Origin: Deltaproteobacteria bacterium | GTDB lineage: Bacteria; Desulfobacterota_D; UBA1144; Nemesobacterales; UBA2774 | NCBI GenBank assembly: GCA_040223695.1 | Contig: JAVKFU010000018.1 | Span: forward strand, 248,001 to 312,000 | Length of the DNA: 64,000 bases | Direction of reading: 5' to 3' | Shown: positions 1 through 64,000 of the stretch, piece after piece | How positions within the stretch are numbered: the stretch's first letter is position 1 | Layout of the letters: each line of letters opens with the position of its first letter | Notes under the pieces: model-generated | What the model was told of the DNA's origin: nothing | What the model saw: the letters and a program-made list of their open reading frames with translations, nothing else | Databases searched by the model: none | Program-made: the position numbers and the translations under genes

Positions 1-87
1 GGCTTATACGCGGATTCGGGATTTCACTAATAGTACACGCCACGTTTGTTGATGGAAATATTAAAAGTTTTTTCAGTGTTATTCGGG

Positions 88-114
88 CAGCGTCCCGTCA
101 CGCTGGATTTTTTT
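88..114 (+). terminator. Rho-independent terminator of an upstream plus-strand unit
   Basis: CAGCGT and ACGCTG form a six-base-pair stem around a six-base loop (88-105). GA and seven T follow directly (108-114). The T-run is on the plus-strand side, so it would end a transcript coming from left of the window. For the minus-strand gene ending at 151 it gives a hairpin but no U-tract. The rest of bases 1-150 shows no gene. Confidence 0.6.
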
Positions 115-150
115 CGTAAGAACTATCCTTCCGTTTGTTAAATTACACCC

Positions 151-2544
151 CTATTTATTCTCTTTCATTAATACCGGAGAAGCCGCGAGTCCGTCGATCT
201 TAATCACCTCGCCTGTCTTGCGGTTTATCTGGCCGAACTGTAGCACGCCGGTGGGACACGACTGAACGCATGCGCTGCATCGGACGCATTCGGGGTCGTT
301 CATAGGCAGCCCCTTGTTCGCAAAGTTCATGATGTCGATTCCCTGATGGCAGACGGACGTGCACACGTTACAAGAGATGCACTTTTTCTTGTCCGCCAGA
401 ATCCTGAAGCGGCTGAACCTCGCGTAAATGTGCATCAGCGCTGCTAGGGGGCACATGAACCTGCACCACACCCTGCCGCTGTACCAGAAATAGAGCCCGT
501 ATCCTATGATGCCGGCGAAAAAGAGATCGACCACCCATTTGTAGTTAAACTGTATGCCGAATATTTTCCAGTCATAGAGAGCGCCCGCGTACAGGCTGTT
601 GAGCCACTGGCCGAAACCGGTGTCCGGCAATGCCCAGCTCAGGACCCTGGCTATCAGTATTATGAAGGCGATCAGGAGTATAGCCTGACCCATCATATTT
701 ACGCGGTTCCACTTGGCGCCGTGAGGCATTTTGTGCCTCTGTGTATCCCCGAGCGTTTCGGCCATGGCGCCGCAGGAGCATATCCACCCGCAGTATGCCC
801 CCTTGCCCCAGAAGTAGATCATCAGGGGTATAAGCACGAAGGTCTGAACGACGCTGATTATGAGCCACGTCCAGAGGGGCTCCGAGCTGAATACGTTCCA
901 AATGAAAAGGGGCCAGGCGAGGATGAAGCCGAAAGCCCGCCAGTATTCGCGTCCGTGGCCGTAGTCTACCTGCGGGAAAAGGGCGTCTCCCGCGGATTTC
1001 ATGAAACCGGCGTCAAATATGCCGTTGTACCCCAGGTACGGAAGCACGAAGTAGGGAAGCAGAAATAACGGTATCACCTGCACCAGCGTAAGAGTGATGG
1101 TCTGCACGGTTATATAGGGAGTCTTGCGTCTCCTGATGCGGAGAATCCCGAAAATTATTACCAGAAGGGAATATGCCAGCGCGTAGTAGAATCCGGGTTC
1201 CTGCAGCGTGATGGTAACGGTCCCGATCAAAGTAGAGGGGTCGTTTGCCATCTGCGTGAATGACGCGCCCAGACTGTTGAAAAGTCCGGGCAGGTTAAAC
1301 GGGAACCAGTTATTTTCCTGAAACAGCTTGGTTAGCGAGCCTCCCGCTTTCCAGTTGTAGATAAACGTCATGAGTAGCAGGAACAAAATCATGGCTGTCA
1401 CGCCTTTGACGCCCACCTCGCCCCTTATTTTCACTCCGCTTCGCCTGAAAAAGTCGAGCGGCGCCTCCCGCCCTATCATACTGAATACTGCGTCGTTGGG
1501 GAAAGTAATTTCATTGCCGTCGCTGTCGATTATCGTTACGTCATCGTCCTCGATTTCTTTGACCTCGCTCTTCATGAGGATATTTATCTTGCCGGGCTCA
1601 TGCTTCTCCGGCATATACCCGCCCGTGCTGGTTGAGATTCGCTCGGAGGAGGGCGTCTCCACGGAGACGTCGGCCATCGGGTCCGCCATGAGCTTGTTAA
1701 CACATTCTATGTTTTCGGGTTTGGGACGGGAGAATTCCTCTTTTCTGTAAGAAAGAGTTACGTATCCTCCGGCCCTTGCAATCGCAATCGCGGTTTCTAG
1801 CGCGCTGTCCCCCCCGCCCACGACGAGCACATTCTTCCCCTCGAAGTCGCGGGGGTCGTGGAGCCTGTTGTACACCTTGTCTTTATCTTCGCCGGGAACC
1901 CCGAGTTTTCTGAAATTACCCGAGCGCCCTATGCCTACTATCACGCGGAGCGCCTTCAGGTTCTCCCCGTCCGGTATAACTATCTCAAAGTAATCTCCCT
2001 TGCTGATAACCCTCTCGACCCTTGCAATTCTGGGCTCGATTCCCTTCCCCAGGGTCTGCTCCTTGATCTCCTCCACGAGAGGCTCTTTTACCTCAGCGGT
2101 AAACTGTAGGTCACCTTTCGGTACCATATCGGTCGGGTACGTATAGATAGGTTTTCCCTTGGGGAAATTCACGATAGTGGAAAACGGCTCCGTTGCTTCA
2201 AATATCTCAAAGTCAAGACCCTGGTTCTTCGCCTCGAGCGCGGCCGCCATTCCCGAAACCCCCGCTCCCACTATCACGAGGTCCAGTATGCCGTGCTCCG
2301 TGTCGGAAGAGCGCTTGCTCTCAAAATTCTTGTCATGAACTATGTTCTGTACCGCTCTCGCCCCGGAGTCGGAGGAAAATTTCAAAAGGGGAATACCGGT
2401 TAAATCACCCACAATATAGAGGCCGGGTACGTTCGTCGAATAGTCTTCCCTGACTTCCGGCAGCTTCTCCACGATTCCGGCAGGCCACTGCGTATGAAGC
2501 CATCTAGTGTATCGTCTTACAGGTTCGAATATAGTTCCCGGCAT
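151..2544 (-). CDS. FAD/NAD(P)-dependent oxidoreductase fused to a membrane NosR/CcoG-like polyferredoxin
   Basis: This 797-residue protein is a redox fusion. Residues 40-70 carry a thioredoxin-reductase-type GD motif (GLYIVGDLTGIPLLKF). A complete flavoprotein domain follows, with the FAD loop VGAGVSG at 92-98 and the NAD(P) loop VGGGDSA at 242-248. Residues about 380-690 hold several membrane helices and the motifs CGWICSCG (585-592) and CRFMCP (694-699), which recall NosR/CcoG-type proteins. Two [4Fe-4S] motifs close the protein: C722, C725, C728, C732 and C753, C756, C759, C763. It probably passes electrons from NAD(P)H through FAD and iron-sulfur clusters to or across the membrane. Donor and acceptor are not visible. 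The GD motif normally ends such a flavoprotein, so its position at the N-terminus is odd. The reading of the fold is firm; the physiological role is open. Confidence 0.85.
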   Translation of the reverse strand: MPGTIFEPVRRYTRWLHTQWPAGIVEKLPEVREDYSTNVPGLYIVGDLTGIPLLKFSSDSGARAVQNIVHDKNFESKRSSDTEHGILDLVIVGAGVSGMAAALEAKNQGLDFEIFEATEPFSTIVNFPKGKPIYTYPTDMVPKGDLQFTAEVKEPLVEEIKEQTLGKGIEPRIARVERVISKGDYFEIVIPDGENLKALRVIVGIGRSGNFRKLGVPGEDKDKVYNRLHDPRDFEGKNVLVVGGGDSALETAIAIARAGGYVTLSYRKEEFSRPKPENIECVNKLMADPMADVSVETPSSERISTSTGGYMPEKHEPGKINILMKSEVKEIEDDDVTIIDSDGNEITFPNDAVFSMIGREAPLDFFRRSGVKIRGEVGVKGVTAMILFLLLMTFIYNWKAGGSLTKLFQENNWFPFNLPGLFNSLGASFTQMANDPSTLIGTVTITLQEPGFYYALAYSLLVIIFGILRIRRRKTPYITVQTITLTLVQVIPLFLLPYFVLPYLGYNGIFDAGFMKSAGDALFPQVDYGHGREYWRAFGFILAWPLFIWNVFSSEPLWTWLIISVVQTFVLIPLMIYFWGKGAYCGWICSCGAMAETLGDTQRHKMPHGAKWNRVNMMGQAILLIAFIILIARVLSWALPDTGFGQWLNSLYAGALYDWKIFGIQFNYKWVVDLFFAGIIGYGLYFWYSGRVWCRFMCPLAALMHIYARFSRFRILADKKKCISCNVCTSVCHQGIDIMNFANKGLPMNDPECVRCSACVQSCPTGVLQFGQINRKTGEVIKIDGLAASPVLMKENK

Positions 2545-2622
2545 ATTCGATTCTCCTTGGGATGCTTCCTGCTTTTTATGTATACCGGCTCAATGTTAAT
2601 AAAAAATGAAGCGCGGAATTTT

Positions 2623-3414
2623 CTAATTATTTTGCGGCGAGAAATCGTTTAACGACCAGTCGTAATTTGTGTATTCAATCTTGTAATCATCAAGCTCTGT
2701 TTGTCCGAAGTAGGGCTCGACAAAAGCCTGGACCGACCCTGACTTGTCCGAAAAATCCCCTTCAAACCATTGAAATACGGGGGATAACCTTATCACTTCG
2801 TTCGCCGAGTCCACATAATTTTTGTCCTTGTCCGCCAGAAATTTACGGGTTTGAGATTCGAGCTGACCGTTTAATTTACTTCCTGTATAGGGTTTGCCGA
2901 GTAGCGGAGGGCATCCTTTGGCCGCGCATACGAGGGCGAAGTGGATTCTGGGTTCTTTGTAGCTCTTTCTTATAAAATCGTTCTCCAAGGCGTTAAGCGT
3001 AATTTTGTCCCCGAAAAGAAGCACGATGGGCTCCTCCCACGGCCCTTTTGAGTCGGCGGCTATCATCTTAATGCTTTCAACGGGGTAGTTATCTATTATT
3101 AACTGGAACGTGCGGGCATTGTAGAGGTTTAATAAAAAGGCGAGCTGCTCTGCTTGGCTCCAGCCTTCAAATTCTTCACCCGTCACACTTGAGGCCTGCT
3201 CTATATAAGCTCTTAAATCTCCCGAATCTGATTTGAGACCCCTGTAATCGACAAGCCCGTCTTTCTCGTATGATTCGAGCACTTTCCCGTATAGCTTGTG
3301 AGTGTGGTCGAATGCTCCCGCTTCACGGTACGAAATAGAGAAAATTAAAAATGAAAAAGCCGCTGTGAGAAGGCAAAAAGAAAGGCATTTAAGGAAGTCC
3401 CGATAGATATTCAT
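2623..3414 (-). CDS. DUF547 domain secreted protein
   Basis: The 263-residue protein begins with a basic stretch and a hydrophobic segment (about residues 9-28) that looks like a signal peptide or membrane anchor. The remainder matches the DUF547 pattern as I know it, with an NLYNARTFQLI block in the middle and HFALVCAAKGCPPL further on. The start is supported by GGAGCG just upstream. DUF547 has no established biochemical function that I can assign here. The gene lies alone between the polyferredoxin fusion and the glycosidase, all on the minus strand with 78 and 87 base gaps, so co-transcription is possible but not shown. Confidence 0.85.
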   Translation of the reverse strand: MNIYRDFLKCLSFCLLTAAFSFLIFSISYREAGAFDHTHKLYGKVLESYEKDGLVDYRGLKSDSGDLRAYIEQASSVTGEEFEGWSQAEQLAFLLNLYNARTFQLIIDNYPVESIKMIAADSKGPWEEPIVLLFGDKITLNALENDFIRKSYKEPRIHFALVCAAKGCPPLLGKPYTGSKLNGQLESQTRKFLADKDKNYVDSANEVIRLSPVFQWFEGDFSDKSGSVQAFVEPYFGQTELDDYKIEYTNYDWSLNDFSPQNN

Positions 3415-3501
3415 ATATACGCTCCGGATTTCTATAAGGAATAGACGCTGTTACAAGTGAAAGGATTCATAATATTGTACTTAATAACAGTTGGCTTAAA
3501 T

Positions 3502-4851
3502 CTATTCTTCCTTGTGAATTTTCCACCAGTCACCGGCGCGAACCAGCAGCGCTCTTGCATACTCGACATGGGACCACATGAGAGGTGTGGCGAATTGGAT
3601 ATATCCGCCCTCCGCACTAGTGTCGTCTCTAAAAATACACCTGGTTCCGCACTCGGTGTACGAGCGGTGCATATTATTCGCTTCTTCGAGTATTTTATTG
3701 AAGTCGACGTTATCCAGCAAAATTTCTTTGTAAAACTCCTTCTGAAAGTCGATTCCGGTGTTCCACTCCCTTTCCATGAACTCTTCGAACCTCTGGCATG
3801 TTGACAGGTGCTCGGGTATCTCTCCCTTCTCGCTTCTGTATTTATCTATGGAACTCAGGATTTCATCCCCGCGGCTTTGATTCCCGTTCCAGTAGTGAAA
3901 CTGGGCTAGGATGGCGGTGTACTGGAGCCAGGGCCCGTTCCCGGCGTGTACGTGCGTTGAGAAATCCTTGTAAAACGGCAGGTAGCGCATCATCATTCCG
4001 AGCTCCGGGTCCCAAAGCTGCTTCTCGATAAACCTCACGCTGTTTTCCATCTGTGTTTTATAATGAAGGAAGCCGTAATAAAAAGGGCTTAAAAGGGTGA
4101 AGTCGGGCCTCATATCCATACTTCCATTGGGGTCGGTCCTCCTGATATATCTGTTTCCGGACATGAAAAGCTCACTTACCGAATAGAGGAACTGGTGACG
4201 GAAGTTCAGGAATTCAGGCCTTATGATATTATTCTTATCCTTTTTAGTCGCAACCTCGTTTGCAAGGGAATAGGCGTAGAGGAATGTGAAATTAACCCAG
4301 CAAGTATAGCCTTCCTCCATGGCCGATTCATGTATGGAGGTGGTGGAATAGAAAAGATTCAGTTCCTTCTCGTAGAGTACTTTATAACTGTAATCAAGCG
4401 CTTTATTGATACAGGCGAAGAAGTTATCCATGTCCTTGACTTCTCTTTTTAGGTATCTTGCCGTAAGCAGATAGTTGCATATTATGGCAATCCCGTGTGC
4501 GACGTTGTCTTCCTGCTTGTAGATGCTCTTGTCCTCTCCGTCCAGGCTGTAACGCTGTCCCCAGCAGCCTTCGGGCGAAATAACGCCTTTCATAAAATAA
4601 GCCATGGATTCCATTATCTCATATGCCTTTTCCCGAACGTCGTAATCGTTCGAAGAGCCCGCGAGCCGTCTGAAGAGCTGCACGGCGCAGCTCGTGTCTC
4701 TGGGATAAACATACGGATAGCGGGATTCCGGGGGGGATGCAAGAAGAAGTGTGCCGTATTTTTTCGTTTTTTTCGTGCACCTTAAAATAATTTTCATGTG
4801 CTCCGATATCTTGTCGTTGAGCTCGGTTAACGCCTTGCTCTTTTTCGGCAT
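3502..4851 (-). CDS. GH15-like (glucoamylase-type) six-hairpin glycosidase
   Basis: The 449-residue protein looks cytoplasmic, with no signal peptide. It carries blocks of the GH15 family: YPYVYPRDT (residues 45-53), a candidate acid glutamate in AMEEGYTCW (about 177-185), a candidate base in GEIPEHL (Glu347), and ATPLMWSHVEYARALL near the C-terminus. These proteins hydrolyse alpha-glucosidic links such as those in glucoamylase substrates or trehalose. The substrate cannot be read from the sequence. The start has GGGAGG nine bases upstream. No glycogen or trehalose gene is adjacent, so the pathway is unknown. Confidence 0.8.
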   Translation of the reverse strand: MPKKSKALTELNDKISEHMKIILRCTKKTKKYGTLLLASPPESRYPYVYPRDTSCAVQLFRRLAGSSNDYDVREKAYEIMESMAYFMKGVISPEGCWGQRYSLDGEDKSIYKQEDNVAHGIAIICNYLLTARYLKREVKDMDNFFACINKALDYSYKVLYEKELNLFYSTTSIHESAMEEGYTCWVNFTFLYAYSLANEVATKKDKNNIIRPEFLNFRHQFLYSVSELFMSGNRYIRRTDPNGSMDMRPDFTLLSPFYYGFLHYKTQMENSVRFIEKQLWDPELGMMMRYLPFYKDFSTHVHAGNGPWLQYTAILAQFHYWNGNQSRGDEILSSIDKYRSEKGEIPEHLSTCQRFEEFMEREWNTGIDFQKEFYKEILLDNVDFNKILEEANNMHRSYTECGTRCIFRDDTSAEGGYIQFATPLMWSHVEYARALLVRAGDWWKIHKEE

Positions 4852-4935
4852 ATAATTGCGCCTCCCTGTTTTTATCGATACGCGCTAATGTTCCGTCCGC
4901 TTTATTGGCTGATTTTAATGAAATTATACGGTCTT

Positions 4936-5793
4936 TTAAAGTGAACCTAACAAATACATATCTCCAGTTGGATGCGGCATCCCGCCTTCGGGTTCAAGGG
5001 TTACCGCAAACTGGCTCGTTTCCACGGGCTCTGGCATGCTTTTAATCTCCATCACTTGATTGCCGTCCGCCCCGACATCAAATGTGCCCATACTTTCGGG
5101 CTTCCCCTCGTTAATTATCCAGAGCTGATAGGTTTTTCCTTCCTCCAGGGCAGGCACGTTGGAAACTATCAACATGGCTTGATGAGTGTCCGGGTTCATT
5201 AACAGTCTTCCCGAAGCCTTTTTATCGGTCATCTTATCCGACAGTTTTACGATCTCGACTCTCGGATTCATCATGAATTCCGCCACTTCAGTTTCTTCTC
5301 CGAGCCTCGCCTGAAGATGCTGAAGTGTATCTTCCTGAGATGATAATTTATTCTTCATACTCTCAATCACTTCTGTTTTATCTCCGAGGCTAGCCTGAAG
5401 CTGTTGGAGCGTGTCCTCCTGGGAGGACAACCTGCTCCTCATGTTTAGGTTGGATATGATCAGGAACACTATCAGTGCGAATGAAACCGCGGCCCCCAGA
5501 TTGAGCCACACGGGTTTGATGTTCCGCCAGAAACCGCTCTGCGCAGGTCTGTCAATTGAGTCTTCAGTAGTTTCCAGTCTGTCAAAAATTTTGCTTTCGA
5601 GGTTATCGGGCAGAGGGGAGTCTTCCAGGCTGAACGCAAGGTTGTTGAATACAACTCCGCTATCTTCAAGAAGGCCTTCGCAAATTGCGCACCCTGATTC
5701 CAGGTGTTCTTCAACCTCCCTTAACTCTTCTCCTTCGAGGAGGCCAAGAGCGTATAACGCGATTTGATCTTCGTATTCTTTTTTGTGAGGCAT
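4936..5793 (-). CDS. RskA-type transmembrane anti-sigma factor
   Basis: This 285-residue protein pairs with the ECF sigma factor whose stop codon lies one base upstream of its start, which implies translational coupling. The N-terminal cytoplasmic part has a zinc-finger-like H30, C35, C38 pattern. A membrane helix follows at about 96-115, then a coiled coil (122-177) and an extracytoplasmic RskA-like domain (about 180-285) containing TYQLWIINEG. It would hold the sigma factor inactive until a signal triggers release. The coiled coil is built from two consecutive 28-residue copies, LSSQEDTLQQLQASLG and LSSQEDTLQHLQARLG, an internal duplication of four heptads. The inducing signal is not evident. 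Confidence 0.85.
   Translation of the reverse strand: MPHKKEYEDQIALYALGLLEGEELREVEEHLESGCAICEGLLEDSGVVFNNLAFSLEDSPLPDNLESKIFDRLETTEDSIDRPAQSGFWRNIKPVWLNLGAAVSFALIVFLIISNLNMRSRLSSQEDTLQQLQASLGDKTEVIESMKNKLSSQEDTLQHLQARLGEETEVAEFMMNPRVEIVKLSDKMTDKKASGRLLMNPDTHQAMLIVSNVPALEEGKTYQLWIINEGKPESMGTFDVGADGNQVMEIKSMPEPVETSQFAVTLEPEGGMPHPTGDMYLLGSL
5263..5430 (-). repeat. 84-bp tandem duplication inside the anti-sigma gene
   Basis: Codons 122-149 (5347-5430) and 150-177 (5263-5346) encode near-identical 28-residue segments, both starting LSSQEDTLQ and both followed by a negatively charged turn. The bases have diverged at third positions, so the event is not very recent. Twenty-eight residues equal four heptads, so the coiled-coil register is kept. 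Confidence 0.8.
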
Positions 5794-5794
5794 A

Positions 5795-6367
5795 TTAATT
5801 CAATTCCTCGAAATAGGGAGCGATTTTTTGTTTTAACTTCATTACGCCGAGCCTGATCCTGGTTTTTATGGTCCCTACGGGTTCATTCAGCTTTTGGGCT
5901 GTCTCTACATGCGTGAATCCCTCGAAATAGACCATCTCTATCGCTGTTCTCTGTTCTTGAGGAAGCGTATTAAGGGCTTCCTGTAAAACCTTCCTTCTTT
6001 CCTCCCTATTTTCTAATATACGAGAGAAATCGTATTTTGAGTTCAATCTTTCTTCATTAATTTCGGTATTTTGGAATTTATGACTCCGGGTTCTGAGTCT
6101 GTCTATGGATTTGTTCCTCGATATATTGATAATCCAGGTTGAGAGAGCGCCCCTTTGGGCGTCGTATGAATCGGCCTTGTTCCAGACCTGAAGAAATATC
6201 TCCTGAACCACTTCTTCGGCTTCCTGCCTGTCCTTGAGAATTCTGTAAACAAGGTTGAATACGACCTGTGAAAAACGGGAGTATATCTCCCTGAAGGCGG
6301 TTTTGTCTCTCTTTTTTACGAGTGCCATTAATTCTTTATCAGGATTGATATCTGAATTTCTTTCCAT
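5795..6367 (-). CDS. ECF-family RNA polymerase sigma factor
   Basis: The product of 190 residues has the two ECF regions. Region 2 contains DRQEAEEVVQEIFLQVW and a WIINISRNKSIDRLR block. Region 4 contains LPQEQRTAIEMVYFEGFTH and a helix-turn-helix ending VGTIKTRIRLG. An in-frame ATG at 6397 is rejected, because it sits inside the -10 box of the promoter found immediately upstream. The ATG at 6367 lies about 23 bases beyond the expected transcription start. The next gene is its membrane anti-sigma factor, so this is a SigK/RskA-like regulatory pair. Its regulon is unknown. Confidence 0.88.
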   Translation of the reverse strand: MERNSDINPDKELMALVKKRDKTAFREIYSRFSQVVFNLVYRILKDRQEAEEVVQEIFLQVWNKADSYDAQRGALSTWIINISRNKSIDRLRTRSHKFQNTEINEERLNSKYDFSRILENREERRKVLQEALNTLPQEQRTAIEMVYFEGFTHVETAQKLNEPVGTIKTRIRLGVMKLKQKIAPYFEELN

Positions 6368-6395
6368 GATTAATGAGTCGGAGAACTTATGAACC

Positions 6396-6423
6396 ATTGT
6401 AGTTAAATCAATGCTTTTGTCAA
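6396..6423 (-). promoter_or_regulatory. Sigma-70 promoter of the ECF sigma/anti-sigma operon
   Basis: On the minus strand TTGACA (6418-6423) is followed after 16 bases by TACAAT (6396-6401). Five of six -10 bases and all -35 bases match consensus. The promoter is of housekeeping type, so the operon need not depend on its own sigma factor for basal expression. Confidence 0.65.
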
Positions 6424-6592
6424 TTTGTATTAATCAAGCGTAGTGCTGAGTGCGCCGCCCGTTTTCACCGGCCCGAATTATGTTTAAAGTAAAAAATCCT
6501 CTCGTTTTCATAGGATGGGGTATCGGGGTCTTCCTTAATATCCGGTGATACGTAAAAGAGGGAGATTTAGTTTTTCATAAGCCCGGTATTAT

Positions 6593-7222
6593 CTAGGCCC
6601 AACCCGGGAAGAGGGTTCTGAGACCGCTTGCGAGCATCTGAAAAGCGATTGCGGCGAGTATGATTCCCATTATACGGGTTACTATATTTATGCCAGTGAC
6701 ACCGAGGAGGCGGCTAACGGGACCCGAAAAGTAAAAACATAACCAGAGAAGAAGCGATATGGCGATTGAAACGACTGTAATTACTATCTTGTCCTCGATC
6801 GTGCCGGATTTTTGCACCTGAACCACAATAGTCGTAATAGCTCCCGGCCCCGCCACTATGGGAATAGCTATCGGGACTACGGCTACGGAGTCCTTGGTTT
6901 TCGCCTCTTCATGCTCCTCGGGGGAATGATGTATCCCGCTCGTCTTCGCGTGAAGCATAGAGAGCCCGATAAGCGCGATTATTAATCCTCCCGCAGTTTC
7001 AAATGCCGCGATATTAATTCCGAAGGCTTTTAATATGAGCTCCCCGCTCCATGTGACAATTATCAGGATTATAAGAATTGCCAGACCGGCCACAAACGCG
7101 GTTTTTTTCTTCTCTTCGGCGGTTTTATCCCCCGTGAGTCCCGCGAAGATCGCAAGGTTCCCGATGGGGTTTGTGATAGCCAGCATGGCAACCGCAAAGG
7201 TGGCTATTTGGGCTTCGCTCAT
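6593..7222 (-). CDS. MarC family integral membrane protein
   Basis: This 209-residue protein is almost wholly hydrophobic, with about six membrane helices. It has the family's NPIGNLAIFAGLT block near the N-terminus and a second half with IPIVAGPGAITTI. Length and layout are those of MarC (UPF0056) proteins. MarC proteins were once linked to antibiotic resistance, but no transport substrate is established. The start has AGGAAGGAG upstream. The gene stands alone between the sigma operon and a divergently transcribed protease gene. Confidence 0.9.
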   Translation of the reverse strand: MSEAQIATFAVAMLAITNPIGNLAIFAGLTGDKTAEEKKKTAFVAGLAILIILIIVTWSGELILKAFGINIAAFETAGGLIIALIGLSMLHAKTSGIHHSPEEHEEAKTKDSVAVVPIAIPIVAGPGAITTIVVQVQKSGTIEDKIVITVVSIAISLLLWLCFYFSGPVSRLLGVTGINIVTRIMGIILAAIAFQMLASGLRTLFPGWA

Positions 7223-7374
7223 CGCTCCTTCCTGGTCCCTGATTATTACCGTTTCGATACTAAAGTCAAACCTCCTCCGGGCCCGCCGGATCTTTTTAAG
7301 GCTTTAGCCAAGACAATATTCCCCCGTCTCCGCCGAACAATAAGAGTCAAGCGCAGTATGGTAAATTAATAAGC

Positions 7375-7402
7375 TTGTATATGGGTTTTTGCTGGCTATA
7401 TT
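7375..7402 (+). promoter_or_regulatory. Probable sigma-70 promoter of the HtrA-type protease gene
   Basis: TTGTAT (7375-7380) and TATATT (7397-7402) are separated by 16 bases. The expected start of transcription is about 25 bases before the start codon at 7436, and AAGGAGG lies between them. No extra envelope-stress element was recognised. Confidence 0.5.
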
Positions 7403-7435
7403 ATTTCTATCAGTGAAACAACCAAGGAGGTTCGC

Positions 7436-9004
7436 ATGAAGCGTTCATTTGCCCTAATACTAATTATCCCGCTTATGGTTTCCTTTCTGTCGGCGGGATG
7501 TGAAAAGTCCGACGGAACAAAGGTTTCCGACACGGATTCGGTCAAAGAAGAAGCCGCCCCTCAAATAGCCGGTACGCCGAAACAAGATACTGCTCAGGCG
7601 AAGAGAGATCAGAGAGCGGTCGAAGATATAAAGACGGAAGAATTTCCCTCTTTTGCGGACCTTGTGGAAGTTCTCAAGCCTTCTGTTGTGAATATAAGCA
7701 CGACGAGCGTTGTTAATCCCAGGAGCTCAAGGCAGAGGAAGCAGAGGTCGCCATTTCAGCAAAACGATCCTTTTGAAGAATTTTTTGAAAAGTTTTTCGA
7801 AAATATGCCGGAGCAACAGTTCAAACGTCAGGGGCTTGGCTCGGGATTTATAATCAGTGAAGACGGTTACGTGGTTACGAACAATCACGTTGTCGAAAAA
7901 GCCGAGGACATAAGTGTAATATTGGAAAACGGGGACAAGTACGAGGCGAAGGTCATAGGCAAGGATCCGAAAACCGACCTGGCGGTTATAAAGTTTGAGC
8001 CCGAGGGCAAGCTTCAAACCGTCGAATTGGGGGATTCCGATAACCTGAGAATAGGGGACTGGGTGATTGCAATAGGCAATCCGTTCGGGCTAGGTTATAC
8101 GGTGACATCCGGTATTGTGAGCGCCAAGGGCCGCTCACTGGGCCTAGGTGTTTACGACGATTTCATTCAGACTGATGCTTCCCTTAATCCCGGAAACAGC
8201 GGGGGCCCGCTGTTTAACCTCAAAGGCGAGGTGGTCGGTGTTAATACCGCCATTGTCGCCCGGGGGCAGGGGATAGGGTTCGCAATACCTATCACTATGG
8301 CCGAATTCGTAATAGAGCAGCTTAAGGAAGAAGGAAAAGTCGTAAGGGGATGGCTCGGTGTGTATGTGCAGAAGCTGACCCCTGAAATTGCTACGAGCTT
8401 AAATCTCAAGGAAGACGAGGGCGCCCTCGTTAGCGATGTAACTCCCGGCAGTCCTGCGGAGGAGGCGGGCATTTCCAGAGGGGACGTCATCATAGAATTC
8501 GACGGCAACAGGATTGACGACGTATCCGATCTTACGACCCTTGCGGGTGTCACGCCCCCCGGAACCGAAGTGAAGATAAAACTGCTGCATGACGGCGAGA
8601 CAAAGGACCTTACGGTCAAGCTATCGGAAATGCCAGAGGAAAAAGTCCGGAGCGAAGAAGAGAAGGTTCAGGAAAAGCTGGGTATTACGGTAACGGAGCT
8701 AAACCCGAGGATTGTAAAGCGCTTTAATCTCGACATGGACAAGGGAGTAATAATAACTAATGTCGAGAGGGGGAGCGCTGCGGCCGAGGCGGGTTTAAGA
8801 CCCGGCGATGTGGTGCTGGAAGTGGATAAGAAAGAGATAACCAATTTGGAGGACTATACAGAGGCTCTCGACAAGGCTCGGCCCGGCGGCACCACTCTCT
8901 TTCTGGTCAAGAGAGGAGAGAACACTATATATGCCGCGCTCAGGCTGGAAAAAAGCGAGCAGCCTGAAGACGATAAAAACGCGGAAGATACAAAAGGCGA
9001 ATAA
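7436..9004 (+). CDS. HtrA/DegP-type serine protease, predicted lipoprotein
   Basis: The 522-residue protein is a Do/HtrA family periplasmic protease and chaperone that degrades damaged envelope proteins. The catalytic triad is readable as His151 (TNNHVV), Asp181 (KTDLAVIKF) and Ser255 (NPGNSGGPLF). Two PDZ domains follow, one from about 300 and one from about 415. The signal peptide ends in LSAGC, with Cys22 in a lipobox. The protein is therefore predicted to be lipid-anchored, whereas E. coli DegP is soluble. Residues 23-65 form a charged linker. AAGGAGG precedes the start. It is transcribed away from marC, and the next plus-strand gene (NDH-2) has its own promoter. Confidence 0.95.
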   Translation: MKRSFALILIIPLMVSFLSAGCEKSDGTKVSDTDSVKEEAAPQIAGTPKQDTAQAKRDQRAVEDIKTEEFPSFADLVEVLKPSVVNISTTSVVNPRSSRQRKQRSPFQQNDPFEEFFEKFFENMPEQQFKRQGLGSGFIISEDGYVVTNNHVVEKAEDISVILENGDKYEAKVIGKDPKTDLAVIKFEPEGKLQTVELGDSDNLRIGDWVIAIGNPFGLGYTVTSGIVSAKGRSLGLGVYDDFIQTDASLNPGNSGGPLFNLKGEVVGVNTAIVARGQGIGFAIPITMAEFVIEQLKEEGKVVRGWLGVYVQKLTPEIATSLNLKEDEGALVSDVTPGSPAEEAGISRGDVIIEFDGNRIDDVSDLTTLAGVTPPGTEVKIKLLHDGETKDLTVKLSEMPEEKVRSEEEKVQEKLGITVTELNPRIVKRFNLDMDKGVIITNVERGSAAAEAGLRPGDVVLEVDKKEITNLEDYTEALDKARPGGTTLFLVKRGENTIYAALRLEKSEQPEDDKNAEDTKGE

Positions 9005-9066
9005 TCCGAAACAGGTATATAATTTCCGTTTAAGGCTTGATGATTGCGCCCGGCTTCCGGTGTTTG

Positions 9067-9096
9067 TTGACATTCAGCGTTATTTCATGCGACAAT
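9067..9096 (+). promoter_or_regulatory. Probable sigma-70 promoter of the first NDH-2 gene
   Basis: A perfect TTGACA (9067-9072) is followed after 18 bases by GACAAT (9091-9096), which matches four of six -10 positions. It lies 76 bases upstream of the start codon at 9173. Confidence 0.45.
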
Positions 9097-9172
9097 GGAT
9101 ACTGTTTGTCCGGGAGGCAGGTGTTACTGACTGCAAGTCCCTTATATCACAGTTGGAGGAGGGCTTAAACGG

Positions 9173-10492
9173 ATGTCCGGTACCGATTCTAAGCGTATTG
9201 TTATACTCGGCGGTGGCTTTGCGGGCCTGGAAGCCGCGCAGACCCTCGAAAAAATTTTTAAGGAAAGCGACGATGTGGATATAACGCTCGTAAGCAAGGA
9301 TAATTACCTTATCTTTACCTCTATGCTCGCTGAGGTGGTATCGAGCAGTATCGAGGCCAAACACGTCGTTATCCCGCTCAGGGAATGCTTGAATAAGACC
9401 AACTTCAAGGAGCTGGTCGTCGAGGATATTGATCTCGCTTCAAAGACGGTTTCCTGCTACCATCTGGATACTTGTGAAAGTTTCACTCTCGATTACGACT
9501 ACCTCGTTCTGGCAATGGGGTCCGTTACCGGTTACCACGGGGTCGAGGGGGCGGAAGATAATTCTTTTCCTCTGAAAAATCTCGCCGATGCCATGGTGCT
9601 CAGGAGCCATGTTATAGATATGTTCGAAATGGCCGAGCTGGAACAGGACCATGACGTAAGAAAAAAGCTCCTGACCTTCGCCGTAATCGGAGGCGGGTAC
9701 ACGGGTATAGAGGTGGCCGCTGAACTAAACGATTATCTGGATTCGAGCCGCAGGTTTTTTAAGCATGTGAAACCCGGTGAGGTTAAAGTGGTTGTGATAG
9801 ATCCCGGAGACAGAATAATGCACGAAATGAGCGAGGGCCTCGCCGATTACGGCCTGAAACTACTTAAGAAAAGGGACATGGAGTTCCGCTTGAAGACAAG
9901 GATCGGCAGAGTCACACCTGACCTGGTGGAGACAGCTGAGGGGGAACAGATAGAGACTCACACTGCAATCTGGGCTGCGGGCACGTCCCCTCAGCCGGTC
10001 GTTGCGAAGCTCCCGTGCGCGGACAAAAAGGGCAGGATAGAGGTAAATGAATTTATGGAGGTGCCCGGCTATCCCGGAGTATGGGCTCTGGGTGACTGCG
10101 CCGTTATTCCCGACCCGCACACGGGAAAACCGTATCCGCCGACCGCTCAGCATGCCACAAGGGAGGGGAAAAGGGTCGCCTACAACGTCGCGGCCGCAAT
10201 AAGCGGTAAAGACGGGGACAGAAGACCCTTTATATACAAAACTCAGGGCATGCTCGCCCCGCTCGGACACAGGTCAGCGGTGGCAGAGATAAAGGGGCTC
10301 AAATTTTCCGGATTCTTTGCCTGGTTTTTGTGGCGCTGTATCTATTTAGGGAAGATGCCCGGCTGGGACAGAAAAATACGCGTAGCGATAGACTGGTTCC
10401 TGGATATATTTCTACCGAAAGACCTTGTGCAGCTTAAATTTCTGATGAGACCCCGCCGCTCAGGGGCGACGACCGGCGCCGACAAGAAGTGA
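9173..10492 (+). CDS. ndh: Type II NADH:quinone oxidoreductase (NDH-2), copy 1
   Basis: This 439-residue flavoprotein oxidises NADH and reduces membrane quinone without pumping protons. It has two Rossmann loops, LGGGFAGLEAA near the N-terminus for FAD and VIGGGYTGIEVAAEL near residue 168 for NADH. A GVWALGDCAVIP motif contacts FAD. The C-terminal 70 residues are rich in aromatic and basic residues, as expected for the membrane-binding helix. GGAGGAGGG precedes the start. Its stop codon directly abuts the stop of the convergent cytochrome b gene, with no base between. A second NDH-2 lies at 50946-52268. Confidence 0.92.
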   Translation: MSGTDSKRIVILGGGFAGLEAAQTLEKIFKESDDVDITLVSKDNYLIFTSMLAEVVSSSIEAKHVVIPLRECLNKTNFKELVVEDIDLASKTVSCYHLDTCESFTLDYDYLVLAMGSVTGYHGVEGAEDNSFPLKNLADAMVLRSHVIDMFEMAELEQDHDVRKKLLTFAVIGGGYTGIEVAAELNDYLDSSRRFFKHVKPGEVKVVVIDPGDRIMHEMSEGLADYGLKLLKKRDMEFRLKTRIGRVTPDLVETAEGEQIETHTAIWAAGTSPQPVVAKLPCADKKGRIEVNEFMEVPGYPGVWALGDCAVIPDPHTGKPYPPTAQHATREGKRVAYNVAAAISGKDGDRRPFIYKTQGMLAPLGHRSAVAEIKGLKFSGFFAWFLWRCIYLGKMPGWDRKIRVAIDWFLDIFLPKDLVQLKFLMRPRRSGATTGADKK

Positions 10493-11911
10493 TTACCGAC
10501 CGGTGTTTTCGTTCCCCTTCTTTCTAGTCTTGAGAAAAATTACCAGATCGTTTAATTCCTGATTGCTGAGCGTACCTCCGAATCCGGGCATGTTAAGCCC
10601 TCCGTTCATGATTCGCCAGGTGAGCTCATTGGTCGAGAGTCTGTCACCTATATAGCTGAGATTGGGTCCTCTTTCTCCTCCGTGGCCGTCTATCGTATGG
10701 CAATAGAGGCATCCCTTTTCATTAAAATTCATACCGCCTCTGTAGATGGCGCCCGAGTCGGCGCCGATTATTTCCACGGTGAGCGGTTTAGCGTGGAAAT
10801 GAGGCGACCATGGAGAACTTATCCCTATCGCCCAGAGACCCGATATTGACGCTATCGTGAGTGCTACTATGGCGACGGCCCAGGGACGGCGGAGAGGACT
10901 CCTCTCCCCCCTGTTCGATATAAACGGCAGCATAAACAGGAGAAGCCCGACTACAAGCGGCCCGAACACCATGAGGTATGTCTCCATGGAGGGCGGCATA
11001 AGCGCTAGGAAGGCGAAGTAGAATATAAAATACCAGTCCGGCACGGGGAGCGCGTCGATGTTGGACGGGTTGGGAGGCGGACCCAGATTGGGCGGCCCTA
11101 TGATGATTGCGATTAGCAGTATAGTGGTTATGACGATAAAGCCGAATACCATGTCGCGCCATGCGGCGTCGGGCCAGAACGCGACGCCGTCCCTCTTGAC
11201 CATGGACTCGTATTTTTCCCTGTACGTTGCGGGGTCTACCGGCTCTCCGGCTTTTGGGAACTCGGAAATGCCGTTTTTGATTACCAGATAGAGGTGAAAC
11301 CCGATGAAAATAAAGAGTAGGGCGGGGATGATGAAAACATGGTAGGCGAACATGCGGCTTAGCGTTGTGCCCCCTACCGTTTCTCCCCCGATTATAAAAT
11401 CCGCGACCCAGGCGCCGATGAACGGGATACGCCCCGCCTGCTCCGAGGCTACAATGGTCGACCACACGGCGGTCTGATCCCACCTCACGACCTGTCCCGT
11501 AAAGCCCATGACTACTGTAAGCGCCAGCAAAACCACTCCCGTGATCCAGTGCATCTCGCGGGGGAATTTATAAGCGGCGGTCATGTAAACGCGTATCATA
11601 TGGATTCCGACCAGGAGTATCATCGCCGAGGCCCCCCAGTTGTGCATTCCCCTCACTATTCTGCCGAAAGTGGTCTGGTTGGTGATAAATTCGAGGCTTT
11701 GATACGCTTCGCCCGCGGAAGGGACGTACATGAACGCGAGCGTCACGCCTGTCGCTACCTGAAGCAAAAAGGCGAACAGTGTCGCGCTGCCGAATACATA
11801 GAACCATGACGCGGAGTTCCGGGGCACGGCGTGCTGCGCTATGGGCCCGAGCGCCCCCGCAATCCCCGTCCGGTCGTCAAACCAGTACCATGCGCTTCTT
11901 AAAAATCGCAT
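10493..11911 (-). CDS. Cytochrome b with fused C-terminal cytochrome c domain (bc/b6f-type complex)
   Basis: This 472-residue protein is the quinol-oxidising cytochrome b of a Rieske/cytochrome b complex. The haem ligand pairs are visible: HNWGAS to GIH spaced H-x13-H, and FAYH to GFH spaced H-x14-H. The second spacing is the one known from cytochrome b6. The Qo-site motif reads PDWY. After the membrane part, a cytochrome c domain begins near residue 385 with CLYCH (401-405) and a distal methionine in NMPGFGG. The fusion replaces a separate cytochrome c1. It is the last gene of the oxidase operon, 49 bases after the Rieske gene, with GGAG upstream of its start. PDWY is often found in menaquinone users, which is suggestive only. 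Confidence 0.92.
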   Translation of the reverse strand: MRFLRSAWYWFDDRTGIAGALGPIAQHAVPRNSASWFYVFGSATLFAFLLQVATGVTLAFMYVPSAGEAYQSLEFITNQTTFGRIVRGMHNWGASAMILLVGIHMIRVYMTAAYKFPREMHWITGVVLLALTVVMGFTGQVVRWDQTAVWSTIVASEQAGRIPFIGAWVADFIIGGETVGGTTLSRMFAYHVFIIPALLFIFIGFHLYLVIKNGISEFPKAGEPVDPATYREKYESMVKRDGVAFWPDAAWRDMVFGFIVITTILLIAIIIGPPNLGPPPNPSNIDALPVPDWYFIFYFAFLALMPPSMETYLMVFGPLVVGLLLFMLPFISNRGERSPLRRPWAVAIVALTIASISGLWAIGISSPWSPHFHAKPLTVEIIGADSGAIYRGGMNFNEKGCLYCHTIDGHGGERGPNLSYIGDRLSTNELTWRIMNGGLNMPGFGGTLSNQELNDLVIFLKTRKKGNENTGR

Positions 11912-11960
11912 TTAATATGCTCCGTCTTCATATTAGTCCCGTTCGTTTCATCCTGCTCTC

Positions 11961-12470
11961 TTATACAGTTGTTATGGGGATAGGGCTCGTTTTTATTTCG
12001 ACCTGCCCGTTTTTTACCCTGACGGGGTATTTGTATAATCCTCTGGGCGGCGGCCCGGCCGCCACCGAACCGTCCGAGTAATATACTCCGCCGTGACACG
12101 GGCACATGAACAGCTTGGCGCCGGCAACCCACCTCACGGGGCAGCCCAGGTGGGCGCAATTTACCGAAAAGGCCATGAACTCTTCCTCCTGAGTACGGCG
12201 CAGCCACGCGGCTGTCTCCGCCGTAACGCCCGACCATGGAAGTGGCGAGGCGTCAACGAAGGTCACTTTTACGGTGTCCCCTATCGTAAAATTTTTCACA
12301 GCACCAACCGGTCTCCAGTCCGGTTTCGGCTTTTTGACAATGGGAGCGAGTATGGAGCCTATTATGGGAATTCCAATCATAACAGCGGCTATACTCCCCA
12401 AAGTTATGCTCAAATGCGTGAAAAACTGTCTTCTGCTGCATTCGTCACTCGTTTTGGTCTTTTCGTTCAT
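11961..12470 (-). CDS. Rieske [2Fe-2S] protein of the bc/b6f-type complex
   Basis: The 169-residue protein carries an N-terminal SRRQFF motif and a single membrane helix (about 21-44), consistent with Tat export and an uncleaved anchor. The cluster motifs are CAHLGC (C105, H107, C110) and CPCHGG (C123, C125, H126). They supply two cysteine and two histidine ligands and the stabilising disulfide. It would take one electron from quinol at the Qo site and hand it to the cytochrome c domain of the next gene. The start lies inside the 3' end of the preceding small gene with a 26-base overlap, and AGGAG precedes it, so the two are probably translated together. Confidence 0.95.
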   Translation of the reverse strand: MNEKTKTSDECSRRQFFTHLSITLGSIAAVMIGIPIIGSILAPIVKKPKPDWRPVGAVKNFTIGDTVKVTFVDASPLPWSGVTAETAAWLRRTQEEEFMAFSVNCAHLGCPVRWVAGAKLFMCPCHGGVYYSDGSVAAGPPPRGLYKYPVRVKNGQVEIKTSPIPITTV

Positions 12471-12765
12471 TTCTTAGGTCTCCTATCCATCCTGCAAGCG
12501 CAACTAAAAATAATACAAGTCCTATGAAAAACAGTATGATTATCGTGCTTACCACCTCATTGAAGCCCACGGCGAGCCCCCAGAGCATGAAGGTGATGCC
12601 GAGAGCCATTATCGCCGACCAGTACCCCGGTCCCGGAAGCCTTTCGGGAAGCGGCCTGTGCCATCCCGGAGGAATGCCCTCCTTTACCGCGCGGGCTTCC
12701 ATAGCCTGAAAGTCACTCTCAGGCGTCACGCTTTTCGGAGCCTGAAACTCCTTGCCGGTGCTCAA
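12445..12765 (-). CDS. Unknown two-helix membrane protein in the respiratory operon
   Basis: I do not recognise this 106-residue protein. Residues 1-45 are soluble and rich in proline and charge. Two hydrophobic segments follow at about 48-67 and 72-92, then a charged tail. It starts with TTG behind GGTGGAG and overlaps the Rieske gene by 26 bases, which argues for tight co-expression. Size and topology resemble small oxidase subunit IV proteins or CtaF-like subunits that help tie bc complexes to oxidases, but I see no motif that proves this. Its place between ctaG and the Rieske gene makes a structural or assembly role in the oxidase or bc complex likely. Confidence 0.75.
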   Translation of the reverse strand: MSTGKEFQAPKSVTPESDFQAMEARAVKEGIPPGWHRPLPERLPGPGYWSAIMALGITFMLWGLAVGFNEVVSTIIILFFIGLVLFLVALAGWIGDLRNERKDQNE

Positions 12766-12820
12766 TTCTCCACCCCCTTATCATAAAGTCTGCTGCCTGC
12801 CTTATTTCTCATAACCAAAT

Positions 12821-13678
12821 TCACCGTTCAGCCGGCTGTAAGTTTTGTCCGCTTTCACGTGATCCCGAACGCGCTCCCGCGGATGTAAGCCCTCCGGAGT
12901 CGGCGGAGCCGTACCACTCCGCTATCGTTATCATACTGGCGGTAAGGTAAATCAGGCATCCCGGAACCCACATCGTGAGTCCTCCAATCTGTTGATCGAC
13001 ACCGGGCGTGAGACATAAATCGTTTCTTAGGTAGGGAAGTATTCCGGCTGAGTCCACAGGGCTGAGATATGCCGCGTATAGCCCCGCTCCCGCAAAAGTG
13101 ATTAATATTCCGAGCACGGTGCAGCCCAGACACGCCGAGGCAAGGTAGAGCGTGGACCTGAGCGGCTCAAGCCTTCTTTCCTTTACGGGCGCGAACACAG
13201 GCCACCAGAATATAGCGCCTATAAATACGAAGCTTATCTGCTGAGCTATATATAACGTTTCGTTCCGGAGAACGGCGTCATGCAGCGACGGCATGTGCCA
13301 CACCCACATGGAGCCCACCCCGAGGGACCACGCGATTACCGGATTCCCGAGAATACCCATTATGGATCCGAGGGGCTTTACGGCAAGGGCCTTTCTTGCG
13401 GCCGATTCGGGAAGGCCCAAAAGCAGTAAAAGCGGTACTATAAGCAGCAGCAGTATGTGCTGAATCATATGGGCGCTGAACAGATAGTTGCGGCCGAGGT
13501 AGTCGAGAGGGGACACCACCGCAATCACCATTAAGGCGGTTCCAGCCGTCAAAAGAGCCGTCTTTCGCGTGAAACGGAATCCGGAGGCCGCCCCGTATGT
13601 TATCAATAAAAGAAAAGCCGTTATTAAAACCCAGGGCTCAAAAGTCCATGTAGATGTAAGAAACTCTAAAATGTTCAT
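12821..13678 (-). CDS. ctaG: CtaG-type cytochrome c oxidase assembly protein
   Basis: The 285-residue protein has about seven membrane helices and the HMIQHILLLLIVPLLLLLG block characteristic of the caa3-type CtaG family. That family is distinct from the Cox11-like proteins also called CtaG. It also has the usual MWVWHMPSLHDAVL block. It assists assembly of the caa3 oxidase, probably at the copper step. The gene follows subunit III after 33 bases with GAGGGG upstream. The C-terminal 25 residues are hydrophilic and low in complexity. Confidence 0.9.
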   Translation of the reverse strand: MNILEFLTSTWTFEPWVLITAFLLLITYGAASGFRFTRKTALLTAGTALMVIAVVSPLDYLGRNYLFSAHMIQHILLLLIVPLLLLLGLPESAARKALAVKPLGSIMGILGNPVIAWSLGVGSMWVWHMPSLHDAVLRNETLYIAQQISFVFIGAIFWWPVFAPVKERRLEPLRSTLYLASACLGCTVLGILITFAGAGLYAAYLSPVDSAGILPYLRNDLCLTPGVDQQIGGLTMWVPGCLIYLTASMITIAEWYGSADSGGLTSAGARSGSRESGQNLQPAER

Positions 13679-13711
13679 AATGCACCCCTCTTTTTATTTC
13701 CCGTCACGCTC

Positions 13712-14263
13712 TTACAAAAACGCCCACAGGTATATGACCGAAAACACCACTATCCAGACCCCGTCGACAAAATGCCAGTAGAGCGATACGCACTCCACCG
13801 CGTCTGATCTGGGCCCCTTGAAATCCCCGAACATCGCGAGGCCGAGCAATAGCGTAAGCATGAGCAGTCCCACACAGACGTGAAAACCGTGAAAGCCTGT
13901 CAGAGTGAAAAAGGTCGTGCCGAATACATTGCGGCTTATAGTGATGTTTTTATCTATCAGGCCCGCCCATTCGAGTCCCTGCCCGAATATGAACGTCGCT
14001 CCCAGGAGGATAGTTGCCAGTATCCAGAACTTCATCATCCTGTGGTTTTTATTTCTCAGGTTTTTGCCAGCAAGCCATACGGTGAAGCTGCTGGCCAGAA
14101 GGAACAGGCTGAATATTCCCGTCACATAGGGGTTCAGACTCGACTTCGCGGTGGGGCCGTCCGTGACGGAGCCGTGAAAATTCACATACGCAAGTATCAG
14201 CATTATAAAGAAGATCGATTCCGAAGCGATGAAAAATTTAACCAGCATTAGATTGTTGGCCAT
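13712..14263 (-). CDS. Cytochrome c oxidase subunit III, short form
   Basis: The 183-residue protein has five predicted membrane helices, the short form common in caa3 oxidases, where the classical subunit has seven. Recognisable blocks are KFFIASESIFFIMLI at the N-terminus, TGFHGFHVCVGLLML in the middle, and SLYWHFVDGVWIVVF at the end. It stabilises the subunit I-II core. The start has AGGAG eight bases upstream, and the gene lies 11 bases after subunit I. Confidence 0.93.
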   Translation of the reverse strand: MANNLMLVKFFIASESIFFIMLILAYVNFHGSVTDGPTAKSSLNPYVTGIFSLFLLASSFTVWLAGKNLRNKNHRMMKFWILATILLGATFIFGQGLEWAGLIDKNITISRNVFGTTFFTLTGFHGFHVCVGLLMLTLLLGLAMFGDFKGPRSDAVECVSLYWHFVDGVWIVVFSVIYLWAFL

Positions 14264-14274
14264 TAAGAATTCTC

Positions 14275-15945
14275 CTAAACGACTTTTGCGTCAGGCTCGT
14301 CGGGCATATCCGGGTGAGCCAGGTCCCATAGCGGCCGCCTTCCCCTGACCGGCGGCACAAGGTCGAAATTGTGGACGGCCGGCGGCGATGTAGTAGCCCA
14401 CTCCAGCGTCCATGCGTTCCAGGGGTTGCCGCCCGCTTTTTCTCCTCTCTTCAGGCTCTGAAGTATGTTCCATACGAAAACCAGAACCGACACGGCGAGC
14501 ACTATTGCCCCGATTGTGGATATCAGGTTCATTGAGCCCCAATATGGGAAATCGTGGTAAGTGTATGTACGGCGCGGCATGCCCATCATGCCCAGGAAAT
14601 GCTGAATGAAAAATGTCAAATTGAATCCGATAACCGTAAGCCAGAAATGCCACTTGCCCAGGGTCTCAGACATCATGCGTCCCGTAAATTTCGGGAACCA
14701 GTAGTAGACGCCCGCGAAGATTGCGAAGAGCGAGCCTCCGAATAGGGCATAGTGGAAATGCGCCACAATGAAGTAGCTGTCCGTGACGACCCAGTCTATA
14801 GGCACCGAAGCTATGGCGACTCCTGTCAGGCCGCCGATTACGAATTCTATAATGAACGCCGTTGCGAATAGCATGGGGGTTGCGAAAATTATCTTTCCCC
14901 CCCACATGGTGGCGACCCAGTTGAGGACTTTAACGCCGGTCGGAATGGCAATAAGCATGCTCGCGAAAGAAAAATACAAATTGGTTACGTCTCCCAGCCC
15001 TACCGCGAACATATGGTGCACCCATACCCCAAGGCTCAGCAGGCCGATCGCGACGGTGGAGCCCGCGACGAATTCGTATCCGTAGATGGGTTTACGGGAG
15101 AAGACCGGTATAACTTCCGAAATGATGCCGAATGCCGGCAGTATCAGGATATATACCTCGGGGTGCCCGAAACCCCAGAAGAAATGCTGCCAGAGAATCG
15201 CGGAGCCTCCGTGAGCCGGGGTAAAAAACGTAGCCCCGAGGAGGCGGTCAAGCAGCATCATGGCGAATGCCGAGGTGATAATCGGGATTACGAAAATGAG
15301 TAGGAAAGAGGTGACGAGAATCATCCATACAAAGAGAGGAAGCCTCCGCATTGTCATCCCGGGCGTTCTCATCGTTAAGATAGTAACCACGTTGTTTAGC
15401 CCTGAAGCGACCGAGCCGATACCTGTCGCCAGCAGACCCAAAGCCCAGTACGTGGGGCCTTTATTGAGCGAGAAGGGCTTTTCGCTTAGCGGCGAGTAGG
15501 CAAACCATCCTACATCCGGGGCTCCGCTCTGTGTGAGAAAGCTGTAGTATATGAGTATTCCGCCGAAAACGAATAACCAGAAGCTGAGGGCGTTTAAGCG
15601 CGGGAAAGCCATATCCCGCGCCCCTATCATTAGAGGCACAAGGTAGACCCCCACTCCTATCAGAAAAGGCATGACGACAAAAAATATCATCGTGGTCCCG
15701 TGCATTGTGAACATCTGATTGTATACTTCGGGCGAAAGGAAGCCGAATTCTGGCTGAGCAAGCTGTATACGTATTAATAGAGCTTCAAGCCCCCCGATCA
15801 GAAAGAAAACCATACAGCAGATGAGGTACATGATACCTATCTGTTTGTGGTCCACGGATGCCACCCAGCTCAGCATCCCTTCGTTTTCCCTAAGCCTTGG
15901 CAGGGGTTCGGTGTTTTCCGGAACTATGGGAATCCTGCTGCTCAT
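14275..15945 (-). CDS. ctaD: Cytochrome c oxidase subunit I (caa3-type, A-family)
   Basis: The 556-residue catalytic subunit has about twelve membrane helices and binds haem a, haem a3 and CuB. WGFGHPEVYILILP contains the His-Glu-Val-Tyr element with the CuB ligand and the crosslinked tyrosine. The glutamate in GHPEVY marks the A1-type D-channel. HFHYALFGG supplies the haem ligands. Its ATG overlaps the stop of subunit II as ATGA, so translation is coupled. GGAGG precedes the start. It reduces oxygen to water with proton pumping. Confidence 0.97.
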   Translation of the reverse strand: MSSRIPIVPENTEPLPRLRENEGMLSWVASVDHKQIGIMYLICCMVFFLIGGLEALLIRIQLAQPEFGFLSPEVYNQMFTMHGTTMIFFVVMPFLIGVGVYLVPLMIGARDMAFPRLNALSFWLFVFGGILIYYSFLTQSGAPDVGWFAYSPLSEKPFSLNKGPTYWALGLLATGIGSVASGLNNVVTILTMRTPGMTMRRLPLFVWMILVTSFLLIFVIPIITSAFAMMLLDRLLGATFFTPAHGGSAILWQHFFWGFGHPEVYILILPAFGIISEVIPVFSRKPIYGYEFVAGSTVAIGLLSLGVWVHHMFAVGLGDVTNLYFSFASMLIAIPTGVKVLNWVATMWGGKIIFATPMLFATAFIIEFVIGGLTGVAIASVPIDWVVTDSYFIVAHFHYALFGGSLFAIFAGVYYWFPKFTGRMMSETLGKWHFWLTVIGFNLTFFIQHFLGMMGMPRRTYTYHDFPYWGSMNLISTIGAIVLAVSVLVFVWNILQSLKRGEKAGGNPWNAWTLEWATTSPPAVHNFDLVPPVRGRRPLWDLAHPDMPDEPDAKVV

Positions 15946-16880
15946 TTTAGAGCCTCCAAGTACGCTACTAACGCCTGCACATCGTTATCCGAAAGCTTCA
16001 TGTTCGGCATTAATGATCCCTGTTTATATTTCTGCGGGTTGGTGAGCCATTTTGCGAGGTTCTCCGGGCTGTTTGTAAGCACCCCGGCCCCTATAGTCTG
16101 GCGCTTGTTCAGATGAGTCAGGTTGGGCCCCACATTGGCTGCGGCGGCTGTGCCCATGATAGTGTGACAATTCATGCACGCCTTTTCCTGGAATAATTTT
16201 GCCCCCTCTCCTGCAAGGCCGGCTCTGGGTGTAGCGGGAATTACCAGCTGCTGTTTTTCCCATTCCTTAAATTCCTCTTCGTTCTCCACAATCACCCTTA
16301 TGCGCATATTTGCGTGCTGTGCTCCGCAAAACTCGGCGCAGGCCCCCAGATAGACCCCCGGTTTGGTCGCTTCAATCCACATATAGTTCGGGTGTCCGGG
16401 GACAGCGTCTATTTTCCTCGCAAGCTCCGGAACCCAGAAGTCGTGTATAACGTCTATGGATTCGAGACGTATGAGCAGATATTTGCCAAGAGGAATATGG
16501 AGTTCGTTGGCGGTCACTACGCCTGACTTGGGATAATAAATCTCCCACCACCACTGATGCCCGGTAATTACGAGATCGGGCTCGTGATCTTTTACCGGGG
16601 GTTGTATGACATTCATTGTGCTGCAGGTCAGAAGAAAGAGCACCGCTACTATAGCCACAGGTATGGCGGTCCATACTATTTCGAGCTTTAAACTTCCGAA
16701 ATCCTGATAGGGTTCCGTGTCATCGCCAGGTTTTTTTCTGTACCGAATAATTATGTAAGCTACCGCAAATGCTATAATACCCAGTATGGCCGCCGAAATG
16801 ACTATGATGTAGACCGTTAAATCGGTCATGGCATCCATTTCGAGAGAACTCGGATTGAAAAGGCCGCCTAATTTTTCCAT
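15942..16880 (-). CDS. ctaC: Cytochrome c oxidase subunit II with fused cytochrome c (caa3 type)
   Basis: The 312-residue protein has two N-terminal membrane helices and a CuA domain with the ligands in CAEFCGAQHANM. A cytochrome c domain from about residue 225 follows, with CMNCH and a distal methionine in SLMPNMKLS. The fused haem makes this a caa3 oxidase, able to take electrons directly from the bc-type complex. It is the first gene of the operon. No clear Shine-Dalgarno precedes the ATG at 16880, but a strong promoter lies 54-83 bases upstream. No lipobox is apparent. Confidence 0.96.
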   Translation of the reverse strand: MEKLGGLFNPSSLEMDAMTDLTVYIIVISAAILGIIAFAVAYIIIRYRKKPGDDTEPYQDFGSLKLEIVWTAIPVAIVAVLFLLTCSTMNVIQPPVKDHEPDLVITGHQWWWEIYYPKSGVVTANELHIPLGKYLLIRLESIDVIHDFWVPELARKIDAVPGHPNYMWIEATKPGVYLGACAEFCGAQHANMRIRVIVENEEEFKEWEKQQLVIPATPRAGLAGEGAKLFQEKACMNCHTIMGTAAAANVGPNLTHLNKRQTIGAGVLTNSPENLAKWLTNPQKYKQGSLMPNMKLSDNDVQALVAYLEALK

Positions 16881-16933
16881 TATGGCAAGTAGTGTGAATA
16901 TCTAGTAAGACAGCAAGTTATAAGCCTTTAGCC

Positions 16934-16963
16934 ATTATAAAGACTTAGTTCCTTCATTGTCAA
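16934..16963 (-). promoter_or_regulatory. Near-consensus sigma-70 promoter of the oxidase operon
   Basis: On the minus strand TTGACA (16958-16963) and TATAAT (16934-16939) both match consensus in full, with an 18-base spacer. Transcription would start near 16927 and leave a leader of about 46 bases before the subunit II gene. This implies strong constitutive expression of the seven-gene operon from 16880 to 10493. Confidence 0.75.
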
Positions 16964-17115
16964 CCCCTCGATAAAATTAAACATCTAACTTGCCGGAATT
17001 TTTACATATATACTGCCGAAATTTGTGGTATTATGTTGCATAGTGAAGCAGGCTCAGCATAATAGAACCTGATATTATTCTTGATACAATCTGAAAACGC
17101 AGTCTTGTCCTCTAA

Positions 17116-19011
17116 ATGAATAAACTTGTTCGGATATTCTTATTATTTTTGGTTTTGTATTTTGCTTTAGCTAACAGCCCCGAATTTTCCCTTTCTCAGG
17201 AGCCGGATGAAGTCTCTCGGGAGGCCGGAACCGGAGACGTAAAGGAAACGGATAAAGCTGAAGAAACTGACGAGGCGGATACCTCCGTCGTCCGTATTTC
17301 CAAAATTAAAATAAAAGGCGCAAAAGCGGTTACCAAACAGGAAATAGAGCAAAGCATAGGGACAGAGTTCCCATCCATAAAGTTCTGGGTCAAGAAGCCC
17401 GAGTTTAACGAGGAAGTATTGAAGGACGATATGATCAGGATTCAGAGGCTCTATGCGAGTAACGGGTACTACGATGCCGTAGCCACCTACGAGCTTAAGT
17501 ACAACAAGGATGAAACAGGAGTTGAAATTAAAATAAGCATCGATGAGGGGAAACCTGTCAAGCTTACCGAGCTTAATCTGGACTACGAAGGGGACATAAA
17601 CGATAAGACTAAGAAGGATATAGAGAAGGCCATTCCGCTTAAGGTCGGTAAAATATTCTCTCCCGAAGGCTATCAGCAAACAAAAGGCGCTATTTCCGAT
17701 ATTCTTTCGGACGAGGGATACCCGAAGGCGGAAATAGAAGGCGAGGCTCTGGTAAACAGGAAGGAAAAGTGGGCAAGGGCCAAGTTCGTGATAAAACCGG
17801 GACTCATTTACAGATTCGGTAAAATCACCGTGGAGGGAAATGAAAAGGTCGAGAGCTATATAATCAGGAGGGAAGCAACCTTCAAAGAGGGAGAAGTTTA
17901 TTCACTAACGGAGATAAACGAGACACAGGCCAATATATTTCAGCTGGGTCTTTTCAGGTCCGTAGTAATCGACCCGGTCTATAACGAAAAGGATCAGATC
18001 GCCGCTATTAATATAATCGTGAAAGAGAGGAAACAGGGTTCCGTAAAGGTAGGTTTCGGATTCGGGACCGAGGACAAGCTGAGGGGACAGGTGATCTGGA
18101 CTAAAAGGAACTTTTTCGGCGGCGGGCGAAGGTTGGAAGTAGCGGGTAAATTCTCGTTTATCACCCAGAGGGTGGAGACGAGCGTTATTCAGCCTTTCAT
18201 ATTGGGGCCGGACTCAGAGCTTTCGGGGACGCTGAATTTTCAGAGAGACGACGTGCCGAGCTTCGAGGGAGAAAGTTTTCTGACGACGGCGCAGATTCAA
18301 AAGGATTTTGCCAGATATTACTCTGCATTCGGATCGTTCAACATTCAGTTCTCAAGAGTCCAGAAAAGCGCGAGCAGAACGCCTGAGGACGAGAGCAGGG
18401 AAAATTTCTTTCTTACATTCTTCAATATGGGGCTCGAGAGGGATACGACCGACAGTATCCTCAATCCAACGCGCGGTTTTGTAGTATCGACTGGTCTCGA
18501 ATCATCGTTCAGACCCCTTCTCTCCGATGTCAATTATCTGAAGGGGACCCTTGAGTTAAGGGGTTACAAGAAATACTTCAGAACAGTATTCGCCAAAAAG
18601 CTGACCCTGGGCGTCATTCAGCCTTTCGGCTCTACGGGGACTTTCGATATTCCGATTTTCAAAAGATTTTTTGCCGGCGGCAGCACGAGCATGAGGGGGT
18701 TTCCGTTCCAGAAGCTCGGCCCGCTGGACGATAACAATGATCCGCTCGGCGGTAATACCCTCATAGTGGGTAGTTTCGAGGCGAGGTACCCGATCTACGG
18801 TGATTTCGGCGGAGTTGTTTTCCTGGACTACGGAAATGTTTTTCCGGGCCAATGGGCTTTCATGCTGGACGATTTAAAATACGCGCCCGGCGTGGGTCTT
18901 AGATATGATACGATTATCGGGCCTGTGAGGTTTGACGTTGGGTATGCGCTTAATCCCGAGCCGGGAATAAGGAGAGTCCAGTTCTTTATCAGTATCGGAC
19001 AGGCGTTCTGA
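17116..19011 (+). CDS. Omp85-family outer-membrane assembly protein (BamA/TamA-like)
   Basis: The 631-residue protein has a signal peptide (about 1-26) and an acidic linker. POTRA domains run to about residue 310, seen in the VRISKIKIKGAKAVT start and the later ITVEGNEKVESYII repeat. A C-terminal beta-barrel follows. SMRGFPF carries the conserved RGF element of the barrel, and the chain ends in phenylalanine (ISIGQAF), as outer-membrane barrels do. It inserts or exports outer-membrane proteins. The length is nearer TamA than a five-POTRA BamA, and no bam, skp or lpx gene is adjacent, so TamA-like is the better reading. It converges with the methyltransferase gene, 11 bases apart. Confidence 0.88.
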   Translation: MNKLVRIFLLFLVLYFALANSPEFSLSQEPDEVSREAGTGDVKETDKAEETDEADTSVVRISKIKIKGAKAVTKQEIEQSIGTEFPSIKFWVKKPEFNEEVLKDDMIRIQRLYASNGYYDAVATYELKYNKDETGVEIKISIDEGKPVKLTELNLDYEGDINDKTKKDIEKAIPLKVGKIFSPEGYQQTKGAISDILSDEGYPKAEIEGEALVNRKEKWARAKFVIKPGLIYRFGKITVEGNEKVESYIIRREATFKEGEVYSLTEINETQANIFQLGLFRSVVIDPVYNEKDQIAAINIIVKERKQGSVKVGFGFGTEDKLRGQVIWTKRNFFGGGRRLEVAGKFSFITQRVETSVIQPFILGPDSELSGTLNFQRDDVPSFEGESFLTTAQIQKDFARYYSAFGSFNIQFSRVQKSASRTPEDESRENFFLTFFNMGLERDTTDSILNPTRGFVVSTGLESSFRPLLSDVNYLKGTLELRGYKKYFRTVFAKKLTLGVIQPFGSTGTFDIPIFKRFFAGGSTSMRGFPFQKLGPLDDNNDPLGGNTLIVGSFEARYPIYGDFGGVVFLDYGNVFPGQWAFMLDDLKYAPGVGLRYDTIIGPVRFDVGYALNPEPGIRRVQFFISIGQAF

Positions 19012-19022
19012 TTTGTCCTCTG

Positions 19023-19622
19023 TTAAAGCCTGAAAATGAGTGAAACCCAGCCTTTTTCCGCCGATTCCCCCATCCTGGAAAAACCAAGTTCGTTGAATCT
19101 CTCGATCACTTGTGCTTTTTCCCCGTCCTTGATCCCTGAGAGAAGAAGCAGTCCGCCCGGCTTCAGCTTTTCTTCAAATTGGCCGCTGATCGCGAGTATG
19201 GATCCCGCCAGTATATTTGCCACTATCAAATCAAACAGGCCCCGGGCATCTTCGATCGAGCCTAAAATTACGTCCGCCTTGCCAAAAACCCCGTTTTTCT
19301 CCAAATTCGACCGGGCTTCCAGAACAATGGTGTTATCGATGTCGATACCAATTACTTTCCCGGCTCCGAGAGCGGCCGCAGAGATCGTGAGCACCCCCGT
19401 GCCGCACCCGACGTCGAGCACTGTCTCTATTTTTTCAGAACCTGATTCATGTTCGGCGAACAGTTTTTCGAGCGCGTTAATGCAAAGCTTTGTGGTCGGG
19501 TGAAAACCCTTTCCGAACGCCCATCCGGGATTGATCTCTATGGTTATATTACCCCCGTCGGGAAGCCTTAGCGGGATTTCTGAAGTGTCAGGATAGTATT
19601 CGAAAACCGGGACCTTGCTCAT
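19023..19622 (-). CDS. PrmA-like methyltransferase lacking the N-terminal domain
   Basis: This 199-residue protein matches the catalytic domain of ribosomal protein L11 methyltransferase. It has GWAFGKGFHPTTKLC, the SAM-binding loop VLDVGCGTGVLTISAA and the substrate motif DLIVANILAGSI. E. coli PrmA is about 293 residues, and its N-terminal domain, which positions L11, is missing here. Only 61 bases separate this start from the next gene's stop, so the domain is not lost to a missed upstream start. The substrate may be L11 or another protein. The ribosome site is weak (AGAGAAAAG). Confidence 0.82.
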   Translation of the reverse strand: MSKVPVFEYYPDTSEIPLRLPDGGNITIEINPGWAFGKGFHPTTKLCINALEKLFAEHESGSEKIETVLDVGCGTGVLTISAAALGAGKVIGIDIDNTIVLEARSNLEKNGVFGKADVILGSIEDARGLFDLIVANILAGSILAISGQFEEKLKPGGLLLLSGIKDGEKAQVIERFNELGFSRMGESAEKGWVSLIFRL

Positions 19623-19683
19623 TTCTTTTCTCTTTATATTGTCGGGGAAGCATGAAAGCTGCCTGAATTCGGGGAGATTTTAA

Positions 19684-19965
19684 TCAAACATGTTTCGAGG
19701 GCAGATCATTTATATCCTTTAAATCATCCTCCCGGCTATCCGTTTTCTCCTCATTGGGATCTTCGGCGTCCGGGGAAGATTTGGCGGACGTCTCATCCTG
19801 CTCCTCTTCAAACTCTATGGACTGTCTTAATTCGTTTTTCGCCCTCTCGAGCTCCCTCATACCTCTGCCCAGGGTTTTTGCAATCTTTGGTATCTCTTTG
19901 GGCCCGAGTACAAGCAGGGCTATAAGGAGAATTATTAAAATTTCGCTCGTTCCGATTCCGAACAT
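19684..19965 (-). CDS. Twin-arginine translocase TatA/TatB family protein
   Basis: The 93-residue protein has one short N-terminal membrane helix (ILIILLIALLVLGPKEIP), an amphipathic helix, and an acidic, disordered tail. LGPKEIPKIAKTLGRGMREL resembles TatB a little more than TatA. It would form part of the Tat export system used by proteins such as the Rieske protein here. No tatC gene is in the window. AAAGAGAT precedes the start. A second, more TatA-like protein is encoded at 49314-49556. Confidence 0.88.
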   Translation of the reverse strand: MFGIGTSEILIILLIALLVLGPKEIPKIAKTLGRGMRELERAKNELRQSIEFEEEQDETSAKSSPDAEDPNEEKTDSREDDLKDINDLPSKHV

Positions 19966-20074
19966 ATTATATCTCTTTGGGCCGCTTATCGATTCGGCCA
20001 GCCTTTCAGAAAGGCTACCTCAATTAGCCTGTATCTTCAACAAAGTCCGATTGACGGGGTGCATCCTTTTTCCC

Positions 20075-20103
20075 TTACACATTTTTATCGGATATAGTAA
20101 AAT
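20075..20103 (+). promoter_or_regulatory. Probable promoter of the MDR oxidoreductase gene
   Basis: TTACAC (20075-20080) and TAAAAT (20098-20103) are separated by 17 bases, 44 bases ahead of the start codon at 20147. An in-frame upstream extension of the coding frame exists but begins before this promoter and lacks a ribosome site. Confidence 0.45.
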
Positions 20104-20146
20104 TAATTCCATTGTAATTAAATTCCCGGTTATTAAGGAGCCAGAT

Positions 20147-21142
20147 ATGAAAGCGATACGTTATCATGAATTCGGTGAAGTGGATGTACTGAAATACGAA
20201 GACGTGGCTGAACCCGAGATCGGTGATGATGAGGTGCTGGTCAGGGTAAAAGCCGCATCCCTTAATCACCTGGATTTGAGGCTCAGGTCCGGGAAATCAC
20301 CCAGGCCGGTTGACCTCCCTCACATCGGCGGCGTGGACGCCGCGGGCGATGTGGAAAAAGTCGGGAAAAATGTCAAGGATATCACCCCCGGAACAAGGGT
20401 CGTTATAGATCCTACGGTCAAAACCGGCAAAGGCCCTTCCGTAATGGGGGTTAATTTCTACGGAGGTTTTGCCGAATTCGTTAAAGTGCCCGCGGCTAAC
20501 GTCGTGCCGATTCCGGATGAACTGTCTTATGACGATGCTTCGGCGCTTCCCATTTGTTATGTTACCGCCTGGTACGGTCTCTTCGACAGGGGCAACCTGC
20601 AGAAGGACGAAACTGTCCTTGTTCACGCCGCCGGGAGCGGTACCGGAAGCGCGGCCGTGCAGGTCGCCAAGGAAGGCGGGGCTACGGTGATAGCGACTGC
20701 AGGAAGCGATGAGAAGCTTGAGAAAGTTAAAAAGCTCGGAGCGGACGCTACGATAAATTACAATACTTCCGATTTTGCGGAAGAGGTAAAGAAGATTACA
20801 GATAATAAGGGTGTTGACCTGATCTTCGATCAGGTAGGCGCTTCCGCATGGGAAAACAATCTGAAGTCTCTCAAGGGCAACGGACGGATTCTCCTTGTAG
20901 GCGTCGTGGGCGGAGGACAGACTACTTTTAATTTCGGACCTGTCATTGTGAGAGACCTCTCGATTCTGGGTGTTACGGTATTCAACGCGCCTCGCAGTAA
21001 TCTCATAAACGCGATCAATCTGGTTTCGCTTGGAAGAATAAAACCTGTGATTGACAAGACGTTTCCACTATCGGAGGCGGCGCAGGCTCAAAAAATGCTC
21101 GAGGACAGAAGCCAGTTCGGAAAAGTCGTATTAAATCCGTAG
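20147..21142 (+). CDS. Medium-chain (MDR) NADPH:quinone-type oxidoreductase
   Basis: The 331-residue protein has the GroES-like N-terminal domain, starting MKAIRYHEFGEVDVLKYE, and a Rossmann domain with VLVHAAGSGTGSAAVQVAKE. This is the quinone oxidoreductase/zeta-crystallin branch of zinc-type alcohol dehydrogenase-like proteins. The cysteine ligands of a structural zinc are absent, so it is probably zinc-free. It likely reduces quinones or activated alkenes with NADPH; the true substrate is unknown. AAGGAG lies six bases before the ATG at 20147, and this fixes the start despite an open frame extending upstream. Confidence 0.88.
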   Translation: MKAIRYHEFGEVDVLKYEDVAEPEIGDDEVLVRVKAASLNHLDLRLRSGKSPRPVDLPHIGGVDAAGDVEKVGKNVKDITPGTRVVIDPTVKTGKGPSVMGVNFYGGFAEFVKVPAANVVPIPDELSYDDASALPICYVTAWYGLFDRGNLQKDETVLVHAAGSGTGSAAVQVAKEGGATVIATAGSDEKLEKVKKLGADATINYNTSDFAEEVKKITDNKGVDLIFDQVGASAWENNLKSLKGNGRILLVGVVGGGQTTFNFGPVIVRDLSILGVTVFNAPRSNLINAINLVSLGRIKPVIDKTFPLSEAAQAQKMLEDRSQFGKVVLNP

Positions 21143-21303
21143 GAATATAAACGCGGGTACGGGACGGCTGTGCGGCACGCAGTTTAAAATTACATGCTCT
21201 ATTCAGGCGGATGAAGCACCTTTTTCCACGGTGTAAATTCCTGCCGTAATCGATGCGGGGCGATCTTTTCAAGCCGGCGGATAAATTGAAACGACAGGTA
21301 AGT

Positions 21304-22779
21304 TTAGCTCAATACCTGCTCGAAGACGCGGGATAGTAGTTCTTCATTCGGATTATCCCTCCTGATTTTGTCTGATAAATGTTTAGTAGTCATGAGGCCG
21401 CCTTCCCGCCAGACGCTCTTCAGGAATTCTGCCGCCGCCGGCACCCTCCACCACTCCTCGTCGAAGGTTTCCCTGAGATAACCGCCTAGATTGATCCCGG
21501 CAAGTACGCCTTTAAAACGTGAAGCCGAGGCGGAGCAGATATCGATATCGCTCAGATAGTCGTTTTCGCTCACCGAGCAGCGGGCGGCGTTCCCGATTAT
21601 CTGACTGTACGCGCCGGGCAGGTCGCCTGAACCCGGATTTCTGTAAAGCTCGGCTTCGTACAGAACCCTGCCCGCGTTAACCCTTACAGATATCAGTCGC
21701 CTGAGATAAAGGAAGGATATAAAGTCCCTGTCCGAGTCGAGCCTCAGATACTTCTTGAGCCATTTTGGTTCGAATAAAAGATTCTTAAACAGCTCGGAAA
21801 ATGTCCGGACGAGGGCGTCTTCCCTGAGAAATTTAATTTCAAAGTCCTGGTCCGGCTCCGTAAACCCGTAACATAAAGATGCCCCCAGGGAATCGAGAAA
21901 CGATTCATAATCACGTACGCTCCCCACGGGGTATATTGAGACCGCTGCTTCGAGAGGAGGGTTAAGCGGGAAAAAGAGACCGTCAACTGTTTTCCCCTTC
22001 CTTTTCACAGTGTCGAGCCTTATGTTCATAGCCGTCTTCAGCCCAATCTCCTCCAGGATAGGCATCGCAAGAGACATCAAATCCCTTTTGGGGAAATATC
22101 CTCTTAATTCCTCCGAGTTAAACAGATAAGCCATATCGAAGAATGTTGCGTCCTCGATATCGATGTTCATTTTTCTTGAGAAAAACCAGCCCAGCATATC
22201 ATTTGAGATATAATCCGTGTTCTTTAGAAATTGTCCGGCCTGCCCGGTCAGATAATCCGGATTGAGTCTGTCGATTGCGGCCCTCAGCGCATTGTAATCC
22301 GGGAACCCCAGCGTCTCCGAGCACATGGAAACGGTGTCGAGCCTCAGGCGGTAGGCGGGCATGATCTGATTCAGTTTTTGCTCCCGTCCGAGAGCTATCT
22401 CATCCCTTCTGTGTTTTTTCGGCTCGTTTATTATTTCCGCCTCTGCGGATCTGAGAGGTATTGTTTTTCTTCCGGCCCGGATTGACTCTGCGGCCCAGAA
22501 CGTGAGTATTTTGTCTGTGGCTGCCGAAGTCCCGGCGCCTATAAACGAATTTGCCAGGAAAGCGCGGAGGAGATGATTGCGTGTCCTGATCTCCCGGCCC
22601 TCCGCCGGTATTTCGTTCAGGGAATGAAAAAGCCCGGGTTCTTCGAAGTCCCTGTTGGAGCTGAAAATAGCCGCCGAGTCCGAACCGTGTTTTATACCGG
22701 TGAGATTCAGAAAGCGCTCCCGGAGTAAGCTCGTGAGAAGCTTCTCTCCCCTTGATCTGATTTCCTGAGCGGTATTCAC
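21304..22779 (-). CDS. M3-like metallopeptidase homologue without a metal-binding site
   Basis: This 491-residue, helix-rich soluble protein is laid out like an M3-type (oligoendopeptidase-like) zinc peptidase. A LGFPDYNALRAAIDRLN segment sits near 157-173. At 276-345, where the family has a short strand, HExxH and a downstream glutamate, the sequence reads FLDSLGASLCYGF (294-306) and DALVRTFSELFKNLL (321-335). Both histidines and the third ligand are gone. If the alignment from memory is right, it is a pseudoenzyme with a scaffolding or binding role. It starts with GTG behind AGGAAGG. The frame is intact throughout, so it is not a pseudogene. No partner gene is evident. Confidence 0.6.
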   Translation of the reverse strand: MNTAQEIRSRGEKLLTSLLRERFLNLTGIKHGSDSAAIFSSNRDFEEPGLFHSLNEIPAEGREIRTRNHLLRAFLANSFIGAGTSAATDKILTFWAAESIRAGRKTIPLRSAEAEIINEPKKHRRDEIALGREQKLNQIMPAYRLRLDTVSMCSETLGFPDYNALRAAIDRLNPDYLTGQAGQFLKNTDYISNDMLGWFFSRKMNIDIEDATFFDMAYLFNSEELRGYFPKRDLMSLAMPILEEIGLKTAMNIRLDTVKRKGKTVDGLFFPLNPPLEAAVSIYPVGSVRDYESFLDSLGASLCYGFTEPDQDFEIKFLREDALVRTFSELFKNLLFEPKWLKKYLRLDSDRDFISFLYLRRLISVRVNAGRVLYEAELYRNPGSGDLPGAYSQIIGNAARCSVSENDYLSDIDICSASASRFKGVLAGINLGGYLRETFDEEWWRVPAAAEFLKSVWREGGLMTTKHLSDKIRRDNPNEELLSRVFEQVLS

Positions 22780-22869
22780 TCTTTATCCTTCCTATCCGTT
22801 AAATTAACCGGGAACGGGCCATAAATATAATAATGACCGGTCCATTAAAATGCGATTGTTTTGCGAAGA

Positions 22870-24123
22870 TCAGGCTCTTGCGGTTTTGCCGGGTTTATGA
22901 ACCGGGGCCTTAATAAAAAGGGCGCCTGCCGCCGCCAGGTAACAGCAGAATACCGTAAAGAGGAAAGGATAGAAATAACTTCCTGTAATGTCGTGAACGT
23001 ACCCCGCGATCAGGGGTCCGCCGATTGCCGCAATCGAGTAGGAGGTGCCGAATATTCCGTATATTGTTCCCAACGCGCCGAGGCCGTAAAATTTACCCAG
23101 AAGCGTGGGGAAGAACGGCACCCACGCGCTGTAGAAGAACCCGAATAGAAATCCGAAAATATAAAACGCCCAGATGTTCTCGAATATCAGAAGCAGTATT
23201 ATTGAGCTTCCCTGCGCCAGGAAGCAGAATAATATCACTTTTCTGTATTCCAGCACTTCTGCGAGTATCGATGACAGAATAGTCCTCCCGATTATACTGC
23301 CGAGGCCAATCGCGGCTGCGGGGCCGGCTGCCGCGATTGCGGGGATCTTGAGGTCGATCTCGAAATTATAGAACTGCGTCACTATTATTAGAAAAGTTGT
23401 AAATCCGAGAAAGTACATAGAGTACATGAGCCAGTATCCCGGAGTCGATAGGGCTTCGCGGGCCGTCCAATCCCTTTCGTCCATTTCATTGGCAAGGTTC
23501 TTTTTGTCTTCATGCCCGTCATTTTCCTCCCCGTAGGGCTTGAGGTTCTTATCCTCCGGGCGTGCCCTTAGCACGAACGCGGCGAGAAGTGCGACAATCA
23601 TAATGCCGCCAAGAGCGAAGAGGGCATTTCTGACGCCGAAGCCGTTTATGAGCCAGGCGGTAAGTGGGTTTGTTATCAAACCGCTCAGGGGAACCCCTGT
23701 TGTGATAATGCCTATGGCCAGTGCCCTTCTGCGGACGAACCACCTGCTGACGACGGCGACGCAGGTAATGTACAATACCGCGTCTCCGAGTCCCACAAAA
23801 AATCCGTACGATACGTAGAGCTCCCAGCTACTGGTCGCTACTCCCGAAAAAAACATTCCGAGCGCCGCGATTAAACCTCCTCCGAATATGACCGCTCTCG
23901 GATCGAACTTGTCTATAAGCCTTCCGGCCAGGATGAATCCCGGCGCCTGGACCAGGGATCTGAAGGAAAACAGGGATGATCCGGTTGCCCGGCTTAGCCC
24001 GAAGTCCTCATTCAAATAAGGCAGAAAAACACCGAAGGAATAAAGGAGAAGTCCGTCCAAGATGATGATTACGAGAGAGGCTGCAACTATGTACCAGCCG
24101 TAAAATATTTTTTTCCCGAACAT
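22870..24123 (-). CDS. Major facilitator superfamily transporter
   Basis: The 417-residue protein has twelve predicted membrane helices with a charged central loop (about 190-225). It has an MFS A-like motif at GRLIDKFDPRAVIFGGG. The N-terminal block WYIVAASLVIIILDG and the overall layout resemble the monocarboxylate/oxalate-formate (OFA-like) group. The substrate is not deducible. GGAGAAGG precedes the start. The 90-base gap before the M3-like gene shows no terminator, so read-through between the two is possible. Confidence 0.9.
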   Translation of the reverse strand: MFGKKIFYGWYIVAASLVIIILDGLLLYSFGVFLPYLNEDFGLSRATGSSLFSFRSLVQAPGFILAGRLIDKFDPRAVIFGGGLIAALGMFFSGVATSSWELYVSYGFFVGLGDAVLYITCVAVVSRWFVRRRALAIGIITTGVPLSGLITNPLTAWLINGFGVRNALFALGGIMIVALLAAFVLRARPEDKNLKPYGEENDGHEDKKNLANEMDERDWTAREALSTPGYWLMYSMYFLGFTTFLIIVTQFYNFEIDLKIPAIAAAGPAAAIGLGSIIGRTILSSILAEVLEYRKVILFCFLAQGSSIILLLIFENIWAFYIFGFLFGFFYSAWVPFFPTLLGKFYGLGALGTIYGIFGTSYSIAAIGGPLIAGYVHDITGSYFYPFLFTVFCCYLAAAGALFIKAPVHKPGKTARA

Positions 24124-24295
24124 TCGATATACCTTCTCCGCAGGATTGTTAGAATAGACCGTTTGGCCAAAGGTTTAGTAGAGTTCAAATATTTAAACCG
24201 TCACAGGTTAAAGAGGTATGTTACCTGAAAATAAATAAGGTTTTTAAAACGCGCGCATTTACCGGATCTGAGGAAACCGTTATTTCCGTTACCGT

Positions 24296-26773
24296 TCAAC
24301 GCTTGATTTGAACGATTTCTTCAATTATCAAGTCTGCCCGGTCGGTATATTCTCCGACCAGAAGGGTATCATGGGCTTTCTGGAGAAGCGGCAGGTCGTC
24401 GCCTGTCCAATTTCCCGCCTGAACTACCCCGGTTATTCTGTCCGCGAAATCCTCTTGCATTTTCTCGTTTCCATTCGCAAGCCTCCAGTTGTCGAGATAA
24501 ATCTCAAGCGTCTCGATACTATTTGCCCTGTCCATTTCGGATGGCGCTTCCCCCGCATCCTTGCCGGCCCATTTGATAATAGTTTCCAGTTCCTCATCCC
24601 CTCCCGCCGCGTAATATGCGAGTAATCTGAGGTCAGCGGTGCTGGAAGGATAATAATATGTAGATCCCAGAATCCTTACTACCGCCTCTTTACCGAGGGG
24701 GCTCATATCGCGCAGGGTTTGTCTGGCCGCAGTTCGAAGCATCGGGTCTTCTCCGTATAGAATCTCGACCACGGCTTCGGCTCCCTCGCTTGATCCGTTT
24801 CCGATTTTCCCCATTGCGTCGAGGGCCGCAAGCAAGTTCTTCTGGTTTCCGGACTGATCTTTGTTTAGTTCTTTGATATAGGCGGCCAGCTGCGGTATTT
24901 GTGCTTTGGAGTTTTCACCCATGTTGCCGAGAGCAAGCGCGGCGCTTGACCTGACGATTTTGTCCTCATCCTTGAGAAGTGATGCAATCTCGGGGGCCTG
25001 ATTACCCGCCTCGTCTCCGATGCTGCCGAGGGTACGGAGAGCTTTGATGCGTACTTTTTTGGAGCTATCCTTCAAAAGTTTTGATATTTCCGGAACATAG
25101 GCTTCGGCGGACACTCCGGTTTTCCCCAGGGCATCCACGGCGTCCGCGCGTACGTCCGGATCGGAATCTTTTAATCTCTCCGATATTTTTTGCGCCTGCT
25201 CATCGGCGGTGGCTCCCATGTTCCCCAGGGCGCGGAGAGCGGAGGAGCGTATGACGGGGTTGGGGTCGTTTAGAAGCTCGGCCACTGCAGGGGCAATTTC
25301 ACGCGCATTTTCTCCCATCTCTCCAAGTAAGAAAATTGCCGTATTGCGGTATTTAATATTTTTGTTTTTCAATAAATCGACTACATAAGGCATATGGGGT
25401 ATCGCCTCGTCCCCGGCGTTTTTCACGGCATAAACGACGTCTATCCGTGTAAACCTGTCACCGCCTACAAGGAGCTTGGTTATAGTGTCAAGCGATTCTT
25501 TCGGGACATAACCCATTTCGTTCATTGTTTTAATAGCGCTTCTTACAACCTGCTTGTTTTTGTCATTTATGAGCTCTTCTACCTTGGGAGCTTGTTTCTT
25601 CCCCGCATCGCCCAGTTTGGCGAGTGTGTAGGCTGCGGTAATCCGCACGGAGGGTTCTGAATCACTCAGCAGCCCGGCGACTTCAGGAGCCTTGTTCCCG
25701 GCCGCCTCCCCAATCTCTCCGAGAGCTCTGAGAGCGTTTTTTCTTGTACCCGGATCAGGATCGCCCAAAAGAAGACTAACCGACTCGATAATTGCACTGT
25801 TTTGTTTGCCAATACTTCCGGTCGCATTAAGGGCCGCGCGGGCGAGCTTTTGGTTATTGCTATTTATATACTGTACCACCAGCTCTCGTTCCTCTTTTGG
25901 GATATCCCCGATCCCCCCCAATGATTTTAACGCCGCGGCTTTTACATTATTGTTAGCATTCTCATCCTCTAATAATTTCGCTATTTCTTTTGACTGTTTC
26001 GCCGCGGGTTTTCCAAAATCGCCGAGCGCAAAAGCAGCGCTTGCCTTTACCCGGCTGTCCTCATCGTTTAACAGTTTGGAAATTTGTGTTATGTGCTTTT
26101 CCGCGGGCTGCCCCATCCTGCCGAGCGTGCGAACGGCGGCGGAGCGAACATTCGGGTTTTCATCTTCGAGCATTTCAAGTATTGCGGGGGTTTTCTCCTT
26201 GAAAATTCCGGCGTTTTCCGCTATCAGGGTCGTCGCCCCCATCCTGACTCTGTTTGAATCGTCCCTTAAAAGCAGAATAATGGAATCCATCTGCCGGCTA
26301 TCCGGATTTCCCGTTTTCATCAGTGCTGAAACTGCACTGAACCTGACATTGGAATCTTCGTTCCCGAGATTTTCAATCAAGAGCGGAGTCAGATTGTCCG
26401 GTATATTGTCCATGCTGCCGACTGCATAAAGGGCAGCTTTTCTGACCCCGAGATTTTTATCCTTAATTAGTTTCTCAAGCTGTGGGATATTGTCGGCGTC
26501 TCCGGACTTGGCCAGACTCCGGATTGCTTCCGCCCTGACGCGGGGATCGGGATCATCGAGCGCTCCCTTTAGTGATTCAATCTCCCATTCTTCATAAACC
26601 ACGGCGCTTTCATTCGCCGTAAAGGGATTTTCCCGCGCGGCGGGTTCAGCGGTTGCCGAATCTGTTGCTGAACCGACTGCGATTATTAATAGTAATGAAA
26701 AGCATAACAATATCTCTTTAAAACCGGGCTTCGCCGTCTGAGACCTGTGAGTCTTCCTCTTTATTAAATTCAT
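24296..26773 (-). CDS. Exported protein of PBS-lyase/HEAT repeats
   Basis: The 825-residue protein begins with basic residues and a hydrophobic segment (about 22-42), a likely signal peptide or anchor. About twenty HEAT repeats of roughly 36-40 residues fill residues 60-640. The repeat consensus is of the form NVRSAAVRTLGRMG, with DPxPxVR at the loops. The last 190 residues are less regular. Such solenoids bind proteins and have no enzymatic site. No partner such as a phycobilin lyase is present, so only a scaffolding role can be proposed. GGGGAG precedes the start. Confidence 0.88.
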   Translation of the reverse strand: MNLIKRKTHRSQTAKPGFKEILLCFSLLLIIAVGSATDSATAEPAARENPFTANESAVVYEEWEIESLKGALDDPDPRVRAEAIRSLAKSGDADNIPQLEKLIKDKNLGVRKAALYAVGSMDNIPDNLTPLLIENLGNEDSNVRFSAVSALMKTGNPDSRQMDSIILLLRDDSNRVRMGATTLIAENAGIFKEKTPAILEMLEDENPNVRSAAVRTLGRMGQPAEKHITQISKLLNDEDSRVKASAAFALGDFGKPAAKQSKEIAKLLEDENANNNVKAAALKSLGGIGDIPKEERELVVQYINSNNQKLARAALNATGSIGKQNSAIIESVSLLLGDPDPGTRKNALRALGEIGEAAGNKAPEVAGLLSDSEPSVRITAAYTLAKLGDAGKKQAPKVEELINDKNKQVVRSAIKTMNEMGYVPKESLDTITKLLVGGDRFTRIDVVYAVKNAGDEAIPHMPYVVDLLKNKNIKYRNTAIFLLGEMGENAREIAPAVAELLNDPNPVIRSSALRALGNMGATADEQAQKISERLKDSDPDVRADAVDALGKTGVSAEAYVPEISKLLKDSSKKVRIKALRTLGSIGDEAGNQAPEIASLLKDEDKIVRSSAALALGNMGENSKAQIPQLAAYIKELNKDQSGNQKNLLAALDAMGKIGNGSSEGAEAVVEILYGEDPMLRTAARQTLRDMSPLGKEAVVRILGSTYYYPSSTADLRLLAYYAAGGDEELETIIKWAGKDAGEAPSEMDRANSIETLEIYLDNWRLANGNEKMQEDFADRITGVVQAGNWTGDDLPLLQKAHDTLLVGEYTDRADLIIEEIVQIKR

Positions 26774-27130
26774 ACAATATCTCCCCTGGGCTTCATGAAA
26801 AATTGGAATTAACTATGGAATTCGCCTTCCCTGGATATCGGAGCGCACGGTTTATCAGAAGCTATAATTATATAACCGAATCCTGTAATGACTCCTTTAA
26901 TAAAAATCGATTGCCAAACTCACATAAAAATCCGAATTCAGAAAAGATTATCTTATCATTAACGGCAGTCAATCTATTTTAAGCCGCAGCGTAAAATTGC
27001 AGTGTGTTTGAGCTTTCAGCAGGTATGCCGCAATTTACGTTTAACCTTCCACAATATTCGAGTATCTTTTTATCAGGGTTTTTCCATAAAGTGAAAACAA
27101 AAGAGATCAAAAGGCTTAAGGAGGGTATTA
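26774..27130. other. 357-base intergenic region between divergent genes
   Basis: The region separates the HEAT-repeat gene (minus) from the zinc-ribbon gene (plus). The only element I can offer is a minus-strand TTGACT (26967-26972), 16 bases, TAATCT (26945-26950), which would leave a long leader of about 165 bases for the HEAT gene. I see no RNA gene, terminator or further open frame of note. Confidence 0.4.
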
Positions 27131-27565
27131 ATGGCTGAACTTCTGGATACGCGCGAAATAGTTGACAGGTTCAAAACCGGAATAAATAAAGGTTTAAGAA
27201 TAGTTAATATAAGATCGAAAGAGGCGTACGACACTCTCAAAATCAAAAATACAATCAGGCAGCTCAGGAAGAATAGAAGAAATACAGTGTATGAGATGGG
27301 GAGTGCTATTTACAGAACATACAAGCACAAAGGGGAAATTAATCCTGAAAATATTGAGGCGAAGTGCTCTGATATAGAGAAGATTGAGGCCGAGATCGAG
27401 CAGTGGGAGGAGGAACTGAGGCTCGTTCATTTAAACGCCCGGAAGGCGCTCGGCAGTGTCATGGCTCTGGCCAAGCCTCGTGTAGTGGGTGTTTGCGATT
27501 GCGGGGCCGAAATTTTTGAGGGGACCAGCTTCTGCGGCAGGTGCTTTAAAAAAGTAGAGCGGTGA
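27131..27565 (+). CDS. Small coiled-coil protein with a C-terminal zinc ribbon
   Basis: I do not recognise a named family for this 144-residue soluble protein. Residues 1-105 are strongly helical and charged, with a likely coiled coil at about 70-105. The C-terminus holds a short metal-binding knuckle: CDC at about 122-124, then CGRC at about 136-139. This would suit one zinc ion. AAGGAGGG gives a very strong ribosome site. The architecture resembles small proteins with a zinc ribbon that bind nucleic acid or protein, but a function cannot be claimed. It is monocistronic by position. Confidence 0.78.
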   Translation: MAELLDTREIVDRFKTGINKGLRIVNIRSKEAYDTLKIKNTIRQLRKNRRNTVYEMGSAIYRTYKHKGEINPENIEAKCSDIEKIEAEIEQWEEELRLVHLNARKALGSVMALAKPRVVGVCDCGAEIFEGTSFCGRCFKKVER

Positions 27566-27916
27566 AGGGGGTAAAGCGCCGGATGGATTTCCGCTTCCGG
27601 GCTCGACAACTCATTCTTCCCTGATTGCCTCGTTTAACTATCGGGTCTAAATTGTAATAATTATTGGATCTGTCTATTGATCTTGATGCAGTGCGGCTTT
27701 AGGTTTCATGCTGCCGGGCCTCAATATTCTCTGATAGAAGGAGTCGCTAAAAAGCCGGAGCTGCTACGCGGGTTCTGCGTGGAGAATTCCACGATCCTCG
27801 CTTCCTGAGTCTGCAAACCGTGCCCGGGTTTCTCTCGCGATCATCCGGGGATAGTCAGCGGCTTCGAACCTCGTGTTTTTACATTCTCGCCGATTCACAA
27901 TATATTTATAGACGGT
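27566..27916. other. 351-base intergenic region
   Basis: I see no gene here. A short hairpin, CGTGGA and TCCACG around GAAT, lies in GCGTGGAGAATTCCACG near 27777-27793. Several stretches look structured, but none fits a tRNA cloverleaf or a known riboswitch that I can recognise. It separates two plus-strand unknown genes. Confidence 0.35.
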
Positions 27917-28444
27917 TTGAGAACTTTATGCTTCTTCCATCTTTTAATTATTATTATATTTCAGAGCTTCTCCGCATACGGCGCGGGAAAGGATACGCTT
28001 TCGGATGTTACAGGGGTTGCGGTTATTGTCGATGAGCTTTCGGCAAGCGCCGTAGAGGACGGCCTTAAAAAAGAGGATATAAAGGCTTTGGTCGAGAGCA
28101 AGCTCGATAAGGCAAACATTATGCTCCTTGAGGAGCGTAAATGGTTCGAGGTTTTCGGTGGATCTTATCTCCTGATAAAGGTAATTGCCAGCAAATCCGC
28201 AAGTGCCGATTATTACGCTGTCTTCCTCGATGTCGAGCTTTACCAGACGGTAGTGCTTTTCGGTAAAAAACTCGGTCGGAACATTACCACGGCAGCCGCT
28301 ACCTGGTCGGTCGGAAAACTCCTTTCGTGCAGAACGGACGGGCTAAAAATTTGTGTAGGCACGAATTTGTCGGAGCTAACGGATATGTTCATCGAGGATT
28401 ATCTGTCCGTAAATTCGGGTAAGGCGGATAAGGGGCAAAACTGA
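27917..28444 (+). CDS. Secreted protein of unknown function with a TWSVG motif
   Basis: The 175-residue protein begins with TTG and a hydrophobic signal peptide (LLIIIIFQSFSAYGAG). The mature part has a helical start (AVEDGLKKEDIKALVESKLDK), two or three predicted strands ending FDVELYQTVVLF-like, then ATWSVGKLL, a CRTDGLKIC pair of cysteines, and a final helix ending DMFIEDYLSVN. I know this layout from uncharacterised small exported proteins across bacteria, which have no assigned function. The ribosome site is weak, so the start is uncertain. It converges with hisS, 39 bases apart. Confidence 0.7.
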   Translation: MRTLCFFHLLIIIIFQSFSAYGAGKDTLSDVTGVAVIVDELSASAVEDGLKKEDIKALVESKLDKANIMLLEERKWFEVFGGSYLLIKVIASKSASADYYAVFLDVELYQTVVLFGKKLGRNITTAAATWSVGKLLSCRTDGLKICVGTNLSELTDMFIEDYLSVNSGKADKGQN

Positions 28445-28483
28445 GGCCTCTACGACTTTGCCCGCTGGTTCCATGCTGAGTGA

Positions 28484-29743
28484 TCACGATCTTTTTAGGG
28501 GCAGTTTTACGGCGCCGTCAAAATCAATCTCTTCTTCAGAGCTTTCGAGCATATCCCTTACTTTCACCTTTCCCCTCGCAAGCTCGTCTTCGCCGATTAT
28601 GTATGTGTACTCTGTCCCCGATTTGTCGGCGCGCTTGAGCTGGCTCTTGAGGCTCTTGCTCCCGTAGTCAATCTCGGTAGGGACGCCGCTCTGCCTGAGC
28701 TCAAAAGCGAGTGAGAATGCTTTTGCCCTGGCTTCGTCTCCCAGGTGAGCTATAAAGACCCGTACCTCTTTTTCAAACCCTCCAGGTACCGCTTTTTGGT
28801 GAAGGAGTACGAGTCTTTCCATGCCCAGCGCGAAACCTGCCGCCGGCGTTGAGGGCCCGCCGAGCTCTTCAACGAGTCCGTCATACCTTCCCCCGGCCGC
28901 CACCGCGTTCTGTGCTCCGAGCTCCTCAGTGGTAATTTCAAAAACCGTCCTCGTGTAGTAATCGAGACCCCTTACGATCTTCGGGTTTATGGTGTAGGGA
29001 ACGCCTACGGATTCCAGGTTCTCCTTTACGCTTTCGAAATGCTCGTTGCACTCAGCGCACAGGTTCTCCAGCATGACGGGCGCTTTCTCCGCTATCTGAC
29101 GGCAGCCCTTTTGCTTGCAGTCGAGAATCCTGAGCGGGTTCGATTCGAGCCTTCTCTTGCAGTCTTCACAGAGCTCGTCTTTCTTCGGCGCGAAGAATTC
29201 GATTAACTTTTCTTTGTACTGCGGCCTGCAGTTTCCGTCCCCTAGCGAGCTCAATTCGAGCTTCAGGCGGGAGGCGAGTCCGATCTCATCAAAGAACCTC
29301 CACAGCATCGCTATAATTTCCGCGTCCGAATACGGCTCTTCAGCTCCGAAGACCTCGGCCCCGATCTGGTAAAATCCCCTGTAGCGGCCTTTCTGGGGGC
29401 GTTCGTGTCTGAACATCATTCCCCCGTAGTAGAGCTTGGTGACGGGTGACTTCGCATACATGGAGTTCTCGATGTACGCCCTTACGACCCCGGCCGTCCC
29501 TTCAGGCCTGAGCGTGAGGGAGGAGCCGTCCCTGTCGGTAAATGTGTACATTTCTTTCTCTACTATGTCGGTTGTAGTACCCAGGCTTCTCGCGAATACC
29601 TCGGTGAATTCGATCGCCGGTATTCTTATCTCGGAAAACCCGTACAGCTCGAATACGGTTTTGGCCTTTTCCTCGACGTGCTGCCATCTTTTGATATCAT
29701 CGGGCAGAATGTCGTGGAATCCCCTGATCGATCTTACTTTCAT
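28484..29743 (-). CDS. hisS: Histidyl-tRNA synthetase
   Basis: The 419-residue class II synthetase charges tRNA-His. Visible signatures are RGFHDILPDD at the N-terminus, motif 2 in LRPEGTAGVVRAYIE, the histidine-binding block GLDYYTRTVFEI, and motif 3 in GFALGMERLVLL. A C-terminal anticodon-binding domain is complete to residue 419. Four cysteines near 190-210 (CEDCKRRL, CKQKGC) form an insertion motif seen in many bacterial HisS proteins. GGGGAG lies four bases before the start. No his operon gene is adjacent. Confidence 0.97.
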   Translation of the reverse strand: MKVRSIRGFHDILPDDIKRWQHVEEKAKTVFELYGFSEIRIPAIEFTEVFARSLGTTTDIVEKEMYTFTDRDGSSLTLRPEGTAGVVRAYIENSMYAKSPVTKLYYGGMMFRHERPQKGRYRGFYQIGAEVFGAEEPYSDAEIIAMLWRFFDEIGLASRLKLELSSLGDGNCRPQYKEKLIEFFAPKKDELCEDCKRRLESNPLRILDCKQKGCRQIAEKAPVMLENLCAECNEHFESVKENLESVGVPYTINPKIVRGLDYYTRTVFEITTEELGAQNAVAAGGRYDGLVEELGGPSTPAAGFALGMERLVLLHQKAVPGGFEKEVRVFIAHLGDEARAKAFSLAFELRQSGVPTEIDYGSKSLKSQLKRADKSGTEYTYIIGEDELARGKVKVRDMLESSEEEIDFDGAVKLPLKRS

Positions 29744-29885
29744 TTAACTCCCCTGATCTCGGCGCTTGATCCTATAATATTCGTTTCGATGCGGACGGAC
29801 GGTTTTTCCAAGCTTACTTAAATTCCCGCTAATTATATCTTAAGCTCAACTCTATTTCTAATTCGCGTTTCCGGAATACAAAGTA

Positions 29886-29914
29886 TTTACTCCGTAGTGA
29901 TTAGTCAATATTCT
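29886..29914 (+). promoter_or_regulatory. Probable promoter of the glycosyltransferase gene, overlapping a divergent one
   Basis: On the plus strand TTTACT (29886-29891), 17 bases, TATTCT (29909-29914). On the minus strand the same bases give TTGACT (29903-29908), 17 bases, TACTTT (29880-29885), pointing to hisS with a leader of about 130 bases. The two would compete for polymerase. Confidence 0.4.
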
Positions 29915-29967
29915 ATAACCACTCTGCAATATGTACCGATATGCTTTTACGGGCCGCGTGTTAATAA

Positions 29968-31110
29968 ATGACGAATGAAAAGCCATTAAGGGTGTTGTAT
30001 GTAGGGAGCCCGGAACTCTTTTCCAAAGGGGCGAGCGCCATACACATAATGAAAATGTGTCAGGCCATGGGGCGGCTGGGGGTTTCGACCGAGCTTGCCA
30101 TTGCCTCGAACAAAAAGCACGGAGAAATTCTGGAATATTACGGAGTGGAGTCCAACTTCAGGATTACCTCTTTCCCCTACTTCAGGAATTCGAGCGCGAG
30201 AAATATCGTCCACGGCCTGCTTGGCTCTCTTTACGCGGGATTTAAGAGGGGCGGATTTGATATTGCGGTGACCAGGAATATCGTATTTACGTATTTTGCG
30301 ACCTCGTTATTCGGGATTCCAACCGTTTATGACGCCCATCATCCTCTCGTCAAGGGAGCGCGTTTTCTGTTCAATTCTTTTAAGGACTCGAAGAGCCTGA
30401 TCAGATTTACGGCTAACTCGCGAGGTCTCGGCGAAATATATCTGGAGGAGGGACTGCCGCCTGAAAAACTCGTAATTGCCCACAACGGCGTAGATCCGGC
30501 CCCTTTTAATAGGCTCCCTTCAAAAGAAGAAGCCAGAGCGGAGCTCGGCCTTCCCTCGGATAAAAACATAGTCTGCTACGCGGGGAATATATATGAAGGC
30601 AGGGGCATCGAGTATTTAATCGACGTTTCGCTCACGATGAAAGATGTACTTTTTCTTATTGTGGGGGGTCGTGAACGGGATGTCGCGCGCTACGGGGAAA
30701 TAGCTCGTCGAAAGCAGGCCGGAAATTTCATTTTAAAGGGTTTTGTTCATCACCGAATTGTACCTCTTTATCTCTCCGCCTCTGACCTTCTCGTTATGCC
30801 TTACACATCCGGAATGACGATCAGGGGGGGGACGGTAGCGAGGGATTTTACTTCTCCAATAAAATTATTCGAGTATATGGCATCCCGCCGCCCCATTGTA
30901 GCTACGGCGATTCCCTCCGTTTGTGAAATTCTCGAGGACGGCGTGAATGCAGTGCTTGTGAGGCCGGACAGCTCCGATAAATTGCATGGGGGGATCAAAA
31001 AGATTCTTGAGAACCCGGCTCTGGCCGACAGATTGGCAGTCAGGGCTTTAGAGGACGTTCGAGGATACACATGGGAGGAGAGAGCCAAAAAATTACTTAA
31101 CCTCCCATAA
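29968..31110 (+). CDS. GT4-type glycosyltransferase
   Basis: The 380-residue protein has the two Rossmann halves of a GT-B enzyme. It shows KGASAIHIMKMCQAMGRLG near the N-terminus and PIKLFEYMASRRPIVAT with the E-x7-E-like pattern completed by SVCEIL. It would transfer a sugar from a nucleotide sugar with retention of configuration; donor and acceptor are unknown. The ribosome site is weak. It is followed by two DUF3943 genes on the same strand, with 82 bases between, and an envelope-glycan role would fit but is not shown. Confidence 0.85.
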   Translation: MTNEKPLRVLYVGSPELFSKGASAIHIMKMCQAMGRLGVSTELAIASNKKHGEILEYYGVESNFRITSFPYFRNSSARNIVHGLLGSLYAGFKRGGFDIAVTRNIVFTYFATSLFGIPTVYDAHHPLVKGARFLFNSFKDSKSLIRFTANSRGLGEIYLEEGLPPEKLVIAHNGVDPAPFNRLPSKEEARAELGLPSDKNIVCYAGNIYEGRGIEYLIDVSLTMKDVLFLIVGGRERDVARYGEIARRKQAGNFILKGFVHHRIVPLYLSASDLLVMPYTSGMTIRGGTVARDFTSPIKLFEYMASRRPIVATAIPSVCEILEDGVNAVLVRPDSSDKLHGGIKKILENPALADRLAVRALEDVRGYTWEERAKKLLNLP

Positions 31111-31192
31111 ATGTTTTGATTATATAATTTTTAGGGTATCTTTTCTGCTCGGTTTCCATCTATATTAAAAATTTTAGATAAAGGGTTTTTAG

Positions 31193-32707
31193 TTGAGGAT
31201 TATAAACAGGTTCTTCTGTATAGTCTTATTTTTTATACTCTCGGCGCAGGCGTCCGCACAGGAGGATTTCAGGACGGAAGACCTTTTTAACAACTACACA
31301 CTGGCGGAAAATACTGATTACGAAGAAATGGAAAACGCCGGTGAAAACAACGGGTTTACATACGATGATCCGCAGCAGTACCGTTTAGGGACAAAGGAAT
31401 TTGTACGCGACACGGCAATCTCATATGCTTTTGTATGGGCCGCAAGGTTTTTTTATGTAAGGAACAAGAACAGCAGAATATTCGATACCTCGTTATCTAA
31501 GTGGTGGGACAACATAACACAGTGGCCTGAATTTGATGACGGTGATTCGTTTTTTACAAACTGGGTAACGCATCCCATTATAGGTTCCATACAGTACCTT
31601 TACTACAGGCAAATGGGGCACGGTTTCTGGGGATCTGCGCTGGGGGCGCTGGTTCAGAATGTCCTGTTCGAATATACAATAGAAGGTCTGGTGGAGACCC
31701 CTTCCCTCGCCGATCTCATTTCGACTACCGCTGTGGGGGTTCCCATTGGTGTGGCGCTCGAAGAATCCTCGGACTGGCTTATTTCCACCGGCTTCGTACC
31801 CGCCAAGATACTCGGACATATCCTGAACCCTATGCGGAATTTCATTCACGACAGGCAGATCGGTGTCTATAACCCGTTTTCGAAAACATTCATGTCTGTA
31901 AGCGGACCTCTCGAATTTACCCCCGGCAAGAAAGAGGCGGTCGATCTCGCGTATCCGTTGTTCCTCGAGGAGCCGTTACCGCTTGGCAGATTCAGGGCCG
32001 ATCTCGAAGTCGTCAACCTGAAGAAGGACCTGGGCGGGCAGTTTATTTTCTATTCGGTAAGGATAGACGTTCCGTCATCAAGCGGGCTGTGGGGCGTTTA
32101 TGTGCAGATTGCCCAGTCGGGCACTAACGAAGTAGTGGTAAACGGTGACAACATAAAAGACGGGTACGAGTTTTCGAATCTGGTCGTGGGCGGAAAATTT
32201 CTTCTTTATGAGGCGTCGAATGCGGCGCTCTCGGGCGGGATGGGCGTCACGCTTCCGACCGCTTTTAAAGACAACATCGACCGACTTCAGACTGTGCTGC
32301 TTTTTAAAAGGAATTTCCCGGTCAACCTGAAAGGAGCGTGGACGTTAACCCCCTATATTACGGGAGCTGCGTGGAAGGGTATATTCAGCTTTCAGGGGAT
32401 GGTGGCCACTGACTGGGTGTTGAATGCGAGTAATCTCGAAGGAAATGATTTCGAGTTCAGACTGGACTACGGCGCTGCCGTCGGCGCGAACTTCCCTGTC
32501 GTTGCCTCCCCGGTGTTATTCGCCGAGTTTAACGGCTATTCGCTGCTAACCGCCGATACGTCCGAAAAGACCGATCTGTTCGCATCTTCAGGCATAAGAT
32601 TCGGCAGGAAATACAGCCCCGGATTCGTAGTGCAGTTCCCTCTGTCCGGTCCGGATAAAGATGTCGACAGGTTCAGCTATCTGTTTGATTTCCAGGTGAG
32701 ATTCTAA
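31193..32707 (+). CDS. DUF3943 outer-membrane-like protein, copy 1
   Basis: The 504-residue protein starts with TTG. A signal peptide (about 1-22) ends ASAQ. The DUF3943 core lies at about 65-200, with FVRDTAISYAFVWAARFFY and WVTHPIIGSIQYLYYRQMG blocks. The C-terminal half alternates strands typical of an outer-membrane barrel and ends in phenylalanine (FDFQVRF). No enzymatic motif is visible. It is the upstream member of a tandem pair with the gene starting at 32883; nearly every motif is shared. Function is unknown. Confidence 0.82.
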   Translation: MRIINRFFCIVLFFILSAQASAQEDFRTEDLFNNYTLAENTDYEEMENAGENNGFTYDDPQQYRLGTKEFVRDTAISYAFVWAARFFYVRNKNSRIFDTSLSKWWDNITQWPEFDDGDSFFTNWVTHPIIGSIQYLYYRQMGHGFWGSALGALVQNVLFEYTIEGLVETPSLADLISTTAVGVPIGVALEESSDWLISTGFVPAKILGHILNPMRNFIHDRQIGVYNPFSKTFMSVSGPLEFTPGKKEAVDLAYPLFLEEPLPLGRFRADLEVVNLKKDLGGQFIFYSVRIDVPSSSGLWGVYVQIAQSGTNEVVVNGDNIKDGYEFSNLVVGGKFLLYEASNAALSGGMGVTLPTAFKDNIDRLQTVLLFKRNFPVNLKGAWTLTPYITGAAWKGIFSFQGMVATDWVLNASNLEGNDFEFRLDYGAAVGANFPVVASPVLFAEFNGYSLLTADTSEKTDLFASSGIRFGRKYSPGFVVQFPLSGPDKDVDRFSYLFDFQVRF

Positions 32708-32882
32708 TTTTTTGAGAGGCCACTCACACTTTCGGGATTGACTTTATTAAGCCCTGTTGAGATTTTTCTTTGATTTCAGGATTTTTTTGTTAGTATTGCT
32801 GATAAGCGATGATGACCTGATTTTTATATTAAGCTTGCAATTAGGTTGTAACTTTCTTTTTCAAAACCAAAGGGGGGATGGT

Positions 32883-34394
32883 TTGAAAACACGGGTTTCT
32901 TTTCTTACCCTGCTGACTTTATTTTATATATTATCTGCAGGACCGGTAACGGCCGCGGACCAGCCTGTCTACCTCTTCTCGTCCGAAGATAAGAACGCGC
33001 CTGTGGATTCGGAGGATGTCGTAATTCCGGTGGGTAATGAAGACAGCGTCTCCCGGGAACCCGACCTCAGGCCCGCCGGTTTTAAGGAGTATATGTACGA
33101 TACTACTATCTGGTACGGGGTACAGTGGGCTGGAAGGCTCTGGTACGTAAGGGATAAGAATCAGAAAATTTTCGATGCGTCTTTCTCGAAATGGTGGCAT
33201 AACCTGAAGAGTAAGCCCGTATGGGACGACGGGGATGATTTCGCCGTAAACTGGGTGTTGCATCCTTTTTTCGGGATGCTTTCATATCAGTTTTACAGGG
33301 CGAGAGGACACAGCTTCTGGGCTTCGGCGCTCGGCTCGGTGATTCAGAGCACCCTTTTCGAGTATGCAATTGAGGGAACCGTAATAGAACCGTCGGGTGT
33401 CGATCTCGTGGTCACTCCGGCACTGGGTGTTCCTCTCGGATGGACAATGGAAAAGCTTTCCGAGTGGCTGATAGAGCAGGACAGTAAGGCGGCGCAGGCT
33501 GCGGCTTACGTTGCCAATCCTATGAGGCTTTTCGTTAAGAACAGAAATATCGGTATTCTGAACCCCGTGTCAGGGTCATTCGAGTTCCATGGTCCTTTTA
33601 CTATCTCTACGAGTAAGGAGCGCGCGATAGAGCTCGGGTACCCGCTTTTTTTCGAGCCCCCGCTCCCGCTCGGCAGGGTTGGAATCGACTTTGAGATAAT
33701 CAACCTTAAAAAGGATCTGGGCGGGGAGCTTATTCTGTATCCGATAAGACTCGAATTCCCCTCGGAAAGCAAGTTGTGGGGAGTGTATCTCGATATTCCC
33801 TACGGCGGTGTCAATAATGTTAAGGAAGGGGATGTTAAAGTCAGGGACGGGTTCGAATTGGGGAATCTCGTAGTCGGGGTCAAGAGGGTTGCGTTTGAGT
33901 CGGAAAACGCGGCAGTCACGGGTGGCGTCGAGGTGCTTTTCCCGACCGCTTTTACAGACAGTCAGGACAGGCTCAAGCAGGTGATAAAATACAGGAGGGA
34001 CTTTCCGGACTATCTTTTCCGCGCCGTAACGGCTTCTCCCTATATCTCTTTCGGCCTCTGGAGGGGGGCTCTGAGCATGCAGGGGAGCGTCGGGAGCGAT
34101 TTCATATTCAACGCCAAGAACTTCGAAGGAGATGACTTTGAATTCAGGATAGGCTACCAGGCTGCGGTGGCGGTAAACGTTCCCATGCCCGCGTCCCCTG
34201 TTGTGTATTTTGAATTCGACGGTTTCACTATAACCACCGATGACACTTCGGACAAAACGGATTTATTTATCACTCCGGGAATAAGATTCGGCAAGAAATA
34301 CAGCCCGGGTTTCGCGGTTCAGTTTCCTGTGGAGGGTCCGACAACCGACGTGTCCGATGTTGACTTCATTTTGGATTTTCAGCTCAGGTTCTGA
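32883..34394 (+). CDS. DUF3943 outer-membrane-like protein, copy 2
   Basis: The 503-residue protein starts at TTG 32883 behind AGGGGGGAT. This start gives a proper signal peptide (VSFLTLLTLFYILSAG) and nearly the same length as copy 1, so a longer open frame from 32757 is rejected. The DUF3943 core includes DTTIWYGVQWAGRLWYVRD and WVLHPFFGMLSYQFYRARG. It ends FILDFQLRF, again phenylalanine-terminated. The two copies align end to end with clear but moderate identity, so the duplication is old. A shared transcript is likely, as no terminator lies in the 175-base gap. Confidence 0.82.
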   Translation: MKTRVSFLTLLTLFYILSAGPVTAADQPVYLFSSEDKNAPVDSEDVVIPVGNEDSVSREPDLRPAGFKEYMYDTTIWYGVQWAGRLWYVRDKNQKIFDASFSKWWHNLKSKPVWDDGDDFAVNWVLHPFFGMLSYQFYRARGHSFWASALGSVIQSTLFEYAIEGTVIEPSGVDLVVTPALGVPLGWTMEKLSEWLIEQDSKAAQAAAYVANPMRLFVKNRNIGILNPVSGSFEFHGPFTISTSKERAIELGYPLFFEPPLPLGRVGIDFEIINLKKDLGGELILYPIRLEFPSESKLWGVYLDIPYGGVNNVKEGDVKVRDGFELGNLVVGVKRVAFESENAAVTGGVEVLFPTAFTDSQDRLKQVIKYRRDFPDYLFRAVTASPYISFGLWRGALSMQGSVGSDFIFNAKNFEGDDFEFRIGYQAAVAVNVPMPASPVVYFEFDGFTITTDDTSDKTDLFITPGIRFGKKYSPGFAVQFPVEGPTTDVSDVDFILDFQLRF

Positions 34395-34570
34395 ATCAGA
34401 CTCCGGGCGCGGCCCTAAAAATTTTCCGCTAAAGCGAGCTTTGAAAAACAGAGCATATTCGAGGCGATGCATAAAGCGTTTTCAGGATATTTGAAATAAA
34501 GTCCATGTTCCTTTCCTCCATTGGTCGATTGACAGCGACATTCTCCGTGAAAGAATGAAAATCCATAACC

Positions 34571-34767
34571 GGACGGACCATACGGTTAACCTACAAAGAC
34601 GCATTCATGGGCATGAAGCCTGTAAATAAGGGGTTGCGGTTAGGGGAATTTCAATCTACCGTTTCGCGGAAGGAAAGATTGTCGAAGTCCGGATAAACCG
34701 GGACAGATCAGGCTTACTTCAGCAATTGGGGGGTATTCCCTCGCTTGCGGCTGACAGGGAAGAATAG
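34571..34767 (+). pseudogene. Remnant of a SnoaL-like (ester cyclase) gene
   Basis: From 34633 one frame reads GVAVRGISIYRFAEGKIVEV and continues RSGLLQQLGGIP to a TAG at 34765. This matches the C-terminal part of SnoaL-like ester cyclases, which usually end ...FDQLGLLQQLG. The preceding piece, with DAFMGMKPVNKG, lies in another frame and resembles the EFMGIPPTGK block. The N-terminal half is missing, and a frameshift joins the pieces near 34630. It is therefore a decayed gene. The rest of 34395-34797 shows nothing I can name. Confidence 0.55.
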
Positions 34768-34797
34768 GGCTTTACTTAAACCGGCCACCGTAAGTTT

Positions 34798-35208
34798 CTA
34801 TTGAACTTCGATGTATCCTTTCATGCCCTTTTTAATGTGAGAGCCGAATATACCCTTTTTGTTACAGTAAAATTGAAATTTTCCTTTTTCTGACGGAGTA
34901 AACGTGACGGTTACGTCCTTACCCGAAGGGACGTCTATATCTATGTCGAGCCCGGAATCGGGGTCGTTTATAGTGAAATTGTGGGGGATAAGGGAGGTAA
35001 CGCTCCTCAGTGTAATCTCAACGGGTATCCCGGCGGTAGCGGTTATGTGCTCGGGTGTGAATGAATAGCTGTCTACTACTATCTCTATTTTCTGTGCAGC
35101 CATGTCCCGGTTCTCCGCTTGAGGAGGCGGTTCGGCGTCGGCTCCGAGAGCCGGATGCATGTGAGATAAAAATAAAGCCAGAATACTAATGATAATTTTT
35201 GTTTTCAT
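34798..35208 (-). CDS. Periplasmic cupredoxin-like copper protein
   Basis: The 136-residue protein has a signal peptide (MKTKIIISILALFLSHMHPA) and one cupredoxin domain. Type 1 copper ligands are readable as His in IPHNFT, then Cys in FYCNKKG, His in GSHIKK and Met in KKGMKG. It should carry electrons or bind copper in the periplasm. The start at 35208 is preferred because an upstream extension overlaps the next gene and has no signal peptide. The multicopper oxidase at 58625 is the only other copper protein outside the oxidase operon. Confidence 0.85.
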   Translation of the reverse strand: MKTKIIISILALFLSHMHPALGADAEPPPQAENRDMAAQKIEIVVDSYSFTPEHITATAGIPVEITLRSVTSLIPHNFTINDPDSGLDIDIDVPSGKDVTVTFTPSEKGKFQFYCNKKGIFGSHIKKGMKGYIEVQ

Positions 35209-35273
35209 GGTTTTTCCGCTTCTCCGGTTTTTTAGCTTTATGCCGCTTATCCTGAATTTATCATGCCGCCTGA

Positions 35274-35555
35274 TTAGTTGGTCTGAAGAGAGACGTAGTC
35301 CTCGACGTCTTTGTCGTAGCTCGCTTTTTGGCTCTCGCATCTGGATTCGTCACCGGAATTATTTTCGAGACATTGATCCAGTATTCTTCTCGACTTTTCC
35401 ACTTCCTGCCTCGCTTCGCTGAGCGATTTTTTCTTTCTCGACTCATCAATCGGATTGTCTATTGCGATGTCCTTGCCGGTTTTGAGTGTGCTGCAGCTCA
35501 GGACAGGAAAGATTAAAAATAAGGTTATGAAAGTAATTGATAATAGGCGGATCAC
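35274..35555 (-). CDS. Small predicted lipoprotein of unknown function
   Basis: The 93-residue protein has a hydrophobic signal ending in FPVLSCS, with Cys21 as likely lipidation site. The mature 70 residues are highly charged and helical (ESRKKKSLSEARQEVEKSRR), with two more cysteines about 15 residues apart (DQCLE and SRCES). I do not recognise a family. It lies 65 bases upstream of the cupredoxin gene on the same strand, so the two may share a transcript. Confidence 0.65.
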   Translation of the reverse strand: MIRLLSITFITLFLIFPVLSCSTLKTGKDIAIDNPIDESRKKKSLSEARQEVEKSRRILDQCLENNSGDESRCESQKASYDKDVEDYVSLQTN

Positions 35556-35711
35556 GTTTTACCCCCGGAACTGGATTTGTAGCCGTTGCATGAATTTAAA
35601 TTACATTATAATTGATTTTGACAGGAGCCGCTAATTTCTTGAAGAGGGGGGATCTTCATTCCGAGGTGAAAGGGTTAGGCTGTCTCGATACTGGAGGTCA
35701 AACGGGGGGAT

Positions 35712-35746
35712 ATTCCAGGCGAGTGAAGGTTTCACACGCCTGGAAT
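35712..35746. terminator. Strong 15-bp hairpin downstream of the phasin-like gene
   Basis: ATTCCAGGCG (35712-35721) pairs fully with CGCCTGGAAT (35737-35746). Inside, one A-A mismatch is followed by GTGAA and TTCAC around a three-base loop. It lies 54 bases beyond the stop of the minus-strand gene at 35800. Neither side has a U-tract, so it may be a 3' stabiliser or a factor-dependent end instead of a classical terminator. Confidence 0.55.
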
Positions 35747-35799
35747 TCCATCATCTCTTAAGAATATTTAAGACCGGAGCTTTAGCTTCCAAATCCCGG

Positions 35800-36237
35800 T
35801 TAGATACCGAATACCTTGAAATATTCACCGAATGCAGAGAAAGCCTTTTCAGCATTTTCCTGGGCAATCGCGCGCGCATCTTTCGTGAATTTTTCGGTCA
35901 TTGACTTAACTGTGTCAAAATGTTCTTTGCGGTAGGAAATATAGCGGTCAAGCTGCTCGGTTGCTTTTTCTACGCCACCCTCGTACGGAAGGTCTTTGGC
36001 GAAAGGAAGGTCTTTTGGAAAGTCCTTGTAGAACTCCCCGACATTCGATAGAAACTCTTTTTCTAAACCAAAAAGATGCTCTACCTGGGAATTGAAAACC
36101 TTTACATTCTGCTCAAAGAGCGAAAATGAGAAATCCAGGCCGTTTAAATAATTTTCTTTTACGAGTCCGGAAAATTCTTTTGCCGGCTCTGAGAACTCCT
36201 TTACCTTTGAAGCTACTTTTTTTGTCGTTTCAGACAT
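35800..36237 (-). CDS. Phasin-like protein
   Basis: The 145-residue protein starts MSETTKKVASKVKEF and is almost entirely amphipathic helix. It has no cysteine or catalytic motif and the alternating hydrophobic pattern of phasins, which coat polyhydroxyalkanoate granules. AGGAGG lies before the ATG at 36237. A promoter at 36272-36299 excludes a longer upstream frame. No phaC or phaR is in the window, so granule association is inferred from shape alone; other helical stress proteins remain possible. Confidence 0.65.
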   Translation of the reverse strand: MSETTKKVASKVKEFSEPAKEFSGLVKENYLNGLDFSFSLFEQNVKVFNSQVEHLFGLEKEFLSNVGEFYKDFPKDLPFAKDLPYEGGVEKATEQLDRYISYRKEHFDTVKSMTEKFTKDARAIAQENAEKAFSAFGEYFKVFGI

Positions 36238-36271
36238 TGTACAACCTCCTGACTTATTTTGATTTAAGAAC

Positions 36272-36299
36272 AATATAATCAGCTTTAGACGGATGTCAA
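36272..36299 (-). promoter_or_regulatory. Sigma-70 promoter of the phasin-like gene
   Basis: On the minus strand a perfect TTGACA (36294-36299) is followed after 16 bases by TATATT (36272-36277). The leader to the start at 36237 would be about 28 bases and includes AGGAGG. Confidence 0.68.
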
Positions 36300-36321
36300 G
36301 GGTTTTTGTACGCAATTGCAC

Positions 36322-36628
36322 AAAAAAATTATTCTTTGATTATAGGCATATAGGTGTGACGAAGGAATAATGGGAGGTGCACCTGCTAATATTTTCCCAG
36401 GGGCGGTAAATTTGAGAATTATTTAAGAAGGTTAGGCCCCTTGGCACCTGCAAATCCCGCCTGATTCCCCGGTTTCTCGTCCGGTGCGGCCAAGAGACTG
36501 CTCTTCCGCCGGAAACCCGCAGAACAGCTTTCTATTTACTGAATTTTTTTCGATCGGAAAGTCGATTAAAATAATCACCGGGCAATTTCAGCAATTAAAT
36601 ACGCTTTTTGGCGATGAAGGTTAATACA
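36322..36628. other. 307-base intergenic region between divergent genes
   Basis: The region lies upstream of both the phasin-like gene and the phosphatidyltransferase gene. It contains GGGAGGTGCACCTGC (a GGTGCACC palindrome, near 36375-36382) but no gene, tRNA or riboswitch that I recognise. Confidence 0.35.
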
Positions 36629-37207
36629 ATGAACCCTGACGAGTTAAAAACCGTTCCCAACCTGCTGAGCGTGCTGAGACTCCTGCTGGTTGCGGTCCTG
36701 TGGGTCCCGGCTTTTTTGAATTTGCCTCGGTACGTAGGCGCGGGGCTGCTGATAGCCGGCATGACGGATGCTCTGGACGGATTTATAGCGCGGAAAACGG
36801 GGACAGTGACCGAATACGGAAGCAAGCTCGATTCAATCGCGGACACATCGGTCGTGATTTCGGCTGTTTTCTGGATTGTTTTACTCAGGCCTGAAATATT
36901 CCTCGATCACCGGGTGCTCGTTACGCTCTGGATAGTTGCAGAGGCCTTATCGATTATCGTAGGCTGGATAAAATTCAGGCGTATAGCAAACCTCCATCTC
37001 TATTCCGCGAAAGCCGCCGGTGTCGCTGGTTACATATTCGTCGTTCTCGCTTTCATGTTCGGGTACAACGAGATACTTTTCTACATCGCATTTGTCGTGC
37101 TGACAGTCTCGTCGGTAGAAGCCCTTGTTCTTCAGCTTTTTTGCTCAAGGGTGGACGAGCATATGAAATCGATAATTTATGTTTACAGGGAAGGAAGGCT
37201 TTCATAA
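36629..37207 (+). CDS. CDP-alcohol phosphatidyltransferase
   Basis: The 192-residue membrane protein has about five to six helices and the full family signature D-x2-D-G-x2-A-R-x8-G-x3-D-x3-D, read as DALDGFIARK, then GSKLDSIAD. It joins a CDP-activated lipid to an alcohol such as glycerol phosphate, serine or inositol phosphate. Length and the NLLSVLRLLL start suit the PgsA-like group, but the acceptor alcohol is not determined. The ATG at 36629 is chosen because AAGG lies about eight bases upstream. The next gene begins 44 bases later on the same strand. Confidence 0.87.
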   Translation: MNPDELKTVPNLLSVLRLLLVAVLWVPAFLNLPRYVGAGLLIAGMTDALDGFIARKTGTVTEYGSKLDSIADTSVVISAVFWIVLLRPEIFLDHRVLVTLWIVAEALSIIVGWIKFRRIANLHLYSAKAAGVAGYIFVVLAFMFGYNEILFYIAFVVLTVSSVEALVLQLFCSRVDEHMKSIIYVYREGRLS

Positions 37208-37251
37208 ATTCTCCTTCTCTATATCTATTGTTCTGGAAGGTGAAGAACTGG

Positions 37252-37941
37252 TTGAATAAAAAACTTACGGCACTGGCCGAAGATATATGGAGCATCCAAA
37301 GCTCTCACACACTTCTAGGTATCGACTTCGGGGGCCGCATGACCGTGATAAGGCTTGCATCGGGGGATTTGTTTCTCCATTCCCCGGTGCGTTTAACGGA
37401 TAGTCTCCGTGAAGAGCTGAACGCTCTTGGAAATGTTAAGCACCTCGTTGCCCCCAACAGGTTTCACCATTTAAATGTCGGAGATTATGTGAAGGCTTAT
37501 CCGGAGGCGGAGCTTTACGCTGCGCCCGGACTGCCCGAGAAGCGGAGGGATATTAAATTTACGGGTGTGCTTTCGGACGGGACTGAGTACGGATGGGGAG
37601 ACGAGGTCGAGCATCTCTTATTCGGCGGTATCCCTCTATTGAACGAGGTTGTATTTTTTCACCCTGAAAGCGCTACGTTGATACTTGCCGATCTGATTTT
37701 TAATTTCTCTCATGACCTCTCGACCGCTCAAAGGATTTTTGCCCGAATCGACGATGTGTATATGGAACCCCGGGTCTCGAGGCTGACACGCCTTCTGTTC
37801 CTTAAAAACAGGGAGAAGGCGAGAAAATCAGCGGACAGAATTCTCTCGTGGGATTTTGACCGGGTGCTTGTCGCTCACAAGGATATGGTTGAGAAGGGCG
37901 GTTATGAGGCGGTCAGAAAGGCGCTTGGGTGTTTCGGGTAG
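37252..37941 (+). CDS. DUF4336 domain protein (metallo-hydrolase-like fold)
   Basis: The 229-residue soluble protein fits DUF4336. It has DIWSIQSSHTLLGIDFGGRMTVIRLASGDLF at the N-terminus (stated here only as the family start), VAPNRFHHL in place of a metallo-beta-lactamase HxHxDH motif, and LILADLIFNF later. The family resembles metallo-beta-lactamase folds with an incomplete metal site. No substrate is known. GTG 37240 and TTG 37252 are both possible starts. TTG is chosen because GGAAGG lies at the right distance. It converges with the SDR gene, six bases apart. Confidence 0.78.
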   Translation: MNKKLTALAEDIWSIQSSHTLLGIDFGGRMTVIRLASGDLFLHSPVRLTDSLREELNALGNVKHLVAPNRFHHLNVGDYVKAYPEAELYAAPGLPEKRRDIKFTGVLSDGTEYGWGDEVEHLLFGGIPLLNEVVFFHPESATLILADLIFNFSHDLSTAQRIFARIDDVYMEPRVSRLTRLLFLKNREKARKSADRILSWDFDRVLVAHKDMVEKGGYEAVRKALGCFG

Positions 37942-37947
37942 TAGGTG

Positions 37948-38733
37948 TCAGTATCTCGACGTGGCTCCCCCGTCAATTACAAGCACTTCTCCCACCATGT
38001 AATCCGAGGCCCTCGAGGCGAGCAGGACTACCGCCCCTTTTAGATCGTCCCCGCCTCCGAATCTCCCTGCAGGAATGGAATCAAGCATTTCTTTTCCCTT
38101 GTCCATGAACTCGGGGCTTAAAACGGGCTCGGTCATATTCGTGGGGAACCAGCCGGGGGCGAGCGCGTTTACGTTTATGTTGTGGGGGATCCATCTTACG
38201 GCAAGGTCCTTGGTAAGGGCGATAACCCCGCCTTTGGACGCCACGTAGGAAGGGGCGCTCACAAGGCGGGTGGTTTGATATCCCATTATGGAGGATACGT
38301 TTATAATCTTTCCGCTCCCGGCCTTGATCATCTCCTTGCCGGCTTCTCTGCAGCAGAGAAACGTCCCCGTCAGATTCACGCTCAGTATGCTCTCCCAGTC
38401 CTCGTCGCTCATTTCATGAGGTAGGGCCCCCACCGCTATACCGGCGTTATTGACAAGAACGTCAATCTTGCCGAACTTCGAGACGGTCTCCCCGACCATG
38501 TTTCTCACGTCGCCGGGCTTTGAGACGTCGCATTTTACAGGGAGCGCTCTGACGCCGGTGAGCTCATTTATTTCCCTGGCGGTCTGGACACAACCGTCCA
38601 GATTTCTCGCGGAAATTACAACGTCCGCACCCGCCTCGGCGAGACCGAGCGCCATCTGTCTACCTATCCCGGTGTAGCCTCCCGTAACAACCGCCGTTTT
38701 GCCGGAGAGGTCGAATAATTCCATTACATTCAT
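37948..38733 (-). CDS. Short-chain dehydrogenase/reductase (SDR)
   Basis: The 261-residue classical SDR has the cofactor loop TGGYTGIGRQ, the NNAG block, the catalytic Ser in NVSSIMG and the YVASK Tyr-Lys pair. The C-terminal VLVIDGGAT is typical. It would oxidise or reduce a hydroxyl or keto group with NAD(P); the substrate is unknown, though the gluconate 5-dehydrogenase/FabG branch is plausible. The ATG at 38733 has GAGGAG eight bases upstream, so a longer frame to 38781 is not used. Confidence 0.88.
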   Translation of the reverse strand: MNVMELFDLSGKTAVVTGGYTGIGRQMALGLAEAGADVVISARNLDGCVQTAREINELTGVRALPVKCDVSKPGDVRNMVGETVSKFGKIDVLVNNAGIAVGALPHEMSDEDWESILSVNLTGTFLCCREAGKEMIKAGSGKIINVSSIMGYQTTRLVSAPSYVASKGGVIALTKDLAVRWIPHNINVNALAPGWFPTNMTEPVLSPEFMDKGKEMLDSIPAGRFGGGDDLKGAVVLLASRASDYMVGEVLVIDGGATSRY

Positions 38734-38763
38734 TTTGTGTCTCCTCTGCCAAAAGAATAACAC

Positions 38764-38798
38764 AAGCCCGCTGAAATCCATTCGGGCTCAACGGGCTT
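38764..38798 (-). terminator. Intergenic terminator after the fumarase gene
   Basis: AAGCCCGCTGA (38764-38774) pairs with TCAACGGGCTT (38788-38798), one G-U-type mismatch, around a 13-base loop. On the minus strand it is followed by GTGTTATTCTTTTT. On the plus strand ACTTTTTT follows. It separates the fumarase from the SDR gene and could act in both directions. Confidence 0.6.
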
Positions 38799-38833
38799 TA
38801 ACTTTTTTCCGTCTGTTGATTGAATAGACGATT

Positions 38834-40240
38834 TTACTTTTTGGTTCCGGGTTCTGTCATCGACCACGGGTCCAGCAGCTCGTTCAGTTTCTTTGCCGGA
38901 AGCACCTCTTTCTCAAGAGCTACCTCCCTCACCGTCCTGCCTGTCTCATAGGCCTCTTTTGCTATCTTGGCCGCGTTGTCGTATCCGATTACGGGGGCGA
39001 GACTGGTGCACATCGCGAGGCTCTTTTCGATCATCTCCTCACAGCGCTTTTTGTCCGCCTTGATGCCTTTGATGCACTTCTCGGCGAATACCTGTGACGA
39101 CCTTCCGAGCAGGTCGATAGATTGAAGCAGGTTATGGCCTTTAACGGGCATCATGACGTTGAGCTCGAAATTCCCCAGCTGCCCTCCTATGGTTATCGTG
39201 AGGTCGTTTCCTATGACCTGCGCTGCGACCTGGCACACGGCTTCGGGAATGACCGGATTTACCTTTCCGGGCATGATAGATGATCCGGGCTGAACCGCCG
39301 GTACAATGATTTCTCCGATTCCGCAGCGAGGCCCGCTACCGAGCCACCTTATGTCGTTAGCTATTTTCATCAGGCTCACGGCGAGCGTCTTGAGTGAGCC
39401 GCTCGCTTCCACTATTGCGTCTTTAGAGCCCTGAGCCTCGAAATGGTTTTCGGCTTCTCTCAGCTTCGCACCGGCCATTTTGCCGAGCCTTCTTACTACG
39501 AGCCTGGCAAACCTGGGGTGCGTATTGATACCCGTCCCGACGGCCGTGCCCCCGATAGCGAGCTCTGAGAGCTCTTCTCTTGCGTGCTGTACCCTGCCGA
39601 TGCCGTGCTTGATCATGCTCGCGTATCCGCCGAATTCCTGGCCGAGTCTGACCGGGGTCGCGTCCTGCAGGTGTGTGCGGCCTATCTTTACTATCTTGTC
39701 GAATTGACGGGCTTTCGCTGAAAGCGCTTTCTCCAGGGTTTTGAGTCCGGGCAGGAGGGTGGAATCAATAGCCAGTATTGCCGAGACGTGGAGCGCCGTC
39801 GGGTACACGTCGTTACTCGATTGTCCCATGTTCACATGGTCGTTCGGATGTACGCCCGACTTGTCCCCTCTCTCGGCTCTGAGAATCTCGTTGGCCCGAT
39901 TGGCGATTACTTCGTTCGTATTCATGTTGGTGGAGGTTCCGGACCCCGTCTGGAATACGTCCAGCACGAAGTGTTCGTCGAGCTTCCCGTCGATCACCTC
40001 CTGAGCGGCTTTTACTATTGCGTTTCCCGTTTTCTTTGTTAGAAGTCCGAGCTCCATATTTGTTTCAGCCGCGGCCCGTTTTATCATTCCCAGAGCCTTG
40101 ATCAGCTGATTGTGCTTGCGTATTCCGCTTATGGGAAAATTCTCTACAGCACGCGCGGTCTGGGCCCCGTAATATGCCTGAGCCGGGACTTGCATCTCTC
40201 CCATAGAATCGGATTCAATCCTGAAATTTTTACTGGCCAT
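38834..40240 (-). CDS. fumC: Fumarate hydratase, class II
   Basis: The 468-residue enzyme interconverts fumarate and malate in the citric acid cycle without an iron-sulfur cluster. The superfamily signature GSSIMPGKVNP is present, as are TGSGTSTNMNTNEVIANRA and GRTHLQDATPVRLGQE. The start is set at 40240, where AAGGAGGAG lies upstream; an in-frame longer frame lacks this. The next upstream gene ends 67 bases away and is on the same strand. No other citric acid cycle gene is adjacent. Confidence 0.97.
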   Translation of the reverse strand: MASKNFRIESDSMGEMQVPAQAYYGAQTARAVENFPISGIRKHNQLIKALGMIKRAAAETNMELGLLTKKTGNAIVKAAQEVIDGKLDEHFVLDVFQTGSGTSTNMNTNEVIANRANEILRAERGDKSGVHPNDHVNMGQSSNDVYPTALHVSAILAIDSTLLPGLKTLEKALSAKARQFDKIVKIGRTHLQDATPVRLGQEFGGYASMIKHGIGRVQHAREELSELAIGGTAVGTGINTHPRFARLVVRRLGKMAGAKLREAENHFEAQGSKDAIVEASGSLKTLAVSLMKIANDIRWLGSGPRCGIGEIIVPAVQPGSSIMPGKVNPVIPEAVCQVAAQVIGNDLTITIGGQLGNFELNVMMPVKGHNLLQSIDLLGRSSQVFAEKCIKGIKADKKRCEEMIEKSLAMCTSLAPVIGYDNAAKIAKEAYETGRTVREVALEKEVLPAKKLNELLDPWSMTEPGTKK

Positions 40241-40307
40241 GACAGCACTCCTCCTTGGAATTTCATTTTGGGAGTTTAAATTATGCCACAATGTGGGATT
40301 TTTTCTA

Positions 40308-41093
40308 TTACTGCTTATGTGAGCTGTCTACCTCCGCCCCGTCCGGCTTCGCAAATACCGAAGGGTCGGGATTTTCTTTTTTGAAGGTCACGTTCTCAAA
40401 TAAAATCGAACCCCGCGGCTCACTCCCCGGCATTCCGTCTTTCCAGTCATAAAGCACGATTTTCTCCGGGACCATAAGCCCGTCCTTTTCCTGCCACTTC
40501 TCGTAAACCGCCGCGTGCCGCTCAAGCGCATCAACCGGTTTTCCGCCCGTGAGAGCGGGGTAGGTGACTATGTAGTGGACGAGCTTCAGCGTGCCCGTGT
40601 CCTTGTCTATATAGGCTACGTAATTGTCATCCGGGGTATCTCCGACACCCTTATCATAAGTAACCTTAACAACTTTATATTCCTTTCCCTCAAGCTCTTC
40701 CGTGCCGAGAGATTCCAGGTTCACGCCGGGGTCGGCGAAGAGAAAAGGAAGTCCGAAGAAGTAAAAAGGGGTCGAGGAATAAAACCTTGCGGGAAGCGGA
40801 AGGGCGTCCGTGCCGGGTGTGATCCACGCGTCAGCCCCGTCGAAGCCGACTTTATACCCATCGCCCGTTATGAGCACTTTACGGGAGTCGAGGTCGATGA
40901 GCTGATGGTCGGTCAGACCTCCGTCCTGGCCGAACCGCCACTTCATATCGTATTCGAGTGTGCCGTAGCTGTTGAATGTATCGAGGCCGCCGTGCGCCTG
41001 TAACGATTCCTCCATCTGCGCGAATGATATGAAAGAAACGCTCAAAGTGAATATTAAAGCTGAAATTATGTATTTACCGATACCGGTATTCAT
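40308..41093 (-). CDS. Exported protein of unknown function, DUF6503/LolA-like
   Basis: The 261-residue protein has a signal peptide (about 1-25, ending SFAQ). The mature part begins SLQAHGGLDTFNSYGTLEYDM and continues with many short strands, such as GYKVGFDGADAWIT and NYVAYIDKDTGTLKLVHYIV. This is the pattern of DUF6503-type proteins, which share the open barrel shape of LolA-like lipid carriers. I assign the family from memory only. It may bind a lipid or other hydrophobic ligand in the periplasm. AGGAGGAGC precedes the start. Confidence 0.68.
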   Translation of the reverse strand: MNTGIGKYIISALIFTLSVSFISFAQMEESLQAHGGLDTFNSYGTLEYDMKWRFGQDGGLTDHQLIDLDSRKVLITGDGYKVGFDGADAWITPGTDALPLPARFYSSTPFYFFGLPFLFADPGVNLESLGTEELEGKEYKVVKVTYDKGVGDTPDDNYVAYIDKDTGTLKLVHYIVTYPALTGGKPVDALERHAAVYEKWQEKDGLMVPEKIVLYDWKDGMPGSEPRGSILFENVTFKKENPDPSVFAKPDGAEVDSSHKQ

Positions 41094-41404
41094 GTTGCTC
41101 CTCCTGTCTTAGTAACACAATTTTATGATGCGCCGTTTTGAATACTGCAAACACGACAAGGATACACGATATGCCCGGATTCCTCGGCATCCGCCCCGCT
41201 GGCATTCACTTTCATGAAACCCTGCTCCGGTAAACTTTCCCATTCGGATCTCTCAAACCTGACGGCTCGGAAAACAAAAGACTGCATATTATAACTAGTC
41301 AATATCTAAAGAGGGTTTTAATCCGAAATTAATGTGTTACTAAAGGTATTCCATGTGACGGCAAAATGCTGTAGAATAAGATAAAAAAGTGGAGGATGAA
41401 CGGA
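41094..41404. other. 311-base intergenic region between divergent genes
   Basis: The region separates the LolA-like gene (minus) from the double-cysteine-domain gene (plus). It carries the plus promoter listed at 41349-41377. On the minus strand TTTGCA and CATAAA are 18 bases apart near the gene start, which is weak. Nothing else was recognised. Confidence 0.35.
41349..41377 (+). promoter_or_regulatory. Possible promoter of the double-cysteine-domain gene
   Basis: TTCCAT (41349-41354) is followed after 17 bases by TAGAAT (41372-41377). The predicted start of transcription is just before GGAGG at 41391-41395, nine bases ahead of the chosen ATG at 41405. Confidence 0.4.
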
Positions 41405-42124
41405 ATGAACTATTTCCCCGGCGCAACTTTTACGTTTTTTACATTATTGATGGCGGCTATAATAGCAGGATCACCTTCGGCGCAGGAACAAAACGCTGAT
41501 TCGATTCCGTATGAGACGGCTCAGGCCGAGACTATAGAGGAGGCGCTTGAGGTTGAGATAGTTGATATCGAACCGGAGGCCCAGCGCCTGTACTGCGCGC
41601 AGTTGTGGTCGAGACTCTACGAAAGGCAAAAAGCCGAAATTATCGTTACTACGAGGGGCGAGTACGATGAGGTCGCGATATTCAGCTGTCCGGACTGCAG
41701 CCTCGAAGAGCATTTTGTGAAGCCTTTCCTGGAGTCCGAATACCGGGGTAAAACGGGGCTTATGCGGTTGTCGGAGTGCGGTTTTCACAAGGCTATATTT
41801 AAAGGAGCCAGAGGGCTTCAGGAAATAGTCGTCGAAGTGCCTCGGGTCTTTCCCGATCCGAACAGAATCGTATGTATCAACGACTGGAGCAGGCGATATG
41901 AAAAGGACTACCCCGTTGTGCAGATTTCTTCGAGGGGGGAGTTTAACGAGACTATCGTATTTAGCTGCCTTTACTGCGCCTCCCGGAAGTCGTTTGTCGC
42001 TCCGTTTCTGCTCACGGTACATGAGGGCAAAACCGCGATGGAGCGTATGAAGCAATGCGGATTCAAAGAGGTCGTTTTCACCAACCCCTCGGGCACCAGG
42101 GAAGTGGTAAGGGAAGTGCGCTAG
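41405..42124 (+). CDS. Secreted protein with a duplicated four-cysteine domain
   Basis: I know no family for this 239-residue protein. A signal peptide (about 1-26, ending PSAQ) is followed by an acidic linker and two tandem domains. Four cysteines sit at the same places in each: C64, C95, C98, C125 and C157, C188, C191, C218. Every pair is exactly 93 residues apart. Shared blocks are FSCPDC and FSCLYC, then SECGFHKAIF and KQCGFKEVVF, plus RGEYDEVAIF and RGEFNETIVF. The CxxC in each could hold metal or a disulfide. The ATG at 41405 is chosen because GGAGG lies nine bases before it; the ATG at 41396 touches GGAGG. Partner and role are unknown. Confidence 0.75.
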   Translation: MNYFPGATFTFFTLLMAAIIAGSPSAQEQNADSIPYETAQAETIEEALEVEIVDIEPEAQRLYCAQLWSRLYERQKAEIIVTTRGEYDEVAIFSCPDCSLEEHFVKPFLESEYRGKTGLMRLSECGFHKAIFKGARGLQEIVVEVPRVFPDPNRIVCINDWSRRYEKDYPVVQISSRGEFNETIVFSCLYCASRKSFVAPFLLTVHEGKTAMERMKQCGFKEVVFTNPSGTREVVREVR

Positions 42125-42215
42125 CTTCCGAAACCGGTTATTGACAAATACCGAATTAATAATATTTTTCTTTTTGCGCATCTCGGCGTAAATACTTGAG
42201 ACGGGGGTCTTGCAA

Positions 42216-42446
42216 GTGGTCGGCGTTGGAACTTTTCCCTTCGGGTGGGTAAGAAGTATGGAGGGGGACAACTGGCAGATAATCTGGGATCCTAAAACGG
42301 AAGCGGTTTTTGCAAAGGGGGCTTCATCCGGGAAGGTGATTCAGGTAGGGAAGTCCTCCACGTGGGAGGACGCAAAAGTTCTGGCGGATAATATAATCGA
42401 GCATCCCGAAAGCCTTTTGTCAAAACTCTCAGAGGGGTCTGGATGA
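42216..42446 (+). CDS. Small hypothetical protein
   Basis: This 76-residue protein has no signal peptide, no membrane helix and no cysteine. It shows WQIIWDPKTEAVFAKG, then a helix WEDAKVLADNIIEHPESLL. I recognise no family. GTG 42216 is preferred because GGGGG lies about nine bases upstream; TTG 42210 is too close and ATG 42258 lacks a ribosome site. It sits 91 bases after the double-cysteine gene and could share its transcript. Confidence 0.55.
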   Translation: MVGVGTFPFGWVRSMEGDNWQIIWDPKTEAVFAKGASSGKVIQVGKSSTWEDAKVLADNIIEHPESLLSKLSEGSG

Positions 42447-42613
42447 AAATTCCCCATTATTCCCTCTGTTATATTTAATAGGTTTCACTGTTTTATGTTT
42501 CGAAACTCTGCTAAAATAGACTTCTCAATGCTTTTAACCGGTAAAATCTTCGTTAAAAAATTCGCCCGTAATTTTCTCAGCCCTTATGACTCCGCAAAAA
42601 CCGGGGTTATAAA

Positions 42614-43516
42614 ATGAGATTCATGGAACAGGAGCTGGTCTCCATACCCTTTAACCGGAGCAAGATAGACGGGCTCTACTATCACAGTACAATCAAGGAT
42701 GAAAGACTCGCCGAAAAGGACGCGGTGGTAATACATATACACGGTTTTCTGGGGAATTTTCTCGACGGAAGCCAGCGTTTTCTCCCTCCTGTGCTAGCGG
42801 AGGGCGGATACTCCTCACTCGCCATAAACACACGCATGGCGAACTTCGGACTTTTCTTCGGGTACGGCCTGCTTGACGACACGATCCCGCAAATCGACAG
42901 GGCTGTCGAATATCTGGTCGAAATGGGATACAAAAAAATAATTCTGTCCGGATACAGTCTCGGCACATGCATTGTTCTAAGGTACGCGTATCTCAGAAGC
43001 GACGCCGAGAAGTACCCGCACCTCAAGGGAGTTATAACTCTTGCGGCGCCCTATTCCATGCCGGACTCGATCCGCCGCAGGTGGAACCGGTGGGGCAGCG
43101 AGCCCGCGTATGACGAGGTCTACCAGGAGTCAAAGGAGATACTTAAACCCGATCCATACAATTCGAAGAATGACCGCACTATTCTGATATACAAGGCGCG
43201 CGGTGACACCTATCAGCCCTGGCATACGGAAATCTACACTTACAAGACCTGGTGGTTTCTGGCGGGGCCCGAGGCCGAGACTGCCAAGGCTTACCTGAAA
43301 ATGGGGAGGATCAAAATACCGATACTTCTCATTCAGGGCTGGTACGACGATGTTGTTCAGCCTGAGGAAACACAAGATCTGGCTCAGATTGCGATACAGG
43401 CCGGCAACCAGGACGTATCAGCGTTCTACGTGAACGCCGGACATACGTTTGAGGGAAAGGATGAAGAACTGGGAGATATAATTGTAAGGTGGCTTGACAG
43501 AAGATTCAAAGAATAG
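42614..43516 (+). CDS. Alpha/beta hydrolase, copy 1
   Basis: The 300-residue protein is an alpha/beta hydrolase. HIHGFLGNF carries the oxyanion loop, GYSLGT the nucleophilic serine, GWYDDVVQPEE the acid aspartate and NAGHTF the histidine. No signal peptide is visible, so it is probably cytoplasmic. The substrate is unknown; the UPF0017-like layout with a helical cap between serine and aspartate is compatible with an esterase. The next gene is a paralogue beginning 15 bases downstream, so the pair is co-transcribed. Confidence 0.87.
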   Translation: MRFMEQELVSIPFNRSKIDGLYYHSTIKDERLAEKDAVVIHIHGFLGNFLDGSQRFLPPVLAEGGYSSLAINTRMANFGLFFGYGLLDDTIPQIDRAVEYLVEMGYKKIILSGYSLGTCIVLRYAYLRSDAEKYPHLKGVITLAAPYSMPDSIRRRWNRWGSEPAYDEVYQESKEILKPDPYNSKNDRTILIYKARGDTYQPWHTEIYTYKTWWFLAGPEAETAKAYLKMGRIKIPILLIQGWYDDVVQPEETQDLAQIAIQAGNQDVSAFYVNAGHTFEGKDEELGDIIVRWLDRRFKE

Positions 43517-43531
43517 ACCGGGAACTCCGAC

Positions 43532-44437
43532 ATGGTTTCACGACAGAGAAGATTAATGAGCTTTCAGGCCGAGGACGGGTTTCTTATCAATGCGGTGCTG
43601 GTTTCGGGGGAATTTGAAAGGGCAGAGGAGCTTTACGAAGCGCCCATAGTGCTTCTGGTGCACGGGGTTCTGGGGCACTTCCTGGCAAGGGGCACACCCA
43701 GACTACTTCCAAACGCTCTCGCAGAGCACGGGTTCAACTCACTTTCCATTAACACGCGTATGGCGTTTACGGGGCAGATATTCGGCGGGGGTATTTTCGA
43801 TGAGGCCGTGATGGACATAGAGGCCGCCGTAAAGGTTCTGGTCAAGGAAGGTTTCAGGAATATTATTATCCTCGGATGGAGTCTCGGGGCCAATATAAGT
43901 GTTTATTACGCCGTGAAGGAGCCGGACCCTAATGTGAGGGGGCTCATTTTGGAAGGCTGCTCCTCCTCACTCCCGGAATCCAATAAAAACAGGTTCGACA
44001 AGTGGAACAGCATACCGTCCTATGACCATATTTATGAGATCGCAAAGAAGGTTCTGAGGCCGGACCCCGTTACTACCAGGAATGACAGAGTATTTATCGT
44101 GTACCGAGCGTGGGGGCCTACTTTTGATCCCTCCGACGTGGAACTGTTCACATACAGGACATGGTGGTTTATGAGAAGTCCCGAAGCGTATAACGCCAAG
44201 ACCAAAGAGATCATATCCGGAGTGAAGGTGCCGGTGCTGTTTATTCACGGGAAAGAGGATTACATAGTCGGCGAGGAAGAACCCCGCGAGCTTGTCCGTA
44301 TATTAAATGAGTCCGGCAACGAGGAGGTCGAACTTAATTTCGTCCCGGGCGCGCGGCATGACTGCATGGAGAACCCCGCGTTCACGGTCGATGTTCTTGC
44401 CGGATGGCTTTCCAGATTCGAGAAGGCGTATCAGTAA
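43532..44437 (+). CDS. Alpha/beta hydrolase, copy 2
   Basis: The 301-residue paralogue of the preceding protein has VHGVLGHFLARG for the oxyanion loop, GWSLGA for the serine, HGKEDYIVGEEE for the aspartate and GARHDC for the histidine. The blocks NTRMAFTGQIFGGG and TYRTWWF align with NTRMANFGLFFGYG and TYKTWWF in copy 1. Identity looks moderate, so the duplication is old. The ribosome site is weak, and ATG 43556 is an alternative start. The next gene starts ten bases after its stop. Confidence 0.85.
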   Translation: MVSRQRRLMSFQAEDGFLINAVLVSGEFERAEELYEAPIVLLVHGVLGHFLARGTPRLLPNALAEHGFNSLSINTRMAFTGQIFGGGIFDEAVMDIEAAVKVLVKEGFRNIIILGWSLGANISVYYAVKEPDPNVRGLILEGCSSSLPESNKNRFDKWNSIPSYDHIYEIAKKVLRPDPVTTRNDRVFIVYRAWGPTFDPSDVELFTYRTWWFMRSPEAYNAKTKEIISGVKVPVLFIHGKEDYIVGEEEPRELVRILNESGNEEVELNFVPGARHDCMENPAFTVDVLAGWLSRFEKAYQ

Positions 44438-44447
44438 AAAACATTTC

Positions 44448-45656
44448 GTGGATAGAAATAAAGTGGAGCATACGTGCCATATCCTGATAGCTGGCGCGGG
44501 CATAACAGGCCTTACGACGGCCCGCGAGCTTCTGAAAAGAGGCCTGGGCGATATTATCATAATTGAAAAAGAGTCTTCACCGGGGGCACATGCGAGCGGC
44601 AGGAACAGCGGTGTTCTCCACGCCGGTATCTACTATTCTCCGGGCACTAACAAGGCCAGGTTCTGTGTCGAGGGGAACAGGCTGATGAAGGAGTTTTGCA
44701 GGGAGAGGGGGCTTACCTTGATGGAGAGCGGGAAGGTGATCGTGCCCGACAGCGAGGAGAAACTCGCGGCGCTCGACGAGCTTAAAAGAAGGGCGGATTC
44801 GAGCGGTGCCAGATCCCGCATGATAGACCGGAATGAGCTTTTGGAAATCGAGCCTCACGCCGCCCCTTCGGAGAGGGCGCTCTATTCCCCCGATACGGCA
44901 GTGATTGATCCGAAGGAGATTCTGCGCGCGCTCGCCGATGAGCTTGAGGAATCCGGAAATGTAAAGATTCTCTACGGGACTTCATTCCTCGGGCTCAAGG
45001 GGTCGGCCACCGCAGTGAGCTCGGGCGGAAATATAAAATTCGAGAAATTTATTAACGCAGCCGGCGCATTTGCGGACAGGGTGGCACGGGAGTTCGGCGT
45101 CGGGAGCGGTTACAGGATACAGCCTTTCAAGGGAACGTACAGAAAGCTCGCCCGGGGGAGCTCCCATCTCGTAAGGGGGAATATCTATCCCGTTCCCGAC
45201 CTGAGAAACCCCTTTCTCGGCGTTCATTTTACAAGAGGCGCCAGCGGCGAAGTCTATATAGGGCCAACCGCGATTCCGGCTCTCGGGCGGGAGGAATACG
45301 GCTTTCTGGACGATCTTTCACTGGAGACCTTTTCAATATTGTGGAGGGACGGGATTCTACTGTTCACGAACGACGGGTTCAGGGCGGCGGCTATCTCCGA
45401 ATTAAAAAAGTATTCGGCGCGGCTCTTCCTGAAAGAAGCGCGGGGGCTTGTTCCGGGGCTTCGTATGAGCGATATCGAGGACACTCCCAAGGCGGGTATA
45501 CGCCCTCAGCTCGTGGACTGGAATTCAAAAAAGCTTGTAATGGATTTCGTTGTAGTCAGGGATGGGGACTCACTACATATATTAAACGCGATTTCCCCCG
45601 CCTTTACATGCTCAATGGCTTTTGCCGGGCATACGGTCGATTTGCTGCTTGAATGA
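44448..45656 (+). CDS. LhgO-like FAD-dependent 2-hydroxyacid oxidase
   Basis: The protein of about 402 residues resembles L-2-hydroxyglutarate oxidase. It has the FAD loop IAGAGITGLTTAREL and the LhgO-type block GRNSGVLHAGIYY. Later PFKGTYRKL and VHFTRGASGEVYIGP follow the DAO-fold pattern. It would oxidise a hydroxyacid such as L-2-hydroxyglutarate and pass electrons to quinone. GTG 44448 is a provisional start; GTG 44463 is equally possible and neither has a strong ribosome site. A long frame starting at 44307 overlaps the previous gene and is rejected. It converges with the next gene, 25 bases apart. Confidence 0.85.
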   Translation: MDRNKVEHTCHILIAGAGITGLTTARELLKRGLGDIIIIEKESSPGAHASGRNSGVLHAGIYYSPGTNKARFCVEGNRLMKEFCRERGLTLMESGKVIVPDSEEKLAALDELKRRADSSGARSRMIDRNELLEIEPHAAPSERALYSPDTAVIDPKEILRALADELEESGNVKILYGTSFLGLKGSATAVSSGGNIKFEKFINAAGAFADRVAREFGVGSGYRIQPFKGTYRKLARGSSHLVRGNIYPVPDLRNPFLGVHFTRGASGEVYIGPTAIPALGREEYGFLDDLSLETFSILWRDGILLFTNDGFRAAAISELKKYSARLFLKEARGLVPGLRMSDIEDTPKAGIRPQLVDWNSKKLVMDFVVVRDGDSLHILNAISPAFTCSMAFAGHTVDLLLE

Positions 45657-45681
45657 CTTCATCACAAGAACTTAATATAAA

Positions 45682-46887
45682 TCAGTAAGAAATATTTGCC
45701 TTTACCGAGTTAATTCCCTCCCATAGGAGAACCCGTCTCAGGTTCGGGCTTCTCAGGATTTTAACCACAGCGTTTTTGTGCCAGTCAAACTTTCCGTTCC
45801 TGGATATGTAATGGAGAAGGTTGTCCTTTTTGGCGGCGTCAAACAGAGCTTCTATCGAATTGTCTTTCAGCCTTGAATAGAAACCGTGGAAACGCTTGCC
45901 GAACGCAATCTCCCGTCCCAGGCTTTTTTTCCATAATTTTTCATAGGCGGACAACGTCCCGGCGCTGAAATCGCCCGTGGCAAAAGCCTCGCTGATCGTA
46001 TCGGACGCCATTTCCGCGCTTATAAGACCGTAGTAAATTCCGCCCCCTGTGGTGGTTTTCACGAGACCCGAGGCCTCCCCTACGGCGACTACCCTGTCGG
46101 AGTAACTCCTTGATATGGTGCCGAACGCGATACCCCTTCTTTTGACCTTTCCTGTCTCGGAGCAAATATTTCTGTAGGGACCTATGCGGGAGAGGATATG
46201 ATTAAGTCCGTTAATCGGATCTTCTTCAGTCATTACTCCGACCCTGGTTCTTCCGTCCGAGAGCGGTATAGCCCATCCGAAAAATCCCGCGGAGATCTCG
46301 TTCCCCCAGTATATCCTGAGACGACCGACCTCTTCGGCTCGGACCTCTACCTGTATGCCCTTAATGATTTTTTCAGGTCTTCCCATTCCAAGCGCGCTCT
46401 GGAGGTGGAAGCTCACACCTGTCGCTATTACCGCCGTCCGGGCCCTTATCCTGCTTACGCCCGAGGCGGTTCTCAACTCCGCCGATACGCAGTCACCGTT
46501 TACGTCGAGCGACGATACCTTCGTATTTAGCCTTATCGCGACCCCTTTACGAGCGGCGGCTTTGGCGAGCTCTGAGTCGAATTTATGCCTGTCAACTACT
46601 ACAACCGTCTCTTCGGGATGACAGTAGGGAATAAACGTTCCGAAGGGTGAATAAAGGTCTGCTTTCCCGAGGCTCGCCAGGATTGCGCTCTCCGGAAGGT
46701 CGTACCTGGAAAAGGCCTCTTTACTTATAACGCCGGAGCATACTACGTCTTTTCCTATCTCGGTATTTTTGTCGATCAATACAGTCCTGAGGCCTTTCTC
46801 CGCGAGAAGCATTGAGGTCTGGATGCCGCTCGGGCCTCCTCCTATTACTATTACATCGTATGTTTCGGGAGATAAAGAATGCTGCAT
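45682..46887 (-). CDS. Geranylgeranyl reductase family flavoprotein
   Basis: The 401-residue protein has the FAD loop VIGGGPSGIQTSMLLAEKG and the family's P/V-x-C-S-G element in DVVCSGVISKEAF. VAVGEASGLVKTTTGGGIYY is the second conserved FAD block. Such enzymes reduce isoprenoid double bonds in geranylgeranyl chains, archaeal-type lipids or menaquinone tails. A quinone-tail role would suit the respiratory genes here but is inferred only. ATG 46887 is preferred; TTG 46893 is closer to GGAGG and equally possible. Its start is followed by a 465-base intergenic region. Confidence 0.82.
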   Translation of the reverse strand: MQHSLSPETYDVIVIGGGPSGIQTSMLLAEKGLRTVLIDKNTEIGKDVVCSGVISKEAFSRYDLPESAILASLGKADLYSPFGTFIPYCHPEETVVVVDRHKFDSELAKAAARKGVAIRLNTKVSSLDVNGDCVSAELRTASGVSRIRARTAVIATGVSFHLQSALGMGRPEKIIKGIQVEVRAEEVGRLRIYWGNEISAGFFGWAIPLSDGRTRVGVMTEEDPINGLNHILSRIGPYRNICSETGKVKRRGIAFGTISRSYSDRVVAVGEASGLVKTTTGGGIYYGLISAEMASDTISEAFATGDFSAGTLSAYEKLWKKSLGREIAFGKRFHGFYSRLKDNSIEALFDAAKKDNLLHYISRNGKFDWHKNAVVKILRSPNLRRVLLWEGINSVKANISY

Positions 46888-47058
46888 GTACAAGTTATCC
46901 TCCGGGCTTTAAGACAATATACATAATAAAAATGAGGAAATGAAAGTTATTTTACAGACTGCGGTTTTAATACTGACGGCTCTGTTTCACTTTTAGAACT
47001 TGATTACGGATAATTGCCGTCCGGCTTCTTAGTTGATCGAAGTTGTCGCAATGACACC

Positions 47059-47105
47059 CCCATCCTAACCTTCCCCCTACGTATGGGGAAGGAAGAAAGG
47101 ATGGG
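47059..47105. repeat. Long hairpin, CCCATCCT/AGGATGGG type
   Basis: CCCATCCT (47059-47066) and CCTTCCCC (47069-47076) pair with GGGGAAGG (47085-47092) and AGGATGGG (47098-47105). The stem totals 16 pairs around an internal loop and an eight-base apex. Hairpins of this sort recur as intergenic repeats in many environmental bacteria; a second copy in this window was not found. Confidence 0.65.
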
Positions 47106-47187
47106 ATTGCCGCGGTCGCATAATACGCTCCCTCGCAATGACAGTTCGGGGCGGGGAGTGAGTGGCAATGTCGTCTCTCTTACGTCA

Positions 47188-47216
47188 TCGCGAGGCCGCG
47201 CAAGCGGCCGTGGCGA
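47188..47216. repeat. REP-like hairpin GGCCGC/GCGGCC
   Basis: TCGC (47188-47191) and GGCCGC (47194-47199) pair with GCGGCC (47204-47209) and GCGA (47213-47216) around a GCAA loop and a small internal bulge. The flanks read CGTCATCGCGAGG and GTGGCGATCTC. This is the general form of a common REP-type palindrome, here as a single degenerate copy. Confidence 0.65.
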
Positions 47217-47358
47217 TCTCTTCTTTTGTCTCGAAATTGCCGCGCTTCATGCCGGTTCGTTCATTGTGGAAATTGACTTTCTTTTTTGTTCATAACTTGC
47301 CAAGGTTCTCAAAAGCCATTTAAACTTACAGGTCATAAAAATCACACAGAGGAATGAA

Positions 47359-48648
47359 ATGCCCGAGCTTAGAATAATTCGCACTTACGTGGATAGAACC
47401 GACTCGCATACGATAGAATCCTATATTTCCAACGAAGGCTACACTGCGCTTCCGAAAGCGCTTAAGATGGAGCCCGGAGAAATAATAGAGCAGATAAAGA
47501 AGTCAGGTCTCCGGGGAAGAGGCGGGGCAGGGTTCCCTACGGGCGTGAAGTGGGGATTCATTCAGAGGGACTCGAAGAAGCCTATATATCTCTGCTGTAA
47601 CGCGGACGAAAGCGAGCCCGGCAGCTTCAAGGACAGGGAAATACTGGAACAGGACCCACATCAGATGCTGGAAGGGATAATTATCGCATGCTACACGATC
47701 AATTCCCACAAGGCCTACATATATATAAGAGGTGAAATGCCAAACGGCGCGCGGATCATAGAAAACGCGATCAAAGAAGCTTACGACAGGGGTTATCTGG
47801 GTAATAATATTCTGAATTCGGGGTTCGATCTGGACGTGGTGCTGTTCAGGGGCGCGGGCGCTTATATATGCGGCGAGGAGACGGGCCTTCTGGAGTCTAT
47901 AGAGGGAAAGAACGGCGAACCGAGACCGAAGCCCCCGTTCCCCGCGCAGATCGGCCTTTTCGGATGCCCCACCATTGTGAACAACGTCGAGACGCTCGCC
48001 TGCGTTCCCCACATTATAAACAGGGGCGCCGAGTGGTTCTCCGAGATAGGCACTCCCAAGAATACCGGGACCAAGATCTACGGTCTCTGCGGCGCTATCA
48101 ACAAGCCGGGCCTTTACGAGCTTCCCCTCGGGATCCCGCTTCGTGAGCTGCTCGACGAGTACGGCGAAGGTGTTCCCGGCGGCGGAAAGGTGAAGGCAAT
48201 ATCCCCCGGAGGCTCATCGGCTTCCGTTCTTTCGGCGGACGAGCTCGACCTGCCGATGGATTTCGACACACTGGCGGGCGTGGGCTCGATGCTCGGAACA
48301 GCCGGGGTCACGGTCATGGATGAAGAGACCTGCATGGTGAGGGTCGCTCACAATCTCGCCCATTTCTACAGGGACGAGTCCTGCGGGCAGTGCGTGCAGT
48401 GCAGGGAGGGCACGTGGTGGCTCACGAAGATGCTCGCCATGATAGAGGAGGGGAGGGGGAAGATGGAGTATATCGACACTCTGCTCGACGCGTGCTCACA
48501 GATGAGGGGGACGACTATTTGCGCCCTGGCCGACGGGTGCGCCATGCCTGTCGAGTCAATTGTGAGAAAGTTCCGCCACGAGTTCGAGGAGCACGTGAGA
48601 CTCGGGAAATGCCCATTCGAGAGGAAGCACATGGGGGACTGGATTTAG
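47359..48648 (+). CDS. nuoF: NADH-quinone oxidoreductase subunit F (orphan NuoF)
   Basis: The 429-residue protein is the NADH/FMN subunit of complex I or a related enzyme. GLRGRGGAGFPTGVKW and NADESEPGSFKDR form the NADH and FMN sites. CGQCVQCREGT plus a distal CALADGC supplies the [4Fe-4S] cluster ligands. AGAGGAATGAA precedes the start. Neighbouring nuo genes (nuoE, nuoG) are absent on both sides, where intergenic repeats lie. It may work with subunits encoded elsewhere, or in another NAD-dependent dehydrogenase. Confidence 0.92.
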   Translation: MPELRIIRTYVDRTDSHTIESYISNEGYTALPKALKMEPGEIIEQIKKSGLRGRGGAGFPTGVKWGFIQRDSKKPIYLCCNADESEPGSFKDREILEQDPHQMLEGIIIACYTINSHKAYIYIRGEMPNGARIIENAIKEAYDRGYLGNNILNSGFDLDVVLFRGAGAYICGEETGLLESIEGKNGEPRPKPPFPAQIGLFGCPTIVNNVETLACVPHIINRGAEWFSEIGTPKNTGTKIYGLCGAINKPGLYELPLGIPLRELLDEYGEGVPGGGKVKAISPGGSSASVLSADELDLPMDFDTLAGVGSMLGTAGVTVMDEETCMVRVAHNLAHFYRDESCGQCVQCREGTWWLTKMLAMIEEGRGKMEYIDTLLDACSQMRGTTICALADGCAMPVESIVRKFRHEFEEHVRLGKCPFERKHMGDWI

Positions 48649-48751
48649 GCTCGTCGCAGTTTGCGACATTGCGACAGGTGCGCGGGTTCAATATGTGAGA
48701 TTGGTGTAGGTGTTTTACTGCTTTGTGAAGAGAAGGATAAAACAATAATTC

Positions 48752-48938
48752 TTCTTCTTTTCCTTGATGAAAAGAAGCAAAAATCACCGACTTAACAGAA
48801 ATAGCTAAAAATAAATTACTACATCTAAAATATTTTAATTCCCCCCCCGCAAGCCTAAAATATTTTTACGATTGCGTAATTTATTTTTTTAACGCAATTT
48901 CAGTAATGTCGGGATAGGAAAAAGCCTGGATTCGGAAA
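48752..48938 (+). repeat. 187-bp AT-rich direct repeat, copy 1
   Basis: This segment is identical to 54460-54648 except that its C-run has eight C, against ten in the second copy. It opens with CTTCTTTTC and GAAAAGAAG around a six-base loop. It contains TAAAATATTTT twice, and later ATTGCGT and ACGCAAT as an inverted pair. No open frame of note is present. High identity implies recent copying or gene conversion, or a conserved mobile intergenic element. Confidence 0.9.
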
Positions 48939-49096
48939 ATTGTGGGTTAATACAGGTGATAACGTGAAGCACTTGCTCAGTTGCATTCAGCCAATGGCCT
49001 CCGATTGTTCTTATTCATCACAATCGTTACTTGTTCGCAATCGCAGTTCGGAATGACGGGGCCGGGTAGGCGGAGGGGTTGAGGAATGGGATGCGT

Positions 49097-49122
49097 CCTT
49101 CGATTGGACTCAGCACGAATGG
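49097..49122 (+). repeat. Degenerate intergenic motif, copy A
   Basis: The bases CCTTCGATTGGACTCAGC then ACGAATGG resemble the motifs at 54371-54397 and 54700-54726. The common form is CTTCGA, about two bases, GGCTCAG, then GA-C-GG. Copies are only partly alike, as for old intergenic repeats. Confidence 0.4.
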
Positions 49123-49202
49123 CACATAACATGTGTTCGTACTCGGAAGTAATGGAAGAGGATGATCGATCAGGCCGGGGAGGCAGGAAGAAATCGTATA
49201 TG

Positions 49203-49247
49203 AGCACACGTTGTGTGCTGAACTCAATAGAAACACACTGCGTGTGT
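49203..49247. repeat. Two adjacent hairpins
   Basis: AGCACAC and GTGTGCT pair around GTT (49203-49219). After 13 bases ACACAC and GTGTGT pair around TGC (49233-49247). Neither has a T-run. The two stems are similar in sequence. The distance to the tatA stop (49314) is 66 bases on the minus strand, so they could fold at the 3' end of the tatA transcript. Confidence 0.5.
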
Positions 49248-49313
49248 CAGGGTGGTTAGGGAATACTCTCGCTACTTATTAAGAGAAGTGAAGTATTCGT
49301 GGTGAAGGAAAAT

Positions 49314-49556
49314 TTACCGGACGTTTTCTTTCTTGTCCGATGTGGAGCTGGGTGTTTCAAGATTATGGTCGTCGATCTTTTTGGATTCGTCTTTGGGAGG
49401 GGTGACGTCGATTTCGTCGTCTTTCAGTGATTTCCTGAAACCCTTGATCCCCTTGCCGAGCGATGAGCCGAGATCTCCGAGCCTGCTCGGGCCGAAAATC
49501 AAAAGCAGTATCACCAGAATTATAATAAGTTCCCAAATTCCAAGTCCGCCTATCAT
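49314..49556 (-). CDS. tatA: Twin-arginine translocase TatA family protein
   Basis: The 80-residue protein starts MIGGLGIWELIIILVILLLIF, the membrane helix of TatA, followed by FGPSRLGDLGSSLGKGIKGF (amphipathic helix) and an acidic tail. It would form the Tat pore. The ATG at 49556 has GAGAGG upstream and a promoter at 49576-49604. A longer in-frame extension begins upstream of this promoter and is rejected. The TatA/B protein at 19684-19965 is a paralogue. Confidence 0.9.
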   Translation of the reverse strand: MIGGLGIWELIIILVILLLIFGPSRLGDLGSSLGKGIKGFRKSLKDDEIDVTPPKDESKKIDDHNLETPSSTSDKKENVR

Positions 49557-49575
49557 ATTGTTACCTCTCCGTAAA

Positions 49576-49604
49576 AAATTACCGTTATTCTTTGCGAAAG
49601 TCAA
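49576..49604 (-). promoter_or_regulatory. Probable promoter of tatA
   Basis: On the minus strand TTGACT (49599-49604), 17 bases, TAATTT (49576-49581). It lies 20 bases upstream of the start codon at 49556. GAGAGG lies between. Confidence 0.5.
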
Positions 49605-49678
49605 TCTAGTTGCAACTTCCGTATCCCCGGCCGGGTTATAAAATTTTAGGCGGAATTTTATATTCCGGAGCTTTTTCC

Positions 49679-49707
49679 TTGACACCTATATTCATGGATT
49701 CCATACT
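49679..49707 (+). promoter_or_regulatory. Probable promoter of the DUF883-like gene
   Basis: TTGACA (49679-49684), 17 bases, CATACT (49702-49707). The expected start is directly ahead of AGGAGG (49715-49720), so the leader would be only about 15 bases. Confidence 0.5.
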
Positions 49708-49729
49708 GATTGATAGGAGGTAAGATGCT

Positions 49730-50047
49730 ATGGACAACAATAACCAGATAAAGGAAAACATCGACGATGTCAAAGACGACGTTACAAGGATTCGCTCGGA
49801 CTTTTCCAATATTACCGAAAAGCTAATCGATATAAGCCGGAGCGCCTATTCTACAAAAAACAGGGAGCTTCAGGCCGAGGCGCGTAAATTGTACGACGAG
49901 CTTGCCGAGACGCTTGAGACGGGCAGGCTCCTGGGAAAGGGCGGTGTGGAGGAGGTCGAGCGCAAAATCGTGGAGAGGCCTTTCCTGAGCGTGCTTCTGG
50001 CGTTCCTGATGGGGATGCTTATTGGCAAATTGCACGAAAAGAGATAG
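49730..50047 (+). CDS. DUF883-like membrane-anchored helical protein
   Basis: The 105-residue protein resembles the ElaB/YqjD (DUF883) group. Residues 1-80 form a charged helix, and a single C-terminal hydrophobic segment (FLSVLLAFLMGMLIGKL) anchors it, ending in basic residues. E. coli members bind ribosomes at the membrane in stationary phase, but a similar role here is only by analogy. AGGAGG lies nine bases before the ATG. Next, 43 bases on, is mgtC on the same strand with a hairpin between. Confidence 0.72.
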   Translation: MDNNNQIKENIDDVKDDVTRIRSDFSNITEKLIDISRSAYSTKNRELQAEARKLYDELAETLETGRLLGKGGVEEVERKIVERPFLSVLLAFLMGMLIGKLHEKR

Positions 50048-50050
50048 GAA

Positions 50051-50079
50051 GCCTGATCCGACATAAGAACGGATCAGGC
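50051..50079. repeat. Perfect 10-bp inverted repeat
   Basis: GCCTGATCCG (50051-50060) pairs perfectly with CGGATCAGGC (50070-50079) around a nine-base loop. It lies between the DUF883-like stop and the mgtC start, with no T-run after it. It may be an mRNA processing or stability element, or an operator. Confidence 0.6.
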
Positions 50080-50090
50080 ATGAGTGAAAG

Positions 50091-50579
50091 ATGGAAATAG
50101 CAGAGCTGCTGGATTTCAGCCCGATTCAGCTCAGAATACTCATATACGTAGTCGTGTCGATGCTTCTAGGCGCTGTTGTGGGTCTCGACCGGGAGCTTGC
50201 GGATAAGCCCGCGGGACTCAGGACGCATATGCTCGTGGCGGGCTCGGCGACTTTACTCGTCTCGCTCGGCCAGATTATCGTGAGGGAATACGATATAAAT
50301 TCCGAGATACTCAGGTCTGACCCCATTCGTATAATAGAGGCGATAATTACCGGGGTGAGCTTTCTGGGAGCGGGGACTATCATAAGGAGAGGCGTTGGCA
50401 AAGTACAGGGGCTGACGACCGCGGCTACTTTATTGTTCGTCGCCTCGGTGGGAATATGCGTCGCATTGTCAAAGCTGCTTCTGGCCGTAGGCGTTACGGT
50501 GATCGCGCTCCTTACTCTTCGTGGAGTTGTTTTCGTGGAGAGAAGACTCGGATTCGGCCCTAAAAGCTCTGATGATTAA
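50091..50579 (+). CDS. MgtC/SapB family membrane protein
   Basis: The 162-residue protein has about four membrane helices with VVSMLLGAVVGLDRELADKPAGLRTH and GVSFLGAGTIIRR, the family hallmarks. MgtC proteins are linked to magnesium limitation and to control of F-type ATP synthase in Salmonella. This one is the short form without the C-terminal ACT-like domain. Its start has only a weak ribosome site 12 bases downstream of the inverted repeat. The next gene is 168 bases away. Confidence 0.88.
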   Translation: MEIAELLDFSPIQLRILIYVVVSMLLGAVVGLDRELADKPAGLRTHMLVAGSATLLVSLGQIIVREYDINSEILRSDPIRIIEAIITGVSFLGAGTIIRRGVGKVQGLTTAATLLFVASVGICVALSKLLLAVGVTVIALLTLRGVVFVERRLGFGPKSSDD

Positions 50580-50747
50580 CTTTTTTAATAAGCGGCTTAG
50601 TATATAAGCGCTTTATGTATGGTGAGCCCGGCAGGGTTTGTGGGGCGGGTTATTAAACAGCGATAAAAGCAGGGATTGTTTCCGTTCATGACCTGTGTTA
50701 GTTTAGAAGAAGGTTATGTGCTCAAAAAAATATCTGCGAGGTGAAAA

Positions 50748-50912
50748 ATGTTAGGATGGGCAGTGACTTTTTTAATAATAGCGATAATTGCGGGTATTCT
50801 CGGATTCGGAGGCATAGCCGGTACCGCTACCGGGATAGCCAAGATCCTGTTCTTTGTATTCCTCATCGTGTTTATCATATCCCTTATCTTCGGGCGGAGG
50901 CCGAGGGCCTGA
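50748..50912 (+). CDS. DUF1328 small membrane protein
   Basis: This 54-residue protein, [20 protein letters not shown] at the start, has two hydrophobic helices around [15 protein letters not shown] and ends GRRPRA. It matches DUF1328 (YtjA-like), widespread but of unknown function, often associated with stress. GCGAGGTG lies six bases before the ATG. It converges with the second NDH-2 gene, 33 bases apart. Confidence 0.85.
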
Positions 50913-50945
50913 GCAATTTGAACGGATCCTCGTAGGGAATATAAA

Positions 50946-52268
50946 TCAGCCGCTGAGTTTTTTCTTCTTATTTTCTATAAGCGTGGCGGGCGTATCTCCG
51001 GTAATAAGCCTCACGCCCCTTTTTCTCGTGAAATAATTCCATGCCCACCTGAACAGGACGACTATTTTATTGTCGAATTCGATCAGATATCTGATGTGGA
51101 CAAACGCCCAGATGATCCACGCGAGGAATCCCGAGAGTTTAAACTTTCCAATCTCCGCCACGGCAGAGTTCCTTCCGATTACGGCGAGGCTCCCTTTATC
51201 AACGTATTTAAACGGTCCGGGCTCTTTCCCGTTTCTCCTGTCCTCTATCAGACGGGCGACGTATCTGCCTTCCTGCATCGCTACAGGGGCTACTCCGGGA
51301 AGCGGCTCGCCGTCCTTGCCGGAGAAATGAGCCAGGTCGCCTATTACGAATATATCGGGGTGACCAGGGACGCTCAGGTCGGACTCGACGATGACCCTTC
51401 CTCCTTTGTCGAGCACGGCTCCCGCGCGCTGCTCTATCACTTTGCCCAGAAAAGACGCTTTTACACCCGCTGTCCAAAGTATGGTCCTTGACTGTATTTC
51501 CTCCTCCTCGCCGTTTTTCTTTATCTTTACCTTGTTACCTTTGATCTCCGTAACCATCGTATTCAACCTGATAGTCACACCAAGGCATTTAAGCGATTCC
51601 TCCGCTTTGACGGATAGCTCGGGGGGATATGTGGGCAGGACATGGTCCAGGCCTTCGACAAGAATAATCTTCGAGTCCGCCGTGTTTATATTCCTGAAGT
51701 CGTGTTTCAGCGTGGTCCGTGTGAGCTCGCCTATTGTGCCCGCAAGCTCCACCCCTGTGGGGCCGGCTCCTATTATGAGGAAGGTCATCCACTCCTTCTG
51801 AATTTCGGGGTCCGTTTCCCGCTCAGCCGCCTCAAAAGAGAGGAGTATCTTGCGCCGCATCTCGAGGGCGTCTTCTACGGTTTTTAGGCCCGGGGCCGTT
51901 TCCGCCCACTCGTCGTGCCCGAAGTAGTGATGATGAGAACCGGTAGCTACAATGAGCGTATCGTATTCAACCTCGTCATCCCTCAGCAGCACCTTTTTTT
52001 CCCGGGGCAGTATATCTATCACTTCTCCCTTGAAAACATAGGTGTTTTTGTAGCGGTTAAGCATCATCCTGAGAGGTGAGGCGATTTCACCCGGGGAGAG
52101 CCATCCGGCGGCGACCTGGTACAGGAGGGGCTGAAAAAGATGGAAATTTCTCTTGTCTATGAGGGTTACCCTGAAATTCAAGCGTGAGAGTTCTTTAGCC
52201 GCGTATAGGCCGCCGAATCCTCCTCCCAGTATCACTACGCGATGAAGTTTTTCGTTTCCGCTTTCCAT
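50946..52268 (-). CDS. ndh: Type II NADH:quinone oxidoreductase (NDH-2), copy 2
   Basis: The 440-residue flavoprotein has ILGGGFGGLYAAKEL at the N-terminus for FAD, LIIGAGPTGVELAGTIGEL near residue 166 for NADH, and DIFVIGDLAHFSG. The C-terminal segment WIIWAFVHIRYLIEF is the membrane-associated part. It oxidises NADH and feeds quinone. It is a paralogue of the 9173-10492 protein but clearly different in sequence. AAGGATATT precedes the start. It is divergent from the antiporter gene. Confidence 0.93.
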   Translation of the reverse strand: MESGNEKLHRVVILGGGFGGLYAAKELSRLNFRVTLIDKRNFHLFQPLLYQVAAGWLSPGEIASPLRMMLNRYKNTYVFKGEVIDILPREKKVLLRDDEVEYDTLIVATGSHHHYFGHDEWAETAPGLKTVEDALEMRRKILLSFEAAERETDPEIQKEWMTFLIIGAGPTGVELAGTIGELTRTTLKHDFRNINTADSKIILVEGLDHVLPTYPPELSVKAEESLKCLGVTIRLNTMVTEIKGNKVKIKKNGEEEEIQSRTILWTAGVKASFLGKVIEQRAGAVLDKGGRVIVESDLSVPGHPDIFVIGDLAHFSGKDGEPLPGVAPVAMQEGRYVARLIEDRRNGKEPGPFKYVDKGSLAVIGRNSAVAEIGKFKLSGFLAWIIWAFVHIRYLIEFDNKIVVLFRWAWNYFTRKRGVRLITGDTPATLIENKKKKLSG

Positions 52269-52527
52269 AATATCCTTTATGTTATTATCACTGACTTATT
52301 GAAGTATTGCACTCGATAGATTTTTTGATTATTCAAAGAGTTTACTTCAAAAGGGTATTTAGAAGAAGGATGAAACCATAGTGGCCGTATATGTAATTCC
52401 GGTTCCGGGATTTTTATTAAAATTCTTGCAAAAATTTGAATCTGTGAGATTATTTCTCGTCGGCGGTCTGGCGGAGAATATTAATTGAAAATCGTTATGA
52501 TCCGATCAGGGCTTCCCGGGTGTTTAT

Positions 52528-54333
52528 ATGGATGAGCATTTATTAATAGGCTTTATAACAATAATTGTTCTCGGAATCGGCGCACAGTGGATAGCCTGGC
52601 GCATAGGGCTTCCCGCTATCCTCCTTCTTCTGATAAGCGGATTTATCGCGGGGCCCGCCACAGGTTTTATTGACCCGAATTTGATATTCGGAGAGCTTTT
52701 GCTTCCGATTGTTTCGGTATCGGTGGCGGTGATACTGTTCGAGGGGGGGTTAAGTCTAAAGTTCTCGGAGTTGCGCGAAATAAGGAAAGTCGTGCTCAGT
52801 CTCGTGACAATAGGCGTTATTGTCTCGTGGGCCGTTTCGTCCGTCGCCTCATATTACCTGTTCGGATTCGATTTCCGTCTGGCCGTGCTGCTCGGGGCGA
52901 TTCTGGTCGTCACGGGGCCTACGGTGATTATTCCCCTGCTGAGGGAAATAAGACCCTCCGGAAGGGTGGGTTCCATAATTAAATGGGAGGGGATAGTCAT
53001 AGACCCTATAGGGGCGCTTCTCGCGGTGCTGGTGTTCGAGGCTATCGTTGCGGGAGGGGTGGAGAAAGCGACGGAACAGGTCGCTTTCAGCGTATTGAAA
53101 TCTTTTATTCTGGGCGGCGTGATAGGTTTTGCAGGCGCACAGGCAATAATTTTTATTCTTAAAAAACACTGGGCGCCTGACCATCTGCAAAATCCTGTGT
53201 CACTGATGTTCGTGGTAGCCGCCTTCACGATCTCTAATTTCTTTCAGCATGAGTCGGGTCTTATCACCGTGACCATTATGGGCATTGTGCTTGCCAATCA
53301 GAAGACCGTAAGCATAAAGCACATAATGGAATTTAAGGAGACCCTTCGGGTTCTTTTTATCGCGAGTCTTTTCATTATACTGGCCGCAAGGCTTACGGCT
53401 GAGGATGTGAAGTATCTGGCAACTTTCGTCAGCATAGTTTTCCTGCTCGTTTTATTCTTCATTGCCCGTCCTCTGAGCGTATTTGTCTCGACTTTCCGGA
53501 GCGGCTTGAATTTCAAAGAGAAGCTTTTTCTGTCCTGGATGGCTCCACGGGGTATTGTCGCGGCCGCCGTATCTTCTGTCTTTGCCCTGCGGCTCGAGCA
53601 GGTTGGTTTTGATCAGGCCGGGGATCTGGTCGATGTAACGTTTCTTGTAATTACCGCGACGGTGGCCGTTTACGGTCTTACCGCGAGTCCTCTGGCCAGG
53701 CGTCTGGGTATAGCCAAGCCTAACCCCCAGGGGGTACTGATAGTCGGGGCCCACAGCTGGGCGAGAACTATCGCGAAATTCCTTCATGAAAACAGCTACC
53801 AGGTGACTATGGTTGACTCAAACTGGACCAATATTTCCGCCGCACGGCAGGACGGTATCAAGGCGTACTACGAGAATATACTCCTTGAAGACGTCTCCGA
53901 GGATATAGACCTCGACGATATAGGCAAGCTCCTTGCGCTTACTCCGAACGACGAGGTAAATTCCCTGGCGGCGCTCCATTTCATCGAGTACTTCGGACGG
54001 TCTAATGTATATCAGCTTACGAGACAGTCCAAGACCAGGACAATGTCCGAACAGAGCATACCGAAGCACCTGAGCGGAAGGCTGCTTTTCATCCCGGAGG
54101 CTACTTATACGAACCTTTCGAAGAGATTCGGCGCGGGCGCAGTAATCAAGAAAACCCCGCTCACCGAGGAGTTCACCTACGAGTCTTTCAAATCACATTA
54201 CGGGGAAAGAGCCATTCCGCTTTTCCTTATCAGGGAAAACGGTGAGCTTGCTGTATTCGCTCATGATAACGCACCCGTTCCTCAGCCCGGACAGCAGATT
54301 GTGGCGCTTGTGAGCAATGGTGAGGAGGAGTGA
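52528..54333 (+). CDS. CPA1-type cation:proton antiporter with TrkA-N domain
   Basis: The 601-residue protein has about twelve membrane helices in residues 1-385, with LFEGGLSLKFSELREI and GPTVIIPLLREIRP, as in NhaP-like antiporters. A TrkA-N nucleotide-binding domain from about residue 400 begins GVLIVGAHSWARTIAKFL. A short TrkA-C-like end follows. It exchanges sodium or potassium for protons, likely gated by NAD(H). The start has no strong ribosome site. The 259-base upstream region is shared with the divergent NDH-2 gene. The second repeat copy lies just downstream. Confidence 0.9.
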   Translation: MDEHLLIGFITIIVLGIGAQWIAWRIGLPAILLLLISGFIAGPATGFIDPNLIFGELLLPIVSVSVAVILFEGGLSLKFSELREIRKVVLSLVTIGVIVSWAVSSVASYYLFGFDFRLAVLLGAILVVTGPTVIIPLLREIRPSGRVGSIIKWEGIVIDPIGALLAVLVFEAIVAGGVEKATEQVAFSVLKSFILGGVIGFAGAQAIIFILKKHWAPDHLQNPVSLMFVVAAFTISNFFQHESGLITVTIMGIVLANQKTVSIKHIMEFKETLRVLFIASLFIILAARLTAEDVKYLATFVSIVFLLVLFFIARPLSVFVSTFRSGLNFKEKLFLSWMAPRGIVAAAVSSVFALRLEQVGFDQAGDLVDVTFLVITATVAVYGLTASPLARRLGIAKPNPQGVLIVGAHSWARTIAKFLHENSYQVTMVDSNWTNISAARQDGIKAYYENILLEDVSEDIDLDDIGKLLALTPNDEVNSLAALHFIEYFGRSNVYQLTRQSKTRTMSEQSIPKHLSGRLLFIPEATYTNLSKRFGAGAVIKKTPLTEEFTYESFKSHYGERAIPLFLIRENGELAVFAHDNAPVPQPGQQIVALVSNGEEE

Positions 54334-54370
54334 TTGCGGCATTCGCCGCCCCTCAGCTTTGCAATGGCAT

Positions 54371-54397
54371 GCTTCGACCGGGCTCAGGATGAGCGGG
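54371..54397 (+). repeat. Degenerate intergenic motif, copy B
   Basis: GCTTCGACCGGGCTCAGG then ATGAGCGGG matches the pattern of the copies at 49097 and 54700. CTTCGA and GGCTCAG are intact, the most complete of the three. Confidence 0.4.
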
Positions 54398-54459
54398 TTT
54401 TAAGACGAGATGCCGCAGAGGGTTCGCCACTTCGCAATGGCATAAAAGGCCGAAGGAGT

Positions 54460-54648
54460 TTCTTCTTTTCCTTGATGAAAAGAAGCAAAAATCACCGACT
54501 TAACAGAAATAGCTAAAAATAAATTACTACATCTAAAATATTTTAATTCCCCCCCCCCGCAAGCCTAAAATATTTTTACGATTGCGTAATTTATTTTTTT
54601 AACGCAATTTCAGTAATGTCGGGATAGGAAAAAGCCTGGATTCGGAAA
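54460..54648 (+). repeat. 189-bp AT-rich direct repeat, copy 2
   Basis: Identical to 48752-48938 apart from two extra C in the C-run (ten against eight), and in the same orientation. The flanks of the two copies differ at once on both sides, so the copied unit ends at TTCTTCTTTTCC on the left and CGGAAA on the right. The 5.5 kb between holds tatA, DUF883-like, mgtC, DUF1328, ndh and the antiporter gene. Confidence 0.9.
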
Positions 54649-54699
54649 TAAATTCAGAATGACGGATTTTAGGGTACAGGAGAAAGAAAAGTTGTTCAA

Positions 54700-54726
54700 C
54701 CCTTCCACAGGCTCCGTACGAACGGG
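54700..54726 (+). repeat. Degenerate intergenic motif, copy C
   Basis: CCCTTCCACAGGCTCCG then TACGAACGGG is the third partial match to the motifs at 49097 and 54371. Confidence 0.35.
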
Positions 54727-54783
54727 TTAAGCTCTAGATTGAAGGTAATGACAATTTTGTGCCGGTGCTGTTGATCGGTTGAA

Positions 54784-55116
54784 TCAACCCGTAAGGGCGG
54801 CCAGGATATAGCTAACGATAAACATCCCTACTATTATGAGAAGCATCACTACAGGGGGCTTCCCGCTGTAGCCCTTGTGAGCGTTGGGGACGCTCGACTG
54901 CTTAAAACTATCCCTTCTCTCCATAAGGCCTTTCTTGGGGGCATCGTGTTTTTCAGGAGCGACAGGCTCTTCGGGTTTGGTTTCCTTTCCGCCCCCGGTC
55001 TCCTTTGCTTCTGCCACGGATTCTATCTCTTCGGCGGATTCCGCTTCTTTCTTTACTTCGGCGTCCTGACTTTCTTCTTCAATTTTATTTGTTTCTTCTT
55101 TTTCGCTCTCGCTCAT
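54784..55116 (-). CDS. Small acidic membrane-anchored protein
   Basis: The 110-residue protein is rich in glutamate and lysine for its first 75 residues, a disordered charged tail. It ends with one hydrophobic helix (VVMLLIIVGMFIVSYILAAL). No family is recognised. It may face the cytoplasm with its tail, since no signal peptide exists. GCGAGGTAATTAGA precedes the start. It lies 34 bases downstream of the CBS gene on the same strand, so the two form a likely operon. Confidence 0.68.
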   Translation of the reverse strand: MSESEKEETNKIEEESQDAEVKKEAESAEEIESVAEAKETGGGKETKPEEPVAPEKHDAPKKGLMERRDSFKQSSVPNAHKGYSGKPPVVMLLIIVGMFIVSYILAALTG

Positions 55117-55150
55117 TCTAATTACCTCGCAGGTGATATATCAATCAGTA

Positions 55151-55609
55151 TCAGGACATTTCCTTTATGTAAGGTCCGAACGCGTATTCCTGGGCTACCT
55201 TGAGCTGGTACTTGAGCTCCTGTATGAGCCTTCTCTGTAAATCGCTCCACGCGAGCATGCCGTAATATTCGCCGTCCTGATCGAGTATGAAGAGGTGTGA
55301 TATGCTGTGTTCATTCATCAGGTCCAGGCATTCGTAAAATGATGTGTCGAGATTGACCGTATGCAGTTTGGTACTCATTATATCGGCGATCTTTACGTCG
55401 GAAGGCTTTTTGCCGAGCGCTACAATCTTGGTTGCGAAATCGCTGTGCCCCACAACACCCACGATCTGCCCGTCTTTCATGACGCCTGTAGTCCTCACCT
55501 TGAAGTTCCTGAGTTTGAGAGCAGCGATGTCGGCGGTATCGTCAGCACCCACAAAAAACACCTTGTCTCTCGCGCCGATTAAATCCCGTACTTTTAATTC
55601 TTCTAACAT
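55151..55609 (-). CDS. Two-CBS-domain protein
   Basis: The 152-residue protein has two CBS motifs, at about 5-65 and 75-135, with GVVGHSDFATKIVALGKKP in the first and the GMLAWSDLQRRLIQEL end of the second. CBS pairs bind adenosine nucleotides and sense energy state. No catalytic domain is attached, so it would regulate another protein. AGGGGGTAAG precedes the start. It leads an operon with the small acidic membrane protein, which might be its partner. Confidence 0.87.
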   Translation of the reverse strand: MLEELKVRDLIGARDKVFFVGADDTADIAALKLRNFKVRTTGVMKDGQIVGVVGHSDFATKIVALGKKPSDVKIADIMSTKLHTVNLDTSFYECLDLMNEHSISHLFILDQDGEYYGMLAWSDLQRRLIQELKYQLKVAQEYAFGPYIKEMS

Positions 55610-55934
55610 GGATGCTTACCCCCTTTTGCGAGATTTTAATATTTTAATCCAATAATCCCATCTTATTACATAGTAGCACAAAACTCAAATTGAAAAAACC
55701 CCTTTTTTCACGGTTATACCGGGGCTGCATTTTGTTACAGCTCACACCCTTTGATTTTATGTTAATTCGTCGTTCTCATTTGTATTTTAAAATCACAATG
55801 TTGATGGGACGTTAAAAACGTCTTTCCACTTGAATTCAGACGCTGTAACCAATAAAATAAAATGTTGAAGTGAAGCGTTTTAGAATTTTTTAGAATCAAA
55901 AGTTTTAAAAATTTCGTTAATCAGGAGGTATGAG
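55610..55934. other. 325-base intergenic region between divergent genes
   Basis: The sequence is AT-rich and contains the sulfurtransferase promoter at 55830-55858. The CBS operon promoter was not identified with confidence. No RNA gene or open frame of interest was seen. Confidence 0.4.
55830..55858 (+). promoter_or_regulatory. Probable promoter of the sulfurtransferase gene
   Basis: TTGAAT (55830-55835), 17 bases, TAAAAT (55853-55858). The start of the gene is 77 bases further on. Confidence 0.45.
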
Positions 55935-56780
55935 ATGGCAGATTACGCACACCCCGAAGTGCTGGTTAGCACGGAGTGGGTCTCGGAGCACCTTGACGAC
56001 CCGGATATAAGAATAGTAGAGTCGGACGAGGACGTATTGTTATACGATGTGGGGCATATAGAAGGCGCAGTCAAGGTTGACTGGCAGACGGACCTCCAGG
56101 ATCAGCTGGTTAGGGATTATATAGACAAGGATAAATTCGAGGGGCTTATGTCTCAAAAGGGCATCTCCAATGATACCACGGTCGTATTTTACGGCGACAA
56201 GAATAACTGGTGGGCTTGCTACGCGTTCTGGGTATTCAAGCTTTTCGGGCACGAGAGGTGTCTGATTATGAACGGAGGCAGGCAGAAGTGGGTGGAAGAA
56301 GACCGCCCGCTTACCAGGGAAGTTCCCGATTACCCGAAGACGGATTACAAAGTCTCCGGCACAAATGAATCGATCCGGGCCTTCAGGGATGAAGTAACGA
56401 AACATATCGGTTCGAATAATCCTCTCATAGACGTGCGCTCCCCCAAGGAGTACTCGGGCGAGCTTCTCCATATGGAAGCCTACCCTCAGGAAGGCGCTCT
56501 CAGGGGCGGACACATACCGGGCGCCGCGAATGTGCCCTGGGCTACTGCTGTTAACGAGGACGGTACTTTTAAGTCCGCCGACGATCTCAAGTCCATTTAT
56601 ATGGAAGAGAAGGGGCTGAAGAACGGGGATGACGTGATCGCCTACTGCAGGATAGGGGAGAGGTCCTCCCACACGTGGTTCGTGTTGACTTATCTTCTCG
56701 GTTTCGACAAGGTAAGAAATTACGACGGGTCTTGGACCGAATGGGGCAACCTTGTCAGAGCGCCTATCGAAAAGCCCTGA
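55935..56780 (+). CDS. Thiosulfate/3-mercaptopyruvate-type sulfurtransferase (tandem rhodanese)
   Basis: The 281-residue protein has two rhodanese domains. The C-terminal one is active with Cys in [12 protein letters not shown]; the N-terminal one lacks the cysteine and is structural. It transfers sulfur from thiosulfate or a similar donor to cyanide or to cell acceptors. GGAGGTATGAG gives a strong start. SufE- and SufU-like genes follow on the same strand, so it may feed sulfur to iron-sulfur cluster assembly, in place of or beside a cysteine desulfurase. Confidence 0.92.
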
Positions 56781-56893
56781 GAAGGATAGAGGGTTTATAT
56801 AATTACTGGATGCGAAACTTCGAGGGCCGCATTCTTATTTTATGAAGGGTTGGTTCTGTATGCTTATATATTTGATACGGAAAATATATTAAG

Positions 56894-57316
56894 ATGAAAA
56901 TCGATGAAATTATAGATCAGTTCAGGGAAGCTGATTATCAGGAGACACTTGCGATGCTCCTTGATTACTCGGAGGGCCTCCCGGAGCTTCCGCAGGAATA
57001 CGAGGAGGCGCGGGACGCGGGTTTCAACCGGGTTCCCGAGTGTGAGACCCCCGTATTTGTTTTCATTGACGTTAAGGACGGACGGGTTCGGATTTATGCG
57101 GATGTGCCTGAGGAATCGCCGACGGTGAGGGGGTTTGTAGCCCTTCTGGTCGATGCCTTCAACGGTGTGACGGCTGAGGAGGTATTATCAGCGCCCGAAA
57201 ACCTGATAAGCAGCCTGAGTCTGGACCAGAAACTCGGAACCAGACGCATGTTCGGCCTGAGCGCGGTCTATAACCGTATCAAAAGCGAAGTCAAAAAAGC
57301 GGGCGGGCTTCAGTGA
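56894..57316 (+). CDS. sufE: SufE-like sulfur acceptor protein
   Basis: The 140-residue protein has the SufE fold with the active cysteine at Cys50 in RVPECETPVFVF and a conserved RGFVALLVDAFNG segment. It accepts persulfide sulfur from a desulfurase and hands it on. The conserved spacing and length (E. coli SufE is 138 residues) support the call. The ribosome site is weak. It lies 113 bases after the sulfurtransferase gene, so the three sulfur genes probably form one unit. Confidence 0.88.
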   Translation: MKIDEIIDQFREADYQETLAMLLDYSEGLPELPQEYEEARDAGFNRVPECETPVFVFIDVKDGRVRIYADVPEESPTVRGFVALLVDAFNGVTAEEVLSAPENLISSLSLDQKLGTRRMFGLSAVYNRIKSEVKKAGGLQ

Positions 57317-57381
57317 GCGGACAATTCGTTTATTAATACCCCCTCAAATCCGGGATAATCTATTTCTAAAGAGACGGCAAA

Positions 57382-57801
57382 ATGGATCATGAAGAATTGA
57401 TGGAGCTTATACTCGACCATTACAAAAACCCGAGGAACTACGGGGCCGTGAAAAATGCCTCTGTGGTTCAGGAGGGTGGAAATCCCGGATGCGGCGACAT
57501 TGTGACCGTGTACATGGATGTCGATGAAGACGGTGTAATAAAAAAGGCGAGTTTTGAAGGGGAGGGGTGCATGGTGAGTCAGTCGGGCACCTCTCTGATA
57601 CTTGAAGGTGTAGAGGGTAAAACAGTATCGGAAATCGAGGAAATGTCTCCCGCTGTTGTCACTCAAATACTGGGAAAGAGGCTCGTTACCACACGACCCA
57701 AGTGCGCGTATCTGGGCTTTAACACTCTGAAAACAGCCGTTAAGCAGTGGCGCGTTAAAAATATGTCCGAGTCTCTGTCGCGCGAGCGGTCAGTCCCCTG
57801 A
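57382..57801 (+). CDS. sufU: SufU/IscU-like iron-sulfur scaffold protein
   Basis: The 139-residue protein shows the SufU signature: Cys37 and Asp39 in NPGCGD, Cys63 in GEGCMVSQSGTS, and Cys108 in RPKCAYLGF. These coordinate zinc or a nascent [2Fe-2S] cluster. It follows sufE after 65 bases. No sufS or sufBCD is in the window, so the desulfurase must be elsewhere or replaced by the rhodanese. It converges with the cyclic-nucleotide-binding gene, 53 bases apart. Confidence 0.92.
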   Translation: MDHEELMELILDHYKNPRNYGAVKNASVVQEGGNPGCGDIVTVYMDVDEDGVIKKASFEGEGCMVSQSGTSLILEGVEGKTVSEIEEMSPAVVTQILGKRLVTTRPKCAYLGFNTLKTAVKQWRVKNMSESLSRERSVP

Positions 57802-57854
57802 TTACCCGAGTTCCGCGGCAAATCGGCAATTAACCCGCAGTCGTTTCAGAAAAG

Positions 57855-58325
57855 TCAGGACTTGGATTTCACTACATACATATTCGGGTTTTGAAGCCTC
57901 ACGGCCTGAAGCCGCTGTTGAATGATGTAGGCAAAACGCTTTAATAGCTCATAGCCGAGGTCGTGATCTTCCTCGCTCTTTGTCCGCAGGAAGTTGCCGT
58001 CTATTGACACGGCCACCGTGGGGGCTACCGCCTTTGCGTCGAAATGGGTCAGATAGGGAGGGAAGAGCCATGCCCAGCCGAACACATCGCCTTCCCCGAT
58101 CATTTGAATAGTGATGGGGTCTCTATCGGGGGCGAGCTTGGTTTCAAGCGCTATTATGCCCTCCTGGATTAAATAGAACTTGTCGGCTTTGTCGTTCTCG
58201 TGAAAAATAAGCTCGCCTTCTTCGAAATTAACGTATGAAGCCTTTTCTACTATCATGTCGATATACTTTTTGTCGAGTCCTTTGAAGCAGTAGTGCTCTT
58301 CCAGTATTGACTCAAGTTTTTGCAT
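57855..58325 (-). CDS. Single cyclic-nucleotide-binding domain protein
   Basis: The 156-residue protein is one CNB domain with DKFYLIQEGIIALETKL and a phosphate-binding-like stretch GEGDVFGWAWLFPP. No helix-turn-helix follows, so it is not a Crp/Fnr regulator. The FGWAWLFPP block recurs in other stand-alone CNB proteins known to me. It may sense cyclic nucleotide and regulate a partner. GGGAG precedes the start. A direct repeat lies 83-102 bases upstream of its start. Confidence 0.85.
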   Translation of the reverse strand: MQKLESILEEHYCFKGLDKKYIDMIVEKASYVNFEEGELIFHENDKADKFYLIQEGIIALETKLAPDRDPITIQMIGEGDVFGWAWLFPPYLTHFDAKAVAPTVAVSIDGNFLRTKSEEDHDLGYELLKRFAYIIQQRLQAVRLQNPNMYVVKSKS

Positions 58326-58624
58326 GTCGCATATCTCCCGGCAAAATCAAATATACACCTCAATATTATAATTTAATTCGCATGATATGTCGTTGTAAAT
58401 AAAATTCTTCAACATATTTCAACATATATTGTAACATAAATAGATGTATGGATTAAAGCGGGAAAGGCTTGATTAACGGGCTTTGCCATTTCGAGAATGG
58501 CTACGGGCGGGTCCTGAGCCCTCTTATCCATACGGATGTACGAGCTGTAGGACCCGATTATCCACGGCTTGGTCTTCGAGTCGCAGCGATGATAAATCCC
58601 GCTCTGTTGACTCACCCGGCGAAT
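58326..58624. other. 299-base intergenic region with a short direct repeat
   Basis: The region lies between two minus-strand genes. The only obvious structure is TTCAACATAT twice in a row at 58408-58427. A minus-strand frame at 58409-58615 exists but has no ribosome site and overlaps this repeat; I do not call it. Confidence 0.4.
58408..58427. repeat. Direct repeat TTCAACATAT x2
   Basis: Two perfect 10-base copies stand head to tail. A third near-copy does not follow. One helical turn of spacing makes an activator or repressor site possible for the CNB gene, whose start is 83 bases away. Confidence 0.4.
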
Positions 58625-60430
58625 TTAGGGCTCTGTAATGTCCATACGCTGCATCATGCCCACATCCTCATGAGTCAGAATGTGGCAGTGCATTACAAAG
58701 CTTCCCGGGAATAAGGGATCCAGAAAAGTCCTGAAGGTTATGGTGCCGAAACTTGAGTCATTGATATTTCCGCTCCCACCGATAGCTGTCGGCACCAGGA
58801 GTGTATCGCGCCATTCGGGCTCTGGAAGGGGAATGCCGTTTACATGAGTAATCAGAATCGGATTTACGTGGATGTGGAACGGGTGATCCGAGAATGTACG
58901 GTTTATGATTGTCCATTCCTCGAAATTACCGCCGAACATATTGTCATACAGCGGTTCGTCCGCGGTGAAAAGCCCTTCTTTTAGATAATCGATACGGGGC
59001 ATTTCCGGGTCGAAGACCGGGTTCGGTATACCTGTGTCATCAGCATCCCTCGCCATGAGCAAGGTGGTGAAATCCGTGCCTCCCCAGTAATCGGCGTCGT
59101 AGAGAGCGAAGTACCATCCACAGGAAGGCAGGCGGTTTTCCGGCATGGCTTGTTGTCCGCCCATGCCGCACGCCTCCATTGCCATATTGCGTTCGGCATT
59201 CAGCGGAGCGGTTAACATCTCTGCTCTTGTAGGAATTCCCGAAGTTTGGGGCAGAGGTCCTGCGGGCAGACCCATGTTTTTTTCGCCGCCTGATACAACA
59301 ATTGTGGCCAGAGTCACCGGGTAGGTTACTGCGGGGAAATCACCCCCGATACGAGCCGTCCGGGCCCCGGGGGCTACACCCTGCGGGGTAACTGAGTAAG
59401 GACCTGATGGGTCGAGCACCTGAAGGAGATACGTGCCCGGCTCACCCGCCTTAATGAGGACGTCCACACGGTTACCGGCTCCCATTACGTAAGGCTCCCC
59501 TTCGTCAAGCGTAAGCATCTCGGGGGTGTTTATTCCGTCGTTGGCGACTACGTTCAGGCTGTGCCCCTCGAGAGCTACGGGTAATGTTTCGCCGGAAGCC
59601 GCGTTCAAGAGCCTCCACCGCTGAACTTCGCCGGGGCGCATTTTCAGCGTAGGGTTGGTTACTCCGTTTGTGGTGAAGTAGGCGTTACTGTTGAGGTATG
59701 TGGCCCAGAGTCCGTTAGTAGCTCCGAAGTCTGAATTGGCTTGCACAGCGTCCTCGTTTACAAAAGGAACCCCGCCGTTTTCATCGGTCCGGATTACCTG
59801 AAAAGCCATAAGAATTTCTTTGGCCGCGGCTATTTCCGGGACCTCATTCAAATCTCCGGGCCCGCCTTCGATAATCAGAAAGCCCGACATTCCGCCGAAG
59901 AACTGAAAGCTGGTCGAGCCGTGTTTGTGGGGATGGTACCAGAAAGTGCCGCTCTGATGGTCGGAGCTTATATCGACTTGAATCGGATTAGACGTTCCGG
60001 GCTCCATGTGCCTGAATACGTTATCCGAGATGCCGTTCGGGCTGACTGTCAAACCGTGAGTATGCACGTTCGTGGTAAAGGGGTCATGGGGAAAAGCTCC
60101 TCCCCTTTGAGTATCAGGGTTTTCAGGAAAATCGTTTATTAAATCGATCTGCAGTGAGTCGCCCGGTCTTAACCTTAGGGTAGGACCGGTAAGCGCCCCC
60201 TCGTATGTCGGCGTATTTATAAGGTCCAGCTCGCCTGTTTCCATGTTTTCGATGAAATTCTCCGCAATGAATGTCCTCAAAGTTGTTCCCAGAACGCCGT
60301 TTTGAGAATGTCTTTCCTCGGGCTGGGGAAATCCGTCTCCGCCGCGGTTCTTGCTGCATCCTCCTACGGCTAAAAAAGCTATAAAGAATAAAGATATTAC
60401 TAGAGTTATGCTCACCTTCATGTTCTTCAT
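58625..60430 (-). CDS. Multicopper oxidase, predicted lipoprotein
   Basis: The 601-residue protein has three cupredoxin domains. The four copper motifs are NVHTHG, WYHPHKHG, HPFHIH and HCHILTHEDVGMM. These give a type 1 site with methionine and a trinuclear type 2/3 cluster. The signal peptide ends VGGC, a lipobox with Cys25. It oxidises a substrate with oxygen; a bilirubin oxidase- or CotA-like activity or copper or manganese oxidation is possible. The ATG at 60430 is chosen because the promoter at 60517-60545 starts transcription after the longer upstream frame begins. AAGGAGG lies 13 bases upstream. Confidence 0.9.
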   Translation of the reverse strand: MKNMKVSITLVISLFFIAFLAVGGCSKNRGGDGFPQPEERHSQNGVLGTTLRTFIAENFIENMETGELDLINTPTYEGALTGPTLRLRPGDSLQIDLINDFPENPDTQRGGAFPHDPFTTNVHTHGLTVSPNGISDNVFRHMEPGTSNPIQVDISSDHQSGTFWYHPHKHGSTSFQFFGGMSGFLIIEGGPGDLNEVPEIAAAKEILMAFQVIRTDENGGVPFVNEDAVQANSDFGATNGLWATYLNSNAYFTTNGVTNPTLKMRPGEVQRWRLLNAASGETLPVALEGHSLNVVANDGINTPEMLTLDEGEPYVMGAGNRVDVLIKAGEPGTYLLQVLDPSGPYSVTPQGVAPGARTARIGGDFPAVTYPVTLATIVVSGGEKNMGLPAGPLPQTSGIPTRAEMLTAPLNAERNMAMEACGMGGQQAMPENRLPSCGWYFALYDADYWGGTDFTTLLMARDADDTGIPNPVFDPEMPRIDYLKEGLFTADEPLYDNMFGGNFEEWTIINRTFSDHPFHIHVNPILITHVNGIPLPEPEWRDTLLVPTAIGGSGNINDSSFGTITFRTFLDPLFPGSFVMHCHILTHEDVGMMQRMDITEP

Positions 60431-60516
60431 GGTAGTGGTCGATCCTCCTTTTGGATTGTGGCGCAAATCAGTATGGAAACAAGCTAGAGCCTGAAAAAAA
60501 TACTCCGGCATCTTAA

Positions 60517-60545
60517 TTATTATGTATACAACAGGCGAAAGTCAA
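60517..60545 (-). promoter_or_regulatory. Probable promoter of the multicopper oxidase gene
   Basis: On the minus strand TTGACT (60540-60545), 17 bases, TAATAA (60517-60522). The leader would be about 80 bases. No copper-responsive operator was recognised. Confidence 0.5.
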
Positions 60546-60639
60546 TATAGAAAAATAAGAAATCAATATAGCAGCTAATATGAGGCAGGTATTGTCCTCT
60601 CGGATATACCTTCATTATTAGTTATTATTAATCCGGAAC

Positions 60640-61017
60640 ATGAAAAAACTATATACGCCTGTTGATGAATCCGAGCTTGTATTCTTAAAAAGTCTGTTCG
60701 AGGCTGAAGGGCTGCCGTTTTATGTTTTGAACGATAATTTCGGCTCGCTCTATTCGGGGGTATATATGAATTACTTTAACGCGAAAACGATAATGGTTCC
60801 CGAAGAGTTCTTCGAGGACGGAAGGGAATTGATACTCAGCGTGAAAACGGACGCGGTCTTCGAGGACGAACGCCGTAACGATAATAACCGTAACGATAAT
60901 AAAGGAGAATATGGAGGGGCGGATTTTCTGAAAGCCCTTGTTAACCTTTTTTCTTTCAAATGGCTCTACACGCGTTCAGGAAAAAACGAGAAGGACAAGG
61001 ACAGTAATGACCTCTGA
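60640..61017 (+). CDS. DUF2007 domain protein
   Basis: The 125-residue protein has the DUF2007 ACT-like fold: KLYTPVDESELVFLKSLFEA at the start, NDNFGS and a PEEFFEDGRELIL helix near 58-70. DUF2007 domains may act in signal transduction, without a clear role. The C-terminal part contains an Asn/Asp-rich linker. The DNA there holds a perfect 15-base tandem duplication (60873-60902). The start has only a weak ribosome site. It is divergent from the multicopper oxidase. Confidence 0.82.
   Translation: MKKLYTPVDESELVFLKSLFEAEGLPFYVLNDNFGSLYSGVYMNYFNAKTIMVPEEFFEDGRELILSVKTDAVFEDERRNDNNRNDNKGEYGGADFLKALVNLFSFKWLYTRSGKNEKDKDSNDL
60873..60902 (+). repeat. 15-bp tandem repeat inside the DUF2007 gene
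   Basis: CCGTAACGATAATAA occurs twice in succession, without mismatch. It is in frame (five codons) and encodes repeated R-N-D-N-like residues in a flexible linker. Length variation would keep the frame. Confidence 0.75.
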
Positions 61018-61109
61018 GAATGAAATTCTCCTTTGACTGTTAGGCGAATATTAAATATAATCCTGGCGCCGGTTTTTCCGGTATTCAATTATAAATAGCA
61101 TGCTTTGAC

Positions 61110-61137
61110 TTGACTCGGATTAAATTATTACTAGAAT
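61110..61137 (+). promoter_or_regulatory. Probable promoter of the transhydrogenase operon
   Basis: TTGACT (61110-61115), 16 bases, TAGAAT (61132-61137). The leader to pntAA at 61281 would be about 137 bases, long enough to hold regulatory structure, but none was recognised. Confidence 0.5.
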
Positions 61138-61280
61138 GATTTATCCGGCATGGTTCGATAAGCAGAAAATAATTAAAGATCCAGAACGGGTATTGAGTTA
61201 TCTCGAAATTGCAGGTATAAATTTGCACTCAAAATTTTTATTGATTATAAATTAACTCCAAGGGGAATATAGAATAATCC

Positions 61281-62429
61281 ATGATCGCAGGCGTTCCTAA
61301 AGAGACATATCCGGGAGAAAGACGCGTTTCCATAGTTCCCGGCAACGTGCCGGCGCTGCAGAAGGCGGGCTTCGTTGTGCATCTGGAAACGGGGGCGGGA
61401 CTCGAAGCGGGCTTTACAGATAAAATGTATGAAGAGGAAGGGGCTATTATACTCGACCGAAGCCAGGTGCTTTCCAAATCGGACGTCATACTTCAGATAA
61501 GAGCAATAGGCACCAACCCGGAGTCCGATGCGGAAGATATCAAGCTTCTTAAACAGGGTCAGATAGTTATAGGCGTCATAGACGCGTTGTCGAACAAGGA
61601 TGCGGTTCAGACGCTCAGGGAAAGCAAAGTGAGGGCTTTCGCGCTTGAGCTTGTTCCGCGTATCACCAGGGCGCAGAGTATGGATGTTTTGTCCTCACAG
61701 GCAAACATAGCCGGCTATAAAGCGGCGCTTATAGCTGCGGATTCGCTTCCCAGGATGTTCCCCATGATGATGACAGCCGCGGGAACCATCACACCGGCGC
61801 GTGTGCTCGTGGTCGGGGCGGGTGTTGCGGGGCTACAGGCGATTGCCACTTGCAACAGGCTAGGCGCTATTGTGTCGGCCTACGATATACGCCCTGCCGT
61901 AAAGGAGCAGGTGAAAAGCCTGGGGGCCAAATTCGTCGAACTTGAGCTTGATACCGAAGAAACCGAGGACAAGGGCGGATACGCGAAAGAGATGGACGAG
62001 GATTTTTACAGGAAGCAGAGGGAACTGATGGGGAAGGTAGTAGCGGAGAACGACGCCGTGATCACGACTGCCGCAGTGCCGGGTAAAAAAGCTCCAGTGC
62101 TGGTTACGGAAGACATGGTGTCGGGAATGCGGCCCGGCTCAATTATTGTGGACCTCGCGGCAGAGACAGGAGGGAATTGTGAGCTGACCGAAGCCGGTAA
62201 AACCGTGGTGAAGCACGACGTAAGTATAATTGGCCCGGTGAACCTGCCGTCCAGCGTGCCTTATCACGCGTCTCAGATGTATTCTAAGAATATCTCCAAC
62301 CTGCTTCTCCTCATGGTTGAAGAAGAGGAGCTGAAAATAAATATGGAAGACGAAATAATAAAAGAGTCTATAGTGGTGGATGACGGTAAATTGGTGAACG
62401 ACCGGGTAAAGGAAAGTTTGGGACTGTAA
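61281..62429 (+). CDS. pntAA: NAD(P) transhydrogenase subunit alpha, part 1 (NAD-binding domain)
   Basis: The 382-residue soluble protein is domain I of the proton-translocating transhydrogenase. VPKETYPGERRVSIVPGN begins the alanine-dehydrogenase-like fold; RVLVVGAGVAGLQAIAT near 174-190 is the NAD-binding loop. SQANIAGYKAAL and PGSIIVDLAAETGGN are further family blocks. Alpha is split into two polypeptides here; the membrane half is the next gene, 28 bases downstream. AAGGGG lies somewhat far (15 bases) from the ATG. Confidence 0.96.
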   Translation: MIAGVPKETYPGERRVSIVPGNVPALQKAGFVVHLETGAGLEAGFTDKMYEEEGAIILDRSQVLSKSDVILQIRAIGTNPESDAEDIKLLKQGQIVIGVIDALSNKDAVQTLRESKVRAFALELVPRITRAQSMDVLSSQANIAGYKAALIAADSLPRMFPMMMTAAGTITPARVLVVGAGVAGLQAIATCNRLGAIVSAYDIRPAVKEQVKSLGAKFVELELDTEETEDKGGYAKEMDEDFYRKQRELMGKVVAENDAVITTAAVPGKKAPVLVTEDMVSGMRPGSIIVDLAAETGGNCELTEAGKTVVKHDVSIIGPVNLPSSVPYHASQMYSKNISNLLLLMVEEEELKINMEDEIIKESIVVDDGKLVNDRVKESLGL

Positions 62430-62457
62430 TTAATCATCGATAAGGAGGGAGGTCTGT

Positions 62458-62739
62458 ATGGACAGTTTTTCAGTTGTATTCACAATATTTGTTCTGGCGG
62501 CATTTGTGGGCTTTGAAGTGATTTCCAAAGTCCCCCCAACTCTTCATACACCCCTTATGTCGGGCTCAAACGCGATATCCGGTATTACCATAGTCGGCGC
62601 AATTATTTCCGCGGGCACCCAGCATACCTGGCTTACAACCGTGCTCGGCTTTCTGGCGGTTGTTTTCGCCGTGATCAACGTGGTCGGCGGATTCATGGTA
62701 ACAAACAGAATGTTAGCAATGTTCAAAAGGAAGGATTAA
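62458..62739 (+). CDS. pntAB: NAD(P) transhydrogenase subunit alpha, part 2 (membrane)
   Basis: The 93-residue protein has three membrane helices and the block GFEVISKVPPTLHTPLMSGSNAISGI, which is the usual start of the transhydrogenase domain II (quoted here with known family form). It makes part of the proton path. GGAGGGAGG precedes the ATG. It lies between pntAA and pntB and is three bases from the latter. Confidence 0.95.
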   Translation: MDSFSVVFTIFVLAAFVGFEVISKVPPTLHTPLMSGSNAISGITIVGAIISAGTQHTWLTTVLGFLAVVFAVINVVGGFMVTNRMLAMFKRKD

Positions 62740-62742
62740 GGA

Positions 62743-64000
62743 ATGTCTCCCGGACTGGTAAACATAGCGTATCTGATAGCGGCAGCTTTATTTATCATCG
62801 GCCTGAAAGGGCTTTCTCATCCCAGGACCGCGGTAAGGGGAAACTTGCTCGGCGCTCTGGGCATGCTGATTGCGATTGTAGTTACTCTGCTCGATAAAAA
62901 TATTGTCGGATTCGGTGTAATATTCGCGGGATTAATTATCGGCAGCGGCATAGGTGCCGTGCTGGCGATCAGGATACAGATGACCGCGATGCCCCAGCTG
63001 GTGGCCCTTTACAACGGTTTCGGCGGTATAGCCTCGGTCTTCGTAGCCGGTGCTGCCCTGTTCGAAGCGGGGCATCTCGCAGGTACTCCGTTAACGGTGA
63101 ACGCGGACACCCAGTTTTCCCTTTCTATTTTTGCTTCCGGGTTTATCGGGGCTATTACATTCTGGGGGAGCCTGGTTGCTTTCGGAAAACTTCAGGGATT
63201 GACTAATGAGGGCTCTGTCCGCTACCCCGGAGATCAGGTAGTTAAAATCGCGCTGGCAATATTAATGATTATCCTGGCTTATGTAATGGTTGTCTATCCG
63301 TTATCATCGACACCGTATTGGTTGATGGTAATCATGGCGTCATTGCTGGGCATTCTGGTTGTTATACCCATTGGCGGGGCCGACATGCCTGTGGTAATCG
63401 CCATTTTGAACTCCCTGTCGGGACTCGCCGCTGCGGCGACGGGATTCGTTTTATATAACACCGTACTCATAGTCGCTGGTACGCTGGTGGGCGCTTCAGG
63501 AATAATCCTGACATTGATTATGTGTAAGGCGATGAACCGTTCCATAGCCGATGTGCTTTTCGGCACATTCGGCGCCGCTGCGGACGGTCCGTCTTCTGAC
63601 GATGTTTATGCCGGAAAGGTCAAATCGACATCCGCCGAGGAAGTCGCCATGCTGCTCGAAGGAGCGCGCAAGGTTGTGGTGGTCCCCGGATACGGAATGG
63701 CTGTAGCTCAGGCTCAGCACGCTGTAAGGGAGCTTTTCGATCTTCTCGAGAAACACGGTATAACCATGGAGTTCGCCATACACCCGGTCGCGGGACGTAT
63801 GCCGGGCCACATGAACGTCCTTCTGGCGGAGGCCGATATACCTTATGACAGGCTCAAGGATATGGACGATATTAATCCGGGTTTCAAGCAAGTGGACGTT
63901 GCCATTGTAATCGGCGCCAATGACGTTGTTAACCCCGTGGCGAGAACAGACCCCAAGAGCCCGATAGCCGGTATGCCGATACTCGATGTCGATTACGCAA
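62743..64000 (+). CDS. pntB: NAD(P) transhydrogenase subunit beta, partial
   Basis: The gene runs past the right edge; 419 codons are visible. It has an N-terminal membrane part of about eight or nine helices, with ALYNGFGGIASVFVAGAAL, and then the NADPH-binding domain III. That domain begins VVVVPGYGMAVAQAQHAV and continues EFAIHPVAGRMPGHMNVLL. Subunit beta normally has about 460 residues, so only the C-terminal end is missing. AAGGAAGG lies before the ATG at 62743. Together with the two alpha genes it makes NADPH at the expense of the proton gradient. Confidence 0.96.
   Translation, partial: MSPGLVNIAYLIAAALFIIGLKGLSHPRTAVRGNLLGALGMLIAIVVTLLDKNIVGFGVIFAGLIIGSGIGAVLAIRIQMTAMPQLVALYNGFGGIASVFVAGAALFEAGHLAGTPLTVNADTQFSLSIFASGFIGAITFWGSLVAFGKLQGLTNEGSVRYPGDQVVKIALAILMIILAYVMVVYPLSSTPYWLMVIMASLLGILVVIPIGGADMPVVIAILNSLSGLAAAATGFVLYNTVLIVAGTLVGASGIILTLIMCKAMNRSIADVLFGTFGAAADGPSSDDVYAGKVKSTSAEEVAMLLEGARKVVVVPGYGMAVAQAQHAVRELFDLLEKHGITMEFAIHPVAGRMPGHMNVLLAEADIPYDRLKDMDDINPGFKQVDVAIVIGANDVVNPVARTDPKSPIAGMPILDVDYA

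Follow-up and report, generated by a model that had tools for sequence, protein, structure and literature searches.

The window, a 64,000-nucleotide stretch of DNA, encodes a protein of 239 amino acids which contains two copies of a four-cysteine domain and which, judged from sequence, belongs to a family that is real, unnamed and seen so far in a single bacterial order. This four-cysteine family is under strongly purifying selection, with dN/dS values of approximately 0.06 to 0.1. We infer, with moderate confidence, an exported periplasmic twin-domain module with a predicted compact fold, in which the cysteines would form two disulfides per domain and whose role would be one of binding or scaffolding. 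The gene and its parts are as follows (window coordinates):

41391 to 41395, forward strand: Shine-Dalgarno-like GGAGG, 9 nucleotides upstream of the ATG at 41405, read from the sequence
41405 to 42124, forward strand: gene of the two-domain four-cysteine protein, translated as 239 amino acids and a stop codon
41405 to 41482, forward strand: signal-peptide-like N terminus, approximately residues 1 to 26, from hydropathy and inspection by eye
41558 to 41845, forward strand: domain 1, residues 52 to 147, with C64, C95, C98 and C125 (profile E value 2e-41; alignment; AlphaFold2)
41837 to 42121, forward strand: domain 2, residues 145 to 239, with C157, C188, C191 and C218 (profile E value 1.6e-40; alignment; predicted secondary structure as in domain 1)

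The duplicated domain and its cysteines

The longest open reading frame of the gene begins at position 41396, yet the location of the GGAGG element favors the ATG at 41405 as the start. Peak hydrophobicity of the encoded protein falls within its N-terminal 26 or so residues, as calculated with our own hydropathy script rather than a dedicated predictor, and similar signal-like N termini were observed throughout the relatives by the same script and by inspection; based on these N termini, the twin four-cysteine protein is probably Sec exported and periplasmic. The genome of the window (G000, 3.03 Mb) harbors a single copy of the gene. An artefactual open reading frame was ruled out by dN/dS values well below 1 and by the existence of full-length relatives.

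Self-comparison of the protein at an offset of 93 residues yielded 34 identities across 94 aligned residues, against 15 identities at the runner-up offset. When its residues were shuffled 3,000 times and the highest-scoring of 50 offsets was taken each time, the mean was 12.4 identities and no shuffle exceeded 20, thus ruling out a chance repeat. A sequence-only reading of this DNA had claimed four cysteines recurring as a second four with an exact 93-residue period, and both the period and every cysteine position are borne out by the translation. Its further claim, that no indel has entered either domain since the duplication, applies to this protein and to all two-domain relatives (the distance between the first cysteines of the two domains is exactly 93 in nine of nine such proteins) but not to the single-domain relative L013, in which one extra residue lies between the first and second cysteines. 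The pattern is, consequently, C-x30-C-x2-C-x26-C across the 25 domains of the 16 proteins identified, with x31 replacing x30 in L013 only. All four cysteines are invariant in 25 of 25 domains, and the free variation among orthologues that the same reading had named as the counterevidence to look for was not seen.

Cysteine is absent from the mature chains of all 16 proteins outside the domains, the few additional residues being located at positions 11 to 26 within the signal region. When the 25 domains are aligned, thirteen columns are invariant (R, C, W, Y, G, F, C, C, F, L, C, G, and F, in that order), and the lack of histidine, aspartate or glutamate among them argues against an active site of the hydrolase type. 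The composition of this invariant set appears core-like and suggests no catalytic function.

Relatives, selection and library searches

A profile search identified the domain in 16 of 58 genomes of the phylum, including the genome of the window itself and HRbin37, all of which belong to one order; the 42 noncarriers include family f8. In an exact-seed scan of 84,980 species genomes, for which seeds were taken from the window protein alone, only HRbin37 was matched (BEIN01000015.1), although such a scan is insensitive, as the seeds vary even among relatives of the same order, and the family may also occur beyond the phylum. Genome sizes range from 1.2 to 4 Mb in the carrier order and are approximately 1 Mb in f8, a family of the same class.

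Two domains are present in nine of the 16 proteins, that of the window included (each of the six f1 proteins, together with three from f4). The search for single-domain relatives which the sequence-only reading had proposed recovered the remaining seven, distributed among families f2, f3, f4, f6 and f7. One single-domain relative (L065, positions 9643 to 10323, the same gene as L014, positions 1495 to 2175) carries a C-terminal tail of approximately 90 residues with loose repeats of the RSIDPV/RSLDPV/ESLDSV type.

Within family f1, dN/dS over both domains was 0.056 to 0.105 for the three pairs whose dS is not saturated (among G006, G002 and G010), and similar values were obtained for pairs involving the window gene, for which dS is near saturation. 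The second domains of f1 occupy a long branch of the domain tree (support 100/99) and share 34 to 37% identity with their own first domains, despite which they retain the cysteines and their spacing. Those of f4 lie nearer to their own first domains (43 to 59% identity), and a single clade of second domains was not rejected (p-AU 0.37), so that the doubling may have arisen once or more than once.

No match of weight to the window protein was found in Pfam or NCBIfam, and none was found among PDB sequences with either the protein or the family profile as the query. PHROGs produced nothing credible, the best match (E value 0.034) being to a single stretch of a family of unknown function. The best Pfam match among 18 family members was Zn_ribbon_RPB9 (E value 0.0028), in one member; the resemblance to Tim15 was weak (E value 0.43), and other weak Pfam or NCBIfam names (YycE-like_C, TnsD and CofG) each appeared in one or two members. 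A phage or plasmid origin was rejected on the basis of the PHROGs result, a tblastn search of phage records with a chance-level best E value of 0.3, and the absence of matches among viral contigs (searched with a four-row alignment seed) and plasmids.

The suggestion of the sequence-only reading that the family may be undescribed thus holds for Pfam, NCBIfam, PHROGs, PDB sequences and Foldseek searches of the PDB and BFVD (detailed below), none of which offered a credible match to a known cysteine-rich family; "undescribed" here means absent from these libraries. We regard it as an orphan family and not as a novel type of system. Its 25 domains with 13 invariant positions, its natural occurrence with either one domain or two, and its fixed gene neighbor (see below) render it clean and testable, and it points to a probably exported protein specific to one lineage of a phylum that has received little study. 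Orphan exported families are not rare, which limits its importance.

The conserved downstream gene

The features downstream of the four-cysteine gene are as follows:

42219 to 42446, forward strand: small gene of the FPFGWxR...DNWQxxWD family (approximately 70 to 78 amino acids), directly downstream, from alignment; start codon uncertain
42614 to 43516 and 43532 to 44437: two adjacent alpha/beta hydrolase-like genes, beyond the small gene

In each of the 15 relatives, the small FPFGWxR gene is located directly downstream of the four-cysteine gene and shares its strand, at a distance of 5 to approximately 460 bases, and the alpha/beta hydrolase gene pair lies next to it in 10 of these 15. Its product is tryptophan rich, with twelve invariant columns (pattern FPFGWxR...DNWQxxWD...SxWxEAKxxAD), lacks a signal-like start, and has no Pfam, NCBIfam or PDB relative and no credible PHROG match. 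Upstream, at positions 40308 to 41093, the window encodes a divergent signal-bearing gene whose product matches DUF6503 (E value 2e-8).

The FPFGWxR family was detected in 36 of the 58 genomes of the phylum, none of them in family f8. Both genes occur together in 16 genomes, while the four-cysteine gene is found without the small gene in none of the 58. The regions read in genera g2 and g10 contain the FPFGWxR gene without the cysteine domain, beside unrelated genes whose products we take, by resemblance, to be a VWA-domain-like protein, an AsmA-like protein and endonuclease III. The small protein is, therefore, independent of the cysteine protein, whereas the converse was never seen. That the two work together, with an undescribed domain and fold, confined to one order of an uncultured phylum, serving in sensing or binding outside the cytoplasm and the FPFGWxR protein as its cytoplasmic partner, is a proposal to which we assign a low probability.

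Predicted fold, proposed role of the cysteines and comparison with known systems

The domain was modeled with AlphaFold2 from a shallow alignment of four sequences (both domains of the window protein and of its HRbin37 relative), and the compact CxxC-bearing fold that the sequence-only reading had named as supporting evidence was returned with a mean pLDDT of 87.9 and a pTM of 0.80. The predicted order of elements is helix (residues 6 to 23), strand (29 to 33), strand (39 to 44), helix (49 to 59), helix (67 to 73), strand (78 to 83) and strand (88 to 93), with the first cysteine in helix 1, the second at the end of strand 2, the third just before helix 2 and the fourth immediately beyond helix 3. 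The full-length model displays this order twice over at a lower confidence (pLDDT 70.1, pTM 0.46). Foldseek produced nothing convincing for the domain model (best E values of 0.21 in the PDB and 0.094 in BFVD) or for the full-length model in the PDB (best E value 0.15); the probability did not exceed 0.38 among the matches listed, and the ranks mix unrelated folds. With the PDB and BFVD as the structures searched and a shallow alignment behind the model, this outcome is compatible with a new fold without demonstrating one.

We propose that the protein comprises two copies of an alpha+beta domain of approximately 93 residues, each with four predicted strands and three predicted helices, whose four cysteines would form two intradomain disulfides that hold together helix 1, the turn bearing the CxxC and the point at which helix 3 ends. 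The even number of cysteines, all of which are inside the domain with none elsewhere in the mature chain, is best accommodated by two disulfides per domain. These would be introduced by the DsbA/VKOR-type oxidative folding pathway of the carrier genomes, in which VKOR is encoded by 14 of 16 (the two misses being 59% and 88% complete) and DsbA-family proteins by 15 of 16 (the single miss being 74% complete), so that disulfide formation appears to be available. As DsbA and VKOR are also encoded by genomes without the four-cysteine gene, their presence permits disulfides rather than pointing to them. The domain itself would act as a rigid, noncatalytic module, and binding or scaffolding is suggested as its most economical role, with the doubling in some lineages possibly conferring extra reach or avidity.

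Counting against disulfides is the position of the CPxC/CxxC at a strand-to-helix turn, a placement that metal knuckles and redox sites typically show as well. One metal ion per domain, most likely zinc or iron, could be held by a site combining the CPxC knuckle at this predicted turn with the helix 1 cysteine and the one that stands where helix 3 ends, and the full invariance and strict spacing of the cysteines in 25 domains would suit such a site. Metal knuckles do figure among the weak library resemblances (the Zn_ribbon_RPB9 and Tim15 matches described above), but these derive from single members and are probably due to the CxxC alone; moreover, a second CxxC knuckle is absent from the domain, and the protein appears to be exported to a compartment with DsbA/VKOR-type oxidation, where Cys4 metal sites are uncommon. 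We regard metal binding as less likely than disulfides, of which it is the main rival. Alternatively, the CxxC may represent the redox-active pair of an exported electron carrier or thiol-disulfide enzyme, with a structural or resolving disulfide formed by the remaining cysteines, a reading that draws on the thioredoxin-like placement of the CxxC between a predicted strand and helix and on the frequency of CPDC or CPEC in first domains and single-domain relatives. It appears improbable given that the inner residues are freely variable among the second domains (CLYC, CLNC, CYYC and CSGC), that no thioredoxin-type family was matched in Pfam or NCBIfam, that no thioredoxin structure was present among the 50 best Foldseek rows, and that the strand which comes after the CxxC helix in the thioredoxin fold is missing from the predicted order of strands.

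Combinable with any of these cysteine roles is the possible, if doubtful, reading that the domain is a diverged member of a known fold, whether periplasmic ring-building, BON-like or pilotin-like. Low-ranking Foldseek rows for the domain include the pilotin AspS and an alpha-lytic protease prodomain-like protein (TM scores of 0.49/0.50), and those for the full-length model include DolP, PrgH and GerM; however, E values never fell below 0.09, and unrelated folds, the low probabilities and the low confidence of the full-length model noted above all tell against kinship.

Ring-building and BON proteins were reached through the low-confidence full-length model (DolP, E value 0.59; PrgH, E value 0.71; query TM score of at most approximately 0.2) and were absent from the 50 best Foldseek rows for the domain model. 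The AspS pilotin (4ftf; E value 0.54, query TM score 0.37) and the prodomain-like protein 4hlb (E value 2.9, TM score 0.49) are, like the domain, small alpha+beta proteins of similar size, although these values and identities of 9 to 12% are no evidence of kinship. With zinc ribbons and rubredoxins (PF02150 and PF00301), the domain has in common a CPxC-type turn and four cysteines, though a match was confined to the one member in 18 already mentioned, with none in the others or in the window protein; it differs in possessing one CxxC, its other two cysteines being single and approximately 27 to 31 residues away. Thioredoxin-like exported oxidoreductases share with it a CxxC between strand and helix and a probable periplasmic site, while the new family is set apart by the lack of a family match, a different predicted topology and unconserved inner CxxC residues.
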